Positions 1 through 64,000 of a DNA stretch of 64,000 bases are shown in pieces. The position numbers and the translations under genes are program-made. The notes beneath the pieces are model-generated. The model ran no database searches. It was not told the DNA's origin and was given only the letters and a program-made list of their open reading frames with translations. The stretch comes from Brachybacterium squillarum M-6-3 (lineage in GTDB: Bacteria > Actinomycetota > Actinomycetes > Actinomycetales > Dermabacteraceae). Location of the stretch: contig NZ_AGBX01000001.1 of the NCBI RefSeq assembly GCF_000225825.1, positions 1,178,001-1,242,000 of the forward strand, given 5' to 3'. Numbering within the stretch: the stretch's first letter is position 1; the number at the start of each line of letters is the position of its first letter.

Positions 1-316
1 TGCCCGCCGCGGTATCCTCACCGAGAGCTGGTCGCCGCTCGGCCAGGGCGGCGGGGAGCTGGAGGACCCGGTCGTCGCCGAGATCGCCCGCGCCCACGAG
101 GCGAGCCCCGCCCAGGTGGTGCTGGCCTGGAACCTCGCGCTCGGCAACGTGGTGATCCCGAAGTCGGTGACCCCGTCCCGGATCGCCCAGAATCTCGCGG
201 CTCTCGCCCTGCCGCTGACCGCGGACGAGGTGGCCCGCATCAGCGGTCTCGACCGCGGGGAGGACGGCCGGCGCGGCAAGCGCCCCGACGCCTTCGAGGG
301 GCACCAGGGCTCCTGA
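1..316 (+). CDS. aldo/keto reductase, C-terminal part (5' end outside window)
   Basis: The frame is open from base 2 to a TGA at 314-316, and the start lies upstream of the window. The visible 104 residues carry the end of the (beta/alpha)8 barrel of the aldo/keto reductase family: the ESWSPLGQG strand, a P-A-Q-V-V-L-A-W-N helix and the VIPKSVTPSRI segment that contacts the 2'-phosphate of NADP(H), followed by the short tail with SGLDRGEDGRRGK. These proteins reduce aldehydes and ketones in the cytosol with NADPH; the substrate cannot be told from this fragment. No terminator is obvious in the 88-base gap to the next gene. Confidence 0.88.
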   Translation, partial: ARRGILTESWSPLGQGGGELEDPVVAEIARAHEASPAQVVLAWNLALGNVVIPKSVTPSRIAQNLAALALPLTADEVARISGLDRGEDGRRGKRPDAFEGHQGS

Positions 317-404
317 CCACCGCCCGGACCGGCCCGGCTCGCCCGGGACCGGCGGCGGCTCCTACACTGCACCGCGCGAGAGACCAACCATCCAGGAGGA
401 CACC

Positions 405-824
405 ATGAGCGAGAACCCCTTCGACCCCGACGCCGCCGACCTCGAGGTCGGCGAACTGGACGGCGCCGCCGAGGAGACCAGCGGCCCCGACGGCATCGAG
501 GGCGCCGACGACATCCTCGAGGCCGACCGCGAGCGCGACGCCGACGAGCTCTCCGACGACGCCGCCGACTACGACCTGGAGATCGGGGAGGACGAGTCCG
601 TCGCCGCCGAGCAGGGCAACCGCGAGGGCGACGAGATGGTCTCCGAGGGCGACGACCCGGCCGAGGTGGCGGAGCTCGGCGGCGACGACCTCGACATCGA
701 CGCCATTGAGACGGAGACCCTCGGCGAGGGCGAGGAGTTCCGGGTGCAGGACGACCTGGAGGTCGGCATCACCGGCGACGTCGACACCGCCGAGCCCGGC
801 GAGGACGACCCCCTGGCCCGCTGA
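405..824 (+). CDS. highly acidic hypothetical protein
   Basis: This 139-residue protein starts at an ATG preceded by an AGGAGGA ribosome binding site at 391-397. It is extraordinarily acidic: Asp and Glu dominate throughout, basic residues are few, and there are no cysteines, membrane segments or signal peptide. Short motifs such as DLEVGELDG, DLEIGEDES and DLEVGITGD recur at roughly residues 12, 57 and 121, so the protein looks like a degenerate internal repeat. It may be an intrinsically disordered protein of the actinobacterial DUF5709 type, but I place it there only from general resemblance. The next gene follows after 22 bases on the same strand. Confidence 0.75.
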   Translation: MSENPFDPDAADLEVGELDGAAEETSGPDGIEGADDILEADRERDADELSDDAADYDLEIGEDESVAAEQGNREGDEMVSEGDDPAEVAELGGDDLDIDAIETETLGEGEEFRVQDDLEVGITGDVDTAEPGEDDPLAR

Positions 825-846
825 CCTCCTCCGCAGCAGCCCGCCG

Positions 847-1668
847 ATGACCCTGCCGACCGCCTCCGCCCCTCGGGGCGAGGCGGTCGCGGCGTGCCTG
901 CTCGGCGGGGATGGCGCCGTCCTGCGCGCCGAGGACGCCGACCGCCCCTTCTACGCCGCCAGCACCATCAAGCTGCACGTCCTGCTGGCGGTGCTGCGCG
1001 GGGCCGACCGCGGCGACCTGGACCTGGCGGAAGAGGTCGCCGCCACGCGCACCGTCATGGGCCCCGACGGTCGGCCCGTCACCCTGGCCGGCGACCACCT
1101 CGACCCGAGCCACCCGGCCGAGTGCACGCCGATCCCGGTGGGGGAGCTGGCCGTGCGGATGATCGACCGCTCCAGCAACGAGGCCACGAACCACCTGGTG
1201 GCCCTGCTCGGAGACGGGGACGCGCGCGCCGGGCTCGCCGTCGTGGGGGAGGAGATCGCCCGGCTCGGCCTCACCGCGACCCGGATGGAGCGGCTGATCG
1301 GGGACGCGCCCGCGATCGCGCGCGGGGAGACCAATGAGGTCTCGGCCGCGGACCTCGCCCGCACCGCCCACGTCCTGTCCCGCGGGGACGACCTCTCCCT
1401 CACCTCGCGGGAGCTGGCCCGGCGGGCGCTCGCCGCCCAGCGCATCCGGCTGATCGCCGCGGTGCTGCGGGCCGGCGTGCCGGTCGGCTCCAAGAGCGGC
1501 ACCGTGCCCGGCTACCGCCACGACGTGGCCGTGATCGGCACCCCCGGCACGACGGTGCAGCGGGTGCTGGCCGTGCTCACCGCCGGCGGCACGGAGCAGC
1601 AGGCCACCGGCCGGATCCACGCGACCGCCCGCCGTCTGCTGCCGGAGCTCACGACCCCGGCGGGCTGA
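847..1668 (+). CDS. class A beta-lactamase-like serine hydrolase
   Basis: The open frame extends upstream, but the ATG at 847 is chosen because it follows the acidic gene and begins the first family-like sequence. The 273-residue protein has the penicillin-recognising signatures in order: S39-T-I-K42 (SxxK, nucleophile and general base), S109-S-N111 (the SDN-loop equivalent) and K217-S-G-T220 (KTG-like box). A segment ETNEVSAADLA near residue 162 lies in the place of the omega loop or the helix after it. I see no signal peptide, unlike typical secreted class A beta-lactamases, so either the start is wrong or this is a cytosolic serine hydrolase of the beta-lactamase2 family. Resistance activity is not established. 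Confidence 0.82.
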   Translation: MTLPTASAPRGEAVAACLLGGDGAVLRAEDADRPFYAASTIKLHVLLAVLRGADRGDLDLAEEVAATRTVMGPDGRPVTLAGDHLDPSHPAECTPIPVGELAVRMIDRSSNEATNHLVALLGDGDARAGLAVVGEEIARLGLTATRMERLIGDAPAIARGETNEVSAADLARTAHVLSRGDDLSLTSRELARRALAAQRIRLIAAVLRAGVPVGSKSGTVPGYRHDVAVIGTPGTTVQRVLAVLTAGGTEQQATGRIHATARRLLPELTTPAG

Positions 1669-1674
1669 GAGCGA

Positions 1675-2139
1675 TCAGCCGCGGGCGACGGCCGCGGCGG
1701 CGATGTCCTGCAGGTCCTGCTCCATCGCCCGCTGCGAGGCACGCAGGCCGATCCGTCCCATCACCGCGCCGAGTAGCTTTGCCAGGCCGCGCTGCGCGGG
1801 CATCTCGGACCCGAACACCATGGTCAGGTCCGTGCCGGTGGGCTTCTCCCGCACGGTGAAGACGGTGCGATAGGCGACCTCGCCGTTCTGGGCGGCGACG
1901 ATGGTGCGGTGGCCCTCCTCGACCTCCGTCACCTCCATCTCCTCGCTCGCGGTCATGCCCATCATGGTGCGGGTCTCCCGCCAGCGGGTGCCCACCGCGT
2001 AGGGACCCTCGGTCAGCATCTCCACGGCCTCGACGCCGCTCAGGGTGTCGGCGGCGTGCTCGACGTCGGTGAGCACGGCCCACACGCTCGCGGCGGGGGC
2101 GTCGACGTGCTGGGTCAGGCGCAGCTGCGGGGTCTCCAT
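1675..2139 (-). CDS. SRPBCC (polyketide cyclase/START-like) family protein
   Basis: The start is ATG at 2139, which gives 154 residues; upstream in-frame sequence is Arg/Pro-rich and not family-like. The protein begins with a typical SRPBCC strand, QLRLTQHVDAPAASVWAVL, followed by TDVEHAADTLSGVEAVEML, the strand GTRWRETRTMMGMTASEEM, and a long C-terminal helix. Such proteins bind hydrophobic ligands in a helix-grip fold; ligand and pathway are unknown here. The stop is 6 bases from the convergent beta-lactamase-like gene, so the two genes share a 3' boundary with no room for a terminator. Confidence 0.8.
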   Translation of the reverse strand: METPQLRLTQHVDAPAASVWAVLTDVEHAADTLSGVEAVEMLTEGPYAVGTRWRETRTMMGMTASEEMEVTEVEEGHRTIVAAQNGEVAYRTVFTVREKPTGTDLTMVFGSEMPAQRGLAKLLGAVMGRIGLRASQRAMEQDLQDIAAAAVARG

Positions 2140-2172
2140 GCGCCGCAGTGTACGGGTGCGCACTGGTGACCG

Positions 2173-2204
2173 GGTGGGCGGGGCACCACTGTGCTCCGCC
2201 CACC
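2173..2204. terminator. hairpin in the SRPBCC/epimerase intergenic region
   Basis: A 9-bp arm (2173-2181) pairs with 2196-2204, with a G-T wobble, then 4 further base pairs around a CACT loop. It lies between the minus-strand epimerase stop and the SRPBCC start. It may work with the next hairpin as a rho-independent-like terminator without a T tract, or it may lie in the SRPBCC leader. Confidence 0.4.
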
Positions 2205-2231
2205 GCGGTCGTGTCCCCCTCATCCCCTGGG

Positions 2232-2259
2232 GTCCGTCCGGGTTCCCCTCCGGACGGAC
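2232..2259 (-). terminator. terminator hairpin after the epimerase operon
   Basis: GTCCGTCCGG and CCGGACGGAC form a perfect 10-bp stem with an 8-base loop, 52 bases beyond the epimerase stop on the minus strand. There is no T tract, as is common for actinobacterial terminators. Confidence 0.55.
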
Positions 2260-2310
2260 ATCCCCGCACCACCCCTGGTCCGTGTGGATGCGCGTGACGC
2301 CCGGCCACGT

Positions 2311-3456
2311 CTATCCGGGCGGGGCCGGGTCCGCGTCCTCGGGCAGCCGGTCCAGACCCAGCCCCGGGCCGCCGAGCAGACGCAGCCGTCCGCCCGGCTG
2401 GGCGTAGCCGCCGAAGGGCAGAGCGGAGGAGAACCAGGCGGGCGGATCCAGGTCGATCGTGGTGATCGCCGGATGGGCGAAGGCCACGTGGGCGGCGGCG
2501 GTGATCGAGATGCGCGGCTCCATCATCGCGCCGACCATGCAGCTCAGCCCCGCCTCGAGGGCCACGTCGGCGATGGCCAGCGCCTCGCCGATGCCCCCGG
2601 TCTTGGCGAGCTTGATGTTCAGCATGTCGGCGGCGCCGGCCGCGACGATGCGGCGCGCGTCGGCGGCGGTCCACACGGACTCGTCGGCCATGACGGGGAT
2701 ATCGGTGGCCTCCCGGACCCGGGCCATGCCGGCGATGTCCGCGGCGGGAACCGGCTGCTCCACCAGGTCCACCGGCAGCCCCTCCGCGGTGAAGGAGTCG
2801 AGGATCCTGATGGCCTCCGGAGCGCTCCAGCCCTGGTTCGCATCCAACCGCAGCCGGGCGTGGGGTGCGGCCTCGACCACCGCGCGGAGGCGGCGGCGGT
2901 CCTCCTCGATGTTCCCGCCCAGCTTGATCTTCAGCACCTCGTGCCCGCCGGCGACGGCCTCGCGGGCGTGCTGGGCCATCGAGTCGGGGTCCTCCAGGGA
3001 GATGGTCATGTCGTTGGGCAGCTGACCGCCGGTGCGGCCGCCGAGCAGCTCGACCAGCGTCTGGTCGAGGCGGCGCGCCCAGGCGTCGTGCAGGGCCACG
3101 TCGAGAGCCGCCCGGGCGCTGCTGGCCCCCGGGGCCGCCCCCGCCACCGCGCGGGTGAGCTCGCGCAGGGTGCCGCGTCGCCCTTCGACCGCCGCACGCA
3201 GCGGACCGCCCAGGGCGGCGGCGATCGAGGCGGCGTCCTCCCCGGTCACGGCGACGGTCTCGGCAGCGGAGCCCTGACCGATGGTGCCGTCGTTCAGCTC
3301 CACCTCGGCCACCACGTACTCGACGCACTCGGTGCGTCGGGCGGCCGTGACGAAGGGACGCAGCAGGGGCGCGCGGTGGCGGTGGTGGCGCACCGCGCGG
3401 ACCGCGAGGGGGTGCTCGGGGCGGATCGCGGACCGGGACAGGGCGGCGGTGCTCAT
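2311..3456 (-). CDS. dipeptide epimerase (enolase superfamily, MR/MLE type)
   Basis: This 381-residue protein is a muconate-lactonizing-type enolase superfamily member. It has an N-terminal capping domain, then the barrel with the KIKLGGN motif (first catalytic lysine), metal ligands on the LRLDANQGW, DLVEQPV and MADES strands, and the NIKLAKTGG strand bearing the second catalytic lysine. This two-lysine arrangement is that of L-Ala-D/L-Glu and related dipeptide epimerases. The ATG overlaps the stop of the upstream DUF819 gene in an ATGA, so translation is probably coupled. Together they suggest uptake and epimerisation of a dipeptide, perhaps from peptidoglycan, but the exact substrate cannot be read from sequence. 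Confidence 0.87.
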   Translation of the reverse strand: MSTAALSRSAIRPEHPLAVRAVRHHRHRAPLLRPFVTAARRTECVEYVVAEVELNDGTIGQGSAAETVAVTGEDAASIAAALGGPLRAAVEGRRGTLRELTRAVAGAAPGASSARAALDVALHDAWARRLDQTLVELLGGRTGGQLPNDMTISLEDPDSMAQHAREAVAGGHEVLKIKLGGNIEEDRRRLRAVVEAAPHARLRLDANQGWSAPEAIRILDSFTAEGLPVDLVEQPVPAADIAGMARVREATDIPVMADESVWTAADARRIVAAGAADMLNIKLAKTGGIGEALAIADVALEAGLSCMVGAMMEPRISITAAAHVAFAHPAITTIDLDPPAWFSSALPFGGYAQPGGRLRLLGGPGLGLDRLPEDADPAPPG

Positions 3457-4607
3457 AGGGCGGACATCACCTGCGCAGCGGCCAGGCCGATGAAGGTGCC
3501 GGCGAAGGAGCCGATCAGGCCGAAGAGGATGCCGACGGGCACCAGCTGTCGGTTGAAGGCGCTCGCGACCACCGGGGCCGAGGCGACGCCGCCGATGTTC
3601 GCCGTGGAGGCGACGGCCAGCGAGAACAGCTCGACCTTCGCGAGCTTTGCGTAGACCGCCATGATCACCACGTGCACCACCAGCACCAGCGCGCCGACCA
3701 GCAGGTACAGCGGCGCCTGGGTGATCGCGGAGAAGTCGGAGCCGGAGGCGATCTGCCCGATCACCACGAACAGCATCAGGGTGGCGACCTCCATCGAGCC
3801 GGCCGTCCGTCCGAGCGGCGTGAGGGCCACGACCAGGCCGAGCAGGGAGACGATGAGGATGGTCCAGGTGGTGGCGGTGATGACGATGCCGATCTCCGGC
3901 AGGTGCTCGCCGGCCCAGATCGCCAGAGTGGAGACCAGGATCGAGCCGAACAGGCAGATGGCCAGTGAGGAGGCGGTGATCGCGCGCTTCTCGTCCTCCT
4001 CGAGCGTCCCCTCGTGGGCGGACAGGTAGGAGGTGTCGGCCTTCGTCCACCGGTTGAAGCGCGGGGAGACCGCGGCCGAGGCGAACATCAGCATCAGCCA
4101 CACCGAGTACATGATCGTGTCCGTCATCAGGGCGTAGCCGAAGATCGTCGGGGGCGCCTGCAGGATGTCCTGCACGGCCACCATGTTCGGGCTGCCACCG
4201 GTCCAGGAGGCCAGCAGCGCCGCCAGCGCCTTCCACGACTCCGGCGCGAGCGCCCCCTGGAAGACCAGGTAGACCAGCACCATGCCGAGGAACAGCGAGG
4301 CGGAGGCGATGAACATCGTCAGCAGCAGCTTCGGGCCGAGCCGGATGATCTTGCGTAGGTCGCAGCCGAAGAGGAACAGGAAGATCATCGCCGGCAGCAC
4401 GACGTCCTTCACCGCGCCGATCGGAGCGCGCGCGGACTCCTCCGCGGAGAAGACGCCCAGGGAGTTCAGGGCGGCGCAGATCAGGTACATCAGCACCATT
4501 GCCGGGACGTAACGGAACAGCGCCCAGCCGCTGCGTCGTTCGAGCACGATGAGGCCGCACGACAGCCCCAGCAGGACGCCGAGCATGAGCAGACCGTCGG
4601 TGATCAC
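3453..4607 (-). CDS. DUF819 family membrane protein (putative transporter)
   Basis: I place the start at GTG 4607, because a GGAG lies six bases upstream and the first membrane segment (TDGLLMLGVLLGLSCGLIVL) begins at once; an ATG at 4676 in the same frame would add 23 residues. The 384-residue protein has about ten hydrophobic segments and the glycine-rich ASWTGGSPNM and ASTANIGGVASAP loops typical of DUF819 (YjcL-like) proteins, where paired helix breaks suggest a secondary transporter. It overlaps the downstream epimerase gene by four bases. Linkage suggests import or export of the epimerase substrate or product; this is inference, as the family is poorly characterised. Confidence 0.83.
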   Translation of the reverse strand: MITDGLLMLGVLLGLSCGLIVLERRSGWALFRYVPAMVLMYLICAALNSLGVFSAEESARAPIGAVKDVVLPAMIFLFLFGCDLRKIIRLGPKLLLTMFIASASLFLGMVLVYLVFQGALAPESWKALAALLASWTGGSPNMVAVQDILQAPPTIFGYALMTDTIMYSVWLMLMFASAAVSPRFNRWTKADTSYLSAHEGTLEEDEKRAITASSLAICLFGSILVSTLAIWAGEHLPEIGIVITATTWTILIVSLLGLVVALTPLGRTAGSMEVATLMLFVVIGQIASGSDFSAITQAPLYLLVGALVLVVHVVIMAVYAKLAKVELFSLAVASTANIGGVASAPVVASAFNRQLVPVGILFGLIGSFAGTFIGLAAAQVMSAL

Positions 4608-4761
4608 GGGTGACTCCAGGGTCGGGGTGCTTCGTCCGCGAGGGGCTCGCAGAACGCGAAAAGCCGGAAGCGCCATGACCCGACGTCCCGAGGGCGCGAG
4701 TCGCAGTGCTTCCGGCGGATCCGGTTCGGTGAGGTCCCGGGCGGACGGAGGGGGATGGGAG

Positions 4762-5082
4762 TTATGAGGGGGAGCCGGCCGAGAGGTCGCGGTACTTCGT
4801 GGCGGCACTGCGCACGGAGGCGGCCAGTGCCCGCTGTGACGAGCCGTGATACCTCGCGGAGATGGACTCCACCAGGGCGTCGTCCTCGAGGAGGGACTGC
4901 CCCACCACGAGGTCCCGGACGAATCGCCGCGTCAGGTCGAGGGTGGTGGTGCAGTCGGCGTCGAGTATGACGTGCGTCTCATTATCGACCACGAGACCGA
5001 TGAAGAACAGCCCCCACTGCGAGGTGATCGGATTGTTACTCGGCGATTTCGCCTCACCGGTCAGATAGATCGGGGTGCCCAT
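4762..5082 (-). CDS. DUF3870 family protein
   Basis: The ATG at 5082 has a clear GAGGAG site upstream. The 106-residue protein begins IYLTGEAKSPSNNPITSQWG, followed by LFFIGLVVDNETHVILDADC, and ends with the RYHGSSQRALAASVRSA helix, all hallmarks of DUF3870, a small domain of unknown function. It is the first gene of the operon: DUF819 follows after 154 bases and the epimerase is overlapped with that. Base composition just upstream is noticeably more AT-rich than the surroundings, as expected for a regulated promoter. Role unknown; possibly a small ligand-binding or enzyme partner for the transporter-epimerase pair. Confidence 0.85.
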   Translation of the reverse strand: MGTPIYLTGEAKSPSNNPITSQWGLFFIGLVVDNETHVILDADCTTTLDLTRRFVRDLVVGQSLLEDDALVESISARYHGSSQRALAASVRSAATKYRDLSAGSPS

Positions 5083-5203
5083 CGTGGTCTCCTCGGGACA
5101 GGCGCAGATATCGGGATCCTGCGAACAACGAGACTGCTGGTGGCGTCGCACACGACGCCGAGGAGTGGAATGCCCGGTAACCCGGACAAAATGCCTCCAC
5201 ATT

Positions 5204-5220
5204 AGAAACCCGGGGTTTCT
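5204..5220. promoter_or_regulatory. palindromic operator candidate upstream of the DUF3870 operon
   Basis: AGAAACC-CGG-GGTTTCT is a perfect 17-base inverted repeat 121 bases upstream of the DUF3870 start in an AT-richer island. On the minus strand it would occupy the 17-base spacer between TTCGAG and TAATGT, a weak -35/-10 pair, which is the classic place for a repressor operator. The regulator is not encoded next to it. Confidence 0.5.
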
Positions 5221-5317
5221 ACTCGAAGGCGGAAATCCGGATCCCTCGCTATTGTGGGGTGTTGAATCCGGCGTCGTCGACACATCCCCCGATGTGGACA
5301 CCGGCACGATCCGAGGG

Positions 5318-5804
5318 TCACATCGTGGTCGGGGTGCCGGACCGGTCCGCGACGGTGGCGACCGGGGCGAGGAGGCCGGCGCGGGGGCGTAGGGGCTCGG
5401 GGCGAACGGGGGGCGCCCCCGCCGAACAGTGCGGGCTGGCGCTTGAGCACCAGACGGTCGATCTCGTCGCGGAGCTGTGCGGCGAACACACCACCGCCGC
5501 ACAGCCAGATGTCGCCGCCGCGCGCCTGCTTCATCGCACGGATGATGGTGACGGGATCCTCGCTGGTCGCCCGCAGGTTCTCGGCCGGAGCGAGCGCGCG
5601 ATGGGTGAAGACCACCTGCTCCAGGTGCGGGTACGGGGAAGGCAGGTCCGGCAGTCCCACGGTGTGGGTGTTCGCGCCCATCACCACCGAGGAGAAGCGA
5701 GTCCCGGGCTGATCGATGGCCAGGTGCTCCGCGGCGGCACGGGGCAGCGCATCAGGAGCGGCCCCGAAGCGCTCGCCAGTGAATTGCGGCAGGCCCGGTC
5801 GCAT
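5318..5804 (-). pseudogene. dihydrofolate-reductase-like (RibD_C) gene, frameshifted and N-terminally truncated
   Basis: The minus strand encodes a RibD C-terminal-type reductase: DQPGTRFSSVVMGANTHTVG, then HLEQVVFTHR and GGDIWLCGGGVFAAQLRDEI, then DRLVLKRQPALFGGGAP. The frame breaks at six Gs (5408-5413 on the plus strand); removing one base would continue in the other frame with EPLRPRAGLLAPVATVADRS to a TGA at 5318. The N-terminal strand and substrate loop expected before residue 20 are missing, and the sequence near 5800 changes character: the plus strand there reads AVQVVAVPGSYPDDW as a coding-like fragment. So the gene seems both 5'-truncated by an old junction and frameshifted. The frameshift alone could be a homopolymer error. 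Confidence 0.65.
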
Positions 5805-5932
5805 CGCCCATGCCGACGCGGTGCAGGTGGTCGCCGTGCCCGGGTCCTATCCCGACGACTGGCGATTGGGGACGGGGGTGCCGAGATGAGCCCGACCGGT
5901 CCCCAGCAGGAGCGCCCGGAAGGCCCTCGAGC

Positions 5933-7435
5933 TCACAGCGGCAGCCGCACGTAGGTGGTCTCGAGGTATTCGGCCAGGCCCTCGTGGGAGCCCTCCCGGC
6001 CGAGCCCCGACTCCTTGACACCACCGAAGGGTGCGGCCGCGTCGGAGGCGACGCCCAGATTCACCGCCACCATGCCCGCCTCGATGCGGCCCGCCACCTC
6101 GGTGACCTCCGCGAGGTTCTCGCCGATCACGTAGCTCATCAGGCCGAACTCGGTGTCGTTGGCGGCGCGGACCATCGCCTCCACGTCGTCCATCACGATG
6201 ATCGGGGCGACAGGGCCGAAGATCTCCTCGCGGTTGAGGCGGGCGTCGGCGGGCACGTCGGCCAGCACGGTCGGCAGGTAGAAGAAGCCCTCCGCGTTCT
6301 CGGCCGGCAGTTCGCCGGGCTCGGGGCGGCGCCCACCGGTGAGGACCCGGGCGCCGCGGTCCACGGCGTCGGCCACCAGCTCCTCGATGCCCTCGACGGC
6401 CTCGGCGCCGATCATCGGGCCCATCGTGGTGCCCTCTGCGATCCCGGCCCCGACCCGGAGTGACTCCGTGCGCTCGACCAGTCGGGCGGTGAACTCCTCG
6501 GCCACCGAGGCGTGCACGTAGAAGCGGTTGGCGGCGGTGCAGGCCTCGCCGTTGTTGCGGAACTTCGCGGGCATCGCCGCCTCGACCGCGGTGTCCAGGT
6601 CCGCCGAGGGAAGCACCAGGAAGGGGGCGTTGCCGCCCAGCTCCATCGAGGTGCGCAGCACGTGCTGGGAGGCCTGGGCGAGCAGGGCCCGGCCGACCCC
6701 GGTGGAGCCGGTGAAGGAGAGCTTGCGCAGCCGCGGATCCGCCAGCAGCGTCTCCGACATGCCCCGGGAATCGGAAGTGGCCACGGCATTCACCACGCCC
6801 GCCGGCACGCCCGCGTCGGCGAGGATCTGCATCAGGGCGAGGCTGGTCAGCGGCGTCTGCGAGGCCGGCTTCAGCACCACGGTGCAGCCCGCCGCGAGCG
6901 CCGGGGCGATCTTGCGGGTGCCCATCGACAGCGGGAAGTTCCACGGCGTGATCGCCAGCACCGGCCCCACCGGGCGCGACACGGTGAGGATCGCCTGCTC
7001 GGCCGCGGGCGCCTGCCGGAAGCGACCCGGCTGCCGCACTGCCTCCTCCGCGAACCAGCGCAGGAACTCCGCCCCGTAGGTCACCTCGCCGTAGGCCTCC
7101 GCGAGGGGCTTGCCCATCTCCAGGGTCATCAGCAGCGCCAGGTCGTCGGCCCGCTCATGGCACAGCTCGTAGGCCCGGCGCAGGATCTCGGAGCGCTCCC
7201 TCGGCAGGGCCGCGGCCCACGCCTCCTGCGCGGCGACGGCGGCGTCCAGGGCCTGCGGGCCGACGGTGCGGGCGTCGGCGTCGACCACCTGGGTGAGCGG
7301 CCGTCCGGTCGCGGGGTCCAGCACGTCCAGGGAGGCGGTGCCGCCCAGGAAGCGTCCGCCCACATGGGAACTGCGCGGGGTGGACTCCAGCAGGGCGGAG
7401 ATGCGGGCGGGGGTGACGCGGGAGGTCGGGGCCAT
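5933..7435 (-). CDS. gabD: NAD(P)-dependent succinate-semialdehyde dehydrogenase
   Basis: This 500-residue cytosolic aldehyde dehydrogenase has the NAD(P) and substrate motifs in order: ITPWNFPLSMGTRKIAPALA near residue 162, FTGSTGVG near 241, the catalytic base E265 in MELGGNAP and the nucleophile C299 in NNGEACTAANRF. The overall pattern is that of GabD-type succinate-semialdehyde dehydrogenase, which oxidises succinic semialdehyde to succinate. It is the last gene of a minus-strand group with a lactonase, zinc-ribbon protein and alcohol dehydrogenase, separated from the last by 127 bases. In that context it would carry out the final step of a gamma-butyrolactone / 4-hydroxybutyrate route into the TCA cycle. 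Confidence 0.9.
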   Translation of the reverse strand: MAPTSRVTPARISALLESTPRSSHVGGRFLGGTASLDVLDPATGRPLTQVVDADARTVGPQALDAAVAAQEAWAAALPRERSEILRRAYELCHERADDLALLMTLEMGKPLAEAYGEVTYGAEFLRWFAEEAVRQPGRFRQAPAAEQAILTVSRPVGPVLAITPWNFPLSMGTRKIAPALAAGCTVVLKPASQTPLTSLALMQILADAGVPAGVVNAVATSDSRGMSETLLADPRLRKLSFTGSTGVGRALLAQASQHVLRTSMELGGNAPFLVLPSADLDTAVEAAMPAKFRNNGEACTAANRFYVHASVAEEFTARLVERTESLRVGAGIAEGTTMGPMIGAEAVEGIEELVADAVDRGARVLTGGRRPEPGELPAENAEGFFYLPTVLADVPADARLNREEIFGPVAPIIVMDDVEAMVRAANDTEFGLMSYVIGENLAEVTEVAGRIEAGMVAVNLGVASDAAAPFGGVKESGLGREGSHEGLAEYLETTYVRLPL

Positions 7436-7483
7436 GAGGTACTCCTTCGGGTCGGTGCCGGACGGGCCGTGGCCGGGGTCGCC

Positions 7484-7498
7484 GGCCGACGGTCGGCC
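7484..7498. promoter_or_regulatory. palindrome upstream of the succinate-semialdehyde dehydrogenase gene
   Basis: GGCCGAC-G-GTCGGCC is a perfect 15-base palindrome in the 127-base gap between the alcohol dehydrogenase and the dehydrogenase gene. It could be an operator for an internal promoter or simply a hairpin that trims the transcript. High GC makes chance palindromes more likely here. Confidence 0.3.
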
Positions 7499-7562
7499 CC
7501 GCCATTCTGCGCCCTCCCGGACGGGGATGGTGGGGCCGACCTCGCTTCTCGGCTGGGCGGGC

Positions 7563-8669
7563 TCAGTCGAAAAGGATCACCTGGCGGACGGCCTCGCCGT
7601 CGGCCAGCTGGTCCATCGCCTCGTTCACGTCCTCGAGGCGGATGGTGCGGCTGATCAGCTCCTCCACCGGGAGCTTCCCCGCGAGGTAGAGCCGGGCGTA
7701 CTCGGGGACGTCGCGCCGGGGCACGGCGGAGCCGAGGTACGAGCCGACGATCGACTGGGCCCGTGCGGTGAGCGGCAGCGGGGCGATCTCCACCGTGGCA
7801 CGCGGGGACGGGAGCCCCACGGTGACCATCGTGCCGCCGAAGCCGATCGCACCGGCGGCGGTCTCGAAGGCCCGCGGGTGTCCTGCGGCCTCGATGACCC
7901 GGTCCGCGGTGATGCCCTGCTCGGCGACCTCCTGGGGGGTGCAGGTGCGGTGCGCACCGAGCTGGCGGGCCCGCTCCAGCTTCGCGGGCAGGGTGTCCAC
8001 GGCGATCACCTCCCGCACGTCCTGGGCGAGGGCGGTGATGAGCGCGGCCATCCCGACCCCGCCGAGGCCCACGATCATGATCGAGTCCTCGGGGCCGGGA
8101 CGGGCGGCGTTCAGCACGGCGCCGCCGCCGGTGAGCACGGCGCAGCCCAGGACCGCGGCGACTTCCGGGGGCACCTCCTCGGGGACGACGACGGCGCTCG
8201 CCTGATCGACCACCGCGTGCGTCGCGAAGCCGCTCACCCCGAGGTGATGGTGCACGGTCTCGCCGTCCCGGGTCAGATGCTTCGAGCCGCTGAGCAGGGT
8301 CCCCTCGTTGTTGGTCCGCGATCCCACGGAGCAGGGCAGACGGCCGTCCGTGCGGCACTCCCGGCACTCGCCGCAGCGGGGCAGGAAGCTCATCACCACG
8401 CGGTCGCCCACCTGGATGTCCTCCACGTCGTACCCCACCTTCTCCACGCGGCCGGCGGCCTCGTGCCCCAGCAGCATCGGCATGGGGCGGGGTCTGTTGC
8501 CGTCGACCACGGAGAGGTCGCTGTGGCAGACGCCTGCCGCCTCCATGCGCACGAGGATCTCGGTGGGGCCCGGTCCGTCGAGGTCGAGCTCGCCGACGGT
8601 GATCGGGCGGGAGTCGGCATAGGGGCGCTCCCGCCCCATCTCCTCGAGTACCGCCCCTCGGATCTTCAT
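7563..8669 (-). CDS. zinc-dependent alcohol dehydrogenase (MDR family), likely 4-hydroxybutyrate dehydrogenase
   Basis: This 368-residue medium-chain dehydrogenase has the catalytic zinc ligands C48 (GVCHSD) and H69-E70 (LLGHEAAG), the structural-zinc cysteines C99, C102, C105 and C113, and the Rossmann fingerprint VGLGGVGMAAL. It oxidises or reduces an alcohol/aldehyde pair with NAD(P). Its ATG overlaps the stop of the zinc-ribbon gene by four bases, so both are co-translated. Sandwiched between a lactonase and a succinate-semialdehyde dehydrogenase, it is the natural candidate for oxidation of 4-hydroxybutyrate to succinic semialdehyde, as AttL/BlcB does in Agrobacterium, although BlcB belongs to a different alcohol dehydrogenase family as I recall it. 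Confidence 0.88.
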   Translation of the reverse strand: MKIRGAVLEEMGRERPYADSRPITVGELDLDGPGPTEILVRMEAAGVCHSDLSVVDGNRPRPMPMLLGHEAAGRVEKVGYDVEDIQVGDRVVMSFLPRCGECRECRTDGRLPCSVGSRTNNEGTLLSGSKHLTRDGETVHHHLGVSGFATHAVVDQASAVVVPEEVPPEVAAVLGCAVLTGGGAVLNAARPGPEDSIMIVGLGGVGMAALITALAQDVREVIAVDTLPAKLERARQLGAHRTCTPQEVAEQGITADRVIEAAGHPRAFETAAGAIGFGGTMVTVGLPSPRATVEIAPLPLTARAQSIVGSYLGSAVPRRDVPEYARLYLAGKLPVEELISRTIRLEDVNEAMDQLADGEAVRQVILFD

Positions 8670-9085
8670 CGGGTGCCCCCCTCGGACGTGGAAGCGGGGG
8701 TCGTGGTCCCGAAGGTCGCCTGCGCGACCCGGGTGGCCAGGGGGTCGCCCGCCTTGAGCGGCCTGCCCTCGAAGTACCGCTCGTGGGCGAGGACCGGGCG
8801 GCGGTCCCCGGCGAGCTCGGGGTGCGTCTCCTCGAGCTTCTCGCGGCGGGTCATCTCGCGGTGCCAGCCGCGGACCACGTCGGGGTGGCCCTGCCGGATG
8901 CCGCGCCAGGTGGTGGGCATCTCCTCGCGGGAGCGGCCCGTGTCGGCCGTGCCGAGCTGCCGCACCGCGGAGGGGACGCGCGAGGTGGTGGCCCCGCAGG
9001 GGCAGTCGGGGTTGTCGTCGAACATCGAGGCCAGCCCCGCCTCGAAGCGGTGGCCCGCGGTGCAGCGGAGGTCGTAGAGGATCAT
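8666..9085 (-). CDS. FmdB-type zinc-ribbon protein
   Basis: The 139-residue protein starts MILYDLRCTAGHRFEA and continues to DNPDCPCGATTSRVPS. Its metal ligands would be C8, H12, C28 and C30, a variant of the CxxC zinc ribbon of FmdB-family regulators. The remaining two thirds are polar, with an HPDVVRGWHREMTRREKL helix and DRRPVLAHERYFEG. It lies between the lactonase (12 bases upstream) and the alcohol dehydrogenase (four-base overlap), so it belongs to the operon. FmdB-like proteins accompany amidase and dehydrogenase operons as presumed regulators or metal-handling partners; its task here is unknown. Confidence 0.8.
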   Translation of the reverse strand: MILYDLRCTAGHRFEAGLASMFDDNPDCPCGATTSRVPSAVRQLGTADTGRSREEMPTTWRGIRQGHPDVVRGWHREMTRREKLEETHPELAGDRRPVLAHERYFEGRPLKAGDPLATRVAQATFGTTTPASTSEGGTR

Positions 9086-9097
9086 CGGTTCATCCCC

Positions 9098-9922
9098 TCA
9101 GCGGTAGAAGCCGTCGGGGGCCAGGGTGAGGCCCTTCCGCTGCTCGGCGTCGTGGCCGAAGACGATCTCGGCCCCGGTCTCCTGCTGGATCCGGCGCAGC
9201 TTCTCGACGGACTCGAGCCAGCCCACGCTGTCCCAGACGATGCCGGCGCCGATCGCCGGCGGGCCCCAGCTCGCCCCGAGGTAGACCGCGTCGGAGGTGA
9301 AGATCTTGGTGCCGTCCTCCGGCAGGTCGACCCGCAGGCTCATCGTGCCCCAGGTGTGGCCAGGGGTGGAGATGACGCTGACGCCGGGCACGATCTCGGC
9401 GTCGCCGTGCACCGCCTCGAGGGGGAGGCCCGAGAAGTCGGAGACCAGATGGGCGCCGGCGAAGTCGCCCTGGATGCCCTTCACGCCCTCGATCTCGTCG
9501 GCCTGGGCGATGATCCGGGTCTTCCCGTTGTGGAACATCTTCGCGTTCGCCGCGTGGTCGAAGTGCAGGTGGGAGAGGACCAGGACGTCGATGTCCTCAG
9601 TGGTCAGCTCGAGATCGGCGAGGGCGGTGTCGAGGTATCCGGGGCCGGCGGGGTCCTCCTGCACGGGGAAGAAGTCCTGGAGGCCCGTGGGCTGCCAGCG
9701 CTGTTCCCAGTCGCGGGGGACCCCCGTGTCCCACAGGATCCTCCCCTCGGGGGTCTCGATCAGCACGGCATGGGTGGGGCACTCGCCCCAGGCCGCGGGC
9801 TTGTCCTTGTGGGCGCGGTCGGTGATCGTGTTCCCGGCCTGCAGCAGCAGCCAGGTGTGGTCGCACTCCATCACCCCGGTGGACAGGATGTGCAGCTTCA
9901 TCGGTGCATCGGTCGCAGTCAT
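9098..9922 (-). CDS. metallo-beta-lactamase-fold lactonase (AHL lactonase / gamma-butyrolactonase type)
   Basis: The ATG at 9922 has a strong AGGAGG site. The 274-residue protein has the metallo-beta-lactamase signature H118-L-H-F-D-H123, then STPGHTWGT with the next metal histidine, FTSDAVYLG with the bridging aspartate and VFGHDAEQ with the last histidine: the two-metal set of AiiA/AttM lactonases. The N-terminus [14 protein letters not shown] and the insertion [11 protein letters not shown] also fit that family. It would open a lactone ring by hydrolysis, either gamma-butyrolactone or an acyl-homoserine lactone. As first gene of an operon with an alcohol and a semialdehyde dehydrogenase, gamma-butyrolactone-type substrates are most likely. 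Confidence 0.88.
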
Positions 9923-10062
9923 CGGTGACTCCTCCTGGTCGGTGCCGCACGTCGGGCGACTCTGCCGGGTGCGACGCGGCGAATCCCCACGCTATGACCC
10001 GCGCCACATGTCGCCTATGGTACGCCGTGACAGCAATCCGGACGATCGATGGAGAACGGTCC
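9923..10062. promoter_or_regulatory. divergent promoter region of the lactone operon and its regulator
   Basis: This 140-base gap separates the minus-strand lactonase operon from the plus-strand regulator. For the regulator, ATGACC (9994-9999), a 16-base spacer and TATGGT (10016-10021) form a reasonable -35/-10 pair. I could not find an equally good promoter in the other direction or a convincing operator. Confidence 0.4.
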
Positions 10063-11922
10063 ATGAGTCAGCTCGATGGCCTGCTGCGCGCCGTCGCGGC
10101 CCCGGACGATCCGGCAGGCCTGGAGCGGGAGATCGCCGCGGCCCGCGAGAGCGCCCGAGGGCTCGATGAGTCCGATGCCGACGCCCTGCGCGCACTCGCC
10201 CGGCGCCTGGCCCAGGGGGCCCGACGCGAGGAACTGCTGCGCACGGTCTCCTCGATCGCGGTGGACGTCACCACCCGTCGTGACGTGGTGGGGGTGCTCC
10301 ACGAGATCGTGCGCCGCACACGTCTGCTCACCGGGGCCGACATGGCCTACATCGCGCTGAACACGGCGGACACCACCTACATCCGGGAGTCCGACGGGGT
10401 GCGCACCGAGGAGTACCGCACCCTGCGGATGCCCATCGGGTACGGAGTGCTGGGCCGCGCCGCGACGGGGCGCGCGATCGTCACCACCGCCGACTACCTC
10501 GCGGATGCGGCACTCACGCACATCGAGGAGATCGACGAGATCGTGCGGGGCGAGGGGGTGCGGTCGATCCTCGCGGTCCCGATGACCCTGCGCGAGAAGG
10601 TGCACGGGGCGCTGCTCATCGCGGATCGCACGAGCCGGGAATACCCGCCGGAGACCGTCGACATCGTGGACACCCTGTCCCGGCACGCCAGCGTCGCCCT
10701 GGACAACGCGCGGCGGTTCGAGGAGGTGACCGGAGCCCTCGAGCGGCTCAGCGCCCAGCAGGACGAGGACGAGGAGCGCATGGTGGAGCTCCACGAGATC
10801 CTGGACCTGGACGCGGGGCTGCTCGAGGCGCTGCTGGACGGCGGCGACCTCGAAGTCTTCGCCCGCCGGGTCCGGGAGCTCCTGGGCGCGGACCTGGTGC
10901 TGCTGGACGCCGGTGGGGCATCGATGGTCGAGACCGATCCCGATGCCCGCCTCTCGGCCGGGGTGAGCGCGGAGGCCCTGCAGGCCGCCCGCGGCACGGG
11001 GACACCGGTGGCCACCGGGACGACCACCGTCGCCTGCGCCATGAGCGGGTCGGAGCACCTGGGCACCCTCGTGGTCGGCCGGGCCCTCGCCCCACGGCTG
11101 CTGCCCCGGGTCCAACGGGTCGCCGTGTTCTTCGGCATCCTGCTCCTGCTCGGCCGCGCCGAACAGGACGACAGGCGCCGCCACGACCGGGCGGTGATCG
11201 ATGCGCTCGTCCGCGGCGGACGCGAGGTCGACATGGTGCGGGAGGACCCGCGCGTCCGCGCCGTGGGGCCCGATACCCCCGTCCGGCTGCTCACGATCGA
11301 CGCCTTCGAGGCGGACGCCGGAGCGCTCGCCGAACGCATTCGCCGGGAGACCAGCGGGCGCATCGGCACGGGGGAGCTGGGCGTCGTGGTCGCCCTGCAC
11401 GGTGACCATCTCTCCGTGCTCGTACCCGACGCCGTGACCGGCGTCGTCACGGACCTGCTCCGGTCCGCCGCCGACGGGGCGAACGCGGGCTGGTCCAGCC
11501 CGGTCGGGAGCCTCGAGCAGGTCCCGGTGGCGCACCGGTCCGCCGAGCGGGCCCTGCGCTCCCTCGCGGTCCTCGGGGTGCGCGGCCGGTCCGCCGACGG
11601 GGAGCGGGTGGGGATGGTCGGGGTCATCGCCGAGGCGATCCATCTGGACCCGAGCCTGACCTCGCCCCTGGCGGTGATCGGGCCGCTCGAGACCTACGAC
11701 CGGGAGCATCGCACCGAGCTCACGCGCAGTGCCTGGGCCTTCGCCGAGTCGGGGCGGCACGTGCCCCGCACCGCGGAGATGCTGCACGTGCACCCCAATA
11801 CCGTCCGGCAGCGCCTGGAACGGATCTCGGCGCTGCTGGGGGACGACTGGCGCACCCCCGCGCGCTTCCTCGACGTCCACGTCGCCCTGCGCATGTGGTC
11901 GCTCGGGCGGGAGGACTCCTGA
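10063..11922 (+). CDS. GAF-domain transcriptional regulator with C-terminal PucR-type HTH
   Basis: The ATG at 10063 is preceded by GGAGA at 10051-10055, so I prefer it to the longer open frame from 9904. The 619-residue protein has an N-terminal helical part, a GAF domain at about residues 68-218 (VLHEIVRRTRLLTGADMAYI, LRMPIGYGVLGRAATGRAIV), a coiled stretch, a middle region like the GGDEF-derived domain of CdaR/PucR proteins, and a C-terminal helix-turn-helix around residues 565-600 (PRTAEMLHVHPNTVRQRLER). It reads divergently from the lactonase operon, so it is probably its regulator, with the GAF domain sensing a small metabolite. Agrobacterium uses an unrelated IclR-type regulator for the equivalent genes. 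Confidence 0.85.
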   Translation: MSQLDGLLRAVAAPDDPAGLEREIAAARESARGLDESDADALRALARRLAQGARREELLRTVSSIAVDVTTRRDVVGVLHEIVRRTRLLTGADMAYIALNTADTTYIRESDGVRTEEYRTLRMPIGYGVLGRAATGRAIVTTADYLADAALTHIEEIDEIVRGEGVRSILAVPMTLREKVHGALLIADRTSREYPPETVDIVDTLSRHASVALDNARRFEEVTGALERLSAQQDEDEERMVELHEILDLDAGLLEALLDGGDLEVFARRVRELLGADLVLLDAGGASMVETDPDARLSAGVSAEALQAARGTGTPVATGTTTVACAMSGSEHLGTLVVGRALAPRLLPRVQRVAVFFGILLLLGRAEQDDRRRHDRAVIDALVRGGREVDMVREDPRVRAVGPDTPVRLLTIDAFEADAGALAERIRRETSGRIGTGELGVVVALHGDHLSVLVPDAVTGVVTDLLRSAADGANAGWSSPVGSLEQVPVAHRSAERALRSLAVLGVRGRSADGERVGMVGVIAEAIHLDPSLTSPLAVIGPLETYDREHRTELTRSAWAFAESGRHVPRTAEMLHVHPNTVRQRLERISALLGDDWRTPARFLDVHVALRMWSLGREDS

Positions 11923-11948
11923 GCGGGTCCCGGGTATCCGGGCGCGGC

Positions 11949-12281
11949 TCAGAGCGCCGAGATGTCCTTCTCGTCCTCGGCGCCGGGCTCGTTCTCCCGC
12001 ACCACGATGCGGATCGGCTCCAGCTTCGCCCACAGCAGGAAGGCCAGGGCGACGACCACCATCGCCAGGCCCGCCCAGAGGTTCGCGTTCAGCCCGTCGG
12101 TCTTCGCGACCTCGGCGGCGTCGAAGGCGAACAGGCCCAGCAGCACCAGGATCACGCCGAACAGGCCGATCAGGGCGCCGATGAAGGTGCGGATGTCGAA
12201 GGCCCCGGCGGTCTGCACGGTGGCATCGGCGGGGACGCCCGCCGCCCCGGGATCCTGCGGGGAGTTCTGCGAGGAGTTCAT
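11949..12281 (-). CDS. small two-TM membrane protein linked to the sodium symporter
   Basis: The 110-residue protein has a polar N-terminus, two membrane segments (FIGALIGLFGVILVLLGLFA and LWAGLAMVVVALAFLLWAKL) and an acidic C-terminal tail. It starts 19 bases after the symporter stop, so both are on one transcript. Small membrane proteins of this kind often sit beside sodium/solute symporters and may be accessory subunits, but I cannot assign a function from the sequence. Confidence 0.78.
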   Translation of the reverse strand: MNSSQNSPQDPGAAGVPADATVQTAGAFDIRTFIGALIGLFGVILVLLGLFAFDAAEVAKTDGLNANLWAGLAMVVVALAFLLWAKLEPIRIVVRENEPGAEDEKDISAL

Positions 12282-12300
12282 GGCGTGCTCCTTCCCGGTC

Positions 12301-13998
12301 TCAGGCGAAGACCACGTTGAGGACGATGACGAGGACCAGGGCGATGCCGGCCATCGGCACCGGGCGGCGGAAGAACGGCAGGTCCTTCTCCTCCGGGTCG
12401 ACCAGGTCGGCCCGCGGGGTCTCGGAGTACACCAGGCCCTTCAGCTCGTGCACCGGCTTCGGGGCGGTGCGCGTGGTGACCACCACGGAGACCACGATGT
12501 CCACCACGAAGGCGGTCGCGGCCGAGAGGAACGCCAGGCCCTGCCCGGGCAGCTCGAACACGCCGAAGAAGGTGGAGCTGGACCACAGCACGATCGCCGA
12601 GAGGGTGCCCGCCACCAGGCCCGTCCAGCCGGCGGTCGGCGTCATCCGCTTCCAGAACATGCCGAGGATGAAGGTGGCGAACAGCGGCGCGTTGAAGAAG
12701 CCGAACAGGGTCTGCAGGTAGTCCATCAGGTTGGAGAACTGCCCGGCGATCAGCGCGGTGAAGATCGCGATCACGCAGGCCGCCGCGGTGGCGATGCGCC
12801 CCACCCGGATGTAGTGGGCGTCGGGGGCGTCCTTCTTCACGTACTGCTGGTACAGGTCGTAGCTGACCACCGTGTTGAAGGCCGAGATGTTCGCGGCCAT
12901 GCCCGCCATGAACGCCGCCAGCAGGCCGGCGATGGCCACGCCCAGCAGGCCGTTGGGCAGCACGTCCCGCATGAGCAGCAGCAGCGCGTCGTTGTAGGTG
13001 ACGCCGGTGGCGGCGGCCCCGGCGGCGTCGCCCGCGAAGTCGAGCTGCTTGAACTGGGTGAGGTCCGTGACCAGCACGCCGGCGATCATGCCGGGGATGA
13101 TCACGATGAAGGGGATGAACATCTTGGGGAAGGCGCCGATGATCGGCGTCATCCGGGCGGCGGTGATGGACTTGCTGGCCATCGCCCGCTGCACCTCCAC
13201 GAAGTTCGTGGTCCAGTAGCCGAAGGACAGCACGAAGCCGAGGCCGAAGACGATGCCGACGACGGACAGCACGGGGGAGGCGAAGCCCGAGAGCTGCGTG
13301 CCCGGCCAGGTGTGCAGCTCCGCGGAGCCCAGCATCCCGTTGCCGGCCACCTTCTCGGTCAGACCCTGCCAGCCGCCCACCCGGTGCAGTCCGATCAGGG
13401 TCAGCGGCAGCAGCGCCGCGATGATCACGAAGAACTGCAGCACCTCGTTGTAGATCGCCGCCGAGAGGCCGCCGACGCTGATGTAGAACAGCACGAACGC
13501 TGCCGCGAGGACCAGGCCCACCCACAGCGGCCAGCCCAGCAGCCGGTTCACGATGGTGGCCAGCAGCGACAGGTTCACGCCCGCGATCAGCAGCTGCGCC
13601 ACGGCGAAGCTCAGCGAGTTCACCAGGTGCGCGCCCGTGCCGAAGCGCATCCGCATGAACTCGGGCACCGAGCGCACCTTGGAGCCGTAGTAGAAGGGCA
13701 TCATCACGACGCCCAGGAACAGCATCGCGGGGATCGCCCCGACCCAGAAGTAGTGCATGGTCGGCAGGCCGTACTGGGCGCCCGTGGCGGACATCCCCAT
13801 GATCTCGACCGCGCCGAGGTTGGCGGAGATGAAGGCCAGGCCGGTCACCCAGGCGGGCAGCGAGCGACCGGAGAGGAAGAACTGGATGGAGTCGGAGGCG
13901 CCGCGCTTGGCGAACCACCCCACGCCGAGGACGAAGACGAAGTACAGCGCGATGATCGCGTAGTCGATCCATTGCGCGTCCAGGCGGACGTCGACCAT
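12301..13998 (-). CDS. sodium:solute symporter (SSS family)
   Basis: The 565-residue protein has about 13-14 hydrophobic segments and the SSS-family signatures: an unwound first helix region with FISANLGAVEIMGMSATGAQ, a GGLSAAIYNEVLQFFVI segment, GYWTTNFVEVQRAMASKSI with the conserved R, and NISAFNTVVSYDLYQQYV. These are features of SGLT/PutP-like Na+-coupled carriers; glucose/galactose-type members carry similar EVQRA segments, so a sugar or related polyol is a reasonable guess. A small membrane gene follows and a GH15 glucan hydrolase lies upstream, which suits sugar uptake. Confidence 0.87.
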   Translation of the reverse strand: MVDVRLDAQWIDYAIIALYFVFVLGVGWFAKRGASDSIQFFLSGRSLPAWVTGLAFISANLGAVEIMGMSATGAQYGLPTMHYFWVGAIPAMLFLGVVMMPFYYGSKVRSVPEFMRMRFGTGAHLVNSLSFAVAQLLIAGVNLSLLATIVNRLLGWPLWVGLVLAAAFVLFYISVGGLSAAIYNEVLQFFVIIAALLPLTLIGLHRVGGWQGLTEKVAGNGMLGSAELHTWPGTQLSGFASPVLSVVGIVFGLGFVLSFGYWTTNFVEVQRAMASKSITAARMTPIIGAFPKMFIPFIVIIPGMIAGVLVTDLTQFKQLDFAGDAAGAAATGVTYNDALLLLMRDVLPNGLLGVAIAGLLAAFMAGMAANISAFNTVVSYDLYQQYVKKDAPDAHYIRVGRIATAAACVIAIFTALIAGQFSNLMDYLQTLFGFFNAPLFATFILGMFWKRMTPTAGWTGLVAGTLSAIVLWSSSTFFGVFELPGQGLAFLSAATAFVVDIVVSVVVTTRTAPKPVHELKGLVYSETPRADLVDPEEKDLPFFRRPVPMAGIALVLVIVLNVVFA

Positions 13999-14105
13999 GG
14001 GGCCCAGCTTTCGGGAGGAGGGGAAGGGGATCCCGGGCGTCGGACACGTCGTGGTGTCGGCTCCCGGGGCGGCGGAGGAGGGCGCCGTGCGGGCACGCTA
14101 CCACC

Positions 14106-14148
14106 GCCCCGAGGGGCTCGCGGGGCCTGTGGACGGACCCCTCGGGGC
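14106..14148 (-). terminator. inverted repeat downstream of the GH15 gene
   Basis: GCCCCGAGGGG (14106-14116) and CCCCTCGGGGC (14138-14148) are perfect 11-base arms around a 21-base loop, 8 bases after the GH15 stop. This is probably the terminator of that gene on the minus strand. Confidence 0.5.
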
Positions 14149-14156
14149 AATCCGCC

Positions 14157-15998
14157 TCAGACCGGGCGGGAGGAATCGTCACAGGTCACGAACGCACCGG
14201 AGAGCGCATCGACGGCGCGGATCAGCCCCAGGTGGCTGAAGGCCTGGGGGAAGTTGCCGGCCATCCGCCCGGCGGCGGGGTCGTACTCCTCGGCCATCAG
14301 CTGCAGGTCGCTCGCGCAGCCCAGGGTGCGCTCCAGCATCGCCTCGGCGTCCCGCCGACGGCCGGAGGCCACGTACTGCTCGACCAGCCAGAAGCAGCAC
14401 ACCAGGAAGGGGTGCTCGTCGCCCTCCAGACCGTCCTGCCCGCGGGTGCGGTAGCGCAGCAGGAAGCCCTCCGCGGTCAGCAGGTCCTGCTCGATCCGCT
14501 CCACGGTGGCGAGCATCCGCGGGTCATCCGCGGGCAGGAAGCCGGTGTGGGGGATCTGCAGCAGGGAGGCGTCCACCTCCGTCGAGCCGTAGGTCTGGGT
14601 GAAGGCGCCGTCGCCGTCGACCCCGCGCGCGAGGATCTCCTCCCGCAGCCGGTCCCGGGTGTCGCGCCAGGTGGCGAGCTCCTCGTCCGACGCGGGCAGG
14701 CCGTAGCGCTCCACGGCGGTCACGGCGCGGTCGAAGGTCGCCCAGGTCATGACGCGGCCATGGGTGAAGAAGGCGGGATCGCCGCGCATCTCCCAGATGC
14801 CCTGGTCGGGCTCGTCCACGCGGGCCAGGGTGAAGCGCACCAGGGCCTTCTGCAGCGGCCAGGACCAGGAGTCCTCCGCGACGCCGCGCTCGCGCATCAT
14901 CGCCAGGGCGATCATCACCTCGCCCACCACGTCGGCCTGGAACTGGGAGACGGCGCCGTTGCCGATCCGCACCGGCAGGGAGTCCTCGTAGCCGCTCAGG
15001 TGCTCCAGCTCCCGCTCGGGCAGGTCTCGGTCCCCGTCGACGGCGTACATGATCTGCAGGTGCTCGGGGTCCCCGGCGATGGCCCGCAGCAGCCAGTCCC
15101 GCCACTGCACCGCGGCCTCGGTGTGGTCGTGGGCCAACAGCGCCTCGAGGCTGAGGGCGGCGTCGCGCAGCCAGCAGTAGCGGTAGTCCCAGTTGCGCTC
15201 CCCGCCGAAGTCCTCGGGAAGGCTGGTGGTGGCCGCGGCGACGATGCCTCCGGTCAGGCGGTGGGTGAGGGCGCGCAGCACCAGCAGGGAGCGCTCGACG
15301 GCCTCCTCGTAGCGGTCGTGCACGTCCACCTGCCCCAGCCACGAGGTCCAGGCCTGCACGGTGGCACCGAGCGCGGTGTGCGGATCGAGTCGGGCCGGCA
15401 CCGCCTGCCAGGAGGGGTACCAGGTGAGCACCCAGCTCTCCTCCTGGCCGGCGGTGAGGTGGTGACGGCCGACGTGGGCGTGGTCGGAGGGATGCAGCCG
15501 CGGTCCGTGCAGTGCCAGCGCCTCGCTGCCCGCCACCGCGGTGAGCACGGGCGCGCCCTCGGGGCCGGGGGACTGTCGCATCCAGGGCACCACGGCGCCG
15601 TACTCGAACCGCACCTTCAGCTCCTGGACCACGGCCACGGTGCCCTCGGTGCACTCGACGTGCCGCACCAGGTCCGCCTGGTCCCCGCCCTCGGGGCGGG
15701 CCCCGTCGTCCGGGCCGGTGACCGGCATGAACTCGGTGACGGTCGCGGTGCCGGTCCCCGCGCGCCAGACCGTCTCCAGCACCATCGTGCCGGGCAAGTA
15801 GCGGCGGGAGACGACGGTGCCGCCCTCGATCGCCAGGGACCAGTGGCCGTTCTCGGCCTCGCCCAGCAGCGAGCAGAACACGGCGGGGGAGTCGAAGCGC
15901 GGCACGCAGAGCCAGTCGATCACGCCCTCCCGGGTGACCAGTGCGCTGGTGCGCTGGTCGGAGAGCAGGGCGTGGTCCTCGATCCGGGGGGTGTCCAT
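14157..15998 (-). CDS. glycoside hydrolase family 15 protein (glucoamylase/trehalase-like)
   Basis: The start is ATG 15998; the frame extends upstream without homology. The 613-residue protein begins IEDHALLSDQRTSALV and DWLCVPRFDSPAVFCSLLG, the N-terminal beta-sandwich typical of bacterial GH15 proteins, and continues into the (alpha/alpha)6 barrel with GERNWDYRYCWLRDAALSLE, the most diagnostic motif, and a GNGAVSQFQADVVGEVM segment. The catalytic glutamates should lie in the later EPDQGIWEMRG (general acid) and HPFLVCCFWLVEQYV regions. No signal peptide is present, so it acts in the cytosol, on maltodextrins or trehalose. Actinobacterial relatives include trehalases, so either substrate is possible. 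Confidence 0.87.
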   Translation of the reverse strand: MDTPRIEDHALLSDQRTSALVTREGVIDWLCVPRFDSPAVFCSLLGEAENGHWSLAIEGGTVVSRRYLPGTMVLETVWRAGTGTATVTEFMPVTGPDDGARPEGGDQADLVRHVECTEGTVAVVQELKVRFEYGAVVPWMRQSPGPEGAPVLTAVAGSEALALHGPRLHPSDHAHVGRHHLTAGQEESWVLTWYPSWQAVPARLDPHTALGATVQAWTSWLGQVDVHDRYEEAVERSLLVLRALTHRLTGGIVAAATTSLPEDFGGERNWDYRYCWLRDAALSLEALLAHDHTEAAVQWRDWLLRAIAGDPEHLQIMYAVDGDRDLPERELEHLSGYEDSLPVRIGNGAVSQFQADVVGEVMIALAMMRERGVAEDSWSWPLQKALVRFTLARVDEPDQGIWEMRGDPAFFTHGRVMTWATFDRAVTAVERYGLPASDEELATWRDTRDRLREEILARGVDGDGAFTQTYGSTEVDASLLQIPHTGFLPADDPRMLATVERIEQDLLTAEGFLLRYRTRGQDGLEGDEHPFLVCCFWLVEQYVASGRRRDAEAMLERTLGCASDLQLMAEEYDPAAGRMAGNFPQAFSHLGLIRAVDALSGAFVTCDDSSRPV

Positions 15999-16199
15999 GC
16001 ACCCAGTCCACCACGCGCGAGGGCCGGGGCGGGCCGGCTCGGCTGCGGGCGTCCGCGACCGGCCCCGCACCCGCGCCGATGCGGGATGCCGCAGGCCCGC
16101 ATGCGGGAAAGGTGCGGGGCCGAGGGCGGCGATCGGCGACGGTGTCGACCTAGCGTGAATCCCGGGTGGTGATCGGCCCAGTCAGGCCGCTGTCCAGCA

Positions 16200-16472
16200 G
16201 TGATGTACACCGAGGTCACCCTGCCGCCCCCGCGGCCGACGCCGCCCCCCGCCCCCGCCACCGGCTTCAGCAACGGTGCACCCGCCGACGGCGTCTGGGC
16301 CCCCAGCCACGAGGAGGAACTCGCCATCATCCCGATCTGCGGCGGCCCCTTCGCCCTGCTGGACTGGCTGGTCAAGAACTTCTCCGACCACGGCAGCGAC
16401 ATCGGCACCGTCTTCCACGTCCCCGCCACCCCCGGGGACATCCTGACCTTCTGCTCGTCCCTGCGGTCCTGA
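16200..16472 (+). CDS. small hypothetical protein with proline-rich N-terminus
   Basis: A GTG at 16200 is followed at once by ATG 16203; either could start this protein of 89-90 residues. Residues 8-21 are a proline run, after which the sequence is ordinary globular: EELAIIPICGGPFALLDWLV and GTVFHVPATPGDILTFCSSL. Third codon positions are almost all G or C, which supports a real gene. A hairpin terminator follows 16 bases after the stop. I do not recognise the family. Confidence 0.5.
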   Translation: MMYTEVTLPPPRPTPPPAPATGFSNGAPADGVWAPSHEEELAIIPICGGPFALLDWLVKNFSDHGSDIGTVFHVPATPGDILTFCSSLRS

Positions 16473-16488
16473 CCGGACCCGATCGTCC

Positions 16489-16508
16489 CTCACCCCCGCC
16501 GGGGTGAG
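16489..16508. terminator. terminator hairpin after the small hypothetical gene
   Basis: CTCACCCC-CGCC-GGGGTGAG is a perfect 8-bp stem with a four-base loop, 16 bases downstream of the stop at 16472. It can also act for the minus-strand remnant that faces it. Confidence 0.5.
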
Positions 16509-16599
16509 CAGGTGGGGCGCCGACGCATGCCGTCGGCTCCCCACCTCCGTGACGCGGGGCCGCCCGCTCCCTGATCGACGTCCCCGCTCCCGGGGACGT

Positions 16600-16850
16600 G
16601 ACCGTCGCGGGCGTGCTCGCCGTCGGCGGCCACGGCGTTGCCGCGCGCGTCCCCCGCGAGCGCGGACACCAGGGCGGGAGAGGTGCGGCGGAGCAGGTAG
16701 CCCAGCACCCGCTGGCTCATCGGGTCCATCTGGTCGGCATCGTCGATCAGGAGCAGCACGGTGGCGGTCCGGGGGGCAGCTCCGCGATGGTCCGCAGCAG
16801 GGTGGTGGTGCGGCCGGTGCCGCGGGACCCGTCGCGCACACCACGGGGGA
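16600..16850 (-). pseudogene. remnant of an AAA/LuxR-type ATPase gene
   Basis: On the minus strand one frame reads VRDGSRGTGRTTTLLRTIAE, a Walker A-like loop (with R where K is usual), and another frame reads TATVLLLIDDADQMDPMSQR followed by VLGYLLRRTSPALVSALAGD, a Walker B strand and following helix as in MalT/LuxR-type regulators. The two frames meet in a run of six Gs (16771-16776 on plus). Even after frame repair, the two Walker motifs would be only about 15 residues apart, too close for a P-loop ATPase, so an internal deletion is also present. No start or full domain remains. The stretch 16509-17018 otherwise holds no convincing gene. Confidence 0.55.
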
Positions 16851-17018
16851 CGGGAGCCGGGGAGCGAGGCCCCGTCGGGCCTCCGGGGCGGGACCCGGGT
16901 GGGGGATGCACTGTATGCCGGAGTCGACCGACCGTGCACGGGCGGTCGCGGCGGTGGGGACGGGTGGGGCGGTGGCCTGCGCGACCGCTCGGGGATCGTC
17001 GTCCCGGGGAGACAAAAG

Positions 17019-17032
17019 TGACCGATGGGTCA
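17019..17032. promoter_or_regulatory. operator candidate upstream of the sugar ABC operon
   Basis: TGACC-GATG-GGTCA is a perfect inverted repeat with 5-base arms, 123 bases upstream of the binding-protein start. A TAGTGT -10-like hexamer follows at 17116-17121. The regulator is not in this window. Confidence 0.35.
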
Positions 17033-17154
17033 TCTCTGACCTGCGGCGGTGTCCGGTCGTCGCGGTCGTCCGAATCCTCCCGGTCGGAAATAGTGCGCTC
17101 GTTCGAATACCTGGGTAGTGTGACCCGCACCTCGATGACGAGGAGAGGAGAGCA

Positions 17155-18498
17155 ATGAAGCCCACCATGTCCCGGCGCACCGCGCTCGCGGGATCCGCCG
17201 CGGCGCTCGCCACCGGCCTCGCCGCCTGTGCGCCGCCCAACCCCGGCGAGGTCAACGCCCAGGCCACCATCCCCGCCGCCGACGGTCGCGTGACCGTCTC
17301 CTACTGGGCCTGGCTGAAGGACCTGCACAAGGTCGCCGAGGTCTTCAACCAGACCCAGGACCGCATCACGGTGGAGACCACCTGGATCCCCGGCGGCAAC
17401 AACGGCGGCTACGCCAAGATCCTCTCGGCCGTGGCCGCGGGCGGCGGCCCCGACATCGCCCAGGTGGAGCTGCGCTCCGTCCCGGAGTTCGCCCTCGCCG
17501 GCGCGCTGGTGGACGTCACCCGCTACGACTTCGCGAGCATCGCGGACCGCTTCGACCCCGGCGCGCTCACCCAGGCGCAGGTGGGCGACTCGACCTGGGC
17601 CCTGCCCCAGGACACCGGCCCCATGGCCACCTTCTACAACCGGGAGGTGCTCGAGGGGGAGCTGGGCCTGACCGTGCCCTCCACCTGGGAGGACTTCCGG
17701 GAGACCTGCGGCGCCGTCCAGGAGGCCGGCAAGCAGATGATCACGCTGGATCCCTTCGACGGCTCCCACCCCGTGGGCTGGGCGATGCAGTCCGGGGCGG
17801 TCTGGTTCCGCCCCGAGGGCGACGGCTGGATCGTGGACATGACCGACGACGCCTCGATGCGCGTCGCCGAGTTCTGGGACGGCATCCTCGCCGACAAGCT
17901 GATCGGCACCGGCTACGGCTCCTTCACCACCCCGTGGTACGCCGCGGCATCGGAGGGCAGCGTGCTCGCCTCCATCAGCGGCTCCTGGAGCGACGCGCTG
18001 ATCGAGACCGTCCCCGGCGGCGAGGGCAAGTGGGCCGTGGCCCCCATGCCCGTCTGGTCCGGCGACGACCCCGGGTACGCCTCCGGCGCCCACGGCGGCT
18101 CCTCCGCCGCGATCCTCGCCAACTCCCAGCATCCGGTCGAGGCGCTCGAGTTCCTCACCTGGATGTGCACCGACCCCGCCGGCATCGACGCGATGATCGA
18201 GTTCTCCGGCATCGGCTGGTCCCCGGCCGCCGACTACATCGGCGCGCCCCGGCAGGAGCCCTCGGAGTTCTTCTCCGGACAGAACTACAACGAGGAGGTC
18301 ATCGTGCCGATGGCCGAGGGGCAGAACCTCGAATGGACCTGGGCACCGCTCATGCAGCGGGCCATGGCCATCATCGGCGACGGCATGACCGCCGCCGTGA
18401 ACGGCGAGGTCCCCCTGGTGGACATGTTCGCCGATGCGCAGACGGAGATCGTCGAGATCATGCGCGGCATCGGCCTGAACGCGGAGGAGGCACGATGA
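17155..18498 (+). CDS. extracellular sugar-binding lipoprotein (ABC importer, family 1)
   Basis: The 447-residue protein starts with a twin-arginine-like SRRTALAGSAAALATGLAAC segment; C25 in LAAC is the lipidation site, so it is anchored outside the membrane. The mature part is a two-lobed family 1 solute-binding protein: VTVSYWAWLKDLHKVAEVFN, then ILSAVAAGGGPDIAQVE, and later GSWSDALIETVPGGEGKWAV with the usual AVAPMPVWSGDDPGYASGAH stretch. An AGGAGAGGAGAG site precedes the ATG. It overlaps the first permease gene by four bases. Substrate: an oligosaccharide or sugar, not specified by the sequence. Confidence 0.9.
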   Translation: MKPTMSRRTALAGSAAALATGLAACAPPNPGEVNAQATIPAADGRVTVSYWAWLKDLHKVAEVFNQTQDRITVETTWIPGGNNGGYAKILSAVAAGGGPDIAQVELRSVPEFALAGALVDVTRYDFASIADRFDPGALTQAQVGDSTWALPQDTGPMATFYNREVLEGELGLTVPSTWEDFRETCGAVQEAGKQMITLDPFDGSHPVGWAMQSGAVWFRPEGDGWIVDMTDDASMRVAEFWDGILADKLIGTGYGSFTTPWYAAASEGSVLASISGSWSDALIETVPGGEGKWAVAPMPVWSGDDPGYASGAHGGSSAAILANSQHPVEALEFLTWMCTDPAGIDAMIEFSGIGWSPAADYIGAPRQEPSEFFSGQNYNEEVIVPMAEGQNLEWTWAPLMQRAMAIIGDGMTAAVNGEVPLVDMFADAQTEIVEIMRGIGLNAEEAR

Positions 18499-19379
18499 GG
18501 TCGAAGACCGCCCCCTGGCTGCTGCTGGCACCCTTCATGGTGCTGTTCCTGGGCACGGTGATCGTGCCGATCATCATGGCCATCGGCTACTCCTTCACTC
18601 GGGTGGAGCGTTCCGGCCTGCTCGGCGAGGAGGGTTTGACCAGCGTCTTCGCCGGCTTCGAGAACTACGCGGCGGCCCTGGCCAACCACAACTTCATCGC
18701 CTCCATCGGGCGCATGGTGCTGTTCGGGGTGGTGCAGGTGACCGTCATGATCGTCGCCGCGACGATCCTGGCGCTGCTGCTGGAGAGCGCCGCCGCGCGC
18801 TGGCCCGGCTTCTTCCGCGCCACCTACTTCATGCCCTACGGCATTCCCGGCGTGATCGCCACGATCCTGTGGTCCTTCCTGTACATCCCGGGGCTCAGCC
18901 CCATCGTGGACGTGCTCGGACTGGTGGGCATCAACATCGACTTCCTGGCCCCCGAGGTGGTGCTGTGGTCGATCGCCAACATCGTCACCTGGACCTACAC
19001 GGGCTACAACATGCTGATCATCATCGCCCAGCTGAAGTCGATCCCCGGTGACCTCTACGAGGCGGCCCGCATCGACGGCGCCGGCTCCTTCCGGATCGTC
19101 AAGGACATCCAGCTGCCGATGATCCGGCCGGCCCTGGTGCTCACGATCATCTTCTCCATCATCGGCACCCTGCAGCTCTTCGCGGAGCCGCGGCTGATGC
19201 AGACCATGAGCTCCGGGATCACCTCGGAGTACACCCCGAACATGTCGGCCTACGCCTACGCGTTCCAGTACAACGAGATCGGGATGGCCGCCGCCCAGGC
19301 CGTCATCATCGCGGTCTCCGCCTTCACCCTCTCGGCGATCGCCCTGGGGATCTCGCAGTGGACGGAGCGCCGCCGATGA
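18495..19379 (+). CDS. sugar ABC transporter permease (MalF type)
   Basis: The ATG overlaps the binding-protein stop in an ATGA. The 294-residue protein has six membrane segments and the cytosolic EAA loop LYEAARIDGAGSFRIVKDIQ, followed by LPMIRPALVLTIIFSIIGTL, which docks with the ATPase. It pairs with the next permease. No ATPase gene is present, so a shared MsiK/MsmX-type ATPase encoded elsewhere probably energises the importer, as is usual for actinobacterial sugar importers. Confidence 0.9.
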   Translation: MRSKTAPWLLLAPFMVLFLGTVIVPIIMAIGYSFTRVERSGLLGEEGLTSVFAGFENYAAALANHNFIASIGRMVLFGVVQVTVMIVAATILALLLESAAARWPGFFRATYFMPYGIPGVIATILWSFLYIPGLSPIVDVLGLVGINIDFLAPEVVLWSIANIVTWTYTGYNMLIIIAQLKSIPGDLYEAARIDGAGSFRIVKDIQLPMIRPALVLTIIFSIIGTLQLFAEPRLMQTMSSGITSEYTPNMSAYAYAFQYNEIGMAAAQAVIIAVSAFTLSAIALGISQWTERRR

Positions 19380-20299
19380 GCACCACCCCCGACACCCCGC
19401 GCACCGCGGGCCGCTCGAAGGCCCGCTCCGACGAGCGCTCGGGCAGCCGCGCCGCCGGGCGCAGCCCCGCCACCACGATCATCGTCACCGCGGTGCTCGC
19501 GATCGTGGCGATCTATTTCCTGATCCCCGTGTACTGGGTGGTCGTCAACGCCACCAAGACCACCGAGGACCTGTTCGGCACCAGCGGCTTCTGGTTCGGG
19601 TCCAGCTTCGAGCTGGTGGACAACATCCGCGCCGTGCTCTCGGCCAACGGCGGGATCTTCCCCCGCTGGGCGCTGAACTCCCTGGTGTACTCCGGGATCG
19701 GCTCGGTGCTGGCCACCTACTTCGCCGTCGCCGGCGGCTACGCCCTGGCCAAGTACCGCTTCCCGGGCAAGCAGTTCGTCTACGCCCTGGTGCTCGGCGG
19801 GGTGCTGGTGCCCGGCACCGCCACCGCGCTGCCGCTGTTCTTCCTGTTCAGCTCGGTGGGCCTGACCAACACCTACTGGTCGGTGCTGATCCCCTCGCTG
19901 GTGAGCCCCTTCGGGCTGTTCCTCGCCGCGATCTACGCCGGGGCCGCGATCCCCGACGAGATGCTGGAGGCCGGCCGGATCGACGGCATCGGGGAGCTGG
20001 CGCTGTTCCACCGCATCGCCCTGCCGCAGCTGGTGCCGGCCATCGTCACCATCGTGCTGTTCCAGTTCGTCGGCATCTGGAACAACTACTTCCTGCCCCT
20101 GGTGATGCTGGCCGACGAGAACCTGTACCCGATCACCCTGGGCCTGGACAACTGGCGGGCACAGACGGACCGGCTGCCGGAGTTCTACCAGCTCACCGTG
20201 GGCGGCGCGCTGCTATCGGTGATCCCGCTGGCCATCCTCATCCTGGTGCTGCAGCGCTTCTGGCGCGGCGGCCTCACGGAGGGCTCCGTCAAGGGCTGA
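19376..20299 (+). CDS. sugar ABC transporter permease (MalG type)
   Basis: The ATG overlaps the first permease stop by four bases; a longer frame from 19358 is less likely. The 307-residue protein has a charged, serine/arginine-rich cytosolic start of about 35 residues, six membrane segments and the EAA loop EMLEAGRIDGIGELALFHRI followed by ALPQLVPAIVTIVLFQFVGI. It forms the heterodimeric channel with the preceding permease. The operon ends here with a strong hairpin. Confidence 0.9.
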   Translation: MSTTPDTPRTAGRSKARSDERSGSRAAGRSPATTIIVTAVLAIVAIYFLIPVYWVVVNATKTTEDLFGTSGFWFGSSFELVDNIRAVLSANGGIFPRWALNSLVYSGIGSVLATYFAVAGGYALAKYRFPGKQFVYALVLGGVLVPGTATALPLFFLFSSVGLTNTYWSVLIPSLVSPFGLFLAAIYAGAAIPDEMLEAGRIDGIGELALFHRIALPQLVPAIVTIVLFQFVGIWNNYFLPLVMLADENLYPITLGLDNWRAQTDRLPEFYQLTVGGALLSVIPLAILILVLQRFWRGGLTEGSVKG

Positions 20300-20311
20300 G
20301 CCCCGGTCGGA

Positions 20312-20360
20312 CCCCGACGCGGCCCCTTCCTCCGAACCGGAGGGAGGGGCCGCGTCGGGG
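20312..20360 (+). terminator. strong terminator of the sugar ABC operon
   Basis: A 22-bp stem (20312-20333 with 20339-20360) broken only by one T-G wobble closes a 5-base loop, 12 bases after the last permease stop. It lacks a T tract but is the longest such hairpin here, and could also stop minus-strand transcripts from the small membrane gene. Confidence 0.75.
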
Positions 20361-20379
20361 TGGGGTGTCGTGGCGGGGA

Positions 20380-20553
20380 TCAGTGCCCGGCCATGAGCTT
20401 CAGGGCGATGACCACGAGGGCGAGACCCAGCAGCAGCAGGATCAGCAGCAGCTTGTGCAGGGGTCGCAGCGCGGTGCGGCGCACGCCGAGCCAGCCGACC
20501 AGCACCAGCGTCGCCGCCAGCAGCACGATGCCGATGGTCAGCGCCGTGCCCAC
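20380..20553 (-). CDS. 57-residue two-TM membrane protein
   Basis: A GTG at 20553 starts a 57-residue frame with two hydrophobic segments, TALTIGIVLLAATLVLVGWL and KLLLILLLLGLALVVIALKL, joined by the basic loop GVRRTALRPLH. It starts three bases after the stop of the frameshifted gene upstream, so the two form an operon. The pattern, two helices with a positive loop, is that of small stress- or transporter-associated membrane proteins. Too short for confident family assignment. Confidence 0.55.
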   Translation of the reverse strand: MGTALTIGIVLLAATLVLVGWLGVRRTALRPLHKLLLILLLLGLALVVIALKLMAGH

Positions 20554-20556
20554 CGA

Positions 20557-20780
20557 CTACAGGCCGAGGGTGGCCAGGCCGATGGCCGCGAGCGGGGGGG
20601 GACGATGGCGGCGGCCGCACCGGCCCCGAGATCCTCGGCGTGGCTGCTGAGGGTCAGCGCCACGGCGAGCGTCGCGAAGGTGACGTAGATGCGTTCGCGG
20701 ACGTGGAGGGCGGCGGATTCCCGCTCCTCCTCGTCCATGGAATCCAGGCGTGCGCGGGAGGAGGAGGGCGAGGAAGGCAT
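20557..20780 (-). pseudogene. small membrane protein gene with a frameshift in a G8 run
   Basis: From ATG 20780 the frame reads DEEERESAALHVRERIYVTF then ATLAVALTLSSHAEDLGAGA, a clear first membrane segment, and breaks at eight Gs (20594-20601). In the next frame PPLAAIGLATLGL follows to a TAG at 20557, which completes a second hydrophobic helix. Adding one base would give a product of about 75 residues with two helices. Coupled closely to the next small membrane gene. A homopolymer error or a real phase-variable tract would look the same. Confidence 0.55.
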
Positions 20781-20825
20781 GGCTCCAGTGTGCGCACTCC
20801 GGGTGGTTCGTCGGGGCCGGGGGGC

Positions 20826-21443
20826 TCAGGCGGCGCGGTCGAAGGCGTCCCAGCGGGCGAAGTACTCGCGGGCCCGCGCGGAGTCCCAGCCGTGACCCTG
20901 GGCGAGGCCCTCGGTGAGCATCCCCAGGTAGGTGGGGGTGGGCAGGCCCGGCTCGAGGTCCCGACCGCCGGCAGGGGCGGTGAAGGTGAGCATCGGCAGG
21001 CCGTCGCGCTCGCCGACCCGCAGCAGGGTCTCGTAGTGACCGGGTCCGACGGCGATCCCCTCGGCGGGCACCCCGGCGGCCACGACCTCGCCCAGCGGGT
21101 CCGCGGGGGAGGGGGCGCGGTGCATCTCCTGGGCGGCGATGTCCACGAACTGCGCGGCGGTGATCAGGTAAGCGCGGGCGGCGGCGGGGCCAGGGGTGTC
21201 GTGGTCGTAGAAGGCCATCGATCCGCCCCAGACCCGGGAGCGGGCGGCGAAGCGGATCCGTCCCGGCAGCATCACCCCGTCCGTCGCGCGGGGAGGGGTG
21301 GCGTCCCGGGCGCCCGGATAGGTGACCATCGCGCCCGGCGGGCGGCCTCCGCGCAGGTAGAAGGCGAGCCGCTCGGCGTTCGCGTTCGAGCCGTAGCTGA
21401 CGTACCAGAGCAGGTCGGGGTCGGTCCGGGTCGGGGAGGTCAT
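20826..21443 (-). CDS. gamma-glutamylcyclotransferase-like (GGCT/AIG2 fold) protein
   Basis: I take ATG 21443 as start, with GGAGG three bases upstream; ATG 21452 is possible. The 205-residue protein begins DPDLLWYVSYGSNANAERLA, where YGSN is the substrate-binding motif of GGCT-like proteins, then FYLRGGRPPGAMVTYPGARD and a long body with AYLITAAQFVDIAAQEMHRA. The catalytic glutamate of GGCT is not obvious to me. Relatives are sometimes labelled histone deacetylase without good reason. Function unknown; single gene. Confidence 0.7.
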   Translation of the reverse strand: MTSPTRTDPDLLWYVSYGSNANAERLAFYLRGGRPPGAMVTYPGARDATPPRATDGVMLPGRIRFAARSRVWGGSMAFYDHDTPGPAAARAYLITAAQFVDIAAQEMHRAPSPADPLGEVVAAGVPAEGIAVGPGHYETLLRVGERDGLPMLTFTAPAGGRDLEPGLPTPTYLGMLTEGLAQGHGWDSARAREYFARWDAFDRAA

Positions 21444-21610
21444 CGCCTCCATCCTGCCCCTCGCGGGACGGTCCACGGAGCCGTCGCGGTGCGAGGCCGC
21501 CCACAACCACCTGCCCTACGCATGGTGCATGCGCTTTCCAGCGCCGGTGGGCCGACCGGTCCCGGGCCGACGGCGGCCTCGCAGGCGGCCCTGCGATCAC
21601 GCGCCGCGCG

Positions 21611-21730
21611 GTGGGGGAGGGCTCCGTCTGGTACGTCGCCGCGAGGCCCGCCGCCGACGGCACCGGCTACCTGCTGGTCCTGAACCACACCGCCCCGTCT
21701 CGTCAGCCCCGCGTCGTCATCCCCGCACGG
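21611..21730 (+). pseudogene. short coding fragment, possibly end of a glycosidase-type gene
   Basis: The plus strand reads GEGSVWYVAARPAADGTGYL then LVLNHTAPSRQPRVVIPAR with coding-like third positions but no start or complete domain. The WYV...R and LLVLNHT pattern resembles the C-terminal beta-sandwich of GH42-type beta-galactosidases. The frame runs antisense into the S9 peptidase gene. I regard it as a remnant; the family guess is weak. Confidence 0.3.
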
Positions 21731-23773
21731 TCAGCCCAGCGTGGCGGGCCGCGGGGTGATCTCGCCGCGCACGTGCTCGTCGAGGAAGGCCAGGAAGGTC
21801 TCGTACCAGACCTGCGCGTTGCCGCGGCCCTGGACCCAGTGGCCCTCGTCGGGGAAGTACAGGTAGCGGTGGCGGGTGCGGCCCTGCGCGTCCCGCGGGG
21901 TCGCCGAGAAGGTGAGCAGGTCGTACCAGAGGTGGTGTCCCTGGGCGATCGGCACCCGGTAGTCGATGCCGCCGTGGATCACGAGCATCGGCGCCACGAT
22001 GTCCGCCACCGCGTCCCGAGGGTTGTAGCGCGCGTTCTGGCTGCGCATCGGCGGCTCCCAGCCGGAGTTGTCGGTGGTGGGGCCCATGGAGACGGTGTCC
22101 CACAGGGAGGCGTGGGTGACGATGCAGCGGAAGCGGTCACCGGTGTGCCCGGCCACCCAGTTCGCCATGTAGCCGCCGTAGGAGCCGCCCGCGAAGGCGG
22201 TGCGCTCCGCGTCGATCTCGGGGCGGGCGACCGTCTCGTCGACCAGGGCCATGATGTCGGTGAAGGGGGCGCCGCCGAGCTCCTGCTGTCCGCGGTCGAT
22301 CATCGCGTGGCCGTAGCCCGTGGAGATCGCCGGATCCGGCAGCAGCACCGCGTAGCCGGCGGCGACGAAGGGGTCCGGGTTCCAGCGGAAGGTCCAGGCG
22401 TTCCAGGACCCCCAGGGGCCGCCGTGGGCGAAGACCACCAGCGGATGCGGGCCCTCGCCCTCCGGCAGCCGCAGCCAGGCGCGCACGGCGGTGCCGTCCT
22501 CGCCGGAGGCCTCGACCTCGGTGAGGCTCCCGGACTGCGGCAGCACGGTCGCGGGGTTCGCGAGCGCCGTGACGGTTCCGGTGGCCGGGTCGATGCGCAG
22601 CGGGTGCGGGGCGACGGCGACGCCGCTCGCGGAGGCCACCACCTGGCCGCCGGCCACGCCGACCGAACCGTAGGACAGCTCCTGCTCCGGCCCCCCGGCG
22701 AGGCGCCGCGGGGCCGGGTCGGTGGTGCCGCCGATCCAGAGGGAGCCGCGTCCGTGGTCGTCGGCGGCCCCGACGATCGTGTCCTCGTCCAGCCAGACGG
22801 CGTCCAGGGACTCCTCCAGCTCGGGCCACAGCGGGGTGATCTCGCCCGAGGCGAGGTCGAGCACCTGGGTGGCCGAGAGGGCCGAGGCCTGCGCGGTCCA
22901 GACCTGGTAGCGGTTCAGCAGGGCGCGGGAGCCGTCGGGGGAGAAGGCGCCGGGCTCCACCTCCACCTCGGCGGTGGCCTCGACGAGCAGGCGCGGCGGC
23001 TCCTGCCCGCGCAGGTCCAGCAGGTACAGGTTCGACATGCCGAGCAGCTCGCCGCGGGAGTCGACCATCGAGACCAGGGCGCGGTGGCCCTGACGGTCGG
23101 CCGTCCAGCCCCGGAGCCGACCGGGAGGCATCTCCAGGTGGCGCAGGTGCAGCAGCCTCTCCGGAACCTCGCCGCCGTCGTCCGCGCTGCCGGTGCCGTT
23201 CGGGTCGGGGGTCGGGGCGGCGTGGGAGAGGTCGTCGGGCAGCTCGGCGACCGCGAGCACGGGGCGCTCCGGGCCCAGGTCCTCGTCCCAGTAGCGGGTG
23301 GGGAAGCCGTCGTGCAGCACCGCGGTCACCTTCGCGTCCTCGCGCTGCTCGCTCAGCCGGGCGTGCTCGGCCTCGTCGCTCGCCTGGCTGTGCACCGGGA
23401 TCTCCGCGACCAGGGTGGATCCGGCCAGGTGGAGGCCAGAGAAGCCGCCGGGGCGGGAGAGCAGCTCCCGGGCCTCGCCGCGCGGGGGCAGGGCCCACAG
23501 GCGGGCGTCCTCCGCTTCGGAGCCGTCCTCCCCGGGGCGCTTCGCGGTGAACAGGGTGGTGCCGTCCTCGGCGAGGGCCACGGAGCCGATCGAGGCGCTG
23601 CCGCGGCTGAGGGGGACGGTGCCGTCCGCGGTGATCTCCACCAGCTCGCTGCGGTAGGCGGTGCCCTTCGCATCCGGCCGGGACACGGAGGCGACGATCC
23701 GGCCTCCCGGGGTGGTGCGCAGCGCGCCGAAGCGGGCGGCGTCGAGCAGGGAGGTCAGGGCGACATCGGCCAT
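21731..23773 (-). CDS. S9-family prolyl oligopeptidase-like serine peptidase
   Basis: ATG 23773 has AAGG nine bases upstream and is preferred over ATG 23782. The 680-residue protein has an N-terminal beta-propeller with repeated GxxxSPDGS/LAEDG-type blades, then an alpha/beta hydrolase domain from about residue 420: VVFAHGGPWGSWNAWTFRW, the nucleophile elbow GGSYGGYMANWVAGH, the acid in VIHGGIDYRVP and the histidine in FPDEGHWV. It would cleave small peptides or acyl-peptides in the cytosol (acylaminoacyl-peptidase-like). Single gene. Confidence 0.9.
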   Translation of the reverse strand: MADVALTSLLDAARFGALRTTPGGRIVASVSRPDAKGTAYRSELVEITADGTVPLSRGSASIGSVALAEDGTTLFTAKRPGEDGSEAEDARLWALPPRGEARELLSRPGGFSGLHLAGSTLVAEIPVHSQASDEAEHARLSEQREDAKVTAVLHDGFPTRYWDEDLGPERPVLAVAELPDDLSHAAPTPDPNGTGSADDGGEVPERLLHLRHLEMPPGRLRGWTADRQGHRALVSMVDSRGELLGMSNLYLLDLRGQEPPRLLVEATAEVEVEPGAFSPDGSRALLNRYQVWTAQASALSATQVLDLASGEITPLWPELEESLDAVWLDEDTIVGAADDHGRGSLWIGGTTDPAPRRLAGGPEQELSYGSVGVAGGQVVASASGVAVAPHPLRIDPATGTVTALANPATVLPQSGSLTEVEASGEDGTAVRAWLRLPEGEGPHPLVVFAHGGPWGSWNAWTFRWNPDPFVAAGYAVLLPDPAISTGYGHAMIDRGQQELGGAPFTDIMALVDETVARPEIDAERTAFAGGSYGGYMANWVAGHTGDRFRCIVTHASLWDTVSMGPTTDNSGWEPPMRSQNARYNPRDAVADIVAPMLVIHGGIDYRVPIAQGHHLWYDLLTFSATPRDAQGRTRHRYLYFPDEGHWVQGRGNAQVWYETFLAFLDEHVRGEITPRPATLG

Positions 23774-23853
23774 CGGATCCATCCTTCGTCGGCGGGGGCT
23801 GTGCGGTCAGCATCTCATCCGCTCCTGTGACCTGCACGGACGAACCGGACCGG

Positions 23854-24075
23854 TCATCCGAAGAGGGACCGCCGGATCGCGTTGTCCTCCCGCCGACGCT
23901 CCTCCTCCTGGCTCAGCGGGGGCAGCACGTACGGCTCCTCCTCGAGCGCCTCGATGGCGCGCTGGTAGAAGTCGGCGGAGACCAGCACCGCCCGCAGGCG
24001 CACGCCCCGGCTGAGGATCTCCACGGGCTCGCGCTGGGCGATGTCGAGGGTGGAGTCGAGGGTGCGGAAGACATG
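23854..24075 (-). pseudogene. Phd/YefM-like antitoxin, N-terminally truncated
   Basis: The sequence HVFRTLDSTLDIAQREPVEI then LSRGVRLRAVLVSADFYQRA and IEALEEEPYVLPPLSQEEER matches the C-terminal two thirds of a prevent-host-death type antitoxin: a beta strand with EPVEILSRG followed by the helix that binds the toxin. The usual N-terminal helix (M...AARNFS...) is missing, and upstream sequence in the same frame (MGKQGDRIPSPSPTPWRHDA) is not antitoxin-like. No toxin gene lies downstream. I treat it as a decayed, toxin-less module. Confidence 0.5.
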
Positions 24076-24097
24076 TGCATGACGACCGTTGTGGGCA

Positions 24098-24246
24098 TCA
24101 TGTCGCCAGGGTGTCGGGGAGGGGGACGGGATGCGGTCGCCCTGCTTCCCCACTCACGGCGAGTGCTTCTTCGGCCGCGATCGTGACCAGCGCAGACGCA
24201 CGGAGGGCAGCGACCACCGCGTCCAGGTCCGGCCAGGCCCTCGTAG
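24098..24246 (-). pseudogene. coding fragment without start upstream of the antitoxin remnant
   Basis: One minus-strand frame reads WPDLDAVVAALRASALVTIA then AEEALAVSGEAGRPHPVPLP and DTLAT to a TGA at 24098. It looks like the natural C-terminus of a protein of unknown family, with no start codon or earlier domain. With the antitoxin remnant it marks 23.85-24.33 kb as a patch of decayed genes; nothing else is visible there. Confidence 0.35.
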
Positions 24247-24336
24247 GTGCCGCCTGGAGCCGAGAACATCATGGACATACTCGTGTCGTCATGGACGCCG
24301 ATACCGGAGAGGAATCCCGGTCCGCGGCCGATGCGC

Positions 24337-24921
24337 TCACGCCTCCGTGGTGGCCGGGGCCGGGCCGTCCTCGTGGCCGCGCCGGGCCGCGTGATCCAGG
24401 ATCATCAGCACCTCGCAGGGGCGGCCCTCGGCGCCGAAGGCGTGCGGCAGCATCGTGGAGAACTCCGCGGCATGGTCCTGCTCCACCCGGTAGCGGCGCG
24501 TCCCCAGCAGCAGGATCGCGGTGCCCTCGAGCACCAGCAGCCACTCGTGCCCGGGGTGGGCGCGCATTCCGGCGGTGTCCCGCGGCGGCGGACCGGTCAG
24601 GCGCCGCCGCATCACCACGGTGTCGGGGGAGGAGCGCACCGGCCAGCGCAGCGCCTCCAGCCCGTGGTCGCGCACCGGGGAGATCAGCACGTCCTCCGCC
24701 TCGGACTCCACGAGCTGGTCCAGTGAGGTGTCCAGCGCCCGGGAGAGCGCCACCAGCTGGTCCAGGGCGAGGCGACGCTGCCCCGTCTCGATACGGGAGA
24801 GGGTGGAGGCGCTCAGGTGCGCGCGGGAGGCCACCTCGTCCAGCGACCAGCCCTGGGCGAGACGCAGCGCACGCACCCGTTTGCGCACCAGGTCGTCCAC
24901 CCCGCCGATGTCTTGCGTCAT
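24337..24921 (-). CDS. XRE-family regulator with C-terminal cupin domain
   Basis: The 194-residue protein starts at ATG 24921 with no ribosome binding site visible, which suggests a leaderless or coupled start. Residues 12-66 are an XRE helix-turn-helix (VRALRLAQGWSLDEVASRAH and LSASTLSRIETGQRRLALDQ); residues 110-185 form a small cupin (HPGHEWLLVLEGTAILLLGT, MLPHAFGA). Such regulators sense a small ligand in the cupin barrel. It is divergent from a flavoprotein gene, and two palindromes lie at its own start, so it probably represses itself and that gene. Confidence 0.87.
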   Translation of the reverse strand: MTQDIGGVDDLVRKRVRALRLAQGWSLDEVASRAHLSASTLSRIETGQRRLALDQLVALSRALDTSLDQLVESEAEDVLISPVRDHGLEALRWPVRSSPDTVVMRRRLTGPPPRDTAGMRAHPGHEWLLVLEGTAILLLGTRRYRVEQDHAAEFSTMLPHAFGAEGRPCEVLMILDHAARRGHEDGPAPATTEA

Positions 24922-24929
24922 GCGCAAGA
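24911..24929. promoter_or_regulatory. operator candidate spanning the regulator start codon
   Basis: TCTTGCG-TCATG-CGCAAGA is a perfect inverted repeat with 7-base arms centred on the start codon of the XRE-cupin gene. Binding there would block the regulator's own translation start or promoter. Its position in a 75-base divergent gap makes it a good autoregulatory site. Confidence 0.6.
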
Positions 24930-24934
24930 TTCTA

Positions 24935-24947
24935 TGCCGTATCGGCA
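24935..24947. promoter_or_regulatory. second palindrome in the regulator/flavoprotein gap
   Basis: TGCCG-TAT-CGGCA is a perfect 13-base palindrome five bases from the first one. It overlaps the likely promoter zone of both divergent genes. It may be a second site for the same regulator, though the half-sites differ from the first palindrome. Confidence 0.45.
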
Positions 24948-24996
24948 AGTCGGGTCTAGCGTCGATCCCGGCATCGACCACCGGAAGGATCCCGTG

Positions 24997-25884
24997 ATGA
25001 CCGACCCCCGCACCGACACCAGCACCTCTCCCACCAGCACTGCCGTCCCCGCCCCCGTCGACGCGGAACAGTCCGACGTGCTGCCGACCGGCCTCGTGGA
25101 CGTCGCCGTGATCGGCGGCGGCTCCGCCGGTCTGAACGGCGCCCTCATGCTCGGCCGCTCCCGCCGCAGCGTCGTCGTGATCGATGGCGACCTGCGCTTC
25201 GAGATCGTCCTGGAGGGCGGCGGCCGCCTCACCACCCGCCGCGTGCTCGTCGCCACCGGGGTGCGCGACGAGCTGCCCGCCGTCCCGGGGCTCGCCGCTC
25301 ACTGGGGCCACGGCCTCATCCACTGCCCCTACTGCCACGGCTGGGAGGTGCGCGACCAGGCCATCGGCATCCTCGCCAGCGGGCCCGGCTCCGTGCACCA
25401 GGCGCTGCTGTTCCGTCAGCTCAGCGACGACGTGCTCTACTTCCGCCGCGGCACCGAGCTCGATGAGGAGGGGCGCGCCCGGCTCGAGGCCCTCGGGGTG
25501 CGGATCATCGAGGACGAGGTCACCGAGGTCGTCGCCGCCGGGGATGGCACCCTCGCCGCGGTTCGGCTCACGGACGGCACCCAGGTGCCGCGGCACACCC
25601 TGGCCGTCGCCTCCCGGCCGCTGCCGCGGCTGGAGGGTCTGGAGGGGCTCGGCCTGGAGGTCGAGGAGCTGCCCGGCGGCATCGCCGCGAAGGTTCCCTC
25701 CGGCATGGGCGGCGTGACCGGGGTGCCGGGCGTCTCCGTCGGCGGCAACGTCACCGACCCGATGGCGCAGGTCGGGGCGTCCGCCGCCTCGGGGGCCTCC
25801 GCCGGGGCCTTCCTGAATGCCTCGCTGGTGATGGCCGAGGCCGATGCCGCGGTCGCCGCGCTCAGCGGGGCCGGTGCCCGCTGA
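24997..25884 (+). CDS. thioredoxin-reductase-like FAD/NAD(P) oxidoreductase with an internal deletion
   Basis: The 295-residue protein has the FAD-binding VAVIGGGSAGLNGALMLGRS followed by VVVIDG, the RRVLVATG motif, and HCPYCHGWEVRDQAIG, where the CPYC pair is the presumed redox centre. The end GVSVGGNVTDPMAQVGASAA fits the FAD-clamping C-terminus. Between VVVIDG and DLRFEIVLEGG about 50 residues normally found in this family (the RN-P-A...H-G-F-L-x-R-D-G region and following helix) are absent, while the frame is kept. That segment contacts the flavin, so the product may be inactive. A methyltransferase gene overlaps its end by 23 bases on the other strand. Confidence 0.8.
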   Translation: MTDPRTDTSTSPTSTAVPAPVDAEQSDVLPTGLVDVAVIGGGSAGLNGALMLGRSRRSVVVIDGDLRFEIVLEGGGRLTTRRVLVATGVRDELPAVPGLAAHWGHGLIHCPYCHGWEVRDQAIGILASGPGSVHQALLFRQLSDDVLYFRRGTELDEEGRARLEALGVRIIEDEVTEVVAAGDGTLAAVRLTDGTQVPRHTLAVASRPLPRLEGLEGLGLEVEELPGGIAAKVPSGMGGVTGVPGVSVGGNVTDPMAQVGASAASGASAGAFLNASLVMAEADAAVAALSGAGAR

Positions 25885-26626
25885 TCCGGTACTGCAGCTG
25901 CGGTCGGTGGCCGGGGGCGACGCCGCGCTCCCGGTCCCGCGCCAGCACCTGCGGCAGCGGATCCACCCGCACCTCCGTGAAGCCCGCCGCCTCCCAGACG
26001 GCGACGATTGCGGCGGGCTCGGCCGCACCGAAGGGCAGCGCGGCGAAGGTCTCCGCGTCGTAGGCGACGGCGAAGGCTGCCTCCCGCTCCGTCGGCGGCT
26101 CGGCCGACATCGAGGAGGGTGAGCCCGCGGAGTCCCCCGGGGTTGCCGGCTCCTCGCGGAACCAGGGGCCGTCGACCGCGACCAGCACGCCGCCCGGCCG
26201 CAGCAGGTCGAACCACTGCCGCAGCGCCACCTCGGGCTCCCGCAGGGTCCACAGCAGGTAGCGGGAGACCACGGCGTCCACCGAGCCCCGCGGCAGGGGC
26301 GGGTGCACCGCATCGCCGAGGACGAAGCGCGGCGGGTGCGGGTGCCCCGCGGCCTCCTCCTGGGCGACGGCGAGCATCCCCCGCGACAGGTCCACGCCCG
26401 TCACCCGGTGCCCCGCGGCGGCCAGCACCAGGGCGAGGGTGCCGCTTCCGGTGCCCACGTCCAGCACGTCCCGCGGCGCGGCGCCGAGGACGTCCCCGTA
26501 GACCGCGGCCCACAGCTCCTGCTCACCGGCCTCGGCCAGGCGGGCGCTCTGGTGCGCGTCGTAAGCGCGCGCGAAGCGGTCCCAGTAGCCGGTCATCCGC
26601 GCCTGCACCGTGTCTTCTTCGCTCAT
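25862..26626 (-). CDS. class I SAM-dependent methyltransferase
   Basis: The 254-residue protein has the SAM-binding motif I VLDVGTGSGTLALVLAAAGH, acidic loop GVDLSRGMLAVA, motif with FVLGDAVHPPLPRGSVDAVV, and ALRQWFDLLRPGGVLVAVDG. The long insert after GPWFREEP may cover the substrate. Its ATG overlaps the ABC ATPase stop by four bases, so it is the last gene of the ArsR/ABC operon. It overlaps the flavoprotein tail by 23 bases in the convergent direction. The substrate is unknown; a metallophore or cofactor-like compound carried by the neighbouring transporter is conceivable. Confidence 0.87.
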   Translation of the reverse strand: MSEEDTVQARMTGYWDRFARAYDAHQSARLAEAGEQELWAAVYGDVLGAAPRDVLDVGTGSGTLALVLAAAGHRVTGVDLSRGMLAVAQEEAAGHPHPPRFVLGDAVHPPLPRGSVDAVVSRYLLWTLREPEVALRQWFDLLRPGGVLVAVDGPWFREEPATPGDSAGSPSSMSAEPPTEREAAFAVAYDAETFAALPFGAAEPAAIVAVWEAAGFTEVRVDPLPQVLARDRERGVAPGHRPQLQYRISGHRPR

Positions 26627-27399
26627 GCGGGCTCTCCCTCGGCTCGTCGGAACAGGAACTGGCGGGCGCCGTCCCCGGCATCCCGCGGTTCGGTGCGCAC
26701 CGCGTAGACCTCCTCGATCAGCGTCGGGTCCAGCACTGCCGCGGGCGCCCCGTCGGCCCGCACCCGTCCCTCGTGCAGCACCACCACCCGGTCCGCGTAG
26801 CGCGCGGCGAGGTTCAGGTCGTGCAGCACCACCAGCGTCGCCAGGCCCTGCTCCCGCAGCAGCCCCAACACCTGGTGCTATGCGCCGATGTCCAGATGGT
26901 TGGTGGGCTCGTCCAGCAGCAGCAGCCGCGGCTGCTGCGCCAGGGCCCGCGCCAGCAGCACCCGCTGCCGCTCCCCGCCGGAGAGGGTCGCCATCTCCTG
27001 ACGGGCCAGGTGCAGGGCACCCACCCGTTCCAGGACTGCGGCGGCCACGGCCTCGTCCTCGTGCGTCGGAGTCCCCAGGCCCCCGCGGTGGGGAATCCGC
27101 CCGAGCAGCACCGCGTCGGCCACGCTCACCGACAGCTCGGGCTCCGCCTCCTGGCTCATCACCGCGATCGACCGGGCGCGCTCCCGCGCCGACAGTCCGG
27201 CGAGGTCGCGCCCCTCCAACTCCACGGTGCCCGTCTGCGGGACCAGCGCCCGGTGCAGGAGGCGCAGCGCCGTCGACTTCCCGGAGCCGTTGGGCCCCAC
27301 CAGCGCCACCACCTCGCCGGGGGCGACCGCGAGGTCCACCTCGCGCAGCACCTCACGGGGGCCGTAGCGGTGGGTCAGCGCCGTGGCCTGCAGGATCAT
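26623..27399 (-). pseudogene. ABC transporter ATPase (FecE/BtuD type) interrupted by an in-frame amber codon
   Basis: From ATG 27399 the frame has Walker A VALVGPNGSGKSTALRLLHR, the signature LSGGERQRVLLARALAQQ, and Walker B LLLLDEPTNHLDIGA, then a TAG at 26880-26878. Reading continues in the same frame with HQVLGLLREQGLATLVVLHD (the H-loop) and NLAARYADRVVVLHEGRVRA to the natural stop at 26623. Family members usually have Q at the amber position, so one CAG to TAG change explains it. Without suppression the product lacks the switch histidine. The gene overlaps the binding-protein gene and the methyltransferase gene by four bases each. Confidence 0.8.
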
Positions 27400-28382
27400 C
27401 CCTGCTCCTCGAGGTGGTCGCGGATCTGCTCCAGGCCGTCGACCACCAGCGGGGAGGCGGGTTCGCAGAAGTTGAACAGCAGCGGCAGCAGGGACTCCTC
27501 CCGGACGGCGCGCAGGCTGCCCAGCTGGTTCGAGGCGATCATCTCGGCGAGGACCGCCTCGCCGTCCTCCGCCTGGTGCAGGACGATCAGCAGGTCCGGG
27601 TCGGCGGCCAGCAGCGGTTCGGAGCCCACCTCGAAGACCCGGTCCGGGGTGTCCGCGAAGACGTTCTCGAGTCCGAGCGCATCGAATTGTGCGGTGACCA
27701 TGCTGGCCGCGCCGTAGGCGTACAGCGGGCCGCCGCCGATCGAGGGATACAGCGCCGCCGCCGTGCGCTTCGTGCCCGTCCCGGCCGTCTGCTCCACGGC
27801 GGCGACGCGCTCGCCGAGCTCGGCGGTGAGCGCGGCGGCCTCCGCGTCCAGGCCGAGCACCTGCCCGATCACCGCGATCTGCGCGTCGAGGTCCGCGAAG
27901 CTCGCTCGCTCGGCGTCGCCGCAGTAGACGTTCTGCACCATCACCTCGGCGCCCGCATCCCGCATCCCGGCGCGGGTGATGCCGTCGGGCAGGCCCATCA
28001 CCAGGTCGGGGCGCTGGGCGATCACCACCTCCTGGGAGATCTGCAGGTGCCCGGAGGCGTCCAGGTCCTCGGAGAGGGTCGGGATCTCCTCGATCCGTGC
28101 CGCCAGTTCCGGTGAGTAGTAGGCCCCCGGGAAGGTGCCGGCGCGGGCCACCACCCGGTCCAGGGCGCCGAGTCCGTCCAGGATCGTCACCGGGGCGCTC
28201 TCCAGCAGCACGATCCGCTGGGCGGGGGCGTCCAGGGAGATCGACGCCTCGCAGTTGGCGAGCTCGAGCGGGAAGCCGGCGGCGCCCCCGTCGGAGGCGC
28301 CCGAGGTCGTGCCGATTCCGGGGGTGCAGGCGCTCGCGCCGAGACCGAGCAGGCCTGCCAGCAGGAAGGGACGACGACGCAT
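27396..28382 (-). CDS. periplasmic-binding-type lipoprotein of a FecCD-type importer
   Basis: The 328-residue protein has a lipoprotein signal with lipobox LGASAC (C19). The mature part is a FecB/BtuF-type binding protein: LDAPAQRIVLLESAPVTILD, ASGHLQISQEVVIAQRPDLV, a rigid helix and LGLENVFADTPDRVFEVGSE. The ASGHLQISQEVVIAQ stretch with nearby cysteines (NCEAS, NVYCGD) resembles the actinobacterial group labelled putative F420-0 ABC transporter binding proteins, though I rely on memory for this. It overlaps the ATPase gene by four bases. Likely ligand: a metal chelate, cobalamin-like or flavin-like cofactor. Confidence 0.85.
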   Translation of the reverse strand: MRRRPFLLAGLLGLGASACTPGIGTTSGASDGGAAGFPLELANCEASISLDAPAQRIVLLESAPVTILDGLGALDRVVARAGTFPGAYYSPELAARIEEIPTLSEDLDASGHLQISQEVVIAQRPDLVMGLPDGITRAGMRDAGAEVMVQNVYCGDAERASFADLDAQIAVIGQVLGLDAEAAALTAELGERVAAVEQTAGTGTKRTAAALYPSIGGGPLYAYGAASMVTAQFDALGLENVFADTPDRVFEVGSEPLLAADPDLLIVLHQAEDGEAVLAEMIASNQLGSLRAVREESLLPLLFNFCEPASPLVVDGLEQIRDHLEEQG

Positions 28383-28439
28383 GGGAGGCCTTTCGGGAGC
28401 GTGGAGGAGGGGGCGGGGTCGGGGTCGGTCCCGCCGGGC

Positions 28440-29483
28440 TCAGCCCTGACGGGCGGAGAACCGTCGGACCAGGACCAGCAGGAAGGGGGCGCCCACGGCG
28501 GCGGTGATCACCCCGATGGGCAGCTCCTGCGGCGGCAGCACGGTGCGCGCCACCACATCGGCCCACAGCAGGAACACGGCTCCGAGCAGGGCGGAGGCGG
28601 GGATCACCGCCCGGTGGCGGGTGCCCACCAGGCGGCGTGCCAGGTGAGGGATCACCAGGCCCACGAAGCCGATCGAGCCCGCGCCGGCCACGGCGGCCGC
28701 CGTGCACAGGGAGACCAGCAGCAGGAAGCCGATGCGCGCCCGGTCCGGGGAGATGCCGAGGCCGTGGGCGGTCTCGTCGCCGGCCATCAGGGCGTCCAGG
28801 GTGCCGGCCCGGGCGACGAGCGCGGCGGTGCCCAGCACGGCCGCGAGCCCGGCCAGAACCAGGAACAGGTCGAAGCGGGCCAGGGACAGCGAGCCCAGCA
28901 TCCAGAACATCACCGAGCGCGACCCCTCCGCGGAGTCCGAGGAGAAGATCAGCAGGCTGGTCAGGGCCGAGAGTGCGTAGCCCACGGCCACCCCGGCCAG
29001 CAGCAGTCGCAGCGCCGTGACCCGGCCGTTTGCGCGGGCGATCACGAACACCAGCAGCGCCGCCGTGAGCGCCCCGGCGAAGGCGAGTGCCGACTGCGCG
29101 GCCGCGCCGAGCGCCGAGCCGAGGCCGAACAGGATGGCGGCGGCAGCCCCGGTGGAGGCGCCCCCGGAGACGCCCAGGATGTAGGGATCGGCCAGCAGGT
29201 TCCGCACCAGCGCCTGCAGGGTGGCGCCACTGAGGGCCAGGCAGGCCCCGACGGCAGCTCCCATCAGCACCCGCGGCAGCCGCACCTCGACGACGATCGC
29301 GGAGGTCGCCGGATCCGACGCCGTGTCGCCGCCCGGCAGGGCGGCCAGCACGGCCAGGGTGTCGCGGGGGGAGATCGGCACCGGCCCGATGCCCAGGCAC
29401 AGCAGCAGGCTCGCCAGCAGGGCCAGTGCGAGCAGGAGCAGGATCAGGCCGTGGCGGCGGGAGCGGGCGCGCAGTCCCAGCAC
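28440..29483 (-). CDS. FecCD-type ABC transporter permease
   Basis: No ATG precedes the first membrane segment; GTG 29483 with a GGGG site gives 347 residues, the normal family length. The protein has about ten membrane helices and the conserved LPRVLMGAAVGACLALSGAT, QALVRNLLADPYILGVSGGA and GSIGFVGLVIPHLARRLVGT segments of FecCD/BtuC permeases. It reads into the binding-protein gene after 57 bases. Like other importers of this class it would carry iron chelates or corrinoids; the exact substrate is unknown. Confidence 0.87.
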   Translation of the reverse strand: MLGLRARSRRHGLILLLLALALLASLLLCLGIGPVPISPRDTLAVLAALPGGDTASDPATSAIVVEVRLPRVLMGAAVGACLALSGATLQALVRNLLADPYILGVSGGASTGAAAAILFGLGSALGAAAQSALAFAGALTAALLVFVIARANGRVTALRLLLAGVAVGYALSALTSLLIFSSDSAEGSRSVMFWMLGSLSLARFDLFLVLAGLAAVLGTAALVARAGTLDALMAGDETAHGLGISPDRARIGFLLLVSLCTAAAVAGAGSIGFVGLVIPHLARRLVGTRHRAVIPASALLGAVFLLWADVVARTVLPPQELPIGVITAAVGAPFLLVLVRRFSARQG

Positions 29484-29586
29484 GTCCCCGCCGGCGCGGG
29501 CGGGGAAGTGGGGCGGCGCGGTGCTCAGGGCGATCCTTCCGGGCCCCTCGCGGCGAGGAGCCGATACCTGCAGGATCGTACAAGTA

Positions 29587-30006
29587 TCAGGGGTGGGGGT
29601 GCCCTGCACGTCCGTCGCCGGTGGGGTGCTCGACGCCGGGCAGGTGCCCGGAGCCGAGGTCGTGCAGCAGCTCGTGCACCAGGGGATCGGCCAGTTCGTA
29701 GCGCACCTCCCGGCCGTGGCGCACCGCGCGCACCCAGCCCGCCTCCCGCAGCAGTGCGAGCGCGTGGGAGGTGGTGGACTCCTGGGCGCCGGTGGCGCGG
29801 GCCAGGTCGGAGCTGCGCACCCCGGGGTGCGCGTGCAGGCAGAACAGCAGTCGCAGCCGGAGCCGGTCCGCCAGCAGCGCCATCCGTGCCGCCAGCGCTT
29901 CGAAGCCCTCGGCGTTCGCGAGCAGTCCCCGCAGCTCCGCCACCAGGTGCTCATCGGCGCGGTCCCGCGCGGCCGTGTGCACCGGGTGCGGGGAGGGCTC
30001 GCTCAT
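29587..30006 (-). CDS. ArsR-family regulator with a His-rich tail
   Basis: Start ATG 30006 gives 139 residues; the longer frame adds unrelated sequence. The winged helix is clear: MALLADRLRLRLLFCLHAHP, VRSSDLARATGAQESTTSHA and LALLREAGWVRAVRHGREVR. The last 25 residues contain five histidines (HLPGVEHPTGDGRAGHPHP), which could bind a metal. It lies upstream of and in line with the FecCD-type transporter genes, so it is probably their metal-responsive repressor. A perfect inverted repeat lies 40 bases upstream of its start. Confidence 0.83.
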   Translation of the reverse strand: MSEPSPHPVHTAARDRADEHLVAELRGLLANAEGFEALAARMALLADRLRLRLLFCLHAHPGVRSSDLARATGAQESTTSHALALLREAGWVRAVRHGREVRYELADPLVHELLHDLGSGHLPGVEHPTGDGRAGHPHP

Positions 30007-30045
30007 GGCCTCACTGTACGAGGACCACGCGGCCGACGACCGGAG

Positions 30046-30069
30046 GATCCCGGTCGTTGTTCCGGGATC
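30046..30069. promoter_or_regulatory. inverted repeat upstream of the ArsR gene
   Basis: GATCCCGG (30046-30053) and CCGGGATC (30062-30069) are perfect 8-base arms around an AT-richer 8-base spacer. Located in the only stretch between ArsR and uvrA2, it is a good ArsR operator candidate, and could alternatively form a hairpin for the uvrA2 transcript that ends here. Confidence 0.5.
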
Positions 30070-30171
30070 AGGGACGACAGTGGAATAGCGACATCGATCT
30101 TCCGTCATCGGACGCACGGGGGAACAGTGGGAGTGCCGTTCCCTCGTGTCGCGGGGGAGTGGAGGAGCCGG

Positions 30172-32829
30172 TCAGCTCGCCAGAGCGGCGGCGAGGTAGG
30201 GGGCGGTGGCGCCCGGCCCGGCCGCGACCTCGGCGGGGGTGCCGGCGGCGACGATCCGCCCGCCGTCCTCGCCCGCGCCGGGGCCCAGGTCGATCACGTG
30301 GTCGGCGACGGCCACCACCCGCATGTCCAGCTCGACGGCGACCACCGTGTTCCCGGCGTCGACCAGGGTCTGCAGGTGCTCCACCAGACGGTCGGCATCG
30401 GCGCAGTGCAGTCCCGAGGTGGGCTCGTCCAGCACGTACAGGGTGTCGCCGCGCTGGGCGCGCTGCAGCTCGCTGGCCAGCTTCACCCGCTGCGCCTCGC
30501 CGCCGGAGAGCTCGGTGGCGGGCTGGCCGAGCCGCAGGTAGCCCAGGCCCACGTCCTCCAGGGCGGCGAGCGAGCGCAGGATCTCCTCCTCGCCGGTGAA
30601 GAACTCCCGCGCCTCCTCGACGCTCATCGCGAGGATGTCGGCGATGGTGCGCTCCCGCCAGGTGATCTCGAGGGTCTCGGCCAGGTAGCGGGTGCCGTGG
30701 CAGTCGGGGCACTCGGTGTAGACGCTGGGCAGGAACAGCAGCTCCACCATCACCGAGCCCTCGCCCTCGCAGGTGGGGCAGCGCCCGCCGGCGACATTGA
30801 AGGAGAAGCGGCCGGGCTTGTAGCCACGGGCCCGCGCCTCGGGGGTCTCGGCGAAGCGTCGGCGCACCCGGTCGAACATGCCGGTGTAGGTGGCGACGTT
30901 GGAGCGCGGGGTGCGGCCGATGGGGCGCTGGTCGATCGCGACCACGCGGCCGATGCCCGGCGCCTCGCCCTCGACGGTGCCCTCCAGGCGGCGCGGCGCC
31001 TCCTCCAGCAGCATCGACTCCTCGTCCTCGGGGGCGTCGTCCAGCGCGACCGGCCGGCCCAGGTGCTCGCCGAGCACGGCCGGCAGGGCCTGGCTGACCA
31101 GGCTGGACTTCCCGGAGCCGGAGACGCCCGTGACCACCGTGAGCGATCCCAGGGGCAGGTCGAGGTCGAGGCCGTGCACCGTGTTGCGGGTGATGCCGCG
31201 CAGGGCCAGGTGTCCGCGCGGGCGCCGCGGCTGCCGTGAGGCGAGACCGCTGGTGCCCTGCAGGTAGCCGCGGGTCACGGACTCCTCCACCGCGTCCAGG
31301 CCCTCGGGCGGACCGCTGTAGAGCACGTGCCCGCCGCGCTCCCCGGCGCCGGGGCCGATGTCCACCAGCCAGTCCGCGTGGCGCATCACCTCGACGGCGT
31401 GCTCCACCACGAACAGGGAGTTGCCGGCGGCGCGCAGCCCGTCCAGCACCCCCAGCAGGGCGGTCCGGTCCTGCGGGTGCAGGCCCGCGGAGGGCTCGTC
31501 CAGCACGTAGACCACGCCGAACAGGTCGGAGGTGAGCTGGGTGGCCAGGCGCAGCCGCTGCAGCTCGCCGCCGGAGAGGGTGGGGGTGGTGCGGGCCAGC
31601 GACAGGTAGCCGAGGCCCAGCTCGAGGATCGGGCGCAGCCGCTCCCGCAGCTCCCCGGCGAGCCGGGCGGCCGCCGCCTGCTTCTCCGCCGAGCGGTTCG
31701 GGGTGCGGCGCACGTCGGGGGCGGCCGCATGGGCGGAGCCGCCCGCGGCCACCCGCTCCTCGACTGCCCGGCGGCGGGCGTCCGCATCGAGCCCACCCCC
31801 GTCGGCGCTCTCGCCGGTGCCCTCGCTCCCGGCCACCAGCTCGCCCAGCAGCGCATCGAGCTCGTGCAGCGGCAGGGCGGAGAGGTCCGCGATGTCCCGA
31901 CCGGCCACCGTCACCTTCAGCGCCTCCGGGATCAGCCGCTTGCCGTGGCAGACGGGGCAGGCGGTCACCGCCATGAACTGGGCGGCGCGCCGCTTCATGG
32001 CGGCGCTGCCGGAGTGGGCGAAGGTGTCCAGCACGTTCCGCCGCGCCCCCACGAAGGTGCCGCGGTAGGTGGGCTCCGCGCCCACCGCCTCCGCCTCCCG
32101 CGCCTCGGCCAGCGACAGCCGCGAGTGCACGGCGACGTTCGGCTTCTCCTGCGTGTACAGGATCCAGTCGCGGTGCTCGCGCGGCAGGTCACGCCAGGGC
32201 ACGTCGACGTCGTAGCCGAGCGCGACGAGGGTGTCGCGCAGCTGGTGGCCGTGCCAGGCCGTCGGCCAGGAGGCGATGGCGCGCTCCCGGATGGTCAGGG
32301 AGTCGTCGGGGACCATCAGCTCCTCGGGCACGTCGTAGACGCGGCCGATGCCGTGGCACTCGGGGCAGGCCCCCTGCACCGTGTTGGCCGAGAAGTGCTC
32401 GGCGTACAGCATCGGCTGGCCCTCGGGGTAATCCCCGGCGCGGGAGTACAGCATCCGCACCAGCGAGGAGAGCGTCGTGATCGAGCCGACCGAGGAGCGC
32501 GCGCTGCGTCCGCCGCGCTGCTGCTGCAGCGCCACCGCCGGCGGCATCCCGGTGATCGCCTCGACCTCCGGCACGCCGGCCTGGTCGATCAGCCGCCGCG
32601 CGTAGGGCGCGACCGACTCCAGGTAGCGGCGCTGGGACTCGGCGAACAGGGTGCCGAAGGCCAGGGAGGACTTCCCGGAGCCGGAGACGCCGGTGAACAC
32701 CACCAGCGCATCGCGGGGCACGTCGAGGTCCACGTCCCGCAGGTTGTGCTGGCGGGCACCGCGCACCTGCACCACCGCGGCGGGGTCGGTCAGGGGCGCG
32801 GCAGGGGAGGTCGGGGCGGGATCTGGCAT
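30172..32829 (-). CDS. UvrA-like ABC excinuclease subunit (UvrA2 class)
   Basis: The 885-residue protein has two ABC modules: Walker A GVSGSGKSSLAFGTLFAESQ near residue 47 and GVSGSGKSSLVSQALPAVLG in the second half, signatures LSGGELQRLRLATQL and LSGGEAQRVKLASELQ, and three zinc-type CxxC sets (CPECHGIGR, CPVCHGKR, CPTCEGEG with CPDCHGTR). Length and spacing are below those of canonical UvrA (about 950), consistent with UvrA2, which lacks the UvrB-binding domain and is linked to drug or DNA-damage tolerance. It is transcribed alone, divergently from cstA. Whether it takes part in excision repair is unknown. Confidence 0.85.
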   Translation of the reverse strand: MPDPAPTSPAAPLTDPAAVVQVRGARQHNLRDVDLDVPRDALVVFTGVSGSGKSSLAFGTLFAESQRRYLESVAPYARRLIDQAGVPEVEAITGMPPAVALQQQRGGRSARSSVGSITTLSSLVRMLYSRAGDYPEGQPMLYAEHFSANTVQGACPECHGIGRVYDVPEELMVPDDSLTIRERAIASWPTAWHGHQLRDTLVALGYDVDVPWRDLPREHRDWILYTQEKPNVAVHSRLSLAEAREAEAVGAEPTYRGTFVGARRNVLDTFAHSGSAAMKRRAAQFMAVTACPVCHGKRLIPEALKVTVAGRDIADLSALPLHELDALLGELVAGSEGTGESADGGGLDADARRRAVEERVAAGGSAHAAAPDVRRTPNRSAEKQAAAARLAGELRERLRPILELGLGYLSLARTTPTLSGGELQRLRLATQLTSDLFGVVYVLDEPSAGLHPQDRTALLGVLDGLRAAGNSLFVVEHAVEVMRHADWLVDIGPGAGERGGHVLYSGPPEGLDAVEESVTRGYLQGTSGLASRQPRRPRGHLALRGITRNTVHGLDLDLPLGSLTVVTGVSGSGKSSLVSQALPAVLGEHLGRPVALDDAPEDEESMLLEEAPRRLEGTVEGEAPGIGRVVAIDQRPIGRTPRSNVATYTGMFDRVRRRFAETPEARARGYKPGRFSFNVAGGRCPTCEGEGSVMVELLFLPSVYTECPDCHGTRYLAETLEITWRERTIADILAMSVEEAREFFTGEEEILRSLAALEDVGLGYLRLGQPATELSGGEAQRVKLASELQRAQRGDTLYVLDEPTSGLHCADADRLVEHLQTLVDAGNTVVAVELDMRVVAVADHVIDLGPGAGEDGGRIVAAGTPAEVAAGPGATAPYLAAALAS

Positions 32830-33015
32830 GACGGCGAGCCTAGCAACGGTCCCCGACGATCCGCGGTGAGCCGGCGGCGGGCACGTGGTTCGCGGGTGCT
32901 CTCCGCTACCGTGAGGGCACGCGCTCGACGGGGACGCACGCAGCTCCCCGCTTCCCAGGCCGTGGCAGAGCTGCCCGGCCCCGGGCGCTGCCCGTCACCG
33001 AAGGAGCCGCTCCTC
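32830..33015. promoter_or_regulatory. divergent promoter region of uvrA2 and cstA
   Basis: This 186-base gap holds the promoters of both genes. The AAGGAG site of cstA is at 33001-33006. I did not find a strong inverted repeat or a leader that looks like a known riboswitch. Confidence 0.35.
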
Positions 33016-34710
33016 ATGAACTCCCTGATCCTCGCCGTCGTCGGCATCACGCTGATGATCGCGGGCTACCTCCTCTACTCCCGCTTCCTGTCCCGTCGCG
33101 TCTACCGGCTCGACGCCGGCTTCCGCACGCCCTCCCACGAGCTGCAGGACGGCGTCGACTTCGTCCCCACCAACAAGTACGTGCTGTGGGGGCACCACTT
33201 CACCTCCGTCGCCGGCGCCGCCCCCATCGTCGGGCCCGCCGTCGCCGTGATCTGGGGCTGGCTGCCCGCCTTCCTCTGGGTCACCCTCGGCACCGTCTTC
33301 TTCGCCGGGATGCACGACCTGGGCGCCCTGTGGGCCTCCGTGCGCAACCGCGGCCAGTCCATCGGCACCCTGTCCGCGCGCTACATCGGCAAGCGCGGCT
33401 CCCGGTTGTTCCTGGTGGTCATCTTCCTGCTGCTGCTCATGGTCAACGCCGCCTTCGCGGTGGTGATCTCCGGGCTGCTGGTCTCCACCCCCACTGCGGT
33501 GCTGCCCACCTGGGGCGCCCTGGTGGTCGCGCTGCTGGTCGGGCAGGCCATCTACCGGCTGAAGTGGAGCCTGCCGGTGGTCTCCGTGCTCGGCGTCGCC
33601 GCCCTGTACGGCCTGATCCTGCTGGGCGACCGCTTCCCGATCGTGCTGCCCGAGACGATCCTCGGCCTGTCCTCCAGCGCGGTGTGGATCCTGATCCTGT
33701 TCGTCTACGCGGGCATCGCCTCCACCCTGCCGGTGTGGGTGCTGCTGCAGCCGCGCGACTACATCAACGGCCTGCAGCTGTTCATCGGCCTCGCCCTGCT
33801 GTACGGCTCGGTGCTGCTGTTCCGCCCCGAGATCGTCGCCCCCGCCGTGAACACGAACCTGCCTGAGGGCACGCCCGGCCTGCTGCCGCTGCTGTTCGTG
33901 ACCATCGCCTGCGGCGCCATCTCCGGCTTCCACGGCATCGTCTCCTCCGGCACCTCCTCCAAGCAGCTCGACCAGGAGACCGACGCCCGCTTCGTGGGCT
34001 ACTTCGGCGCGGTCGGCGAGGGCCTGCTGGCGCTCGGCGCGATCATCGCCACCACCGCCGGCTTCCGCACCCTGGCCGACTGGGAGGCCGTGTACTCCGC
34101 CTTCAACGAGGGCGGCGTGGCCGCGTTCGTCACCGGCGGCGGCTCCATCCTCAACGCCGGCCTCGGCATCCCCACCTCGCTCTCGGCCACCATCCTCGCG
34201 ACGATGGCGGTGCTGTTCGCCGCCACCACGATGGACACCGGCGTGCGCCTGCAGCGCTTCGTGGTGCAGGAGATCGGGCAGATCGTGGGCCTGCGCCTGG
34301 GCACCGTGGCCGCCACCCTGATCGTGCTGGCCGTGTGCCTGGGCCTCTCCTTCGGGGCGGGGGCCGACGGCTCCGGCGGCATGGTGATCTGGCCGCTGTT
34401 CGGCACCACCAACCAGCTGCTGGCGGGCCTGACCCTGTCGATCCTCGCGGTGATGCTGCTGCGCAAGCGCCGCCCGGTGCTGCCGGTCGTGCTGCCGCTG
34501 CTGTTCATCCTGGTGGTCAGCGTGTACGCCCTGCTGATCCAGCTCGGCGGCTTCTTCGCCGAGGGCAACTGGCTGCTGCTCGGCATGGACGTGGTGATCC
34601 TGGTGGCCGCCGTCTGGGTGATCGTCGAGTCCGTGGTGGCGCTCGGCAGGGCCCGCCGCGAGGCCCCCGAGGAGGAGGACGCGCCGGCCCCGACGGGCGG
34701 TCGCCGGTGA
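33016..34710 (+). CDS. cstA: carbon starvation protein A (pyruvate/peptide transporter)
   Basis: The 564-residue protein has about 15 membrane segments and the CstA hallmarks: GYLLYSRFLSRRVYRLDAGF, DFVPTNKYVLWGHHFTSVAG then APIVGPAVAVIWGWLPAFLW, and HGIVSSGTSSKQLDQETDAR. CstA-family proteins take up pyruvate and peptides during starvation; pyruvate uptake is experimentally known for relatives such as E. coli BtsT and CstA. The gene has a good AAGGAG site. Its stop overlaps the GTG of the next small gene, which overlaps an ArsA-like ATPase gene, so the three form one translationally coupled unit. Confidence 0.92.
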   Translation: MNSLILAVVGITLMIAGYLLYSRFLSRRVYRLDAGFRTPSHELQDGVDFVPTNKYVLWGHHFTSVAGAAPIVGPAVAVIWGWLPAFLWVTLGTVFFAGMHDLGALWASVRNRGQSIGTLSARYIGKRGSRLFLVVIFLLLLMVNAAFAVVISGLLVSTPTAVLPTWGALVVALLVGQAIYRLKWSLPVVSVLGVAALYGLILLGDRFPIVLPETILGLSSSAVWILILFVYAGIASTLPVWVLLQPRDYINGLQLFIGLALLYGSVLLFRPEIVAPAVNTNLPEGTPGLLPLLFVTIACGAISGFHGIVSSGTSSKQLDQETDARFVGYFGAVGEGLLALGAIIATTAGFRTLADWEAVYSAFNEGGVAAFVTGGGSILNAGLGIPTSLSATILATMAVLFAATTMDTGVRLQRFVVQEIGQIVGLRLGTVAATLIVLAVCLGLSFGAGADGSGGMVIWPLFGTTNQLLAGLTLSILAVMLLRKRRPVLPVVLPLLFILVVSVYALLIQLGGFFAEGNWLLLGMDVVILVAAVWVIVESVVALGRARREAPEEEDAPAPTGGRR

Positions 34711-34970
34711 GCGCGGGCGGGCGCTGGGCGGCGCTGCGGGAGGGGATGCACGAGTTCTACGTCGCCCCCTACCGCCGCACCTTCGCCCGCGCCCGCCGCG
34801 AGCAGGAGGACCTGTTCCGCCTGCTGGTGATGGGGGAGATGCTCGGGGTTCCCAGCCCGGCCGCCGCGCTGACCCCGGAGCTGCTGCCGCTGATGCTCGA
34901 CGAGTTCCATGACTGGCACCGGCGGATGGGCATGGAGCGCTCCCCGCTGGAAGGCGTCGGATGCTGCTGA
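34707..34970 (+). CDS. small Cys-Cys-terminated protein (cory-CC-star type)
   Basis: A GTG at 34707 overlaps the cstA stop (GTGA). The 87-residue protein is helical and basic at the start (EGMHEFYVAPYRRTFARARR), continues EQEDLFRLLVMGEMLGVPSP, then ELLPLMLDEFHDWHRRMGME, and ends exactly with Cys-Cys. This matches the small actinobacterial family known as cory-CC-star, named for its terminal Cys-Cys, which co-occurs with an ArsA-like ATPase, as here. It has no membrane segment, though the central hydrophobic helix could touch a membrane. A role as adaptor for CstA, or as a metal- or client-binding partner of the ATPase, is plausible but unproven. Confidence 0.78.
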   Translation: MSAGGRWAALREGMHEFYVAPYRRTFARARREQEDLFRLLVMGEMLGVPSPAAALTPELLPLMLDEFHDWHRRMGMERSPLEGVGCC

Positions 34971-36085
34971 CCGACGGGCCCGATGCCGGCACCCGCGACG
35001 GGGACTCCGTGCCCGTGCTGCCGCGTCTGGCCGCCGAGAAGCAGGTGCTGTTCCTCGGCGGCAAGGGCGGGGTCGGCAAGACGACCCTGGCCTCTGCCGC
35101 CGCCTACGGGGCCGCCGCCGCGGGTCGTGACGTGCTGGTGATCTCCACCGACCCGGCGCACAACCTGGGCCACCTGTGGGAGCGGGAGGTGGGCGACCGC
35201 CGCACCGTGCTCGCCGCCGACCTGCCCGGCCGTCTGGAGGGCGTGGAGATCGACCCGGAGGCGACCACGGCGCGGCACCTGGAGCAGGTGGGCCGGACCA
35301 TGCGCCGCCTCAGCCCCGAGCACCTGGCCGGGCAGATCGACCGCCACCTGGCCCTGGTGCGCGACACCCCCGGCACCCACGAGGCCGCCGTGCTGGAGCG
35401 GATGACGGAGCTCGTCGAGCAGGGCCGGGCCGAGTTCGACCTGGTGGTGCTGGACACCGCCCCCACCGGGCACACCGCCCGCCTGCTGGCCCTGCCGGAG
35501 ATCATGACCGCCTGGATGGAGGGTCTGCTGGCCACCCGCGACCGCGCCGCGGGCTTCGAGGAGGCCCGCCGGTCCTTCGACGACGCCGGGGAGCGGGGCG
35601 GTTGGCTCCCGGGCCGGCGCGGCCGCCGGGACACCCGCGCCGAGGGCGACCTGGGCGCCTCGGTCCTCGGCACCCGCCTCGCCGAGGCGGCCCCCGCCCC
35701 GCGCGCCGACCGCGACGAGGAGATCCGGGCGGTGCTGCTGCGCCGCCGCGACCGCCTGGCGGGCCTCCGCGCCCTGCTCACCGACCCCGCCGCCTGCTCC
35801 TTCGCGATCGTGCTGGCCGCCGAACGGCTGCCGGTGCGCGAGAGCATCGCCCTGCACCGGGAGCTCGGGGAGCTGGGCGTGGACGTCGGCGGCCTCGTGG
35901 TCAACAAGCGCTCCCCGGGCGACCGCGGCGAGTTCCTGGCCGCGCGCCGCGCCGTCGAGGCCGAGCACCTCGCCGAGCTGCGGCGCGCCCTGCCCGAGGT
36001 GCCGCTGCAGCAGGTGGCCCTCGGAGCGCGGGACGTCGTCGGCGAGACCGACGTGGCGGCGCTGTCGCGCACCCTCGACGTCTGA
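34961..36085 (+). CDS. ArsA/GET3-like P-loop ATPase
   Basis: The 374-residue protein starts 10 bases before the Cys-Cys gene ends. It has the deviant Walker A G33-G-K-G-G-V-G-K40-T-T (signature lysine K35), switch I DPAHNLGHLWEREVGDRR, and switch II VVLDTAPTGHTARLLALPEI, all typical of ArsA/GET3 ATPases. The A-loop near ESIALHRELGELGVDVGGLV and VNKRSPGD is present. The arsenite cysteines of ArsA are not apparent, and neither is the CxxC that GET3 uses for zinc-mediated dimerisation. Its partner is probably the small Cys-Cys protein, with CstA as possible client; this is inference from coupling. Confidence 0.88.
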   Translation: MLLTDGPDAGTRDGDSVPVLPRLAAEKQVLFLGGKGGVGKTTLASAAAYGAAAAGRDVLVISTDPAHNLGHLWEREVGDRRTVLAADLPGRLEGVEIDPEATTARHLEQVGRTMRRLSPEHLAGQIDRHLALVRDTPGTHEAAVLERMTELVEQGRAEFDLVVLDTAPTGHTARLLALPEIMTAWMEGLLATRDRAAGFEEARRSFDDAGERGGWLPGRRGRRDTRAEGDLGASVLGTRLAEAAPAPRADRDEEIRAVLLRRRDRLAGLRALLTDPAACSFAIVLAAERLPVRESIALHRELGELGVDVGGLVVNKRSPGDRGEFLAARRAVEAEHLAELRRALPEVPLQQVALGARDVVGETDVAALSRTLDV

Positions 36086-36089
36086 TCCG

Positions 36090-37529
36090 TCAGTCCCGCA
36101 GCGGACTGATCCGGTCGATGCCGTCGCGCTCGGCGCGCTCGCCGTCGAGGACGACGTTGGCGGCCAGCGGGATCTGGTGGGAGGCGCTCTCCAGGATGTG
36201 CATGAGGTAGCCGCCGGTGTTGGGCAGGGCGATCGCATCGCCCACGGCCACGCCGCGCGGGAAGGCGATGCGGCGCCGCAGGATCAGCTCCGCCTCGATG
36301 CAGTAGGCGCCCACCAGGAAGGCCTCGCCCGGCGCGGACGGCTCCCCGCCCAGCGGCACCAGCAGCGGGTCCACCAGGAAGTCGTCGGAGGTGGAGCGGC
36401 ACTGGGTGCGGTTCATCTCCAGCCCCACCAGACCTACGCCGTCGCTGGTCGTGCTGCGCTGGATGACCCGGGCCAGGGTGAGACCGCAGCCGTCGAGCAG
36501 GGAGCGGCCGGGCTCGCAGCGCAGCTGCAGGCCGCGTCGGCGGAGGGCCTCGGCGGCGCTCTGCCCGGGGGTGAGCTCGGTGTCGAGCATCCGCGCCAGC
36601 CAGGCGCCGCGGACCAGCTCCTGGTGGTACGGGTAGACCTGCCGCAGCGGCTCGCCGCGCCAGGTCACCGGTTCGTCGGGTCTCTGGGCGTCGTGCGCCT
36701 CCCAGAAGGTCTCCCAGTCCGTCCCGCTCTCCAGGTAGGACATGGGGAGGCCGCCGCCGATGTCCACGAAGCGGGGGCGGTGGCCCTGCGCATGCAGGGC
36801 GTCCACCAGCTCCACCGCTTCGCCGAGCGCCTGCACGCGAGCGTCCGGGTCGTAGCCGTGCAGGTGGAAGTGCACGCCGTCGATGCGCAGCGGTCCGGCG
36901 GGGTCCTGCCGCCCGGCCCAGTCGCGCCAGGTGTCCCGGCGCTCGCCGAAGCGGGTGGGGACGACGGGACCGCCCGGGGTCGGGGCCAGGCGCAGCGCCA
37001 CCGGGACGGGCTCCGCGGCCGCGGCGGCGAGCGGCGCCAGCGCGGCGACCTCGTCCAGGGTGTCCAGCACCAGGGTCGCCCGCGCGTCCACCGCCCGGCG
37101 CAGCAGGGGCTCCGGTTTGATCGCCGAGGTGACCACGACGTCCTCGGGCGGGACGCCGAGGTCCAGCACCTGCTGGAGCTCCCGCTCGCTGCCGACGTCG
37201 ATGCCGTGACCGCCGCGGTGCGCGGCGCGGACCAGGCCGAGGGTCTTGTTGGCCTTGCGGGCCACGAACACCCGGGCGTCGACGTCCCGGGCGTTCGCCG
37301 CGGCGAGCAGCTCCTCGGCGTGGCGCGCCAGCGGCGAGAAGTCGTGGACGTTCACGGGGGAGCCGTGCTCGGCCAGCAGGTCCCGGCAGCGCTCCGCATC
37401 GCCCAGCAGCGCGGTCATCCAGGGCTCGAGGCGGGCGGGCAGCGGCGGCAGGCCGTGGGCGGCGGCGCGCAGCTCCGCGGTGGGCGAGGGTCCCGGGGCG
37501 TCCGGGCCCTTCGTGGGGGCGGCGGTCAT
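36090..37529 (-). CDS. fold-type III PLP enzyme (decarboxylase-like, Y4yA-type)
   Basis: The 479-residue protein has the alanine-racemase/DapDC fold: the PLP lysine K92 in VARKANKTLGLVRAAHRGGH, GIDVGSERELQQVLDLGVPP, HFHLHGYDP, FVDIGGGLPMSYL and a C-terminal domain with EMNRTQCRSTSDDFLVDPLL and FLVGAYCIEAELILRRR. It resembles diaminopimelate or ornithine decarboxylases but with unusual spacing, as in the uncharacterised Y4yA group. Its ATG overlaps the flavoprotein stop by four bases. With the SbnA-like enzyme upstream it likely acts on an amino acid derivative in a small biosynthetic pathway. Confidence 0.82.
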   Translation of the reverse strand: MTAAPTKGPDAPGPSPTAELRAAAHGLPPLPARLEPWMTALLGDAERCRDLLAEHGSPVNVHDFSPLARHAEELLAAANARDVDARVFVARKANKTLGLVRAAHRGGHGIDVGSERELQQVLDLGVPPEDVVVTSAIKPEPLLRRAVDARATLVLDTLDEVAALAPLAAAAAEPVPVALRLAPTPGGPVVPTRFGERRDTWRDWAGRQDPAGPLRIDGVHFHLHGYDPDARVQALGEAVELVDALHAQGHRPRFVDIGGGLPMSYLESGTDWETFWEAHDAQRPDEPVTWRGEPLRQVYPYHQELVRGAWLARMLDTELTPGQSAAEALRRRGLQLRCEPGRSLLDGCGLTLARVIQRSTTSDGVGLVGLEMNRTQCRSTSDDFLVDPLLVPLGGEPSAPGEAFLVGAYCIEAELILRRRIAFPRGVAVGDAIALPNTGGYLMHILESASHQIPLAANVVLDGERAERDGIDRISPLRD

Positions 37530-39226
37530 CCGGCGGTCTCTCCGATCGGGGAGGGAAGGGTCGACAGGCGGCGGGCGAGGCGCTCGGCCCAGGCCTCCGG
37601 CTCGGGGTGCAGGTGACGGTTCAGGGTGTCGTGGCCGAACGCCTCGTCCTCGGCGGCGCGCCCGATGACGGCCAGGCCCTCGAGGCGGTGGCCGTAGGCG
37701 TCCACGGGCGTGCCGTCGCCGGCGGTGCGGACGCCGCGCCGTCCCGGGCGCACGTGCAGGCCGGCGTCGGCCAGCAGGGAGCCCAGCAGGGGGTCGTTCA
37801 CCGCGATCGCGCCCGGCGGGGGCAGCACCGCGTCCAGCACCACGTCGGCCGGTGCGGAGCCCTCGGGGATGCCGTGCAGACCGTCGCCGGTGATCCGCAC
37901 CCCGGCGTCGAGCCAGGAGAGGTCCAGCGCACCGGAGTCCAGCATCGCCAGCAGCCGGCGCGCGGTGTCCAGCGGGGGGCCGAAGGCGAGGCGCTCCAGG
38001 CGGGCGGCGTCGCCGCGGAAGCGCAGCATCGCCTCCTCGGGGGCGTCGGTGCCGCGCAGACCGCGCATCACGGTGGGCAGCAGGGCCGACCAGGTACGGC
38101 CGAGAGCCCAGGCAGGGCCGGGCGCCCGGCGGCCCTCGGCGACGGCGACGCCGCGGCGCAGCATCCCGGCCGCGCGTCCGGGGCCCCGGGGCAGGTCCGG
38201 CTCGCAGCCGTGGGCGAGCACGTGCGCGACCGCCTCCCGCCCCGCCGTGGGGGCGGTCCCGGCATCCGCGGCGGCGAGCACGGCGGTGGCCGTGTCCAGC
38301 ACCGCCGCGTGGACCGTCGCCGGTCCGTCCTCCGCCCCGCGCAGCGCCGCGGCGAGGTCGTCGGCGCCCCGCTCCAGCACGGCGCGGACCTCCTCGGGCA
38401 GGGGCGTGCGGGGGTCGGGCTTGGCGTCCAGCAGCAGCCCCTCGCGGGAGGTCGGCAGCAGCACCGCGGGCTCCGCGGAGGCGCGCTCGTGCACCAGGCC
38501 GGAGCCGTCGGGCGCGGGGCGGAAGCGCCCGCCGCGGCCCTCGGTGAGGGCGAGCGCGGCATCCAGGAAGGTCAGCGCCGCCCCGCGCAGCGCCACCCGG
38601 GCCCCGGGGGGAACCGCCTGGGCGGAGAGCATCGCCGCGACCGGCAGCACTCCCTCCCGCAGCGGGATCGTCGACCGCCAGGCGGGGGCGAGGGCGCCGG
38701 TGTGCCCGCTCGCGTGGCCGGTCACCACCAGCACCTCCGCGAAGGGGCCGAGCACCTGCTCGCGGCCGTCGCCGTCGGGCAGCACCCGCACCCGGGTCTC
38801 GCCCTCGCGGCCCCGGTCCACGCCGACGGCGCGGCCCCGGTGGAGCGTCAGCGGCACCAGCGCGCGGAGCGCCGCCTCCAGTCGCTGCCACCGTTCGTGC
38901 AGGTAGCGGCCGACCAGGGCGCGCGGCGGGTACGGCTCTCCGGCGGCCTCGGGGTCCGCGCGGCGCACCCACTCCGCGAAGGAGGGCCCGTCGCCGGTGG
39001 CGGGGGCGTCGAGGATCCGGGCGTCGACGTTCAGCCGCAGGCAGTCGGGCTGGTCCAGGGCGTAGCCGGACCCGGTGCCGGGATGCTCGCCGGACTCGAT
39101 CACGGTCACCCGCAGCCCGGTGGGAGGGGCGTCAGCCAGGCGCACCGCGAGGGCCTCCAGGCTGAACAGCGCGCGCGGCCCGGCGCCGATCACGGCCAGC
39201 TCCAGGGCGGCGGCGGGCTCAGGCAC
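37526..39226 (-). CDS. FAD/NAD(P)-binding oxidoreductase of the two-PLP-enzyme cluster
   Basis: GTG 39226 overlaps the end of the cysteine-synthase-like gene by eight bases and is the natural start; the product has 566 residues. It starts with a dinucleotide fold, LAVIGAGPRALFSLEALAVR, then VTVIESGEHPGTGSGYALDQ and a second nucleotide-type strand VLVVTGHASGH. The family resembles the HpyO/FAD-NAD(P)-binding group related to L-lysine/L-ornithine N-hydroxylases, so it may hydroxylate or oxidise an amino group. It overlaps the downstream decarboxylase gene by four bases. Confidence 0.8.
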   Translation of the reverse strand: MPEPAAALELAVIGAGPRALFSLEALAVRLADAPPTGLRVTVIESGEHPGTGSGYALDQPDCLRLNVDARILDAPATGDGPSFAEWVRRADPEAAGEPYPPRALVGRYLHERWQRLEAALRALVPLTLHRGRAVGVDRGREGETRVRVLPDGDGREQVLGPFAEVLVVTGHASGHTGALAPAWRSTIPLREGVLPVAAMLSAQAVPPGARVALRGAALTFLDAALALTEGRGGRFRPAPDGSGLVHERASAEPAVLLPTSREGLLLDAKPDPRTPLPEEVRAVLERGADDLAAALRGAEDGPATVHAAVLDTATAVLAAADAGTAPTAGREAVAHVLAHGCEPDLPRGPGRAAGMLRRGVAVAEGRRAPGPAWALGRTWSALLPTVMRGLRGTDAPEEAMLRFRGDAARLERLAFGPPLDTARRLLAMLDSGALDLSWLDAGVRITGDGLHGIPEGSAPADVVLDAVLPPPGAIAVNDPLLGSLLADAGLHVRPGRRGVRTAGDGTPVDAYGHRLEGLAVIGRAAEDEAFGHDTLNRHLHPEPEAWAERLARRLSTLPSPIGETAG

Positions 39227-40322
39227 GGCTCGCCGCCTCCTGCAGTGCGGCGGTCGCGGCGGTGAGCCCCGCGGTGTCGACCTCGAGGGTGGCCGCCACC
39301 CAGGCGTCGTCGTAGACGGTCTCCAGGTAGGGCGCGCCGCCGTCGTGCACCACGAACACCACGCGGGAACCCTCCGGAAGATCCGCGACCGTGCGGCCGA
39401 GGGCGGCGACGATGCCGCCGGTGGAGGCGCCCGCGAGGATGCCCTCGCGACGGGCGAGCAGCCGTGCCCCCACCACGCAGTCCCGCCCGCTGACCCGGTG
39501 CACAGCATCGGGCTCGACGGTGCGCGAGTGGTCGGTGACCACGCCGGCGCCGAGACCCGGCAGGGGGCGGGGCGCCGCGGTGCCGCCGAACAGCACGCTG
39601 CCCTCGGCGTCCACGGCGAGCAGCCGGGTGTCCATGCGGTGCGCGCGCAGGTAGGCGGCGCAGCCGGCGAGGGTGCCGACGGTGCTGGTGGCGGCGGCGA
39701 GCAGGTCGAGCCGATGGTCCAGGGCCTCGGCGATCTCCCGCATGGTGCCGTCGCGGTGGGCGCCGGGATTGGCGGGATTGCCGTACTGGTGGAGGTTCAC
39801 GGCGCCCGGGATCTCCACCAGCAGCCGCTGCACCCGCTGCAGGCGCGCGGTGAGCAGGTCGCCGGTGTCCGGGTCGGGCTCGGAGACCAGGTCGACCTCC
39901 CCGCCGAGGGCCTCGATCGTGCGCACGGTGGTGGCGTTGGTGCGGGCGTCGACCACACAGACGAAGCGCAGTCCGTGGGCGGTGCAGACGCGGGCCAGGG
40001 CCACCCCCAGGTTCCCGGAGCTGGACTCGACGACGGTCCCGCCGGGGCGGAGCCGACCGGTGGCGAGGGCGTCGCGCACCATCGCCAGGGCCGGACGGTC
40101 CTTGGTCGAGCCGCCGGGGTTCACCGATTCGAGCTTGGCGAGGACCTCCACGCCGCTGTCGGGGAACAGATGCTGCAGCCGGACCAGAGGGGTGTTCCCG
40201 ACCGCCGCGGAGACCCCGTCGACCACCGGGGGAGGGGCGCTCGCCGGGATGCTGTCGACATGTCCGGCATCGGTGCCGGGAACGGGGTGGACACAGGGGG
40301 ATTCGGCGTGAGCCGGGCGCAT
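39219..40322 (-). CDS. cysteine-synthase-like PLP enzyme (SbnA-type)
   Basis: The 367-residue protein (ATG 40322; no strong ribosome site) is a fold-type II PLP enzyme: K74 in NPGGSTKDRPALAMV forms the Schiff base, and VVESSSGNLGVALARVCTAH is the asparagine loop. The rest (NLHQYGNPANPGAHRDGTMR, TSTVGTLAGCAAYLRAH, GASTGGIVAALGR) resembles 2,3-diaminopropionate synthases such as SbnA more than housekeeping CysK. It would make a beta-substituted alanine that the next two enzymes process. First gene of a three-gene cluster with overlapping frames. Confidence 0.82.
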   Translation of the reverse strand: MRPAHAESPCVHPVPGTDAGHVDSIPASAPPPVVDGVSAAVGNTPLVRLQHLFPDSGVEVLAKLESVNPGGSTKDRPALAMVRDALATGRLRPGGTVVESSSGNLGVALARVCTAHGLRFVCVVDARTNATTVRTIEALGGEVDLVSEPDPDTGDLLTARLQRVQRLLVEIPGAVNLHQYGNPANPGAHRDGTMREIAEALDHRLDLLAAATSTVGTLAGCAAYLRAHRMDTRLLAVDAEGSVLFGGTAAPRPLPGLGAGVVTDHSRTVEPDAVHRVSGRDCVVGARLLARREGILAGASTGGIVAALGRTVADLPEGSRVVFVVHDGGAPYLETVYDDAWVAATLEVDTAGLTAATAALQEAASRA

Positions 40323-40358
40323 GGTCACGGAGGTCAACGTACGGGACGAACCCCGGAA

Positions 40359-40374
40359 CGCCCCGATCGGGGCG
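40359..40374. promoter_or_regulatory. perfect palindrome upstream of the PLP cluster
   Basis: CGCCCCGATCGGGGCG is a 16-base uninterrupted palindrome 37 bases upstream of the SbnA-like gene, in the 143-base divergent gap with the pyridoxamine-oxidase-like gene. It could be an operator for both directions. GC-rich palindromes arise easily by chance here. Confidence 0.35.
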
Positions 40375-40465
40375 GCAACGGGACCGGGCGGTCGGGAAGC
40401 TGGGTCGCCTCCCGGGGCGGGGGCATAGGGTCGCCCGCACCTGACCGCGAGAGGAAGGCCCGACC

Positions 40466-40972
40466 ATGGCACAGGACGACACCGACCAGCCGGAGCTCAC
40501 CCAGCAGGACGTCGCCGAGCGGCTGCGCTCCGCCGGCCCGGTCATGCTGACCACCGTGGGTGGGGACGGCAAGCTGCTCGCCCACCCGATGACCATCCAG
40601 GAGGTCACCGACGACGTCGACATCTGGTTCTTCGTCGGGCTGTCCGGGGACCAGGCCGGCGCCCTGCGCGGCGACGGCGGAGGCAGCGCCGTGAACATCG
40701 CCGTCTCCGAGGCCGGCTCCTGGCTCTCCGTGGCCGGCAGCGCCGCGTTCGTCGAGGACCGGGCGACGGTGGAGCGGCTCTGGAACGACGCGGCCACGGC
40801 CTACTTCCCCGGCGGCATCGACGAACCGGACCTCGGGCTGCTGCGGGTGGACGGCGAGTCCGCCCAGTTCTGGGGGCTGCCCGGCGGGAAGGCCTCCGCG
40901 CTCGCCCAGATGGTCAAGCACCGCGTCACCGGCTCCCGACCGGCCGGCGGCAGCGCCACCACCGAGCTGTGA
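40466..40972 (+). CDS. pyridoxamine 5'-phosphate oxidase-like protein (general stress protein 26 type)
   Basis: The 168-residue protein is a split beta-barrel flavin-binding protein: GPVMLTTVGGDGKLLAHPMT, then DIWFFVGLSGDQAGALRGDG, VNIAVSEAGSWLSVAGSAAF and WNDAATAYFPGGIDEPDLGL. This order matches the GSP26/YdaG group, whose members bind FMN or F420-like flavins; the reaction is not known. ATG with an AGAGGAAGG site upstream. Its stop overlaps the GTG of the next small gene. Confidence 0.83.
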   Translation: MAQDDTDQPELTQQDVAERLRSAGPVMLTTVGGDGKLLAHPMTIQEVTDDVDIWFFVGLSGDQAGALRGDGGGSAVNIAVSEAGSWLSVAGSAAFVEDRATVERLWNDAATAYFPGGIDEPDLGLLRVDGESAQFWGLPGGKASALAQMVKHRVTGSRPAGGSATTEL

Positions 40973-41281
40973 GCGGCACCGGGTCGCCGGGCCCGGAGCG
41001 CACCGCCGACGGACGGCACATCGTGGTCGACGGCCGCCGCTGGCGCGCCACCGACCCGGAGCTGCCCGGGGAGCTGGCCGCCGCGCTGCGCCGCGAGCTG
41101 GGCCGGGCCCGCTCCGCGATCGGACGCAGCCGGGAAGCCGAGGAGACCGCGCGTCTCCGCGGCCGCGTCCAGGTGGCCAAGGAGGGGCTGGGGGAGCGGG
41201 GGACCCCCCTGGTGGGAGCTGCCGGTGCAGCAGCGGATCGCGCGGGTGAAGGACCGGCTGCGGGAGCTCACGGACGGCTGA
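40969..41281 (+). pseudogene. small helical protein gene with a frameshift in a C6 run
   Basis: A GTG in a GTGA overlap starts the frame: RHIVVDGRRWRATDPELPGE, then LAAALRRELGRARSAIGRSR and VQVAKEGLGERGTP. At six Cs (41204-41209) the frame breaks; with one C fewer it continues WWELPVQQRIARVKDRLREL TDG to a TGA at 41279-41281. The joined product of 103 residues fits a small actinobacterial family with DGRRWRATDP and a WWE motif, often next to a PPOX-like gene. Unrepaired, the frame runs into non-family sequence. Confidence 0.6.
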
Positions 41282-41393
41282 GGATCTCCGCTGGCTGCGC
41301 CTGAGCCCCGCCCGCCGCATCGGTGCCGATCCGTGACCGGCATCGACCGGCCCGGCCCGGCCGCCCGTCGCCCGGCGCTCGTAGAATCCGAGC

Positions 41394-42365
41394 ATGGCCC
41401 GCCGGAAGCAGGAGACCCCCGCCCCCGCGGCTCCGGACCTCGCCGCGGGCTCGCACAAGGTGCTGAACAACAACGTGGTGATCGCCGTGGACGCCGCCGG
41501 GCGCGAGCGCGTGCTGATGGGCCGTGGCATCGGCTTCCAGTTCACCCATGAGGGCGAGATCGCGCCGGACCGCGTGGAGAAGACCTTCATCCTGGACCGG
41601 GGCGCCGAGGCGGACCGCACCCGTCGCCTGCTCACCGAGGTGCCCTACCCGGTGATCGAGGCCGTCACCCGCGCGGTCGACGAGGCCGAGCGCTCGCTGG
41701 GCCGCCACCTGGGCCGGCACGTCACCATCGGGATCCTCGACCACGTGCAGTTCGTCCTCGAACGCCTCGACGGGGGGCTGCGCATCCCCGCCACCACGAT
41801 GCCCCAGCTGCGGGTGCTGCACCCCGCCGAGTTCGCCGCCGCGCAGCGGGCCTGCGCGGTCCTCGGCGAGGAGCTGGGCCGGGAGTTCCCGCCCGAGGAG
41901 ACGGTCTTCGTGACCATGCACCTGCTGAACGCGACCCGCGGGGAGCCGCAGGGCTCGGCGGCGCTGCTGTTCCGGCGGGTGCAGCACGTGGTGGACACCG
42001 TCGAACGCGGCCTCGGCGTGCAGCTGAACCCCGAGACACCCGGCTACGCGCGCTTCGTGCTGCACGTCCAGTTCCTGCTGCAGCGTCTGGTGGACCGCAC
42101 GATGCTCTCCAGCGCCGACACCTCCTTCTACGAGTTCGCCCGCCACAGCTACCCCGTCTCCCACGCGATCGCGCAGGACGTGAAGGCCTACGTCGCCGCC
42201 GCGACGAGCTCGGAGCTCACCGACGAGGAGCTGCTGTACATCACGGTGCACGTGGAGCGGCTGCGCGGGCAGGTGGCGCCCGCTGCGACCGAGCCGGAGG
42301 GCTCCGGTGATTCCGGGCCCGGGACAGGGGTCCTTCCCGCGTCTCCCGCGGAGGATGTACGCTGA
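41394..42365 (+). CDS. licT: BglG/LicT-family transcriptional antiterminator with two PRDs
   Basis: The 323-residue protein has a CAT RNA-binding domain at about residues 20-75 (HKVLNNNVVIAVDAAGRERV, LMGRGIGFQFTHEGEI), PRD1 (HVTIGILDHVQFVLERLDGG) and PRD2 (YARFVLHVQFLLQRLVDRTM, ELLYITVHVERLRGQ). The conserved phosphorylated histidines occur in both PRDs. It binds the RAT element just downstream and prevents termination, so the PTS genes are expressed only with substrate. An extra N-terminal tail of about 20 residues and an acidic C-terminal tail are present. Confidence 0.9.
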   Translation: MARRKQETPAPAAPDLAAGSHKVLNNNVVIAVDAAGRERVLMGRGIGFQFTHEGEIAPDRVEKTFILDRGAEADRTRRLLTEVPYPVIEAVTRAVDEAERSLGRHLGRHVTIGILDHVQFVLERLDGGLRIPATTMPQLRVLHPAEFAAAQRACAVLGEELGREFPPEETVFVTMHLLNATRGEPQGSAALLFRRVQHVVDTVERGLGVQLNPETPGYARFVLHVQFLLQRLVDRTMLSSADTSFYEFARHSYPVSHAIAQDVKAYVAAATSSELTDEELLYITVHVERLRGQVAPAATEPEGSGDSGPGTGVLPASPAEDVR

Positions 42366-42397
42366 CTCCCGCAGGAGCTGCTCCTGCCGAGATCTTC

Positions 42398-42427
42398 GGA
42401 TTGTGACCGCGCGAGCGGGCAAGACCT
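42398..42427 (+). promoter_or_regulatory. RAT (ribonucleic antiterminator) element
   Basis: GGATTGTGACCGCGCGAGCG followed by GGCAAGACCT matches the LicT/BglG target GGATTGTTACNG...GGCAAAACCT at nearly every conserved position. It lies 32 bases after the antiterminator stop, and its 3' end is part of the terminator stem, so the two structures exclude each other. Confidence 0.88.
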
Positions 42428-42496
42428 GGACTCACGAAACCTCTCCCCCGGGAGGGGTGTCGCCTGACGGCGGCTTCTCGTGGGCCAGGTTTTTTT
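42424..42496 (+). terminator. intrinsic terminator controlled by the RAT element
   Basis: ACCTGG (42424-42429) pairs with CCAGGT (42485-42490), continued by CACGA with TCGTG after a small internal loop; seven Ts follow at 42490-42496. Inside is a second hairpin around CCTCTCCCCC. It is one of the few T-tract terminators of the window, as needed for a regulated attenuator. Confidence 0.85.
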
Positions 42497-42582
42497 GTTG
42501 CCCGATCCGCCCGCTCGCGCCCTCCGGTCCCGACCCCCACAGCAGTCCCCGCACCGAGGCGGGGACAGGAAGGCGGAGTCCG

Positions 42583-45913
<3,331 letters not shown>

Positions 45914-45918
45914 TCATC

Positions 45919-45960
45919 CGGGTGGGCCGGGCGTACCGTATGGGACGCCCGGCCCACCCG
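45919..45960 (+). terminator. terminator of the beta-glucoside operon
   Basis: CGGGTGGGCCGGGCGT and ACGCCCGGCCCACCCG form a perfect 16-bp stem with a 10-base loop, starting five bases after the GH1 stop. No T tract. The HAD gene that follows therefore probably has its own promoter or read-through. Confidence 0.7.
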
Positions 45961-46019
45961 TCGAGGGGTGCCTGGCCCCACCCGTCCTCCGTTCCCCGTT
46001 CGAAGGAAACCCGCCCCGC

Positions 46020-46895
46020 GTGACCAGCACCGCCAGCCCCCGCCGCAGCCTCTTCGTCGACGTCGACGGCACCATCCTCGACCACGAGCGCGGCATCGCC
46101 CCCTCCACCGTCACCGCCCTCCGGGCCGCCCGCGCCCGGGGCATCCCGGTGTTCCTGTGCACCGGCCGCGCCGCCGGGGACATCCCCGCCGCGGTCCGCG
46201 CCATCGGTGTGGACGGGGAGATCACCAACGGCGGCGCCTTCGCGGAGGACGACGGCGTGCTGGTGCTGGACAAGCCCATGCCCCGCGTCGACGCCGAGCG
46301 GATGCTCGCGTTCTTCGTCGCCGAGGGCCTGCCCCACTTCGTGCAGACCCACGACGCCGTCTTCGCCAGCGACGACATCCGCGACCTCTACCAGGGCTTC
46401 CTCGCCCGGATCCGCGAGGCCAGCCGGAAGGACCACGAGACCGTCGGCGCGCCGGCCGTCGAGGAGACCGGCCCCCAGCGCAGCTTCCGGCCCATCGAGG
46501 AGGTCGACCTCGACCATGTGGCCAAGGGGATCTTCGCCTCCGATAACCCCGGCACCGTGGATGCCGTGCACGCGGCGCTCGGCGACCGCTTCCTGGTGAT
46601 CCCCGGTTCGATGCCCATGCCCACCGGCTCCAACGGCGAGGTCAGCCTGCTCGGCACGGACAAGGGCGAGGGCGTCCGCGCGATCCTCGCCCACCGTGGC
46701 CTCGACGCCGCGGACGCCATCGGCATCGGCGACAGCTGGAACGACCGCGAGATGTTCGACGTGGTCGGCACCTCCGTCGTGATGGGCCAGGCCGACCCCG
46801 AGCTGCAGCGCCATGCCGACCTGCTCACCGCCTCCGTCGGCGAGGACGGCGTCGCCACCGCCCTGGCACACCTGGGCCTCATCGGCCCCGCCTGA
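46020..46895 (+). CDS. Cof-type HAD phosphatase
   Basis: A GTG at 46020 with GAAGGAAA upstream starts a 291-residue HAD-IIB protein: motif I D14-V-D16-G-T (LFVDVDGTILDHERGIAPST), motif II FLCTGRA, the cap domain in the middle, motif III lysine in LGTDKGEGVRAIL and motif IV AIGIGDSWNDREMFDVVGTS. Cof-type enzymes dephosphorylate sugar phosphates and pyridoxal phosphate. Its location after the beta-glucoside genes suggests sugar-phosphate relief, though a terminator separates them. Confidence 0.88.
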   Translation: MTSTASPRRSLFVDVDGTILDHERGIAPSTVTALRAARARGIPVFLCTGRAAGDIPAAVRAIGVDGEITNGGAFAEDDGVLVLDKPMPRVDAERMLAFFVAEGLPHFVQTHDAVFASDDIRDLYQGFLARIREASRKDHETVGAPAVEETGPQRSFRPIEEVDLDHVAKGIFASDNPGTVDAVHAALGDRFLVIPGSMPMPTGSNGEVSLLGTDKGEGVRAILAHRGLDAADAIGIGDSWNDREMFDVVGTSVVMGQADPELQRHADLLTASVGEDGVATALAHLGLIGPA

Positions 46896-46971
46896 CCCCC
46901 CGCCTGCCCGGGCCCGGCCCGGCCGTTCCCGCGCGCAGCTTCACCTGTCCCCACCCGGCCCCTGTCCCGTT

Positions 46972-47012
46972 TTTCGACGATCTCTGCCAGTTTCTGGCAG
47001 GGATCGTCGAAA
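46972..47012. repeat. long near-perfect inverted repeat
   Basis: TTTCGACGATC, T, CTGCCAG, loop TTT, CTGGCAG, G, GATCGTCGAAA: a 19-bp stem with a single T-G wobble and a three-base loop. Farther right, CTGGCGGCAGA (47015-47025) can replace the right inner arm, giving an alternative pairing with TCTGCC. It lies 76 bases after the HAD stop and 64 before the RHH antitoxin start, and is AT-richer than its surroundings. It may be a bidirectional terminator, an antitoxin operator, or the trace of a mobile element. Confidence 0.7.
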
Positions 47013-47075
47013 TTCTGGCGGCAGAGCTGGGGGGCCGGGGCGACGTACGCTGGAGGAGCGTGTGAGGCGGTGGTG

Positions 47076-47318
47076 ATGAGCTCGATCGTGGTGAGGAACC
47101 TCGACCCGCTGGTGAAAGATGCCCTGACGGAACGGGCGCGCGAACGCGGCCGATCTCTGGAGGCCGAGGTGCGGGACATCCTCACCCGAGCCTCCCAGCA
47201 GCGGCGATACGCGAACCTCGGGCTGGCCTTCCTGGCCGTGGGCAAGGAGAACGGGGGAGTGGAGGAGCTGCCGCTGTCGCCACGAGCGGATGTGGCACGG
47301 GCTGCCCACCCCGAGTGA
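47076..47318 (+). CDS. FitA/VapB-type ribbon-helix-helix antitoxin
   Basis: ATG 47076 gives 80 residues. It begins SSIVVRNLDPLVKDALTERA, then RERGRSLEAEVRDILTRASQ, the beta strand and two helices of a FitA-like RHH antitoxin that binds its own promoter. The C-terminal part, which would contact a PIN-domain toxin, is present but short (AFLAVGKENGGVEELPLSPR). No toxin gene follows: the next frame is the helicase on the other strand. It is an orphan or its toxin is lost. Confidence 0.65.
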   Translation: MSSIVVRNLDPLVKDALTERARERGRSLEAEVRDILTRASQQRRYANLGLAFLAVGKENGGVEELPLSPRADVARAAHPE

Positions 47319-47379
47319 CCCAAGCATCCCCGCGATCATCAACCCCTGGGACTGAGCGTCGCATGCCGATCGTTCCTGG

Positions 47380-49704
47380 TCAGGCGCGGGCGGCGGCCCA
47401 GTCGAGGAAGTCCTCGGCGGCGATGACGGGCTTGCCCCAGGCGGCCGCCTTCTTCGCCTTGGTGGACTGGCTGCCGCGCTCGGCGACCACCAGCACGTCG
47501 GTGCGGGTCTTGGTCACCGACGGCACCGGGCGCAGGCCCTGCTGCTCCGCGAGGCGCTCCATCCCGTCTCGGCCCAGCGCGCCGTGCACGGCGGAGGTCA
47601 CCTCCCCGGTGAAGCACACCCGCGTGCCCGGCACCAGCAGCGCCGTCAGGTCCACCTCCGCCTCGGGCGCGAAGTCCGAGGGCAGGATCGGCAGCTCCAG
47701 GTGCTCCTCGAGGCCTCGGAGTCGAGCCACCACCGGCGCATCCCGGTCCGTGACCCGGCCCCACGCCTGCTGCAGCGCCGCGGCGAGCAGGGCGGCGGCA
47801 TCGTCCTCGGCGGAGATGTTCCCGCCCACGACGAACGCCTCCGGGGCCTCGGTGCCCCCCGGACCGGTGGTGCGGGCCAGCAGGTAGCCGTGGCCGCGGG
47901 GGAGCGCGGCGAAGGCGGTTCCGGCCGGGGCGTCCCAGTGTCCGTCTTCGCGCAGGCGCCGCGCCGCATCCCGGATGGCGTGGGCGCGGTCCAGGGCGGT
48001 CGGGGCACGCAGCGCGGCGCGCTCCGCTGTCGTCAGGTCCGCGGCGGGCAGCTCGATGCCGAGCGGCATCGGCAGCACCTGCCCGTGCCGCTTGAGCTCG
48101 AAGTCGACCAGGTCCAGCTGCTCGTCGATGCCCACCCCGACCGGTACCCGCCCGGCCAGCAGCGGTCCGAGCGCCGGCCAGGCCTCGGTGAGCACCGGCG
48201 CGAGCTGCACGTCCCGCGTGGTCAGCGCGAAGTCGGTGGCCGCGGAAAAGAGGTCCTGGGTGGGGTTGACGACCGTGGTGGCCTCGTCGCCGTCGTCGGT
48301 GACCAGGGCGATCTCCACCGGACGGGGCCGATAGCGGTCGCCGCGGTTGCCGACCAGCAGCGCCGCCAGGTACACCTCGCCGACCGGTGCCTCGGGAGAG
48401 GCGGCTGCGGCGCCGGCCAGGAAGCGGCGCACCCGGATGTCGGTCTTCAGGTCCCGGGGCAGCACGTCGCGCTTCAGCACCAGACCCTCCAGCGAGGTGC
48501 AGCGGGACAGCGCGACGTACAGCTGGCCGTTGGCGAAGGTGCCGCCGGTGAGGTCCACGACCACCCGGTCCAGGGTCTGCCCCTGGCTCTTGTGGATGGT
48601 GATGGCCCAGGCCAGCTTCATCGGCAGCTGGGTGAAGGTGCCGACCACCTCGTGCACCAGACGGCCGCCTTCCACCTCCGGGCGGGTGACGTCCCAGGTG
48701 TGGGGGCGCACCGTGACCGCGGAGCCGTCGCGCAGCAGCACCTCGGCGAGCATGTCGCCCGGCTCCTCGGGGTCGGGGCGGATCGCGGTGATCCGGCCCA
48801 GGCTGCCGTTCACCCAGCGGTCCAGCGGGTCGTTGCTGAGCATCATCACCTGCGCGCCCTCCGCGATCCGCAGCAGGTCCTCGGTGGGATGCTCGAAGCC
48901 GGTGGTGTCCCCGGTGATGCGAGCGGGGATCGTGTCGACCGGGCCGGGAAGGCGGTCGAGCTGCTGCCGGTTGCGGGCGGTGACGATGCGATTGGTGGTG
49001 GCCAGGGTCAGCCAGAACTCGTCCAGCGGCGGCTCGAACTCCTTGTCGGTGCGGTCGTTCATGGCCGCGCGGGCGTCCTCCAGCAGGGAGCCCTCCCGCA
49101 CCGCGTTCAACAGCTCCACCAGGGCGGAGTCCCCGGCCTGGCGGAACACCGTGCCCAGCTCCACCACCGCGAAGCGGTCCCGATCGAAGGAGTCGGCGGA
49201 GAAGAAGAACGGGGTGCCGTAGCGCTGCTCGATGTGCGCGGCCTCGGCATCGGTCACCACCGGCGGCAGCTGGTACAGGTCTCCCACCAGCACCAGCTGC
49301 ACCCCGCCCAGCGGTGTGCCAGGTCGTGGGCCGAAGCGCTCCAGCGCCGCGGTGAGGGCGTCGAACAGGTCGGCGCGGACCATCGAGGCCTCGTCGACGA
49401 TGAGGATGTCCAGCTCCGCCAGCACGGAGGCGAAGCGGCCCGGACGGTAGCGGGCCGAGCGCACGAACTCCTCGTCCACGCCGAGCGGGAAGGAGAACAG
49501 GCGGTGGATCGTGTACCCGCCGACGGTGAGCGCGGCGATGCCGGTCGGCGCCACCGTCAGCGCGGTGCGGTCCGTGGTCTCCAGGAAGTGCCGGATCAGC
49601 GTGGACTTGCCGGTGCCCGCGCGGCCGGTGAGGAACAGGTGGTCCCCGCCGTGCAGGTGGTCCAGCGCCGCCTGGAACTCCTTGGTGATCGTGAGGGTGG
49701 TCAT
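47380..49704 (-). CDS. Pif1-like helicase with exonuclease-like and BRCT regions
   Basis: The start is ATG 49704; the open frame extends on without homology. The 774-residue protein has a superfamily 1 helicase core: Walker A FLTGRAGTGKSTLIRHF, DEAS box LIVDEASMVRADLFDALTAA, QLVLVGDLYQLPPVVTDAEA and the C-terminal HKSQGQTLDRVVVDLTGGTF then YVALSRCTSLEGLVLKRD. Next, residues about 480-660 read like a degenerate 3'-5' exonuclease-type fold, and residues 695-774 are a BRCT domain (CFTGEVTSAVHG, GKPVIAAEDFLDW). It probably acts in DNA repair. The three-part fusion is unusual but known in actinobacteria. Confidence 0.82.
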   Translation of the reverse strand: MTTLTITKEFQAALDHLHGGDHLFLTGRAGTGKSTLIRHFLETTDRTALTVAPTGIAALTVGGYTIHRLFSFPLGVDEEFVRSARYRPGRFASVLAELDILIVDEASMVRADLFDALTAALERFGPRPGTPLGGVQLVLVGDLYQLPPVVTDAEAAHIEQRYGTPFFFSADSFDRDRFAVVELGTVFRQAGDSALVELLNAVREGSLLEDARAAMNDRTDKEFEPPLDEFWLTLATTNRIVTARNRQQLDRLPGPVDTIPARITGDTTGFEHPTEDLLRIAEGAQVMMLSNDPLDRWVNGSLGRITAIRPDPEEPGDMLAEVLLRDGSAVTVRPHTWDVTRPEVEGGRLVHEVVGTFTQLPMKLAWAITIHKSQGQTLDRVVVDLTGGTFANGQLYVALSRCTSLEGLVLKRDVLPRDLKTDIRVRRFLAGAAAASPEAPVGEVYLAALLVGNRGDRYRPRPVEIALVTDDGDEATTVVNPTQDLFSAATDFALTTRDVQLAPVLTEAWPALGPLLAGRVPVGVGIDEQLDLVDFELKRHGQVLPMPLGIELPAADLTTAERAALRAPTALDRAHAIRDAARRLREDGHWDAPAGTAFAALPRGHGYLLARTTGPGGTEAPEAFVVGGNISAEDDAAALLAAALQQAWGRVTDRDAPVVARLRGLEEHLELPILPSDFAPEAEVDLTALLVPGTRVCFTGEVTSAVHGALGRDGMERLAEQQGLRPVPSVTKTRTDVLVVAERGSQSTKAKKAAAWGKPVIAAEDFLDWAAARA

Positions 49705-49759
49705 CGGGTGTTCTTCCCGTTCCCGCAGTTCCCGCGTTCGCAGGGTCGTGTCATTCGTG

Positions 49760-50785
49760 TCATTCGCGGGCTTGAGCGTAGAGGGCTGAGCACTCAGGGC
49801 ACTGCGGCATCGCTTCGTGATCTTGGCGGGGCACGAAGTACACGCCGCAAAGAGAACGAGCTCCGGTTCCATTGATGGTGCGCAGGGCGAGGTTCCGGCG
49901 ATGGACGTAATGGGCGTGAGTCGTCGGCTCGGAGAGGGCGCGGATCCCCTGTCCGTTGAGCGCGCTGAGTTTGGCGACACGGCGTTCGAGAGTCCCCGTG
50001 GGGAGCATGTTCGAGAAGGAGGCTCGCGATTCACCGAAGTAGGCATCCCAGTCGGTTTCCGGGGGGTGGAGGACGGCGAGTAATGTGTTGCGGAGGCCCG
50101 TGGTGGTCCGGCTGCCCTTCCATCCGGGCTGTTCCTGCACGTCGATAACGACTTCCTCCCAGTTGTCGTCGTCCTCGACGTAGCGCACGACCTTGAGCCC
50201 TACGTGAGCGATCGTGGAGGACTGGGAACTGTCCGTGGTCGCGGCAGGGCGGGGGACATCGAATTCCACATAGCCGCCAGTTGCGACAGTCCGCAGGTGT
50301 GTGGTCAGCGCGCGCTGGATGTCGAGGTGCCATTCACCGACCAGTGCAGATGCCCTCTCGCGCTTCCAGAGCAAGGTGTCGTCTTCCGTCGGGAGCAGTG
50401 CCGCCATGCTCTCGTTCTGCTCGCGTCGCTCCAGGGCCTTGTAGAAGTCGTCGCGGTCCTCGTGTCCACCTTTCGCGAGGCCGGCAGCGACTACCCAGCA
50501 GACCCCGGCGGCATCGATCCAGATGGCACCTCGCCACTGGCCAGCGCGGATCTCGAAGAACGTCTTGCTGCTGACTGACTTAATGGTCCCGGCGTGAGTG
50601 TCCTCCGTCTGGTCCTCGCCGAAGCTCTCGGCAGCCTTCCGGAGAAGGGGGTGGTCCAAACCGGTGAAAGGGAGGGCATCGCCCGGGCGACCATCCATCA
50701 CCGTGCGACGCACGAACGGCCCGCCCCAATCTGCGTCGAGTTCATCGGTGATAACGCGCAATGTGGGGCGGGCCGTGCGGTGCAT
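49760..50785 (-). CDS. hypothetical protein with DUF3039-like cysteine tail
   Basis: ATG 50785 gives 341 residues. GC content and codon use are lower than elsewhere, consistent with a laterally acquired region. The N-terminal two thirds are not recognised (FEIRAGQWRGAIWIDAAGVC, WVVAAGLAKGGHEDRDDFYK). The end reads LCGVYFVPRQDHEAMPQCPE CS, whose C...CxxC resembles the DUF3039 zinc-type motif. It starts 40 bases after the excisionase-like gene, so the two may form an operon. Function unknown. Confidence 0.6.
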   Translation of the reverse strand: MHRTARPTLRVITDELDADWGGPFVRRTVMDGRPGDALPFTGLDHPLLRKAAESFGEDQTEDTHAGTIKSVSSKTFFEIRAGQWRGAIWIDAAGVCWVVAAGLAKGGHEDRDDFYKALERREQNESMAALLPTEDDTLLWKRERASALVGEWHLDIQRALTTHLRTVATGGYVEFDVPRPAATTDSSQSSTIAHVGLKVVRYVEDDDNWEEVVIDVQEQPGWKGSRTTTGLRNTLLAVLHPPETDWDAYFGESRASFSNMLPTGTLERRVAKLSALNGQGIRALSEPTTHAHYVHRRNLALRTINGTGARSLCGVYFVPRQDHEAMPQCPECSALYAQARE

Positions 50786-50825
50786 GGACTCATGATGCCC
50801 GATAGGCGGTGAACTGCGGCGGGGC

Positions 50826-51221
50826 TCAGAGGAGTTCGGCGAGTTCCTCAGCGGCACGTGCGTCCACGGCATCGCGATGGGCGAAGTCGGCGGCGAGTCG
50901 ACGTCGTGACTCGTGCCGTGCGATCTGGAAGTTCATGAGGTCGCGCATGAAGATGCGTCGATCCCGACCGACACGGTGTGAGGGGATCTCTCCGTCGTCC
51001 AGGAGCTTGTACAGATGCGTGCGGCTCATGCCCAGGCGCTTCGCGGCCGCGTTGGGCGACAGGGTGTCTGAGGGGTCGAAGGCGACGATGTCGTCGTCAT
51101 TGCGCAGGCAGGCGACGAGGGCGTGGAGGAGTTCCTTCGATTCCACGGGCAGGTCATCGGCAAGGGATTCGAGGCAATCGACCTGGTCATCAGGGATCGG
51201 CAGCGAGGTGAGAGTTTCCAT
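50826..51221 (-). CDS. excisionase-type helix-turn-helix DNA-binding protein
   Basis: The 131-residue protein has an N-terminal helical region (VDCLESLADDLPVESKELLH) and a MerR/Xis-type domain: LSPNAAAKRLGMSRTHLYKL, LDDGEIPSHRVGRDRRIFM. This is the excisionase family helix-turn-helix seen both in phage excision proteins and in antitoxins that pair with PIN toxins. An AGAAGGAG site precedes the ATG. The gene downstream is not a PIN toxin, so its partner is unclear. TGACA...TGTCA half-sites lie upstream. Confidence 0.75.
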   Translation of the reverse strand: METLTSLPIPDDQVDCLESLADDLPVESKELLHALVACLRNDDDIVAFDPSDTLSPNAAAKRLGMSRTHLYKLLDDGEIPSHRVGRDRRIFMRDLMNFQIARHESRRRLAADFAHRDAVDARAAEELAELL

Positions 51222-51238
51222 GGCTCCTTCTCGTCAAG

Positions 51239-51261
51239 TGACACCACTGCAACAGATGTCA
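51239..51261. promoter_or_regulatory. possible operator of the excisionase-type gene
   Basis: TGACA (51239-51243) and TGTCA (51257-51261) form an inverted repeat with a 13-base spacer, directly upstream of the excisionase-like gene. Short arms; a weak candidate for autoregulation. Confidence 0.35.
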
Positions 51262-51376
51262 TAGATGACTCTAGGCGTCTCGTCGCCCCTCATGCAAGCT
51301 GGAGTGTCAACGCTGTGGAGGAACCCACTGAAGCGCCCTGGGTTCCGTTCCGAGTCTCAGCAAGGAGAATCGGAGC

Positions 51377-51688
51377 TTGCCCAAGAAGTTCAGTCCAGAG
51401 CTGCGTGACCGCGCCGTGCGCATGGTCCACGACCGTCAGGCCCGCGAGGGCGGTCCCCGTGCAGCATCGATCCGCGCCGTCGCACCACAGCTCGGCGTCG
51501 GCACCGAGACCCTGCGGATCTGGTGCAACCGTTACGGCCCCACCGAACCAACCGGCCCGGGAGAGCCGCTCGAGGAGGAGAACCGTCGGCTCCGGCGAGA
51601 GCTGGCTGAGGCGCGACGCGCGAACGAGATCCTGAAAGCCGCCTCAACGTTTTTCGCAGCGGAACTCGGCCGCCCCACGACGAAATGA
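51377..51688 (+). CDS. IS3 transposase OrfA
   Basis: TTG 51377 with AAGGAG at 51362-51367 starts a 103-residue protein. It has the IS3 OrfA helix-turn-helix (FSPELRDRAVRMVHDRQARE, IRAVAPQLGVGTETLRIWCN) and a leucine-zipper-like tail EENRRLRRELAEARRANEIL with KAASTFFAAEL. It overlaps OrfB by four bases (ATGA); OrfAB fusion normally arises by frameshifting, and a slippery heptamer is not evident to me, so coupling is more likely. Confidence 0.85.
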   Translation: MPKKFSPELRDRAVRMVHDRQAREGGPRAASIRAVAPQLGVGTETLRIWCNRYGPTEPTGPGEPLEEENRRLRRELAEARRANEILKAASTFFAAELGRPTTK

Positions 51689-52302
51689 TCGCGTTCATCG
51701 ACATGCACCGCGAGAAGTTCGGGGTCGAGGCCATCTGCCGCATCCTCGGAGCGACAGAATGTGGGTTCATCACCTCCCGCGGATACCGCGCAGCCAAGAG
51801 CAGGCCAGCCTCCGCTCGAAGCATGCGGGATGAGATCCTCGTGGAGGAGGTGATGCGGATTCATCAGGAGAATTACAGCGTCTACGGGGTCCGGAAGATG
51901 TGGCACGCCATGCGCCATGCGGGATGGGACGTGGGCCGAGACCAGGTAGCACGGCTGATGAAGATCGCAGGCCTCCAGGGCGTCCGCCGAGGTCGCAAGC
52001 CCGTCACCACCCGCCCCGCAGCCCGAGATGACCAGCGTCCCGACCTCGTCGAGCGGAGGTTCGTTGCGGACCGGCCGCAGCAGCTCTGGGTTGCCGATAT
52101 TACCTATGTCCGAATACTCACCGGATTATGCTACGTCGCGTTCATCACCGATGCCTTCAGTCGGAGAATAGTCGGCTGGGCAGTCGCGCCAACCCTCCAC
52201 ACGGAGAACCTGCCACTGCTGGCATTGGAGCACGCACTTCTTTCAACGGGGGCGAGCAGGAATGAGAGCGGACTGATCCACCACTCCGACCGGGGCAGTC
52301 AA
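51685..52302 (+). pseudogene. IS3 transposase OrfB, 5' part (split by IS30)
   Basis: The protein part contains FGVEAICRILGATECGFITS, IHQENYSVYGVRKMWHAMRH, and the first DDE aspartate in LWVADITYV, then AFITDAFSRRIVGWAV and GLIHHSDRGSQ with the second aspartate. The coding sequence stops at the IS30 insertion after Q; the third acidic residue is in the 3' part beyond it. The frame runs into the IS30 element and stops at 52434. Confidence 0.85.
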
Positions 52303-53799
52303 GGCGGATTCAACAGGTCGTCGCAACACCTTGATGTCGGAGGTGTTCGAGCATGGCCACAAAGGACTGGACCAAGAAGACGAGCGACGCGGCAGAGGAG
52401 CTTCGTCGGCAATGGCGTGCTGACCGGGCGCTGAGACCGCCGATGCGCTCGCCCGGACGTCCAGACCCGTCCCGGGAGGTGCAACGGCAGTTCTGGCGTC
52501 TGATCGCCACGGGCATCACGTCGGCAGAAGCGGCGCTCGCGGTCGGCGTGTCCGTGCCGGTCGGGTCCCGCTGGTTTCGCCACGCTGGCGGCATGCCGCC
52601 CATCTCGCTTGCTGAGCCCACCGGCCGATACCTGAGCTTCGAGGAACGCGAGGAGATCGCCATCCTGCACGCCCAGGACAAGGGCGTTCGTGAGATCTCC
52701 CGCGTGATCGGGCGTGACCCCGGAACCGTCTCACGCGAGCTGCGCCGCAACGCGGCGACTCGTGGCGGGAAGCTGGAGTACCGGGCCACGGTCGCCCAGT
52801 GGAAGGCGCAGCAGGCGGCCAAGCGGCCCAAGGTCGCGAAGCTTCTCAAGAACGAGAACTTGCGCCAATACGTCCACGAGCGGCTCGCCGGCGATGTTCG
52901 CCGGCCCGACGGCACGATCGTCACGGGCCCCACCCCGGCCCCGTGGAAGGGGCTGAACAAGCCGCACCGAGCGGACCGGCGGTGGTCGCTGGCCTGGAGC
53001 CCGGAACAGATCTCTCAGCGCCTGAAGCTCGACTTCCCCGATGATGAGTCCATGCGCATCAGCCACGAGGCGATCTACCAGTCGCTGTTCATCGAGGGCC
53101 GGGGGGCGCTCCAGCGAGAACTGGTCACCTGTCTTCGCACCGGTCGCGCGTTACGGCGTCCCCGGGCCCGGTCACGGAACAAGCCCGGTGGGCATGTCAC
53201 GGCCGATGTGATCCTCAGCGAACGCCCCGCGGAAGCCGAGGACCGCGCCGTGCCCGGTCACTGGGAAGGCGACTTGATCATCGGCACAGGCAGGTCGGCG
53301 ATCGGGACGATCGTTGAGCGCAGCAGCCGCTCAACGATCCTGGTCCACTTGCCCCGCATGGAGGGCTGGGCAGAGAAACCCCATGTAAAGAACGGGCCAT
53401 CGCTGGGCGGCTACGGGGCCGTCGCGATGAACGCGGCGCTGAGTGCATCGATCACCACGCTGCCCGAACAGCTGCGCAAGACCCTAACCTGGGATCGCGG
53501 GAAGGAGCTCTCGGGGCACGCGCAGTTCGCGATGCAGACCGGCACGAAGGTGTTCTTCGCAGACCCCCATTCACCGTGGCAGCGACCGACGGACGAGAAC
53601 ACCAACGGCCTGCTCCGCCAGTACTTCCCCAAAGGCACAGACCTCTCGCGATGGTCCGCCGGGGACCTCGAGGCCGTCGCTCACGCACTCAACAACCGCC
53701 CCCGAAAGGTCCTCCAGTGGAATACACCCGCCGAAGTTTTCGAAGAGCAACTACGCTCACTACAACAACCCGGTGTTGCAACGACTGGTTGAACCCACG
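52303..53799 (+). mobile_element. IS30-family element inserted in IS3 orfB
   Basis: Imperfect inverted repeats are found at 52306-52330 and 53772-53796 (21 of 25 positions match). The trinucleotide CAA occurs at 52300-52302 and again at 53800-53802, where orfB resumes with TAC (Tyr); this is the expected target-site duplication. The element is 1497 bp and holds a single transposase gene. The insertion with its duplication adds 1500 bp, a multiple of three. Confidence 0.82.
52353..53792 (+). CDS. IS30-family transposase
   Basis: The 479-residue protein has an N-terminal region, an HTH (YLSFEEREEIAILHAQDKGV and REISRVIGRDPGTVSRELRR), an internal SPEQISQRLKLDFPDDESMR segment, and the DDE domain: D in VPGHWEGDLIIGTGRSAIGT, D in LTWDRGKELSGHAQF, E in DPHSPWQRPTDENTNGLLRQ, the IS30 signature, then YFPKGTDLSRWS. 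The frame is intact, so this copy may be active. The stop is inside the right inverted repeat. Confidence 0.9.
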   Translation: MATKDWTKKTSDAAEELRRQWRADRALRPPMRSPGRPDPSREVQRQFWRLIATGITSAEAALAVGVSVPVGSRWFRHAGGMPPISLAEPTGRYLSFEEREEIAILHAQDKGVREISRVIGRDPGTVSRELRRNAATRGGKLEYRATVAQWKAQQAAKRPKVAKLLKNENLRQYVHERLAGDVRRPDGTIVTGPTPAPWKGLNKPHRADRRWSLAWSPEQISQRLKLDFPDDESMRISHEAIYQSLFIEGRGALQRELVTCLRTGRALRRPRARSRNKPGGHVTADVILSERPAEAEDRAVPGHWEGDLIIGTGRSAIGTIVERSSRSTILVHLPRMEGWAEKPHVKNGPSLGGYGAVAMNAALSASITTLPEQLRKTLTWDRGKELSGHAQFAMQTGTKVFFADPHSPWQRPTDENTNGLLRQYFPKGTDLSRWSAGDLEAVAHALNNRPRKVLQWNTPAEVFEEQLRSLQQPGVATTG

Positions 53800-53802
53800 C
53801 AA

Positions 53803-54099
53803 TACGTCTCTCTCGCCTACTCAGACGCTCTTCTCACTGCAGGTGTGAAAGCCTCGGTCGGCACCGTCGGTGATAGCTACGATAACGCGCTGGCCGAAAC
53901 AGTGAATGGTCTCTACAAGGCGGAGCTGATCTACTCCAAGCGGATCTGGGAGTCAGTCAGCGAGGTCGAGCTCGCCACGATGGACTGGGTCCACTGGTGG
54001 AACACGGCCCGGCTCCACGAAGCTCTCGACTACCGCACCCCCGCAGCGGTCGAAACGTCCTACACTCACCCCACGACGACCGCGCCCGCGACCGTCTAA
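53803..54099 (+). pseudogene. IS3 transposase OrfB, 3' part
   Basis: It resumes YVSLAYSDALLTAGVKASVG, then TVGDSYDNALAETVNGLYKA with the third DDE glutamate, and ends with LATMDWVHWWNTARLHEALD and YRTPAAVE. Joined to the first part across the CAA duplication it makes a complete 304-residue OrfB. Thus the IS3 copy was intact until the IS30 insertion. Confidence 0.85.
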
Positions 54100-54126
54100 C
54101 CACGGAACGAAACCCAGGGCGCTTCA

Positions 54127-54469
54127 CTACGACGCGTTTCGCTGCAGCGGTGTACCCGCTGCTGTAAGCAAGGGGGAGGGTGATCAGCACCGTCGCCAGG
54201 CCTGCGCCCAGATAGACGGTGGCAAGGAGCAGGCCAAGCGGCGAACCGCTGATGGCTGCGCTCACGGCGATGAACGCTATGCCGAGTGATGTTGCAGAGA
54301 TCAACGCAGCTGCACCCGCGATCAGGTTCTGGTCCTTCCTCTCGAGGAAGGTCGCGGCGGCCAGAGTTTCCTCGATCGCGCCGTGGACCGGCACCTGGCT
54401 GTACCCCTCCAGGCGGAGGTTGACCTGCCTCCGTTGACGGACGTCGAGGACGGTGCGCTTCTTCGTCAT
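54127..54469 (-). pseudogene. small membrane protein gene, 3' end replaced by the IS3 element
   Basis: From ATG 54469 the frame encodes TKKRTVLDVRQRRQVNLRLE, then FLERKDQNLIAGAAALISAT, two hydrophobic segments SLGIAFIAVSAAISGSPLGL and LLATVYLGAGLATVLITLPL, and YSSGYTAAAKRVVV before entering the IS3 repeat. On the other side of the IS the minus strand would continue GSSTALTLQLA to a stop if the junction is precise, which suits a natural end of about 129 residues. Family unknown. In its present form the frame runs antisense into orfB. Confidence 0.55.
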
Positions 54470-54501
54470 ACGTCCATCGTGCGGACGGGTCTGACAAAGC
54501 A

Positions 54502-54539
54502 GACGGCCCGCACCCCGCCGAAGCGGGATGCGGGCCGTC
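54502..54539. terminator. long terminator hairpin downstream of cspA
   Basis: GACGGCCCGCA pairs with TGCGGGCCGTC; after a C/A mismatch, CCCGC pairs with GCGGG around a CGAA tetraloop. The stem has 16 base pairs. It lies 54 bases after the cspA stop on the minus strand and 33 bases upstream of the small membrane gene start. Confidence 0.75.
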
Positions 54540-54564
54540 GAGGCGGGGGCTGCGCGCGCCCCGG

Positions 54565-54585
54565 GGGACCGGTCAGACCGGTCCC
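54565..54585 (-). terminator. palindrome adjacent to the cspA stop
   Basis: GGGACCGGTC-A-GACCGGTCCC is a perfect 21-base palindrome 8 bases beyond the cspA stop. With the following hairpin it gives a two-step stop for the highly expressed cold-shock message. Confidence 0.55.
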
Positions 54586-54592
54586 GGAGGGA

Positions 54593-54796
54593 TCAGATGC
54601 CCTCGATGTTGATCGCGGAGATGCCGCGGTCGGTGCGCTCGGTCTCGAAGGAGACCTTCTGGTTCTCCTCGAGGTTGCGGTAGCCGGAGCCGGTGATGTT
54701 GCTGAAGTGGGCGAACACGTCGGCGGAGCCGTCGTCGGGGGCGATGAAGCCGAAGCCCTTGTCGGCGTTGAACCACTTCACGGTGCCAGTAGCCAT
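54593..54796 (-). CDS. cspA: cold-shock protein
   Basis: The 67-residue protein has the OB-fold with RNP1 KGFGFIAP and RNP2 DVFAHFSNI, and starts [20 protein letters not shown], typical of actinobacterial CspA. It binds single-stranded RNA and DNA and melts mRNA structure. AAGGAAA ribosome site. It has a long upstream region with no other gene, as is usual for csp genes, whose leaders fold in a temperature-dependent way; two palindromes there may belong to its control. Confidence 0.95.
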
Positions 54797-55334
54797 GCGG
54801 AATTTCCTTCGATACGAAGAGCAGCGTCTGCGCTCTGTGCGGGCGCGGCGGCGTCTCCGCCACGCGGCCCCGCACCGACGGTCCGGCGTGCGCCGGACCC
54901 GAGCGGGGAGTCTTGAGGGGTGCGTGCCGAGCCGGTGCCGTCGTCCGGGCAGACCGCAGCGGCCGCTCGGCGCGCAGTGCGCGAGGGCTCGTCGGTCGGG
55001 CGGGGAGGGCAGGGGATGGACGTCCGCGGGGCCCGATGGGGCTCGGTCGTCGTTCGGCTGGAGATCTCGATCAGATCCTCGGTATCACGCGGAGCGCACG
55101 GTGCGCTCATGGTCCGTAGACCAATGTTCAACGATAGGGGATCGATACTGTCCAAGGCAATCCCATGTGCCCCGCTCCACGCCCGTCGATGCAGATGGCG
55201 ACCGTAATGCCCGGGATGTCGGTCCTTCGGTCCCGGACGGAGTGACCACTGGCTCGGCCACTGCCGCGAGCCCGCACCTAAACTGTCCGCGACGACCGCG
55301 GCCTGATCCCGATCCGTACAGCGAGGTGTGAGCG
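54797..55334. other. 538-base intergenic region between cspA and the nucleoside transporter
   Basis: No open frame here looks coding on either strand. The minus-strand leader of cspA and the plus-strand promoter of the transporter share this space. TTGCCT, 18 bases, TATCGT on the minus strand near 55135-55170 is a possible cspA promoter, which would give a leader of about 340 bases. Two adjacent palindromes occur at 55092-55123. Confidence 0.5.
55092..55123. promoter_or_regulatory. two adjacent palindromes in the cspA/transporter gap
   Basis: GAGCGCA-CGG-TGCGCTC (55092-55108) and TGGTC-CGTA-GACCA (55110-55123) are perfect inverted repeats only one base apart. They may be operators for the divergent genes or stems of the cspA leader. 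Their head-to-tail packing is not expected by chance at this spacing, though I cannot give odds. Confidence 0.45.
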
Positions 55335-56675
55335 ATGATCGACGTGCTCTGGGGCATCGGAGGGATGGCGGGGCTGCTGTTCATCGCCTTCGCCCTCTCC
55401 AGCAATCGGCGGGCCGTCCGCCCCCGCACCGTGATCGCGGCGCTCGCCCTGCAGGTGGGCTTCGGCGTGCTGGTGCTGTTCTGGGGACCCGGCCGCTGGC
55501 TGCTGCAGCAGGTCTCCACCGGCTTCCAGGCCGTCATCGACACCTCCGGCGAGGGCATCTCCTTCCTGTTCGGTTCGCTGATCCCCGAGGAGGGCAGCGT
55601 CTTCGCCCTGCAAGTGCTGCCGGTGATCGTGTTCTTCGCCTCGCTCACCGCGGTGCTCTACCACTGGGGGATCCTGCAGAAGGTGGTCGAGCTGCTCGGC
55701 GGTGCCCTCGGCAAGCTGCTGGGCACCAGCCACGCCGAGTCCGTCAACGCCGCCGCCAACATCTTCGTCGGCCAGACCGAGGCGCCCCTGGTCATCCGGC
55801 CCTACATCAAGCGCCTCTCCCGCTCCGGCCTGTTCGCCGTGATGGTCGGCGGTCTCTCCACCGTCGCCGGCTCCGTGCTGGTGGGCTACTCCCTGCTCGG
55901 CGCCCCGCTGGAGTACCTGATCGCGGCGAGCTTCATGGCCGCCCCCGGCGCCCTGCTGATGGCGAAGATCCTGGTGCCCGAGGACGACCCCGAGGCCGTC
56001 GCCCGCGAGCAGGAGCTGGTCCACGCCGGCCGCACCCGCCGTCGCGGCGCCGCCGGCACCACGGCCTCCCCGGGTGCCGCGGCCGAGGGGGAGACCCCGC
56101 TCGAGGCCGAGGCCGACGCGGAGGTGAGCGAGGAGGCCGACGAGCTCGCGGAGATGAAGCATCGCAACGTCATCGACGCCGCCGCCTCCGGCGCCTCCGA
56201 CGGCCTGCGCCTGGCCCTGAACGTCGGCGCCATGCTGCTGGCCTTCATCTCCCTGATCGCCCTGCTGAACCTCCTGATCGGCGTGGTCGCCGGCTGGTTC
56301 GGCTACGGCGACCTCACCTTCGAGCAGATCCTGGGCTGGGTGTTCTCCCCGGTGATGATGATGATCGGCGTGCCCTGGAGCGAGGCGGTCGACGCCGGCA
56401 GCTTCCTGGGCCAGAAGATCGTGCTCAACGAGTTCGTGGCTTTCTCGAACTTCGCCCCCACCATCGGCGACTTCAGCCCCAAGACCGCCGCGATCATCAC
56501 CTTCGCCCTCACCGGCTTCGCGAACCTCAGCTCCTTCGGCATCCTGCTGGGCGGCCTCGGCGGCCTGGCCCCCGAGCGTCGCAGCCAGATCGCCGAGCTC
56601 GGCATGCGTGCCATCCTCGGCGGCACCCTGGCGAACCTGATGAGCGCCACCATCGCGGGCGTGCTGATCGGCTGA
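55335..56675 (+). CDS. concentrative nucleoside transporter (CNT/NupC family)
   Basis: The 446-residue protein has about nine hydrophobic segments and the CNT motifs: [40 protein letters not shown] (binding-site QTEAP), a long insertion rich in Ala/Glu, and [20 protein letters not shown] with [20 protein letters not shown]. It imports nucleosides with Na+ or H+. The cytosolic loop (residues 215-275) is longer and more acidic than in E. coli NupC. The gene stands alone; a hairpin follows the stop. Confidence 0.9.
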
Positions 56676-56701
56676 CCGCGCAGCGGAACGATCATCCCGG
56701 T

Positions 56702-56733
56702 GACGGCCGGCGGGCCCCGGTCCGCCGGCCGTC
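56702..56733 (+). terminator. terminator of the nucleoside transporter gene
   Basis: GACGGCCGGCGG pairs with CCGCCGGCCGTC in a perfect 12-bp stem with an 8-base loop, 26 bases after the stop. It overlaps the start of the orphan coding fragment on the same strand. Confidence 0.65.
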
Positions 56734-56997
56734 ACCGAGTGCGTCGACCCCACGTGCACGGCGGGGTACGAGGAGGGGGCCTACACCGAGATCTCCACGA
56801 CCGCCGCCCGGTTCACGGCCTCCGCGACCGAGGACCTCGAGGCGCCGGAGCTGACCGTCAGCCTGACCTCCGTCGTCGACGGGCCGCTGACCACCCTCAC
56901 GCTGCGCTATCAGAACGCCGGCAGCGGGACCGACGGCCAGCAGCAGGACATCGGCATCTCGCCGATGACCTTCACCGCCGAGGACTGTCCGGCCTGA
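56734..56997 (+). pseudogene. 5'-truncated secreted-protein-like fragment
   Basis: From just after the hairpin a frame reads ECVDPTCTAGYEEGAYTEIS, then TTAARFTASATEDLEAPELT and VSLTSVVDGPLTTLTLRYQN to TFTAEDCPA and TGA. Threonine- and serine-rich sequence with paired cysteines suggests the end of an exported protein or lipoprotein. There is no in-frame start: a TGA precedes at 56701-56703. Codon use is normal for the genome, so it is a young remnant, or its start was lost by an indel. Confidence 0.5.
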
Positions 56998-57185
56998 TCC
57001 CGCCCGGACACGGCGACGGCGGCGGACACGGTGCCCTTGGCGTCCTCGACGGCCTCCTCGCCCTGCGCCTTGACCTGCTGGGTCTTGCCCTCGGTCTCCA
57101 TCTCCTTGTTGTCCGTGAGCTTGCCCAGGCCCTCCTTGGCCTTCCCGGCCAGGCGGTCAGCGGTGCTGTTGTCGTTCGTGCCCAT
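56910..57185 (-). CDS. CsbD-like stress protein with an abnormal C-terminus
   Basis: From ATG 57185 the frame begins GTNDNSTADRLAGKAKEGLG and KLTDNKEMETEGKTQQVKAQ, the classic CsbD fold of general stress proteins. After about residue 63 the sequence (VAVSGRDQAGQSSAVKVIGE) is antisense to the fragment on the other strand and ends in MPMSCCWPSVPLPAF, not CsbD-like; the expected stop after KGTV... is missing. CsbD function is not known. Confidence 0.65.
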   Translation of the reverse strand: MGTNDNSTADRLAGKAKEGLGKLTDNKEMETEGKTQQVKAQGEEAVEDAKGTVSAAVAVSGRDQAGQSSAVKVIGEMPMSCCWPSVPLPAF

Positions 57186-57289
57186 CAGGTTCTCCTCGGT
57201 CGTACGGGTGACGACGGTCACGTCGCCTCGGTCATTCTAAGGACGGCGGAGCACACAGCCCAGTCGGGACTGACCGCCCGGTCGCCGGC

Positions 57290-57952
57290 TCAGGACCGAT
57301 GCCGGCTCCACCACAGCGCCGCCTGCACCCTCGACTCCAGACCGAGCTTGTCCAGCGCGTGGCCCAGGTGGGACTTCACGGTGGTGACCTCGACGAACAG
57401 CTCCCGGGCGATCTGCTGGTTGCTCATCCCGCGGGCGACCAATGCCAGCACCTCCTCCTCGCGGCGGGTGAAGCGCGGCGGCCCGCCCACCGGCTCCGGC
57501 TCCGCCTCAGGGGCGCGCTCGTGCAGGGCGGCGACGACGGTGCGGGTCGCGGCGGGGGAGAGCACCGCGTCGCCGCCGTGGACGTCGCGCACCGCCTGCA
57601 CGATCCGGGCCGGCTGCTCGGACTTCACCAGGTAGCCGTCGGCCCCGGCGGCCAGGGCCCCGAGCACGGAGGCGTCGAGGTCGAAGCCGGAGATCACCAG
57701 CACCCGCGCCCCGGTCTCCCGCAGTCGCGGGGTGATCTCGATGCCGGTGGCGCCGGGCATGCGGACGTCGGTGAGCACCACCTCGGGGCGATGCTCCCGG
57801 GCGGCGGCGAGGGCGCTGGGACCGTCGGCCGCCTCGGCGACGACGGCGATGCCCGCGGCGGCCTCCAGCAGGGCGACCAGGCCGGAGCGGACCGCGGGGT
57901 GGTCCTCGGCGACCAGCACACGGATCGGCTGCCCGGAGGGACTGGTGCTCAT
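57290..57952 (-). CDS. NarL/LuxR-type response regulator
   Basis: The 220-residue protein has a receiver domain with D62 in VVLTDVRMPGATGIEITPRL as phosphorylation site, and the conserved K in GYLVKSEQ, followed by a LuxR helix-turn-helix: FTRREEEVLALVARGMSNQQ, IARELFVEVTTVKSHLGHAL. It overlaps the kinase gene by four bases. Target genes unknown. Confidence 0.93.
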   Translation of the reverse strand: MSTSPSGQPIRVLVAEDHPAVRSGLVALLEAAAGIAVVAEAADGPSALAAAREHRPEVVLTDVRMPGATGIEITPRLRETGARVLVISGFDLDASVLGALAAGADGYLVKSEQPARIVQAVRDVHGGDAVLSPAATRTVVAALHERAPEAEPEPVGGPPRFTRREEEVLALVARGMSNQQIARELFVEVTTVKSHLGHALDKLGLESRVQAALWWSRHRS

Positions 57953-59235
57953 GGCGTCTCCTGCGGTGTCGGTGTCGGGGACGAGGGCGAGGGCGAGGGC
58001 GAGGGCGGGGCCGAAGGGGAGGGTGCGGGCGCGGCGGGACGGGCGGGGAGGCGCGCCTCGACCAGCCAGCCCCCCGTGCCGTCAGTGCCGTCAGTGCCGT
58101 CGGGGACGTCGGACGGGCCGGAGCGGGCGGTGCCGCCGACGGCCCGGGCCCGGGCGGACAGCGAGTCCCGGCCCAGGCCGGTCCCGACGGGGCCGCCGTC
58201 CCGGGCATTGCGCAGCGTGAGCACGACCTCCTCGCCGTTCCGGTGCAGGCGCAGGGACATCGGCGCGCGGCCGTGACGCAGGGCGTTGGCGACGGCCTCG
58301 GTGGCGATGCGCAGCAGGGCCGCCCGCACCGCCGGGTCCACCCGCTCGGGGTCGGCGGCGGCCGGGTCCAGCTCGATCCCGGCGGCCGGGTCTCCGCCCC
58401 GCAGGCGTTCCGCGAGCGCCTCCCAGTCCACGGTGACCTCGGGGGCCGCCTCCGCATCCTCGGCCAGCACCGTGATCATCGCGCGCAGGTCCCGCAGCGC
58501 CGCCCGGGAGGACTCCCCGGCGGTGGCCAGGGAGCGGTCCCGCGCCTCGCCCGTGGGCAGGGTGGCGGCCAGGCCCGTGTGCAGGGAGACCGCGCCGAGG
58601 TGCCCGGCGATCACGTCGTGCAGGTCGTGGGCGATGCGCCGCCGTTCGGCCTCCACCTCCTGCTGGGCGCGGCTGCGGGCCAGGGCCTGCTCCGCGGCGG
58701 CCAGCGCCTCGGCGTCCCGGCGGGCCTGCCGGTGGTGGCGCACCTCCCAGGCCCACAGCAGCGGCGTCATCACCAGCAGCGTCGCCAGCAGCAGCACGCC
58801 CCACAGGTGCGGCCCGAAGCCGCCGATGATCCAGGCGAGGGCGAAGGCGAGCACGCTCAGCGCCGTGCCGAGGACCGTGGTGGCGCGGGCCAGGCGGCGG
58901 GAGCCGTGGTTCACCGGCTCGAAGAGGGCCTCGAACAGCAGCAGGTAGGCGCCGAGCTGCCCGCCGCCGAGGATCTCGATCACGGACAGCGGGCCGGCGA
59001 CGGCCAGCACCACCACCGGCGCGCGGCGGCGCAGCACCGTCGAGGCGGCCCCCACGATCAGCAGGGGGAGGGAGACCGAGGTCGGCCAGAGCGGTTCCCC
59101 GCCGAGCACGGGATTGTTGTCCAGGCCGGCAGCCGCCAGCACCGTCACGATCGCCACGTACAGCAGTGCCACCCTCACGTCCCCGGCCTCCACCCGCGGG
59201 GGAGCGGGGCGCGGGTCGTCGGCGGTGGTCTCCAT
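57949..59235 (-). CDS. sensor histidine kinase (HisKA_3 family)
   Basis: The 428-residue protein has five or six membrane segments in the first 160 residues, no large extracellular domain, then the dimerisation helix with the phospho-histidine in ERRRIAHDLHDVIAGHLGAV, and an HATPase region (LLRIATEAVANALRHGRAPM, GTGLGRDSLSARARAVGG). The end is low-complexity: GTD repeats and a Pro/Ser tail. Tandem DNA repeats encode these (57983-58006 and 58076-58102). The signal is unknown, possibly the membrane itself, as in DesK/LiaS-like kinases. Confidence 0.92.
   Translation of the reverse strand: METTADDPRPAPPRVEAGDVRVALLYVAIVTVLAAAGLDNNPVLGGEPLWPTSVSLPLLIVGAASTVLRRRAPVVVLAVAGPLSVIEILGGGQLGAYLLLFEALFEPVNHGSRRLARATTVLGTALSVLAFALAWIIGGFGPHLWGVLLLATLLVMTPLLWAWEVRHHRQARRDAEALAAAEQALARSRAQQEVEAERRRIAHDLHDVIAGHLGAVSLHTGLAATLPTGEARDRSLATAGESSRAALRDLRAMITVLAEDAEAAPEVTVDWEALAERLRGGDPAAGIELDPAAADPERVDPAVRAALLRIATEAVANALRHGRAPMSLRLHRNGEEVVLTLRNARDGGPVGTGLGRDSLSARARAVGGTARSGPSDVPDGTDGTDGTGGWLVEARLPARPAAPAPSPSAPPSPSPSPSSPTPTPQETP
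57983..58102. repeat. short tandem repeats in the kinase gene
   Basis: Four copies of GAGGGC (57983-58006) and three of GTGCCGTCA/G (58076-58102) lie in the last 150 bases of the kinase gene; they encode Pro-Ser and Gly-Thr-Asp repeats. Both units are multiples of three, so length changes keep the frame. Confidence 0.6.
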
Positions 59236-59339
59236 GTCGGCAGACTACGTGCGAATCCCCAGCTCCCGGCGGGGTCGGACCCGGTATCGGCACCTTCGGA
59301 GGAGGACGCGGCGCGGGGTGCCCGGGAAGGCTGAGGGAC

Positions 59340-60080
59340 ATGGACGCCCTCCCCCATGCCGCCGGCCCCCTGGGCCTGCTGATTCTCGCGCTCGTCGACT
59401 CCACCTCGATGGGCACCCTGGTGATCCCCGTGTTCCTGCTGATCGCCGCCCGCGGCGGCGCCCGCGCGGCCGCGGGACGCACCGTGCTCTACCTGGCCGT
59501 GATCGGCGTCTTCTACCTGGTGCTGGGGGCACTGCTGCTCGCCGGGCTGCTGCCGCTGCTCGGGGCCCTGATGGACTGGCTGAGCTCCGGGCCGGGCACG
59601 GTGCTGGCCGCGCTCGCCGGGGCCGGTCTGCTGTGGTGGTCCCATCGCAGCGACCCGGCCGTCATCCGCAAGCGCGGCGGCGACCCGGAAGCCTCCTCCC
59701 GGCGCTGGATCACCCGGGTGCGGGACACCGCGGGCCGACCCCGCGCGGTGGTCGGGCTGGCGCTGCTGGCCGGGGTGATCGAGGCGGCCTCGATGCTGCC
59801 CTACCTCGCGGCGATGGGGATCATCGCGGACCTGGGCATCGGCTGGGCCCGCGGTGTCGGTGTGCTCGTGGCCTACTGCGCGGTGATGATCCTGCCCGCC
59901 CTGCTGCTGAGCGGCCTGCGGGTGGTGCTGGGGCGCTCCGCCGACCGCGCCCTGGAGCGCCTGCAGGACTGGCTGGCCCGCTCGGCGGCCGGCGGGCTGT
60001 CCTGGACCACCGGCATCGTCGGGGTGCTGCTGCTGGTGCACACGCTCGGCCCCGCGATCGGCGCACTCACCGGGACCTGA
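59340..60080 (+). CDS. GAP-family (Sap/SfLAP) membrane protein
   Basis: The 246-residue protein has six membrane segments and begins PLGLLILALVDSTSMGTLVI, then PVFLLIAARGGARAAAGRTV, as in GAP-family proteins (PF11139), which are linked to glycopeptidolipid or peptidoglycolipid export in mycobacteria. The LLAGVIEAASMLPYLAAMGI segment fits. A polar loop of about 30 residues lies in the middle. Single gene, divergent from the kinase. Confidence 0.78.
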   Translation: MDALPHAAGPLGLLILALVDSTSMGTLVIPVFLLIAARGGARAAAGRTVLYLAVIGVFYLVLGALLLAGLLPLLGALMDWLSSGPGTVLAALAGAGLLWWSHRSDPAVIRKRGGDPEASSRRWITRVRDTAGRPRAVVGLALLAGVIEAASMLPYLAAMGIIADLGIGWARGVGVLVAYCAVMILPALLLSGLRVVLGRSADRALERLQDWLARSAAGGLSWTTGIVGVLLLVHTLGPAIGALTGT

Positions 60081-60089
60081 TCGCTCTGC

Positions 60090-60128
60090 CCGACCGGACC
60101 GACCCGACCGACCCGACCCGACTGACCT
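60090..60128. repeat. CGACC-type repeat tract
   Basis: The spacer after the GAP gene repeats the unit CGACC or CCGACC six or seven times with drift (CCGACCGGACCGACCCGACC then GACCCGACCCGACTGACC). It is noncoding. It may be replication slippage product. Confidence 0.5.
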
Positions 60129-60214
60129 GATCGGCCACGCCGATCCGCCCGGCCTGCCCCGATCCCGGGGGCCGCCGACTTGGCCGCGGCCCGGCGATGC
60201 CGTAGAACCGCACC

Positions 60215-61534
60215 ATGAGCACCGACGCCACCCGCCCGAGCCCCGCCCCCACCGCGACGGACTGGACCGTGCCCGGCCTCCGCCTGCGCGACGTCACCCT
60301 GCCGGTGCCGCTGGACCACGACGACCCCACCTCCCCGCGCCTCGAGCTGTTCGCGCGCCTGGTCACCGCCGAGGGTGGCGAGGACCGGCCCTGGCTGGTG
60401 TACCTGCAGGGCGGCCCCGGCTCCGAGGCGCCCCGGCTGCTGGACGCGAGCACCCCGCCGTGGCTGCCCCGGGCCCTGCGCGAGCACCGCGTGGTGCTGC
60501 TGGACCAGCGCGGCACCGGCCGTTCCACCCCCGTGGGCCTGAACGCCCCGCTGCCGGAGGGCGCGATCGACGGCGCCGCCACCCTGGCGGAGGCCACCCC
60601 CGCGCAGCAGGCCGCCTACCTCACCGAGTTCCGCGCCGACGCGATCGTGCGCGACGCCGAGCTGCTGCGGGAGCACCTGGGGGCCGAGCGCTGGAGCCTG
60701 CTGGGGCAGTCCTTCGGCGGCTTCACCGCCCTGCGCTACCTCAGCGCCGCCGCCTCCTCCCTGGACACGGTCCTGTTCACCGGGGGCCTGCCCGCCGTCG
60801 CCACCGACCCGGCCACCCTCTACGCCACCACCTGGGAGGGCATGGCCGCCCGCAGCGAGCGGTACTGGGCACGCTTCCCCGAGGACCGCGACCGCTTCCG
60901 GCGCCTCGCCGAGCGGGCCGCGGCCGGCACCCTGCGCCTGCCCGACGGCTCCGCGGTGGGCGTCGAACGGCTGCGCCGGCTCGGGCACCTGCTGGGCGCC
61001 TCCTCCGGGGCCGAGCGCCTGCACCTGCTGCTGGAGCTGGACCCCGACACCCCGGCCTTCGCCCACGACCTCGCCGCGGCCCTGCCCTTCTCCGGCCGCA
61101 ACCCGCTGTACGCGGTGCTGCACGAGTCCTGCTGGGCCGACGGCGGCGCCACCGCCTGGGCCGCCGAACGCTCCCAGCCGGCCGCGGTGCGCGATGACCC
61201 CACCCTGCTGGCCGGGGAGCACATGCACCGCGAGGCCATCGCCGAGGACCCGGAGCTGGCCCCCTTCGCGGAGGCCGCCGCGCTGCTCGCCGAACACGAG
61301 TGGCCCCGGCTGTACGCCGAGGACGCCCTGCGCGCCGCCGACGTCCCCGCCGCGGCCGCGGTGTACTACGACGACGCCTACGTGCCGCGGGAGCACTCGA
61401 TGGCCACCGCGGCCCTGCTGCCGCGGATGCGGACCTGGGTGACCAGCGAGTACGAGCACAACGGGCTCCGCGCGAGCGGGGAGGGCGTGCTGGACCACCT
61501 GCTCGACCTGGTCCACGGCCGCCGCGCCCCCTGA
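60215..61534 (+). CDS. alpha/beta hydrolase, proline iminopeptidase-like (S33)
   Basis: The 439-residue protein has PWLVYLQGGPGSEAPRLL (the oxyanion GGPG), VVLLDQRGTGRSTPVG, the nucleophile elbow LLGQSFGGFTALRYLS, and near the C-terminus the aspartate in YYDDAYVPREHSM and the histidine in SEYEHNGLRASGE. These are the S33 proline iminopeptidase signatures. It would release N-terminal proline from small peptides in the cytosol. Single gene with a clear terminator. Confidence 0.9.
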   Translation: MSTDATRPSPAPTATDWTVPGLRLRDVTLPVPLDHDDPTSPRLELFARLVTAEGGEDRPWLVYLQGGPGSEAPRLLDASTPPWLPRALREHRVVLLDQRGTGRSTPVGLNAPLPEGAIDGAATLAEATPAQQAAYLTEFRADAIVRDAELLREHLGAERWSLLGQSFGGFTALRYLSAAASSLDTVLFTGGLPAVATDPATLYATTWEGMAARSERYWARFPEDRDRFRRLAERAAAGTLRLPDGSAVGVERLRRLGHLLGASSGAERLHLLLELDPDTPAFAHDLAAALPFSGRNPLYAVLHESCWADGGATAWAAERSQPAAVRDDPTLLAGEHMHREAIAEDPELAPFAEAAALLAEHEWPRLYAEDALRAADVPAAAAVYYDDAYVPREHSMATAALLPRMRTWVTSEYEHNGLRASGEGVLDHLLDLVHGRRAP

Positions 61535-61542
61535 GCGCGGCG

Positions 61543-61571
61543 GGGCCGGACGCTCGTCCCGCGTCCGGCCC
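61543..61571 (+). terminator. terminator of the proline iminopeptidase gene
   Basis: GGGCCGGACGC and GCGTCCGGCCC form a perfect 11-bp stem with a 7-base loop, nine bases after the stop. Confidence 0.65.
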
Positions 61572-61578
61572 GGCCCGC

Positions 61579-61600
61579 GGTGGAATAGTGTGTGCCCACC
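61579..61600. promoter_or_regulatory. promoter/operator candidate of the TetR gene
   Basis: GGTGG and CCACC bracket a TAGTGT hexamer (61586-61591) 86 bases upstream of the TetR start; the same -10-like hexamer precedes the sugar ABC operon. Outer arms GGCCCGC...GCGGGCC enclose the whole unit. This looks like an autorepressor site over a promoter. Confidence 0.4.
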
Positions 61601-61677
61601 ATTGCGGGCCGCACCCACCCATGCCGGCACCGCTCCACCGGGATCGACGACGATCCCCGGCTCCTTTGAGGAGTGCC

Positions 61678-62319
61678 ATGAGCGCAGCCGCCACCCCGGC
61701 GCCCACCCGTCGCCGCCGACCCGGACGCCCCCGCAACCAGGACTCCGCCGTGATCCGGGAGCGGATCCTGCTGGCCGCCGTCGACCTCATCGCCCGCCAG
61801 GGCTACGCCGCCACCTCCATGGCGCAGGTCGCCGAGGCCGCCGGGGTCTCGCCCTCGGGGCTCGTGCACCACTTCGGCTCCAAGAAGGCCCTGCTCGGCG
61901 CGGTGCTCGAGCATCGCGACGCCGTGGACAGCGACCCCCGTCCGCCCACCGGCCAGACCCCCTGGAACATGTTCGAGCACCTCGTCGGCGTCGCCCGGAA
62001 CAACATGGACCGCCGCCAGATCGTGCGGCTCTACACGACGATGGTGGGGGAGGCCGTGACCCCCGAGCACCCCGCCCACGCCTGGATGGTCGGGCACTAC
62101 ACCGACGTGATGCACAAGCTGACCGAGGGCATGCGGATCGACCGCGAGGCCGGGCACCTGGACCCCGCGGCCCCGATCGAGCACCTGGCCCGGGAGATGG
62201 TGGCCCTGATGGACGGCCTGCAGGTGCAGTGGCTGCTGGACCCGGGGGTCGACATGGCCGGCATCCTGCGCGAGCACGTCGACCGACTGCGGGAGACCTG
62301 GGGAACGACCCCCGACTGA
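61678..62319 (+). CDS. TetR-family transcriptional regulator
   Basis: The 213-residue protein has a basic N-terminal arm (RRRRPGRPRNQDSAVIRERI), a TetR helix-turn-helix (LAAVDLIARQGYAATSMAQV and AEAAGVSPSGLVHHFGSKKA), then a mostly helical ligand domain with VRLYTTMVGEAVTPEHPAHA. TTTGAGGAG site. It lies 144 bases before the permease gene on the same strand and probably controls it, by analogy with nucleobase-permease regulators. Confidence 0.92.
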   Translation: MSAAATPAPTRRRRPGRPRNQDSAVIRERILLAAVDLIARQGYAATSMAQVAEAAGVSPSGLVHHFGSKKALLGAVLEHRDAVDSDPRPPTGQTPWNMFEHLVGVARNNMDRRQIVRLYTTMVGEAVTPEHPAHAWMVGHYTDVMHKLTEGMRIDREAGHLDPAAPIEHLAREMVALMDGLQVQWLLDPGVDMAGILREHVDRLRETWGTTPD

Positions 62320-62463
62320 CCTGACGGTGGCGACCGTGAGACGACATGTCACGGAACGGTCACGGCTTCCTGGGCGCAAGCGGGGAATCCGGGCACGCCC
62401 CTAGCGTGCGGATGTCCCCGGGCGGCCTCCGGCCTGCCCACCCCCTGCCCCGGAGGTCGAGCC

Positions 62464-64000
62464 ATGAGCCTCGATGCCCAGCCCGCCGCGTCCACCGCCC
62501 CGCCCCAGGCCGCGGACGCCACCGAGATCTCCGAGGCACGTGCGGCCGCCGCGGAGTCCCTGGAGGACTACACCCTCCGCTTCGCCCCCCGCTCCTACCG
62601 GAAGTGGGGCCCCGGCGTCGTCGCCACCAGCGCGCTCGGCGGCATCGCCTACCTCGCGGACTTCTCCATCGGCGCCAACATCGGTCTCACCCATGGCACC
62701 GTGAACGGCCTGATCGGCATCCTGGTCGCCGCGACCATCATCTTCCTCACCGGGTTCCCCCTGGCCTACTACGCGGCCCGCTACAACCTGGACCTCGACC
62801 TGATCACCCGCGGCGCCGGCTTCGGCTACTACGGCTCCGTGATCACCAACGTGATCTTCGCGAGCTTCACCTTCATCTTCTTCGCCCTCGAGGGCTCGAT
62901 CATGGCGCAGGGCCTCTACCTGGGCCTCGGCATCCCCCGCTGGATCGGCTACCTGATCTCCACCCTGATCATCTTCCCGCTGGTCATCTTCGGGATGAAG
63001 GCCCTGGCCAAGCTGCAGGTCGCCACCACCCCGGTGTGGCTGATCCTGATGGTGATCCCCGTCGTCTACCTGGTGGTCTCCCACCCCGACTCGGTCTCCA
63101 CCTTCATCGCCTACGCGGGCGACAGCGGCGGCGGCATCAGCTTCGCCTCCGCCATGCTCGCCGCCGGCGTCTGCCTCTCCCTCATCGCGCAGATCGCCGA
63201 GCAGATCGACTACCTGCGCTTCATGCCCCCGCGCACCGCCGAGAACCGCCGCTCCTGGTGGGCCGCCACCATCCTCGGCGGCCCCGGCTGGGTCATCTTC
63301 GGCGCCACCAAGCAGATCCTCGGCATGTTCCTGGCGATCTACCTGGTGTCCACCGTGCCCGGCGCCCGCGAGTTCGCCAACGAGCCCGTCCAACAGTTCC
63401 TGGTCACCTACGAGCAGCTGATGCCGGCCTGGCTGGCCCTGGTGCTGGCCGTGATCCTGGTGGTCATCTCCCAGATCAAGATCAACGTCACCAATGCCTA
63501 CTCCGGCTCCCTGGCCTGGACCAACTCCTTCACCCGCCTCACCAAGCGCTACCCCGGCCGCCTCGTGTTCCTCGGCGTGAACCTCGCGATCGCCCTGGTG
63601 CTGATGGAGGCGAACATGTTCGACTTCCTCAACGGCATCCTCAGCTTCTACGCGAACCTCGCGATGGCCTGGATCTGCGTGGTCGCCACCGACATCGTCA
63701 TCAACAAGTACCTGCTGAAGCTCTCCCCGAAGAAGCCCGAGTTCCGCCGCGGCATGCTGCACGACTGGAACCCCGTCGGCATCGTCTCCCTGCTGCTCTC
63801 CGGCGGCATCTCGATCGCCATCTACTTCGGGGCCCTCGGCGAGACCGTCCAGCCCTACTCCCCGCTGTTCGCCGTCGGCATCGCCGTCCTCGCCACCCCG
63901 CTGATGGCCGTCGCCACCCAGGGCCGCTTCTATCTCCGTCGCACCGACGACGGGATCGACCTGCCGATGTACGACGAGGACGGCAACCCCTCCGGCGAGA
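62464..64000 (+). CDS. NCS1-family purine/cytosine permease (3' end outside window)
   Basis: The ATG at 62464 follows a GGAGG site. 512 residues are visible without a stop. The polar N-terminus is followed by LRFAPRSYRKWGPGVVATSA and at least ten membrane segments. Motifs of the NCS1/purine-cytosine permease family appear: GIAYLADFSIGANIGL, ITRGAGFGYYGSVITNVIFA and FVNPY-like segments such as INVTNAYSGSLAWTNSF. Import of purines, cytosine or an allantoin/hydantoin-like compound is expected. The C-terminal tail is cut by the window end; downstream catabolic genes are not visible. Confidence 0.88.
   Translation, partial: MSLDAQPAASTAPPQAADATEISEARAAAAESLEDYTLRFAPRSYRKWGPGVVATSALGGIAYLADFSIGANIGLTHGTVNGLIGILVAATIIFLTGFPLAYYAARYNLDLDLITRGAGFGYYGSVITNVIFASFTFIFFALEGSIMAQGLYLGLGIPRWIGYLISTLIIFPLVIFGMKALAKLQVATTPVWLILMVIPVVYLVVSHPDSVSTFIAYAGDSGGGISFASAMLAAGVCLSLIAQIAEQIDYLRFMPPRTAENRRSWWAATILGGPGWVIFGATKQILGMFLAIYLVSTVPGAREFANEPVQQFLVTYEQLMPAWLALVLAVILVVISQIKINVTNAYSGSLAWTNSFTRLTKRYPGRLVFLGVNLAIALVLMEANMFDFLNGILSFYANLAMAWICVVATDIVINKYLLKLSPKKPEFRRGMLHDWNPVGIVSLLLSGGISIAIYFGALGETVQPYSPLFAVGIAVLATPLMAVATQGRFYLRRTDDGIDLPMYDEDGNPSGE

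Follow-up and report, generated by a model that had tools for sequence, protein, structure and literature searches.

Within the window, the 64,000-nucleotide stretch of DNA analyzed here, three genes follow one another on the forward strand with overlapping ends. The features are as follows:

32830..33015, no strand: 186-base gap between a divergent UvrA-like gene and cstA, presumed (by inference) to hold the operon promoter
33016..34710, forward strand: cstA, encoding a short-form CstA-family transporter of 564 aa (PF02554)
34707..34970, forward strand: gene for a cory-CC-star protein of 87 aa (NF041419), most probably what Castillo and Saier named CstX
34961..36085, forward strand: gene for a single-domain ArsA/GET3/TRC40-type ATPase of 374 aa (TIGR00345), with Walker A GGKGGVGKTT containing K35 and K40
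34962..34967, forward strand: codons TGC TGC of the two terminal cysteines, inside the ATGCTGCTGA overlap with the ATPase start

The ATG of cstA is preceded by GAAGGAG, within the gap that separates it from the UvrA-like gene; a diaminopimelate-decarboxylase-like gene flanks the operon on the other side, and no ars genes are found among the immediate neighbors. The first two genes share GTGA (4 bases, 34707-34710), and the small gene, which starts with GTG and whose product ends Gly-Cys-Cys, shares the 10 bases ATGCTGCTGA (34961-34970) with the ATPase gene. An earlier note on this DNA had described just such a three-gene overlap, with an 87-residue Cys-Cys-tailed protein in the middle and an ArsA/Get3-type ATPase at the end, and its description is exact. 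This layout supports the view that cstA, the small gene and the ATPase gene behave as a single unit.

CstA proteins are carriers of pyruvate, perhaps also of peptides. The window CstA scores 439.7 bits against PF02554 (gathering cut-off 27) and 206.2 bits against the pyruvate/proton symporter CstA equivalog NF011590 (curated cut-off 1188); as the latter value lies far under its cut-off, the substrate must not be carried over from that family. The protein carries C299, the one cysteine common to 144 of 144 aligned CstA sequences, but since CstAs lacking any partner keep this residue too, it provides no evidence for a thiol relay. Among solved structures, there is no sequence match for CstA, for the E. 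coli protein YbdD discussed below, or for the small protein.

The small protein matches the cory-CC-star model NF041419 with 118 bits (curated cut-off 80) over positions 2-80 of 80; a Pfam search returned no family at E values up to 1. Its AlphaFold2 model (mean pLDDT 82.5) has helices at residues 3-46 and 51-74, and the predicted form is a two-helix hairpin with an unstructured tail ending in Cys-Cys; a fold search gave one meaningless match (E = 2.9). No clear transmembrane stretch is present: a 19-residue Kyte-Doolittle mean of at least 1.6 is reached in 1 of 50 cases, and a transmembrane CstX is hence unsupported by hydropathy.

All 109 small genes examined (some of these loci being one place counted twice) end in Cys-Cys, with Cys codons at both positions. 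The three genes might be neighbors by history only, with the Cys-Cys end arising merely from the overlap with the ATPase start ATGCTGCTGA, and a start codon does occupy the 10-base overlap position at 93 of the 109 loci (as judged by position; the start in use may differ). However, the other 16 have neither ATG nor GTG there and still end in Cys-Cys, and at least one TGT codon is used for the pair in 26 of 109 genes; for these two reasons the overlap does not account for the pair, and we rejected this artefact. The small gene and ATPase gene moreover accompany one CstA clade across phyla, even when unlinked, so that mere shared history is largely refuted and extremely improbable. Four genomes (G080, G083, G225 and G259) keep duplicated small proteins without Cys-Cys, implying that keeping company with the ATPase does not require the cysteines. 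In the same branch the ATPase is duplicated too, and this joint duplication points to direct pairing of the two proteins.

The product of the third gene reaches 191.4 bits against the GET3/ArsA/TRC40 model TIGR00345 (curated cut-off 135) and 184.2 bits against PF02374 (cut-off 24.3); elsewhere in its own genome, three other places match PF02374 weakly, with 24.6 to 41.4 bits. The Walker A lysines K35 and K40 lie where the earlier note had placed them and are invariant in 43 aligned ATPases, an alignment in which the nucleotide-binding residues are kept. The best solved relative of the AlphaFold2 model (mean pLDDT 87.0) is TRC40 of M. thermautotrophicus (Z 30.8 over 290 residues, r.m.s.d. 2.4), with an ArsA structure at Z 27.4; the predicted fold is Get3/TRC40-like, although a shared fold is silent on cargo, tail-anchored or otherwise. 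In 82 of 83 loci (80 genome loci and 3 plasmid records) the small gene is followed immediately by a match to the ATPase, the sole miss (L196) falling where a contig ends; the same holds for 26 of 26 further loci having the small gene.

Get3 carries a zinc-binding CxxC at its dimer interface. This motif is absent from the window ATPase, which has a single Cys, and there is no conserved Cys column across the 43 sequences. Its score against the arsenical pump-driving ATPase ArsA (TIGR04291) is 114.5 bits versus a cut-off of 650, and it has one domain, not two. Taken with the lack of flanking ars genes, these features leave metal or metalloid handling by the ATPase unsupported.

The genome counts do not bear out the outcome that the earlier note named as refuting its proposal, a usual absence of cstA beside the other two genes. 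Among 47 genomes of the window's own family, CstA occurs in 30 (the last a fragment at a contig edge, G016). Cory-CC-star occurs in 15, every one adjoining a short CstA, and PF04328 (YbdD) over cut-off in 14, every one adjoining a long CstA; none of the 47 has both. A PF04328 match under cut-off (21.3 bits) occurs in G035, a genome without CstA. In a phylum sample of 296 genomes, CstA is present in 75, cory-CC-star in 18 (17 over cut-off plus G108) and YbdD in 29, all 18 and all 29 together with CstA; in G217, which has two CstAs, each is accompanied by its own partner. A 23-bit match in G286, which has no CstA, was left out of the 18 as chance, and weaker matches in the four genomes of the duplicated branch were set apart; counting any cory-CC-star match at all, 22 of 23 phylum genomes have CstA. 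No recognized partner family was found in 22 of the 75 CstA-bearing phylum genomes, several of these being contig-edge fragments, and CstA as a fold therefore seems not to need a partner; as the searches scored limited candidates in some genomes (at most 14, 20 or 4 by search), the absences should be read as lower bounds, and so should the count of the third family described below. We gave up the idea that partnerless CstAs are confined to anaerobes, because the CstAs of Natrinema and Azospirillum also stand alone.

The association extends to genomes in which the genes are separated. In 11 genomes of Gammaproteobacteria, cstA stands apart from the small gene and the ATPase gene; CstA is present in 11 of 11, and 10 have a CstA that groups with the cory-CC-star CstAs, the exception (G348) showing only a long CstA with YbdD. 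Across 115 genomes of one gammaproteobacterial order with the detached pair, a short CstA is found in 8 of 8 cory-CC-star genomes and cory-CC-star in 8 of 10 short-CstA genomes, with none in the 8 long-CstA genomes; G421 and G406, both with a short CstA, have no cory-CC-star match in the genome and no recognized partner adjoining cstA. On the CstA tree, with partner labels set by hand, cory-CC-star requires 5 changes versus 33.6 in shuffles and YbdD 2 versus 20.9, and the window CstA groups in the clade that accompanies cory-CC-star. Partner type follows the CstA tree, and in the genomes sampled from the family and the phylum of the window the linkage holds strictly. With a matching-clade CstA usually present where the pair lies elsewhere, CstA is likely to be the client, as had been proposed.

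A functional precedent for a small partner of CstA comes from E. coli, in which YbdD is needed for CstA-dependent pyruvate uptake: 20% of uptake is left after YbdD deletion versus 13% after cstA deletion, and that study leaves open why CstA cannot work without this 65-residue protein (PMC5847655). Both YbdD and YjiX of E. coli end in Cys-Cys, while some YbdD relatives end in Cys-Pro, and two long CstAs of family f7 (G142 and G196) have no adjoining YbdD. The window small protein is not a member of PF04328 (YbdD/YjiX), and E. coli YbdD itself scores 70 bits against NF033934 (cut-off 85), a likeness below cut-off to the DUF466/KCU-star selenoproteins discussed below. An hhalign comparison of the cory-CC-star and YbdD families (probability 1.4) aligns only the two final cysteines, and common ancestry was accordingly not detected. 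No CstA copy has both YbdD and cory-CC-star adjoining. Beside CstA the small protein lies in the position that YbdD has in E. coli, a statement that we did not find in print. A role in metal binding or in redox is possible for its dicysteine; Cys-Sec forms known in the E. coli counterpart family (PMC4607533) tilt the balance toward redox, but do not decide it.

A third, undescribed small family also adjoins CstA, with an internal Cys-Cys (GCCG). In Cytobacillus spongiae a UGA stands at this site (UGA-Cys), making the protein a candidate new selenoprotein. A SelA search of all plasmids (310 records) did not include this plasmid record among the 40 matches listed, and Rfam returned three matches for the Cytobacillus stretch, far below cut-offs and all on the other strand. 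The third family is thioredoxin-like in looks, with no credible match to any Pfam or NCBIfam family and solved chains only at chance level; L234 (a contig start with poor sequence over the Cys region) was left out of its Cys-Cys count.

We give roughly even chances to a reading in which the operon encodes a CstA transport unit of the Cys-Cys-tail type, with an accessory subunit, the YbdD-equivalent for this CstA clade, whose dithiol controls CstA and which is cycled by the ATPase. CstA would be the carrier and cory-CC-star/CstX a cytosolic subunit without which the carrier would be inactive, as with YbdD/YjiX in the E. coli CstA clade. The working part would be the vicinal dithiol on a flexible arm, acting on the carrier most likely as a thiol (redox) switch or relay. 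A Get3/ArsA-type ATPase dimer would bind the small protein and spend ATP on placing it on, or taking it off, CstA, so that the carrier would be switched, not driven, by ATP. Four planks are sequence-based, namely the single gene unit, the co-occurrence with one CstA clade even when unlinked, the conserved Cys-Cys, and the lack of any CstA with both partners; we infer the YbdD equivalence, the redox role, the ATPase dimer with its job, and the substrate.

In a different arrangement, put forward by Castillo and Saier (2010), the ATPase energizes CstA transport directly, as ArsA does with ArsB, and the small protein is the coupling subunit. The operon and tree congruence reported in PMC2963123 and the retained nucleotide-binding residues are in keeping with this. 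However, neither E. coli CstA nor the long CstAs of loci L101-L120 have an adjoining match to the window ATPase, the annotation of E. coli BtsT as a pyruvate:H+ symporter shows that secondary transport is within the reach of this fold, and the ATPase has one domain only and falls short of the cut-off for the arsenical-pump family; we regard direct energizing as unlikely. The closest solved folds, which are archaeal and eukaryotic Get3/TRC40, suggest a Get3-like chaperone that would assist the insertion or assembly of CstA and for which the small protein would be the adaptor. Yet the long-form CstAs examined have no such adjoining ATPase, no clear membrane-spanning segment is seen in the small protein, the Get3 zinc motif is missing, and CstA is not known to be a tail-anchored protein, making this role rather improbable.

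Vicinal cysteines bind soft metals, and the dithiol proteins and the ATPase could form a metal or metalloid delivery chain in the style of ArsD/ArsA or of the G3E metallochaperones, to load CstA with a metal that it needs or to export one through it. An ArsA-type ATPase suits such a chain, 21 alignment columns of the third-family protein, centered on its conserved VDGKVLFSG, line up with ArsD, and E. coli YjiA matches the CobW and ZigA models, below their cut-offs. Against this, the hhalign probability for the ArsD alignment is only 4.7, the ATPase has no conserved cysteine, no ars gene is close by, and the Cys-Sec YbdD forms fit redox better (PMC4607533); we consider a delivery chain unlikely.

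Returning to dithiol control, a broader and more tentative possibility, to which we give somewhat less than even odds, is that CstA-family carriers are a class controlled by a vicinal dithiol or selenol-thiol from unrelated small proteins (YbdD/YjiX, CstX/cory-CC-star and the third family). If so, the same chemistry would have been recruited repeatedly to one transporter, with several branches gaining a SIMIBI-type NTPase (ArsA/Get3 or G3E) as regulator. Should another protein that shares these two end residues stand in for YbdD in a second CstA clade, the dithiol would be the likely working part. On this view, a set of ArsA/Get3 ATPases that lack a known function would acquire a definite client, and the unusual C-terminal selenocysteine of DUF466 would have a rationale.

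As a system the trio is already known: it was described in 2010 as cstA-cstX-arsA, with operon and tree congruence and the proposal that CstX is the coupler between CstA and the ATPase (PMC2963123). The gene order of cstA, a ~90-aa gene and a single-domain ArsA homologue, without ars genes, is that of the window; CstX is about 90 aa versus 87 and the ArsA about 330 aa versus 374 (PMC2963123). CstX is called a single-TMS protein there, whereas hydropathy here gives no clear TMS, and the portions of PMC2963123 available to us contain no mention of the Cys-Cys end, YbdD or the third dithiol protein; they do report CstY (about 210 aa, five archaea). The ATPases of Pseudomonas stutzeri and Brevibacterium linens are in its table, and Stutzerimonas loci have cory-CC-star between cstA and the ATPase gene. 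From place, size and shared taxa, CstX is most likely cory-CC-star.

The ArsA arsenical pump ATPase and Get3/TRC40 resemble the window ATPase in fold and Walker A, but the latter differs in its single domain, lack of conserved Cys and lack of ars genes among its immediate neighbors. The DUF466/KCU-star selenoproteins of Campylobacterales (PMC4607533, PMC13188914) also have a C-terminal vicinal pair, with Cys-Sec for Cys-Cys, whereas all 109 cory-CC-star genes examined have Cys codons at both positions. Similar in layout are CstA-YbdD and BtsT-YjiX-YjiA of E. coli, each a carrier with a small Cys-Cys-ended protein; in btsT-yjiX-yjiA and a Rahnella operon a P-loop NTPase is added, as in the window. 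The small proteins are, however, not detectably related, the NTPase of the BtsT operon is a G3E-type GTPase rather than an ArsA/Get3 ATPase, and E. coli CstA belongs to the long clade, whereas the window CstA is a short form.

Every detail of the overlapping arrangement that the earlier note had described, in which cstA, a gene for a Cys-Cys-tailed protein and an ArsA/GET3-like ATPase gene follow one another, was borne out, including the coordinates, the overlaps (GTGA between cstA and the small gene; ATGCTGCTGA between the small gene and the ATPase gene) and the family matches. The genes of this region of the window are:

33016-34710, plus strand: cstA, encoding CstA (PF02554)
34707-34970, plus strand: small gene, 87 residues, cory-CC-star (NF041419)
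34961-36085, plus strand: single-domain GET3/ArsA/TRC40 ATPase gene (TIGR00345, PF02374)
30172-32829, minus strand, divergent from cstA: UvrA-family gene (TIGR00630, 852 bits)
29587-30117, minus strand: winged-helix regulator (29.7 bits as MarR-type; 21.7 bits as ArsR-type, narrowly below the cut-off)
36093-40472, minus strand: SbnA-type 2,3-diaminopropionate synthase gene (360.5 bits; cut-off 349.95) and diaminopimelate-decarboxylase-like gene (88.7 bits, under the cut-off)

The winged-helix regulator lies past the UvrA-like gene and outside the cstA operon. The synthase and decarboxylase-like genes converge on the ATPase gene and look like part of a siderophore cluster.

The gene-neighbourhood count that the earlier note named as a possible refutation of its reading of the trio, an assembly or regulation system for a transporter, does not refute it: by coordinates, a short CstA (the clade going with cory-CC-star) adjoins cory-CC-star in 15 of 15 positive genomes among 47 from the window's taxonomic family. 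CstA occurs in 30 of the 47, once as a contig-edge fragment, and PF04328 (DUF466, the YbdD family) exceeds its cut-off in 14, in each case adjoining a long CstA, the clade going with YbdD/YjiX. None of the 47 carries both small families, and one genome (G035) has a sub-cut-off PF04328 match and no CstA. A phylum sample of 296 genomes contains 75 with CstA, among them all 29 with YbdD and all 18 with cory-CC-star (17 matches over the cut-off and that of G108); the naive probabilities, ignoring kinship, are 4e-20 and 3e-12, respectively. By coordinates, CstA is adjoined by cory-CC-star in 17 of the 18, in some with a gene of a third family in between, and by YbdD in 27 of the 29, the genes lying on different contigs in G154 and in G074 and G230, respectively. 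One genome, G217, has two CstAs, one paired with cory-CC-star and the other with YbdD.

Relatives of the small protein were sought in 84,980 species genomes; the best 80 of 341 were retained, so the named loci lean to near relatives, and one plasmid record each from Pseudochrobactrum, Paracoccus and Cytobacillus brings them to 83. In all 83, which come from Actinomycetota, Alpha- and Gammaproteobacteria and Bacillota, the small protein ends in Cys-Cys; an ATPase match comes next in 82 (the contig of L196 stops there), and 72 have a CstA match upstream. The named loci nearest to that of the window, an actinobacterial sequence, are from Brachybacterium. In a cory-CC-star operon of the phylum sample, a YjiA-like G3E GTPase gene (L063:3157-4047) adjoins the gene for the ArsA-type ATPase on the opposite strand. 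The trio is a real, conserved unit, and the three genes very probably form one functional unit, whose function is a prediction.

The small gene and the ATPase gene also occur without an adjoining CstA in 11 gammaproteobacterial genomes; smpB-like and ratA-like genes lie upstream in 10 of the 11 loci, as judged by a motif check and by reading of the proteins:

L169, L176, L185, L186, L190, L191, L196-L199: cory-CC-star and ATPase away from cstA (no ATPase seen at L196, where the contig stops), in a setting that looks like the gammaproteobacterial smpB-ratA-rnfH region

All 11 genomes encode CstA elsewhere, which in 10 is a short CstA that the tree places among the cory-CC-star CstAs; in the eleventh, G348, only a long CstA with YbdD was seen. 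Among 115 genomes sampled from the order of one detached-pair genome, cory-CC-star occurs in 8 and short CstA in 10 (naive probability of the overlap 8e-11), with short CstA in 8/8 cory-CC-star genomes and cory-CC-star in 8/10 short-CstA genomes; by coordinates, the two are adjacent in 4 of the 8 and on separate contigs in 4. The remaining short-CstA genomes (G421 and G406) show no recognised partner adjoining cstA, and cory-CC-star is found in none of 8 more genomes with long CstA and 8 with divergent CstA only. The co-occurrence of the pair with the matching CstA, in the detached genomes as in the order sample, thus points to dependence on one CstA clade that outlasts the loss of linkage. 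Proteins of ~560-600 residues adjoining unlinked CstA genes (L255:7846-9648, L256:6773-8455 and L257:6893-8683) give weak AhpC/TSA-type matches (34, 22 and 23 bits; cut-off 26), which could be fortuitous or could mark a further thiol link.

Partner type tracks the CstA tree, a quick tree of 100 sequences with labels set by hand (sequences of <430 residues removed; the 83 loci L121-L203 thinned to 27 before the length cut). L074 was labelled cory-CC-star, which is on another contig of that genome, L209 was counted as YbdD despite a contig that stops inside cstA, and L096 as having no partner despite one that stops just past it. One CstA cysteine (C299 in the window, C335 in E. coli) is present in 144/144 aligned sequences, with or without a partner.

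Partner families were found in none of 22 of the 75 CstA genomes of the phylum sample; 16 of these come from families f20, f27 and f41, two from f7 (G142 and G196), and the others (G187, G209, G316 and G280) are partial or contig-edge cases. No Cys-Cys partner was seen directly beside seven partnerless CstAs (L096-L100, L119 and L120). Four genomes (G080, G083, G225 and G259) carry two small-protein genes without Cys-Cys, which adjoin CstA or share its contig; two ATPases were seen in three of these genomes, and in the fourth the contig stops. Loci that depart from Cys-Cys include:

L078, L079, L080, L081: divergent CstA, then two cory-CC-star relatives without Cys-Cys, then two ArsA-type ATPases as far as the contig extends
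L110, L112, L113, L116: YbdD relatives ending Cys-Pro rather than Cys-Cys, adjoining long CstA

The dithiol is therefore common, not universal, and the ATPase can accompany a Cys-free small protein.

A third dithiol family, for which no covering Pfam or NCBIfam family was found, was seen downstream of short CstA in three genomes without a cory-CC-star match (G229, G282 and G304), as a ~130-residue protein with an internal Cys-Cys:

L093:4217-4645, L094:4305-4718, L095:4505-4951, L221-L234: undescribed third family
L203:4609-4980 (NZ_CP089998.1): Cytobacillus spongiae member, in-frame UGA then Cys at the vicinal-Cys site

It occurs in at least 14 of the 296 phylum-sample genomes, a lower bound with 14 candidates scored per genome, and CstA is present in all 14. 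The gene adjoins CstA on the same contig in 13 (G154 is divided by contig ends) and is followed by cory-CC-star and the ATPase in 11; vicinal cysteines are present in 13/13 sequences with an intact start, and the strand/helix order, read by eye, looks thioredoxin-like. The annotated start of the Cytobacillus gene is internal, an ATG with a seemingly good ribosome site lies upstream, and the UGA takes the position of the first cysteine in relatives. A hairpin is predicted in the 41 bases starting just after the UGA (z -2.8; 3/200 shuffles as good), and two stretches including the UGA score z -2.1 and -1.8 (7/200 and 11/200); at the corresponding site, the Cys-Cys relatives L093 and L095 score z 0.7 and -1.1, respectively, which makes the signal modest. 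The protein, from a single record, is a candidate selenoprotein.

The AlphaFold2 model of the window small protein (mean pLDDT 82.5) has two helices, 3-46 and 51-74, followed by a tail of 13 residues with no secondary structure, and pLDDT is 63 across the last block; its hydropathy gives no sign of a membrane span. The model of the ATPase (pLDDT 87.0) is closest in fold to Get3/TRC40 (Z 30.8, 2.4 Å over 290 residues), ArsA scoring slightly lower (Z 27.4). The ATPase lacks a conserved cysteine, so ArsA-type or Get3-type thiol chemistry in it is unlikely.

A functional parallel is suggested by E. coli, with the gene orders cstA-ybdD and btsT-yjiX-yjiA, in which both YbdD and YjiX end in Cys-Cys; the three-gene order recurs in Rahnella, whose PF04328 protein likewise ends in Cys-Cys. 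Homology between the window small protein and YbdD was not detectable, profile comparison aligning the two cysteines only. According to PMC5847655, pyruvate uptake falls to 20% of wild type on ybdD deletion and 13% on cstA deletion, the double mutant not differing significantly from the single mutants. In some Campylobacterales the DUF466 protein is reported to have Cys-Sec at its end, and a redox role was suggested (PMC4607533, in whose main text 'CstA' and 'carbon starvation' are absent). In our reading, the two CstA clades would obtain the same dithiol from two mutually unrelated small proteins. The small protein is probably the counterpart of YbdD; that the dithiol acts by redox is a more doubtful, tentative proposal.

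As an operon, the window trio is one more of an already described type: Castillo and Saier (PMC2963123) list 26 CstA-ArsA associations, 24 with the small CstX, report co-evolving trees and propose CstX as the link between CstA and the ATPase. A search of an open-access library yielded no paper on cory-CC-star and, in the texts available (subscription journals and preprints being outside this scope), no report joining the dithiol ends of CstA partners. What is new beside these systems is comparative: one carrier family with unrelated dithiol partners.
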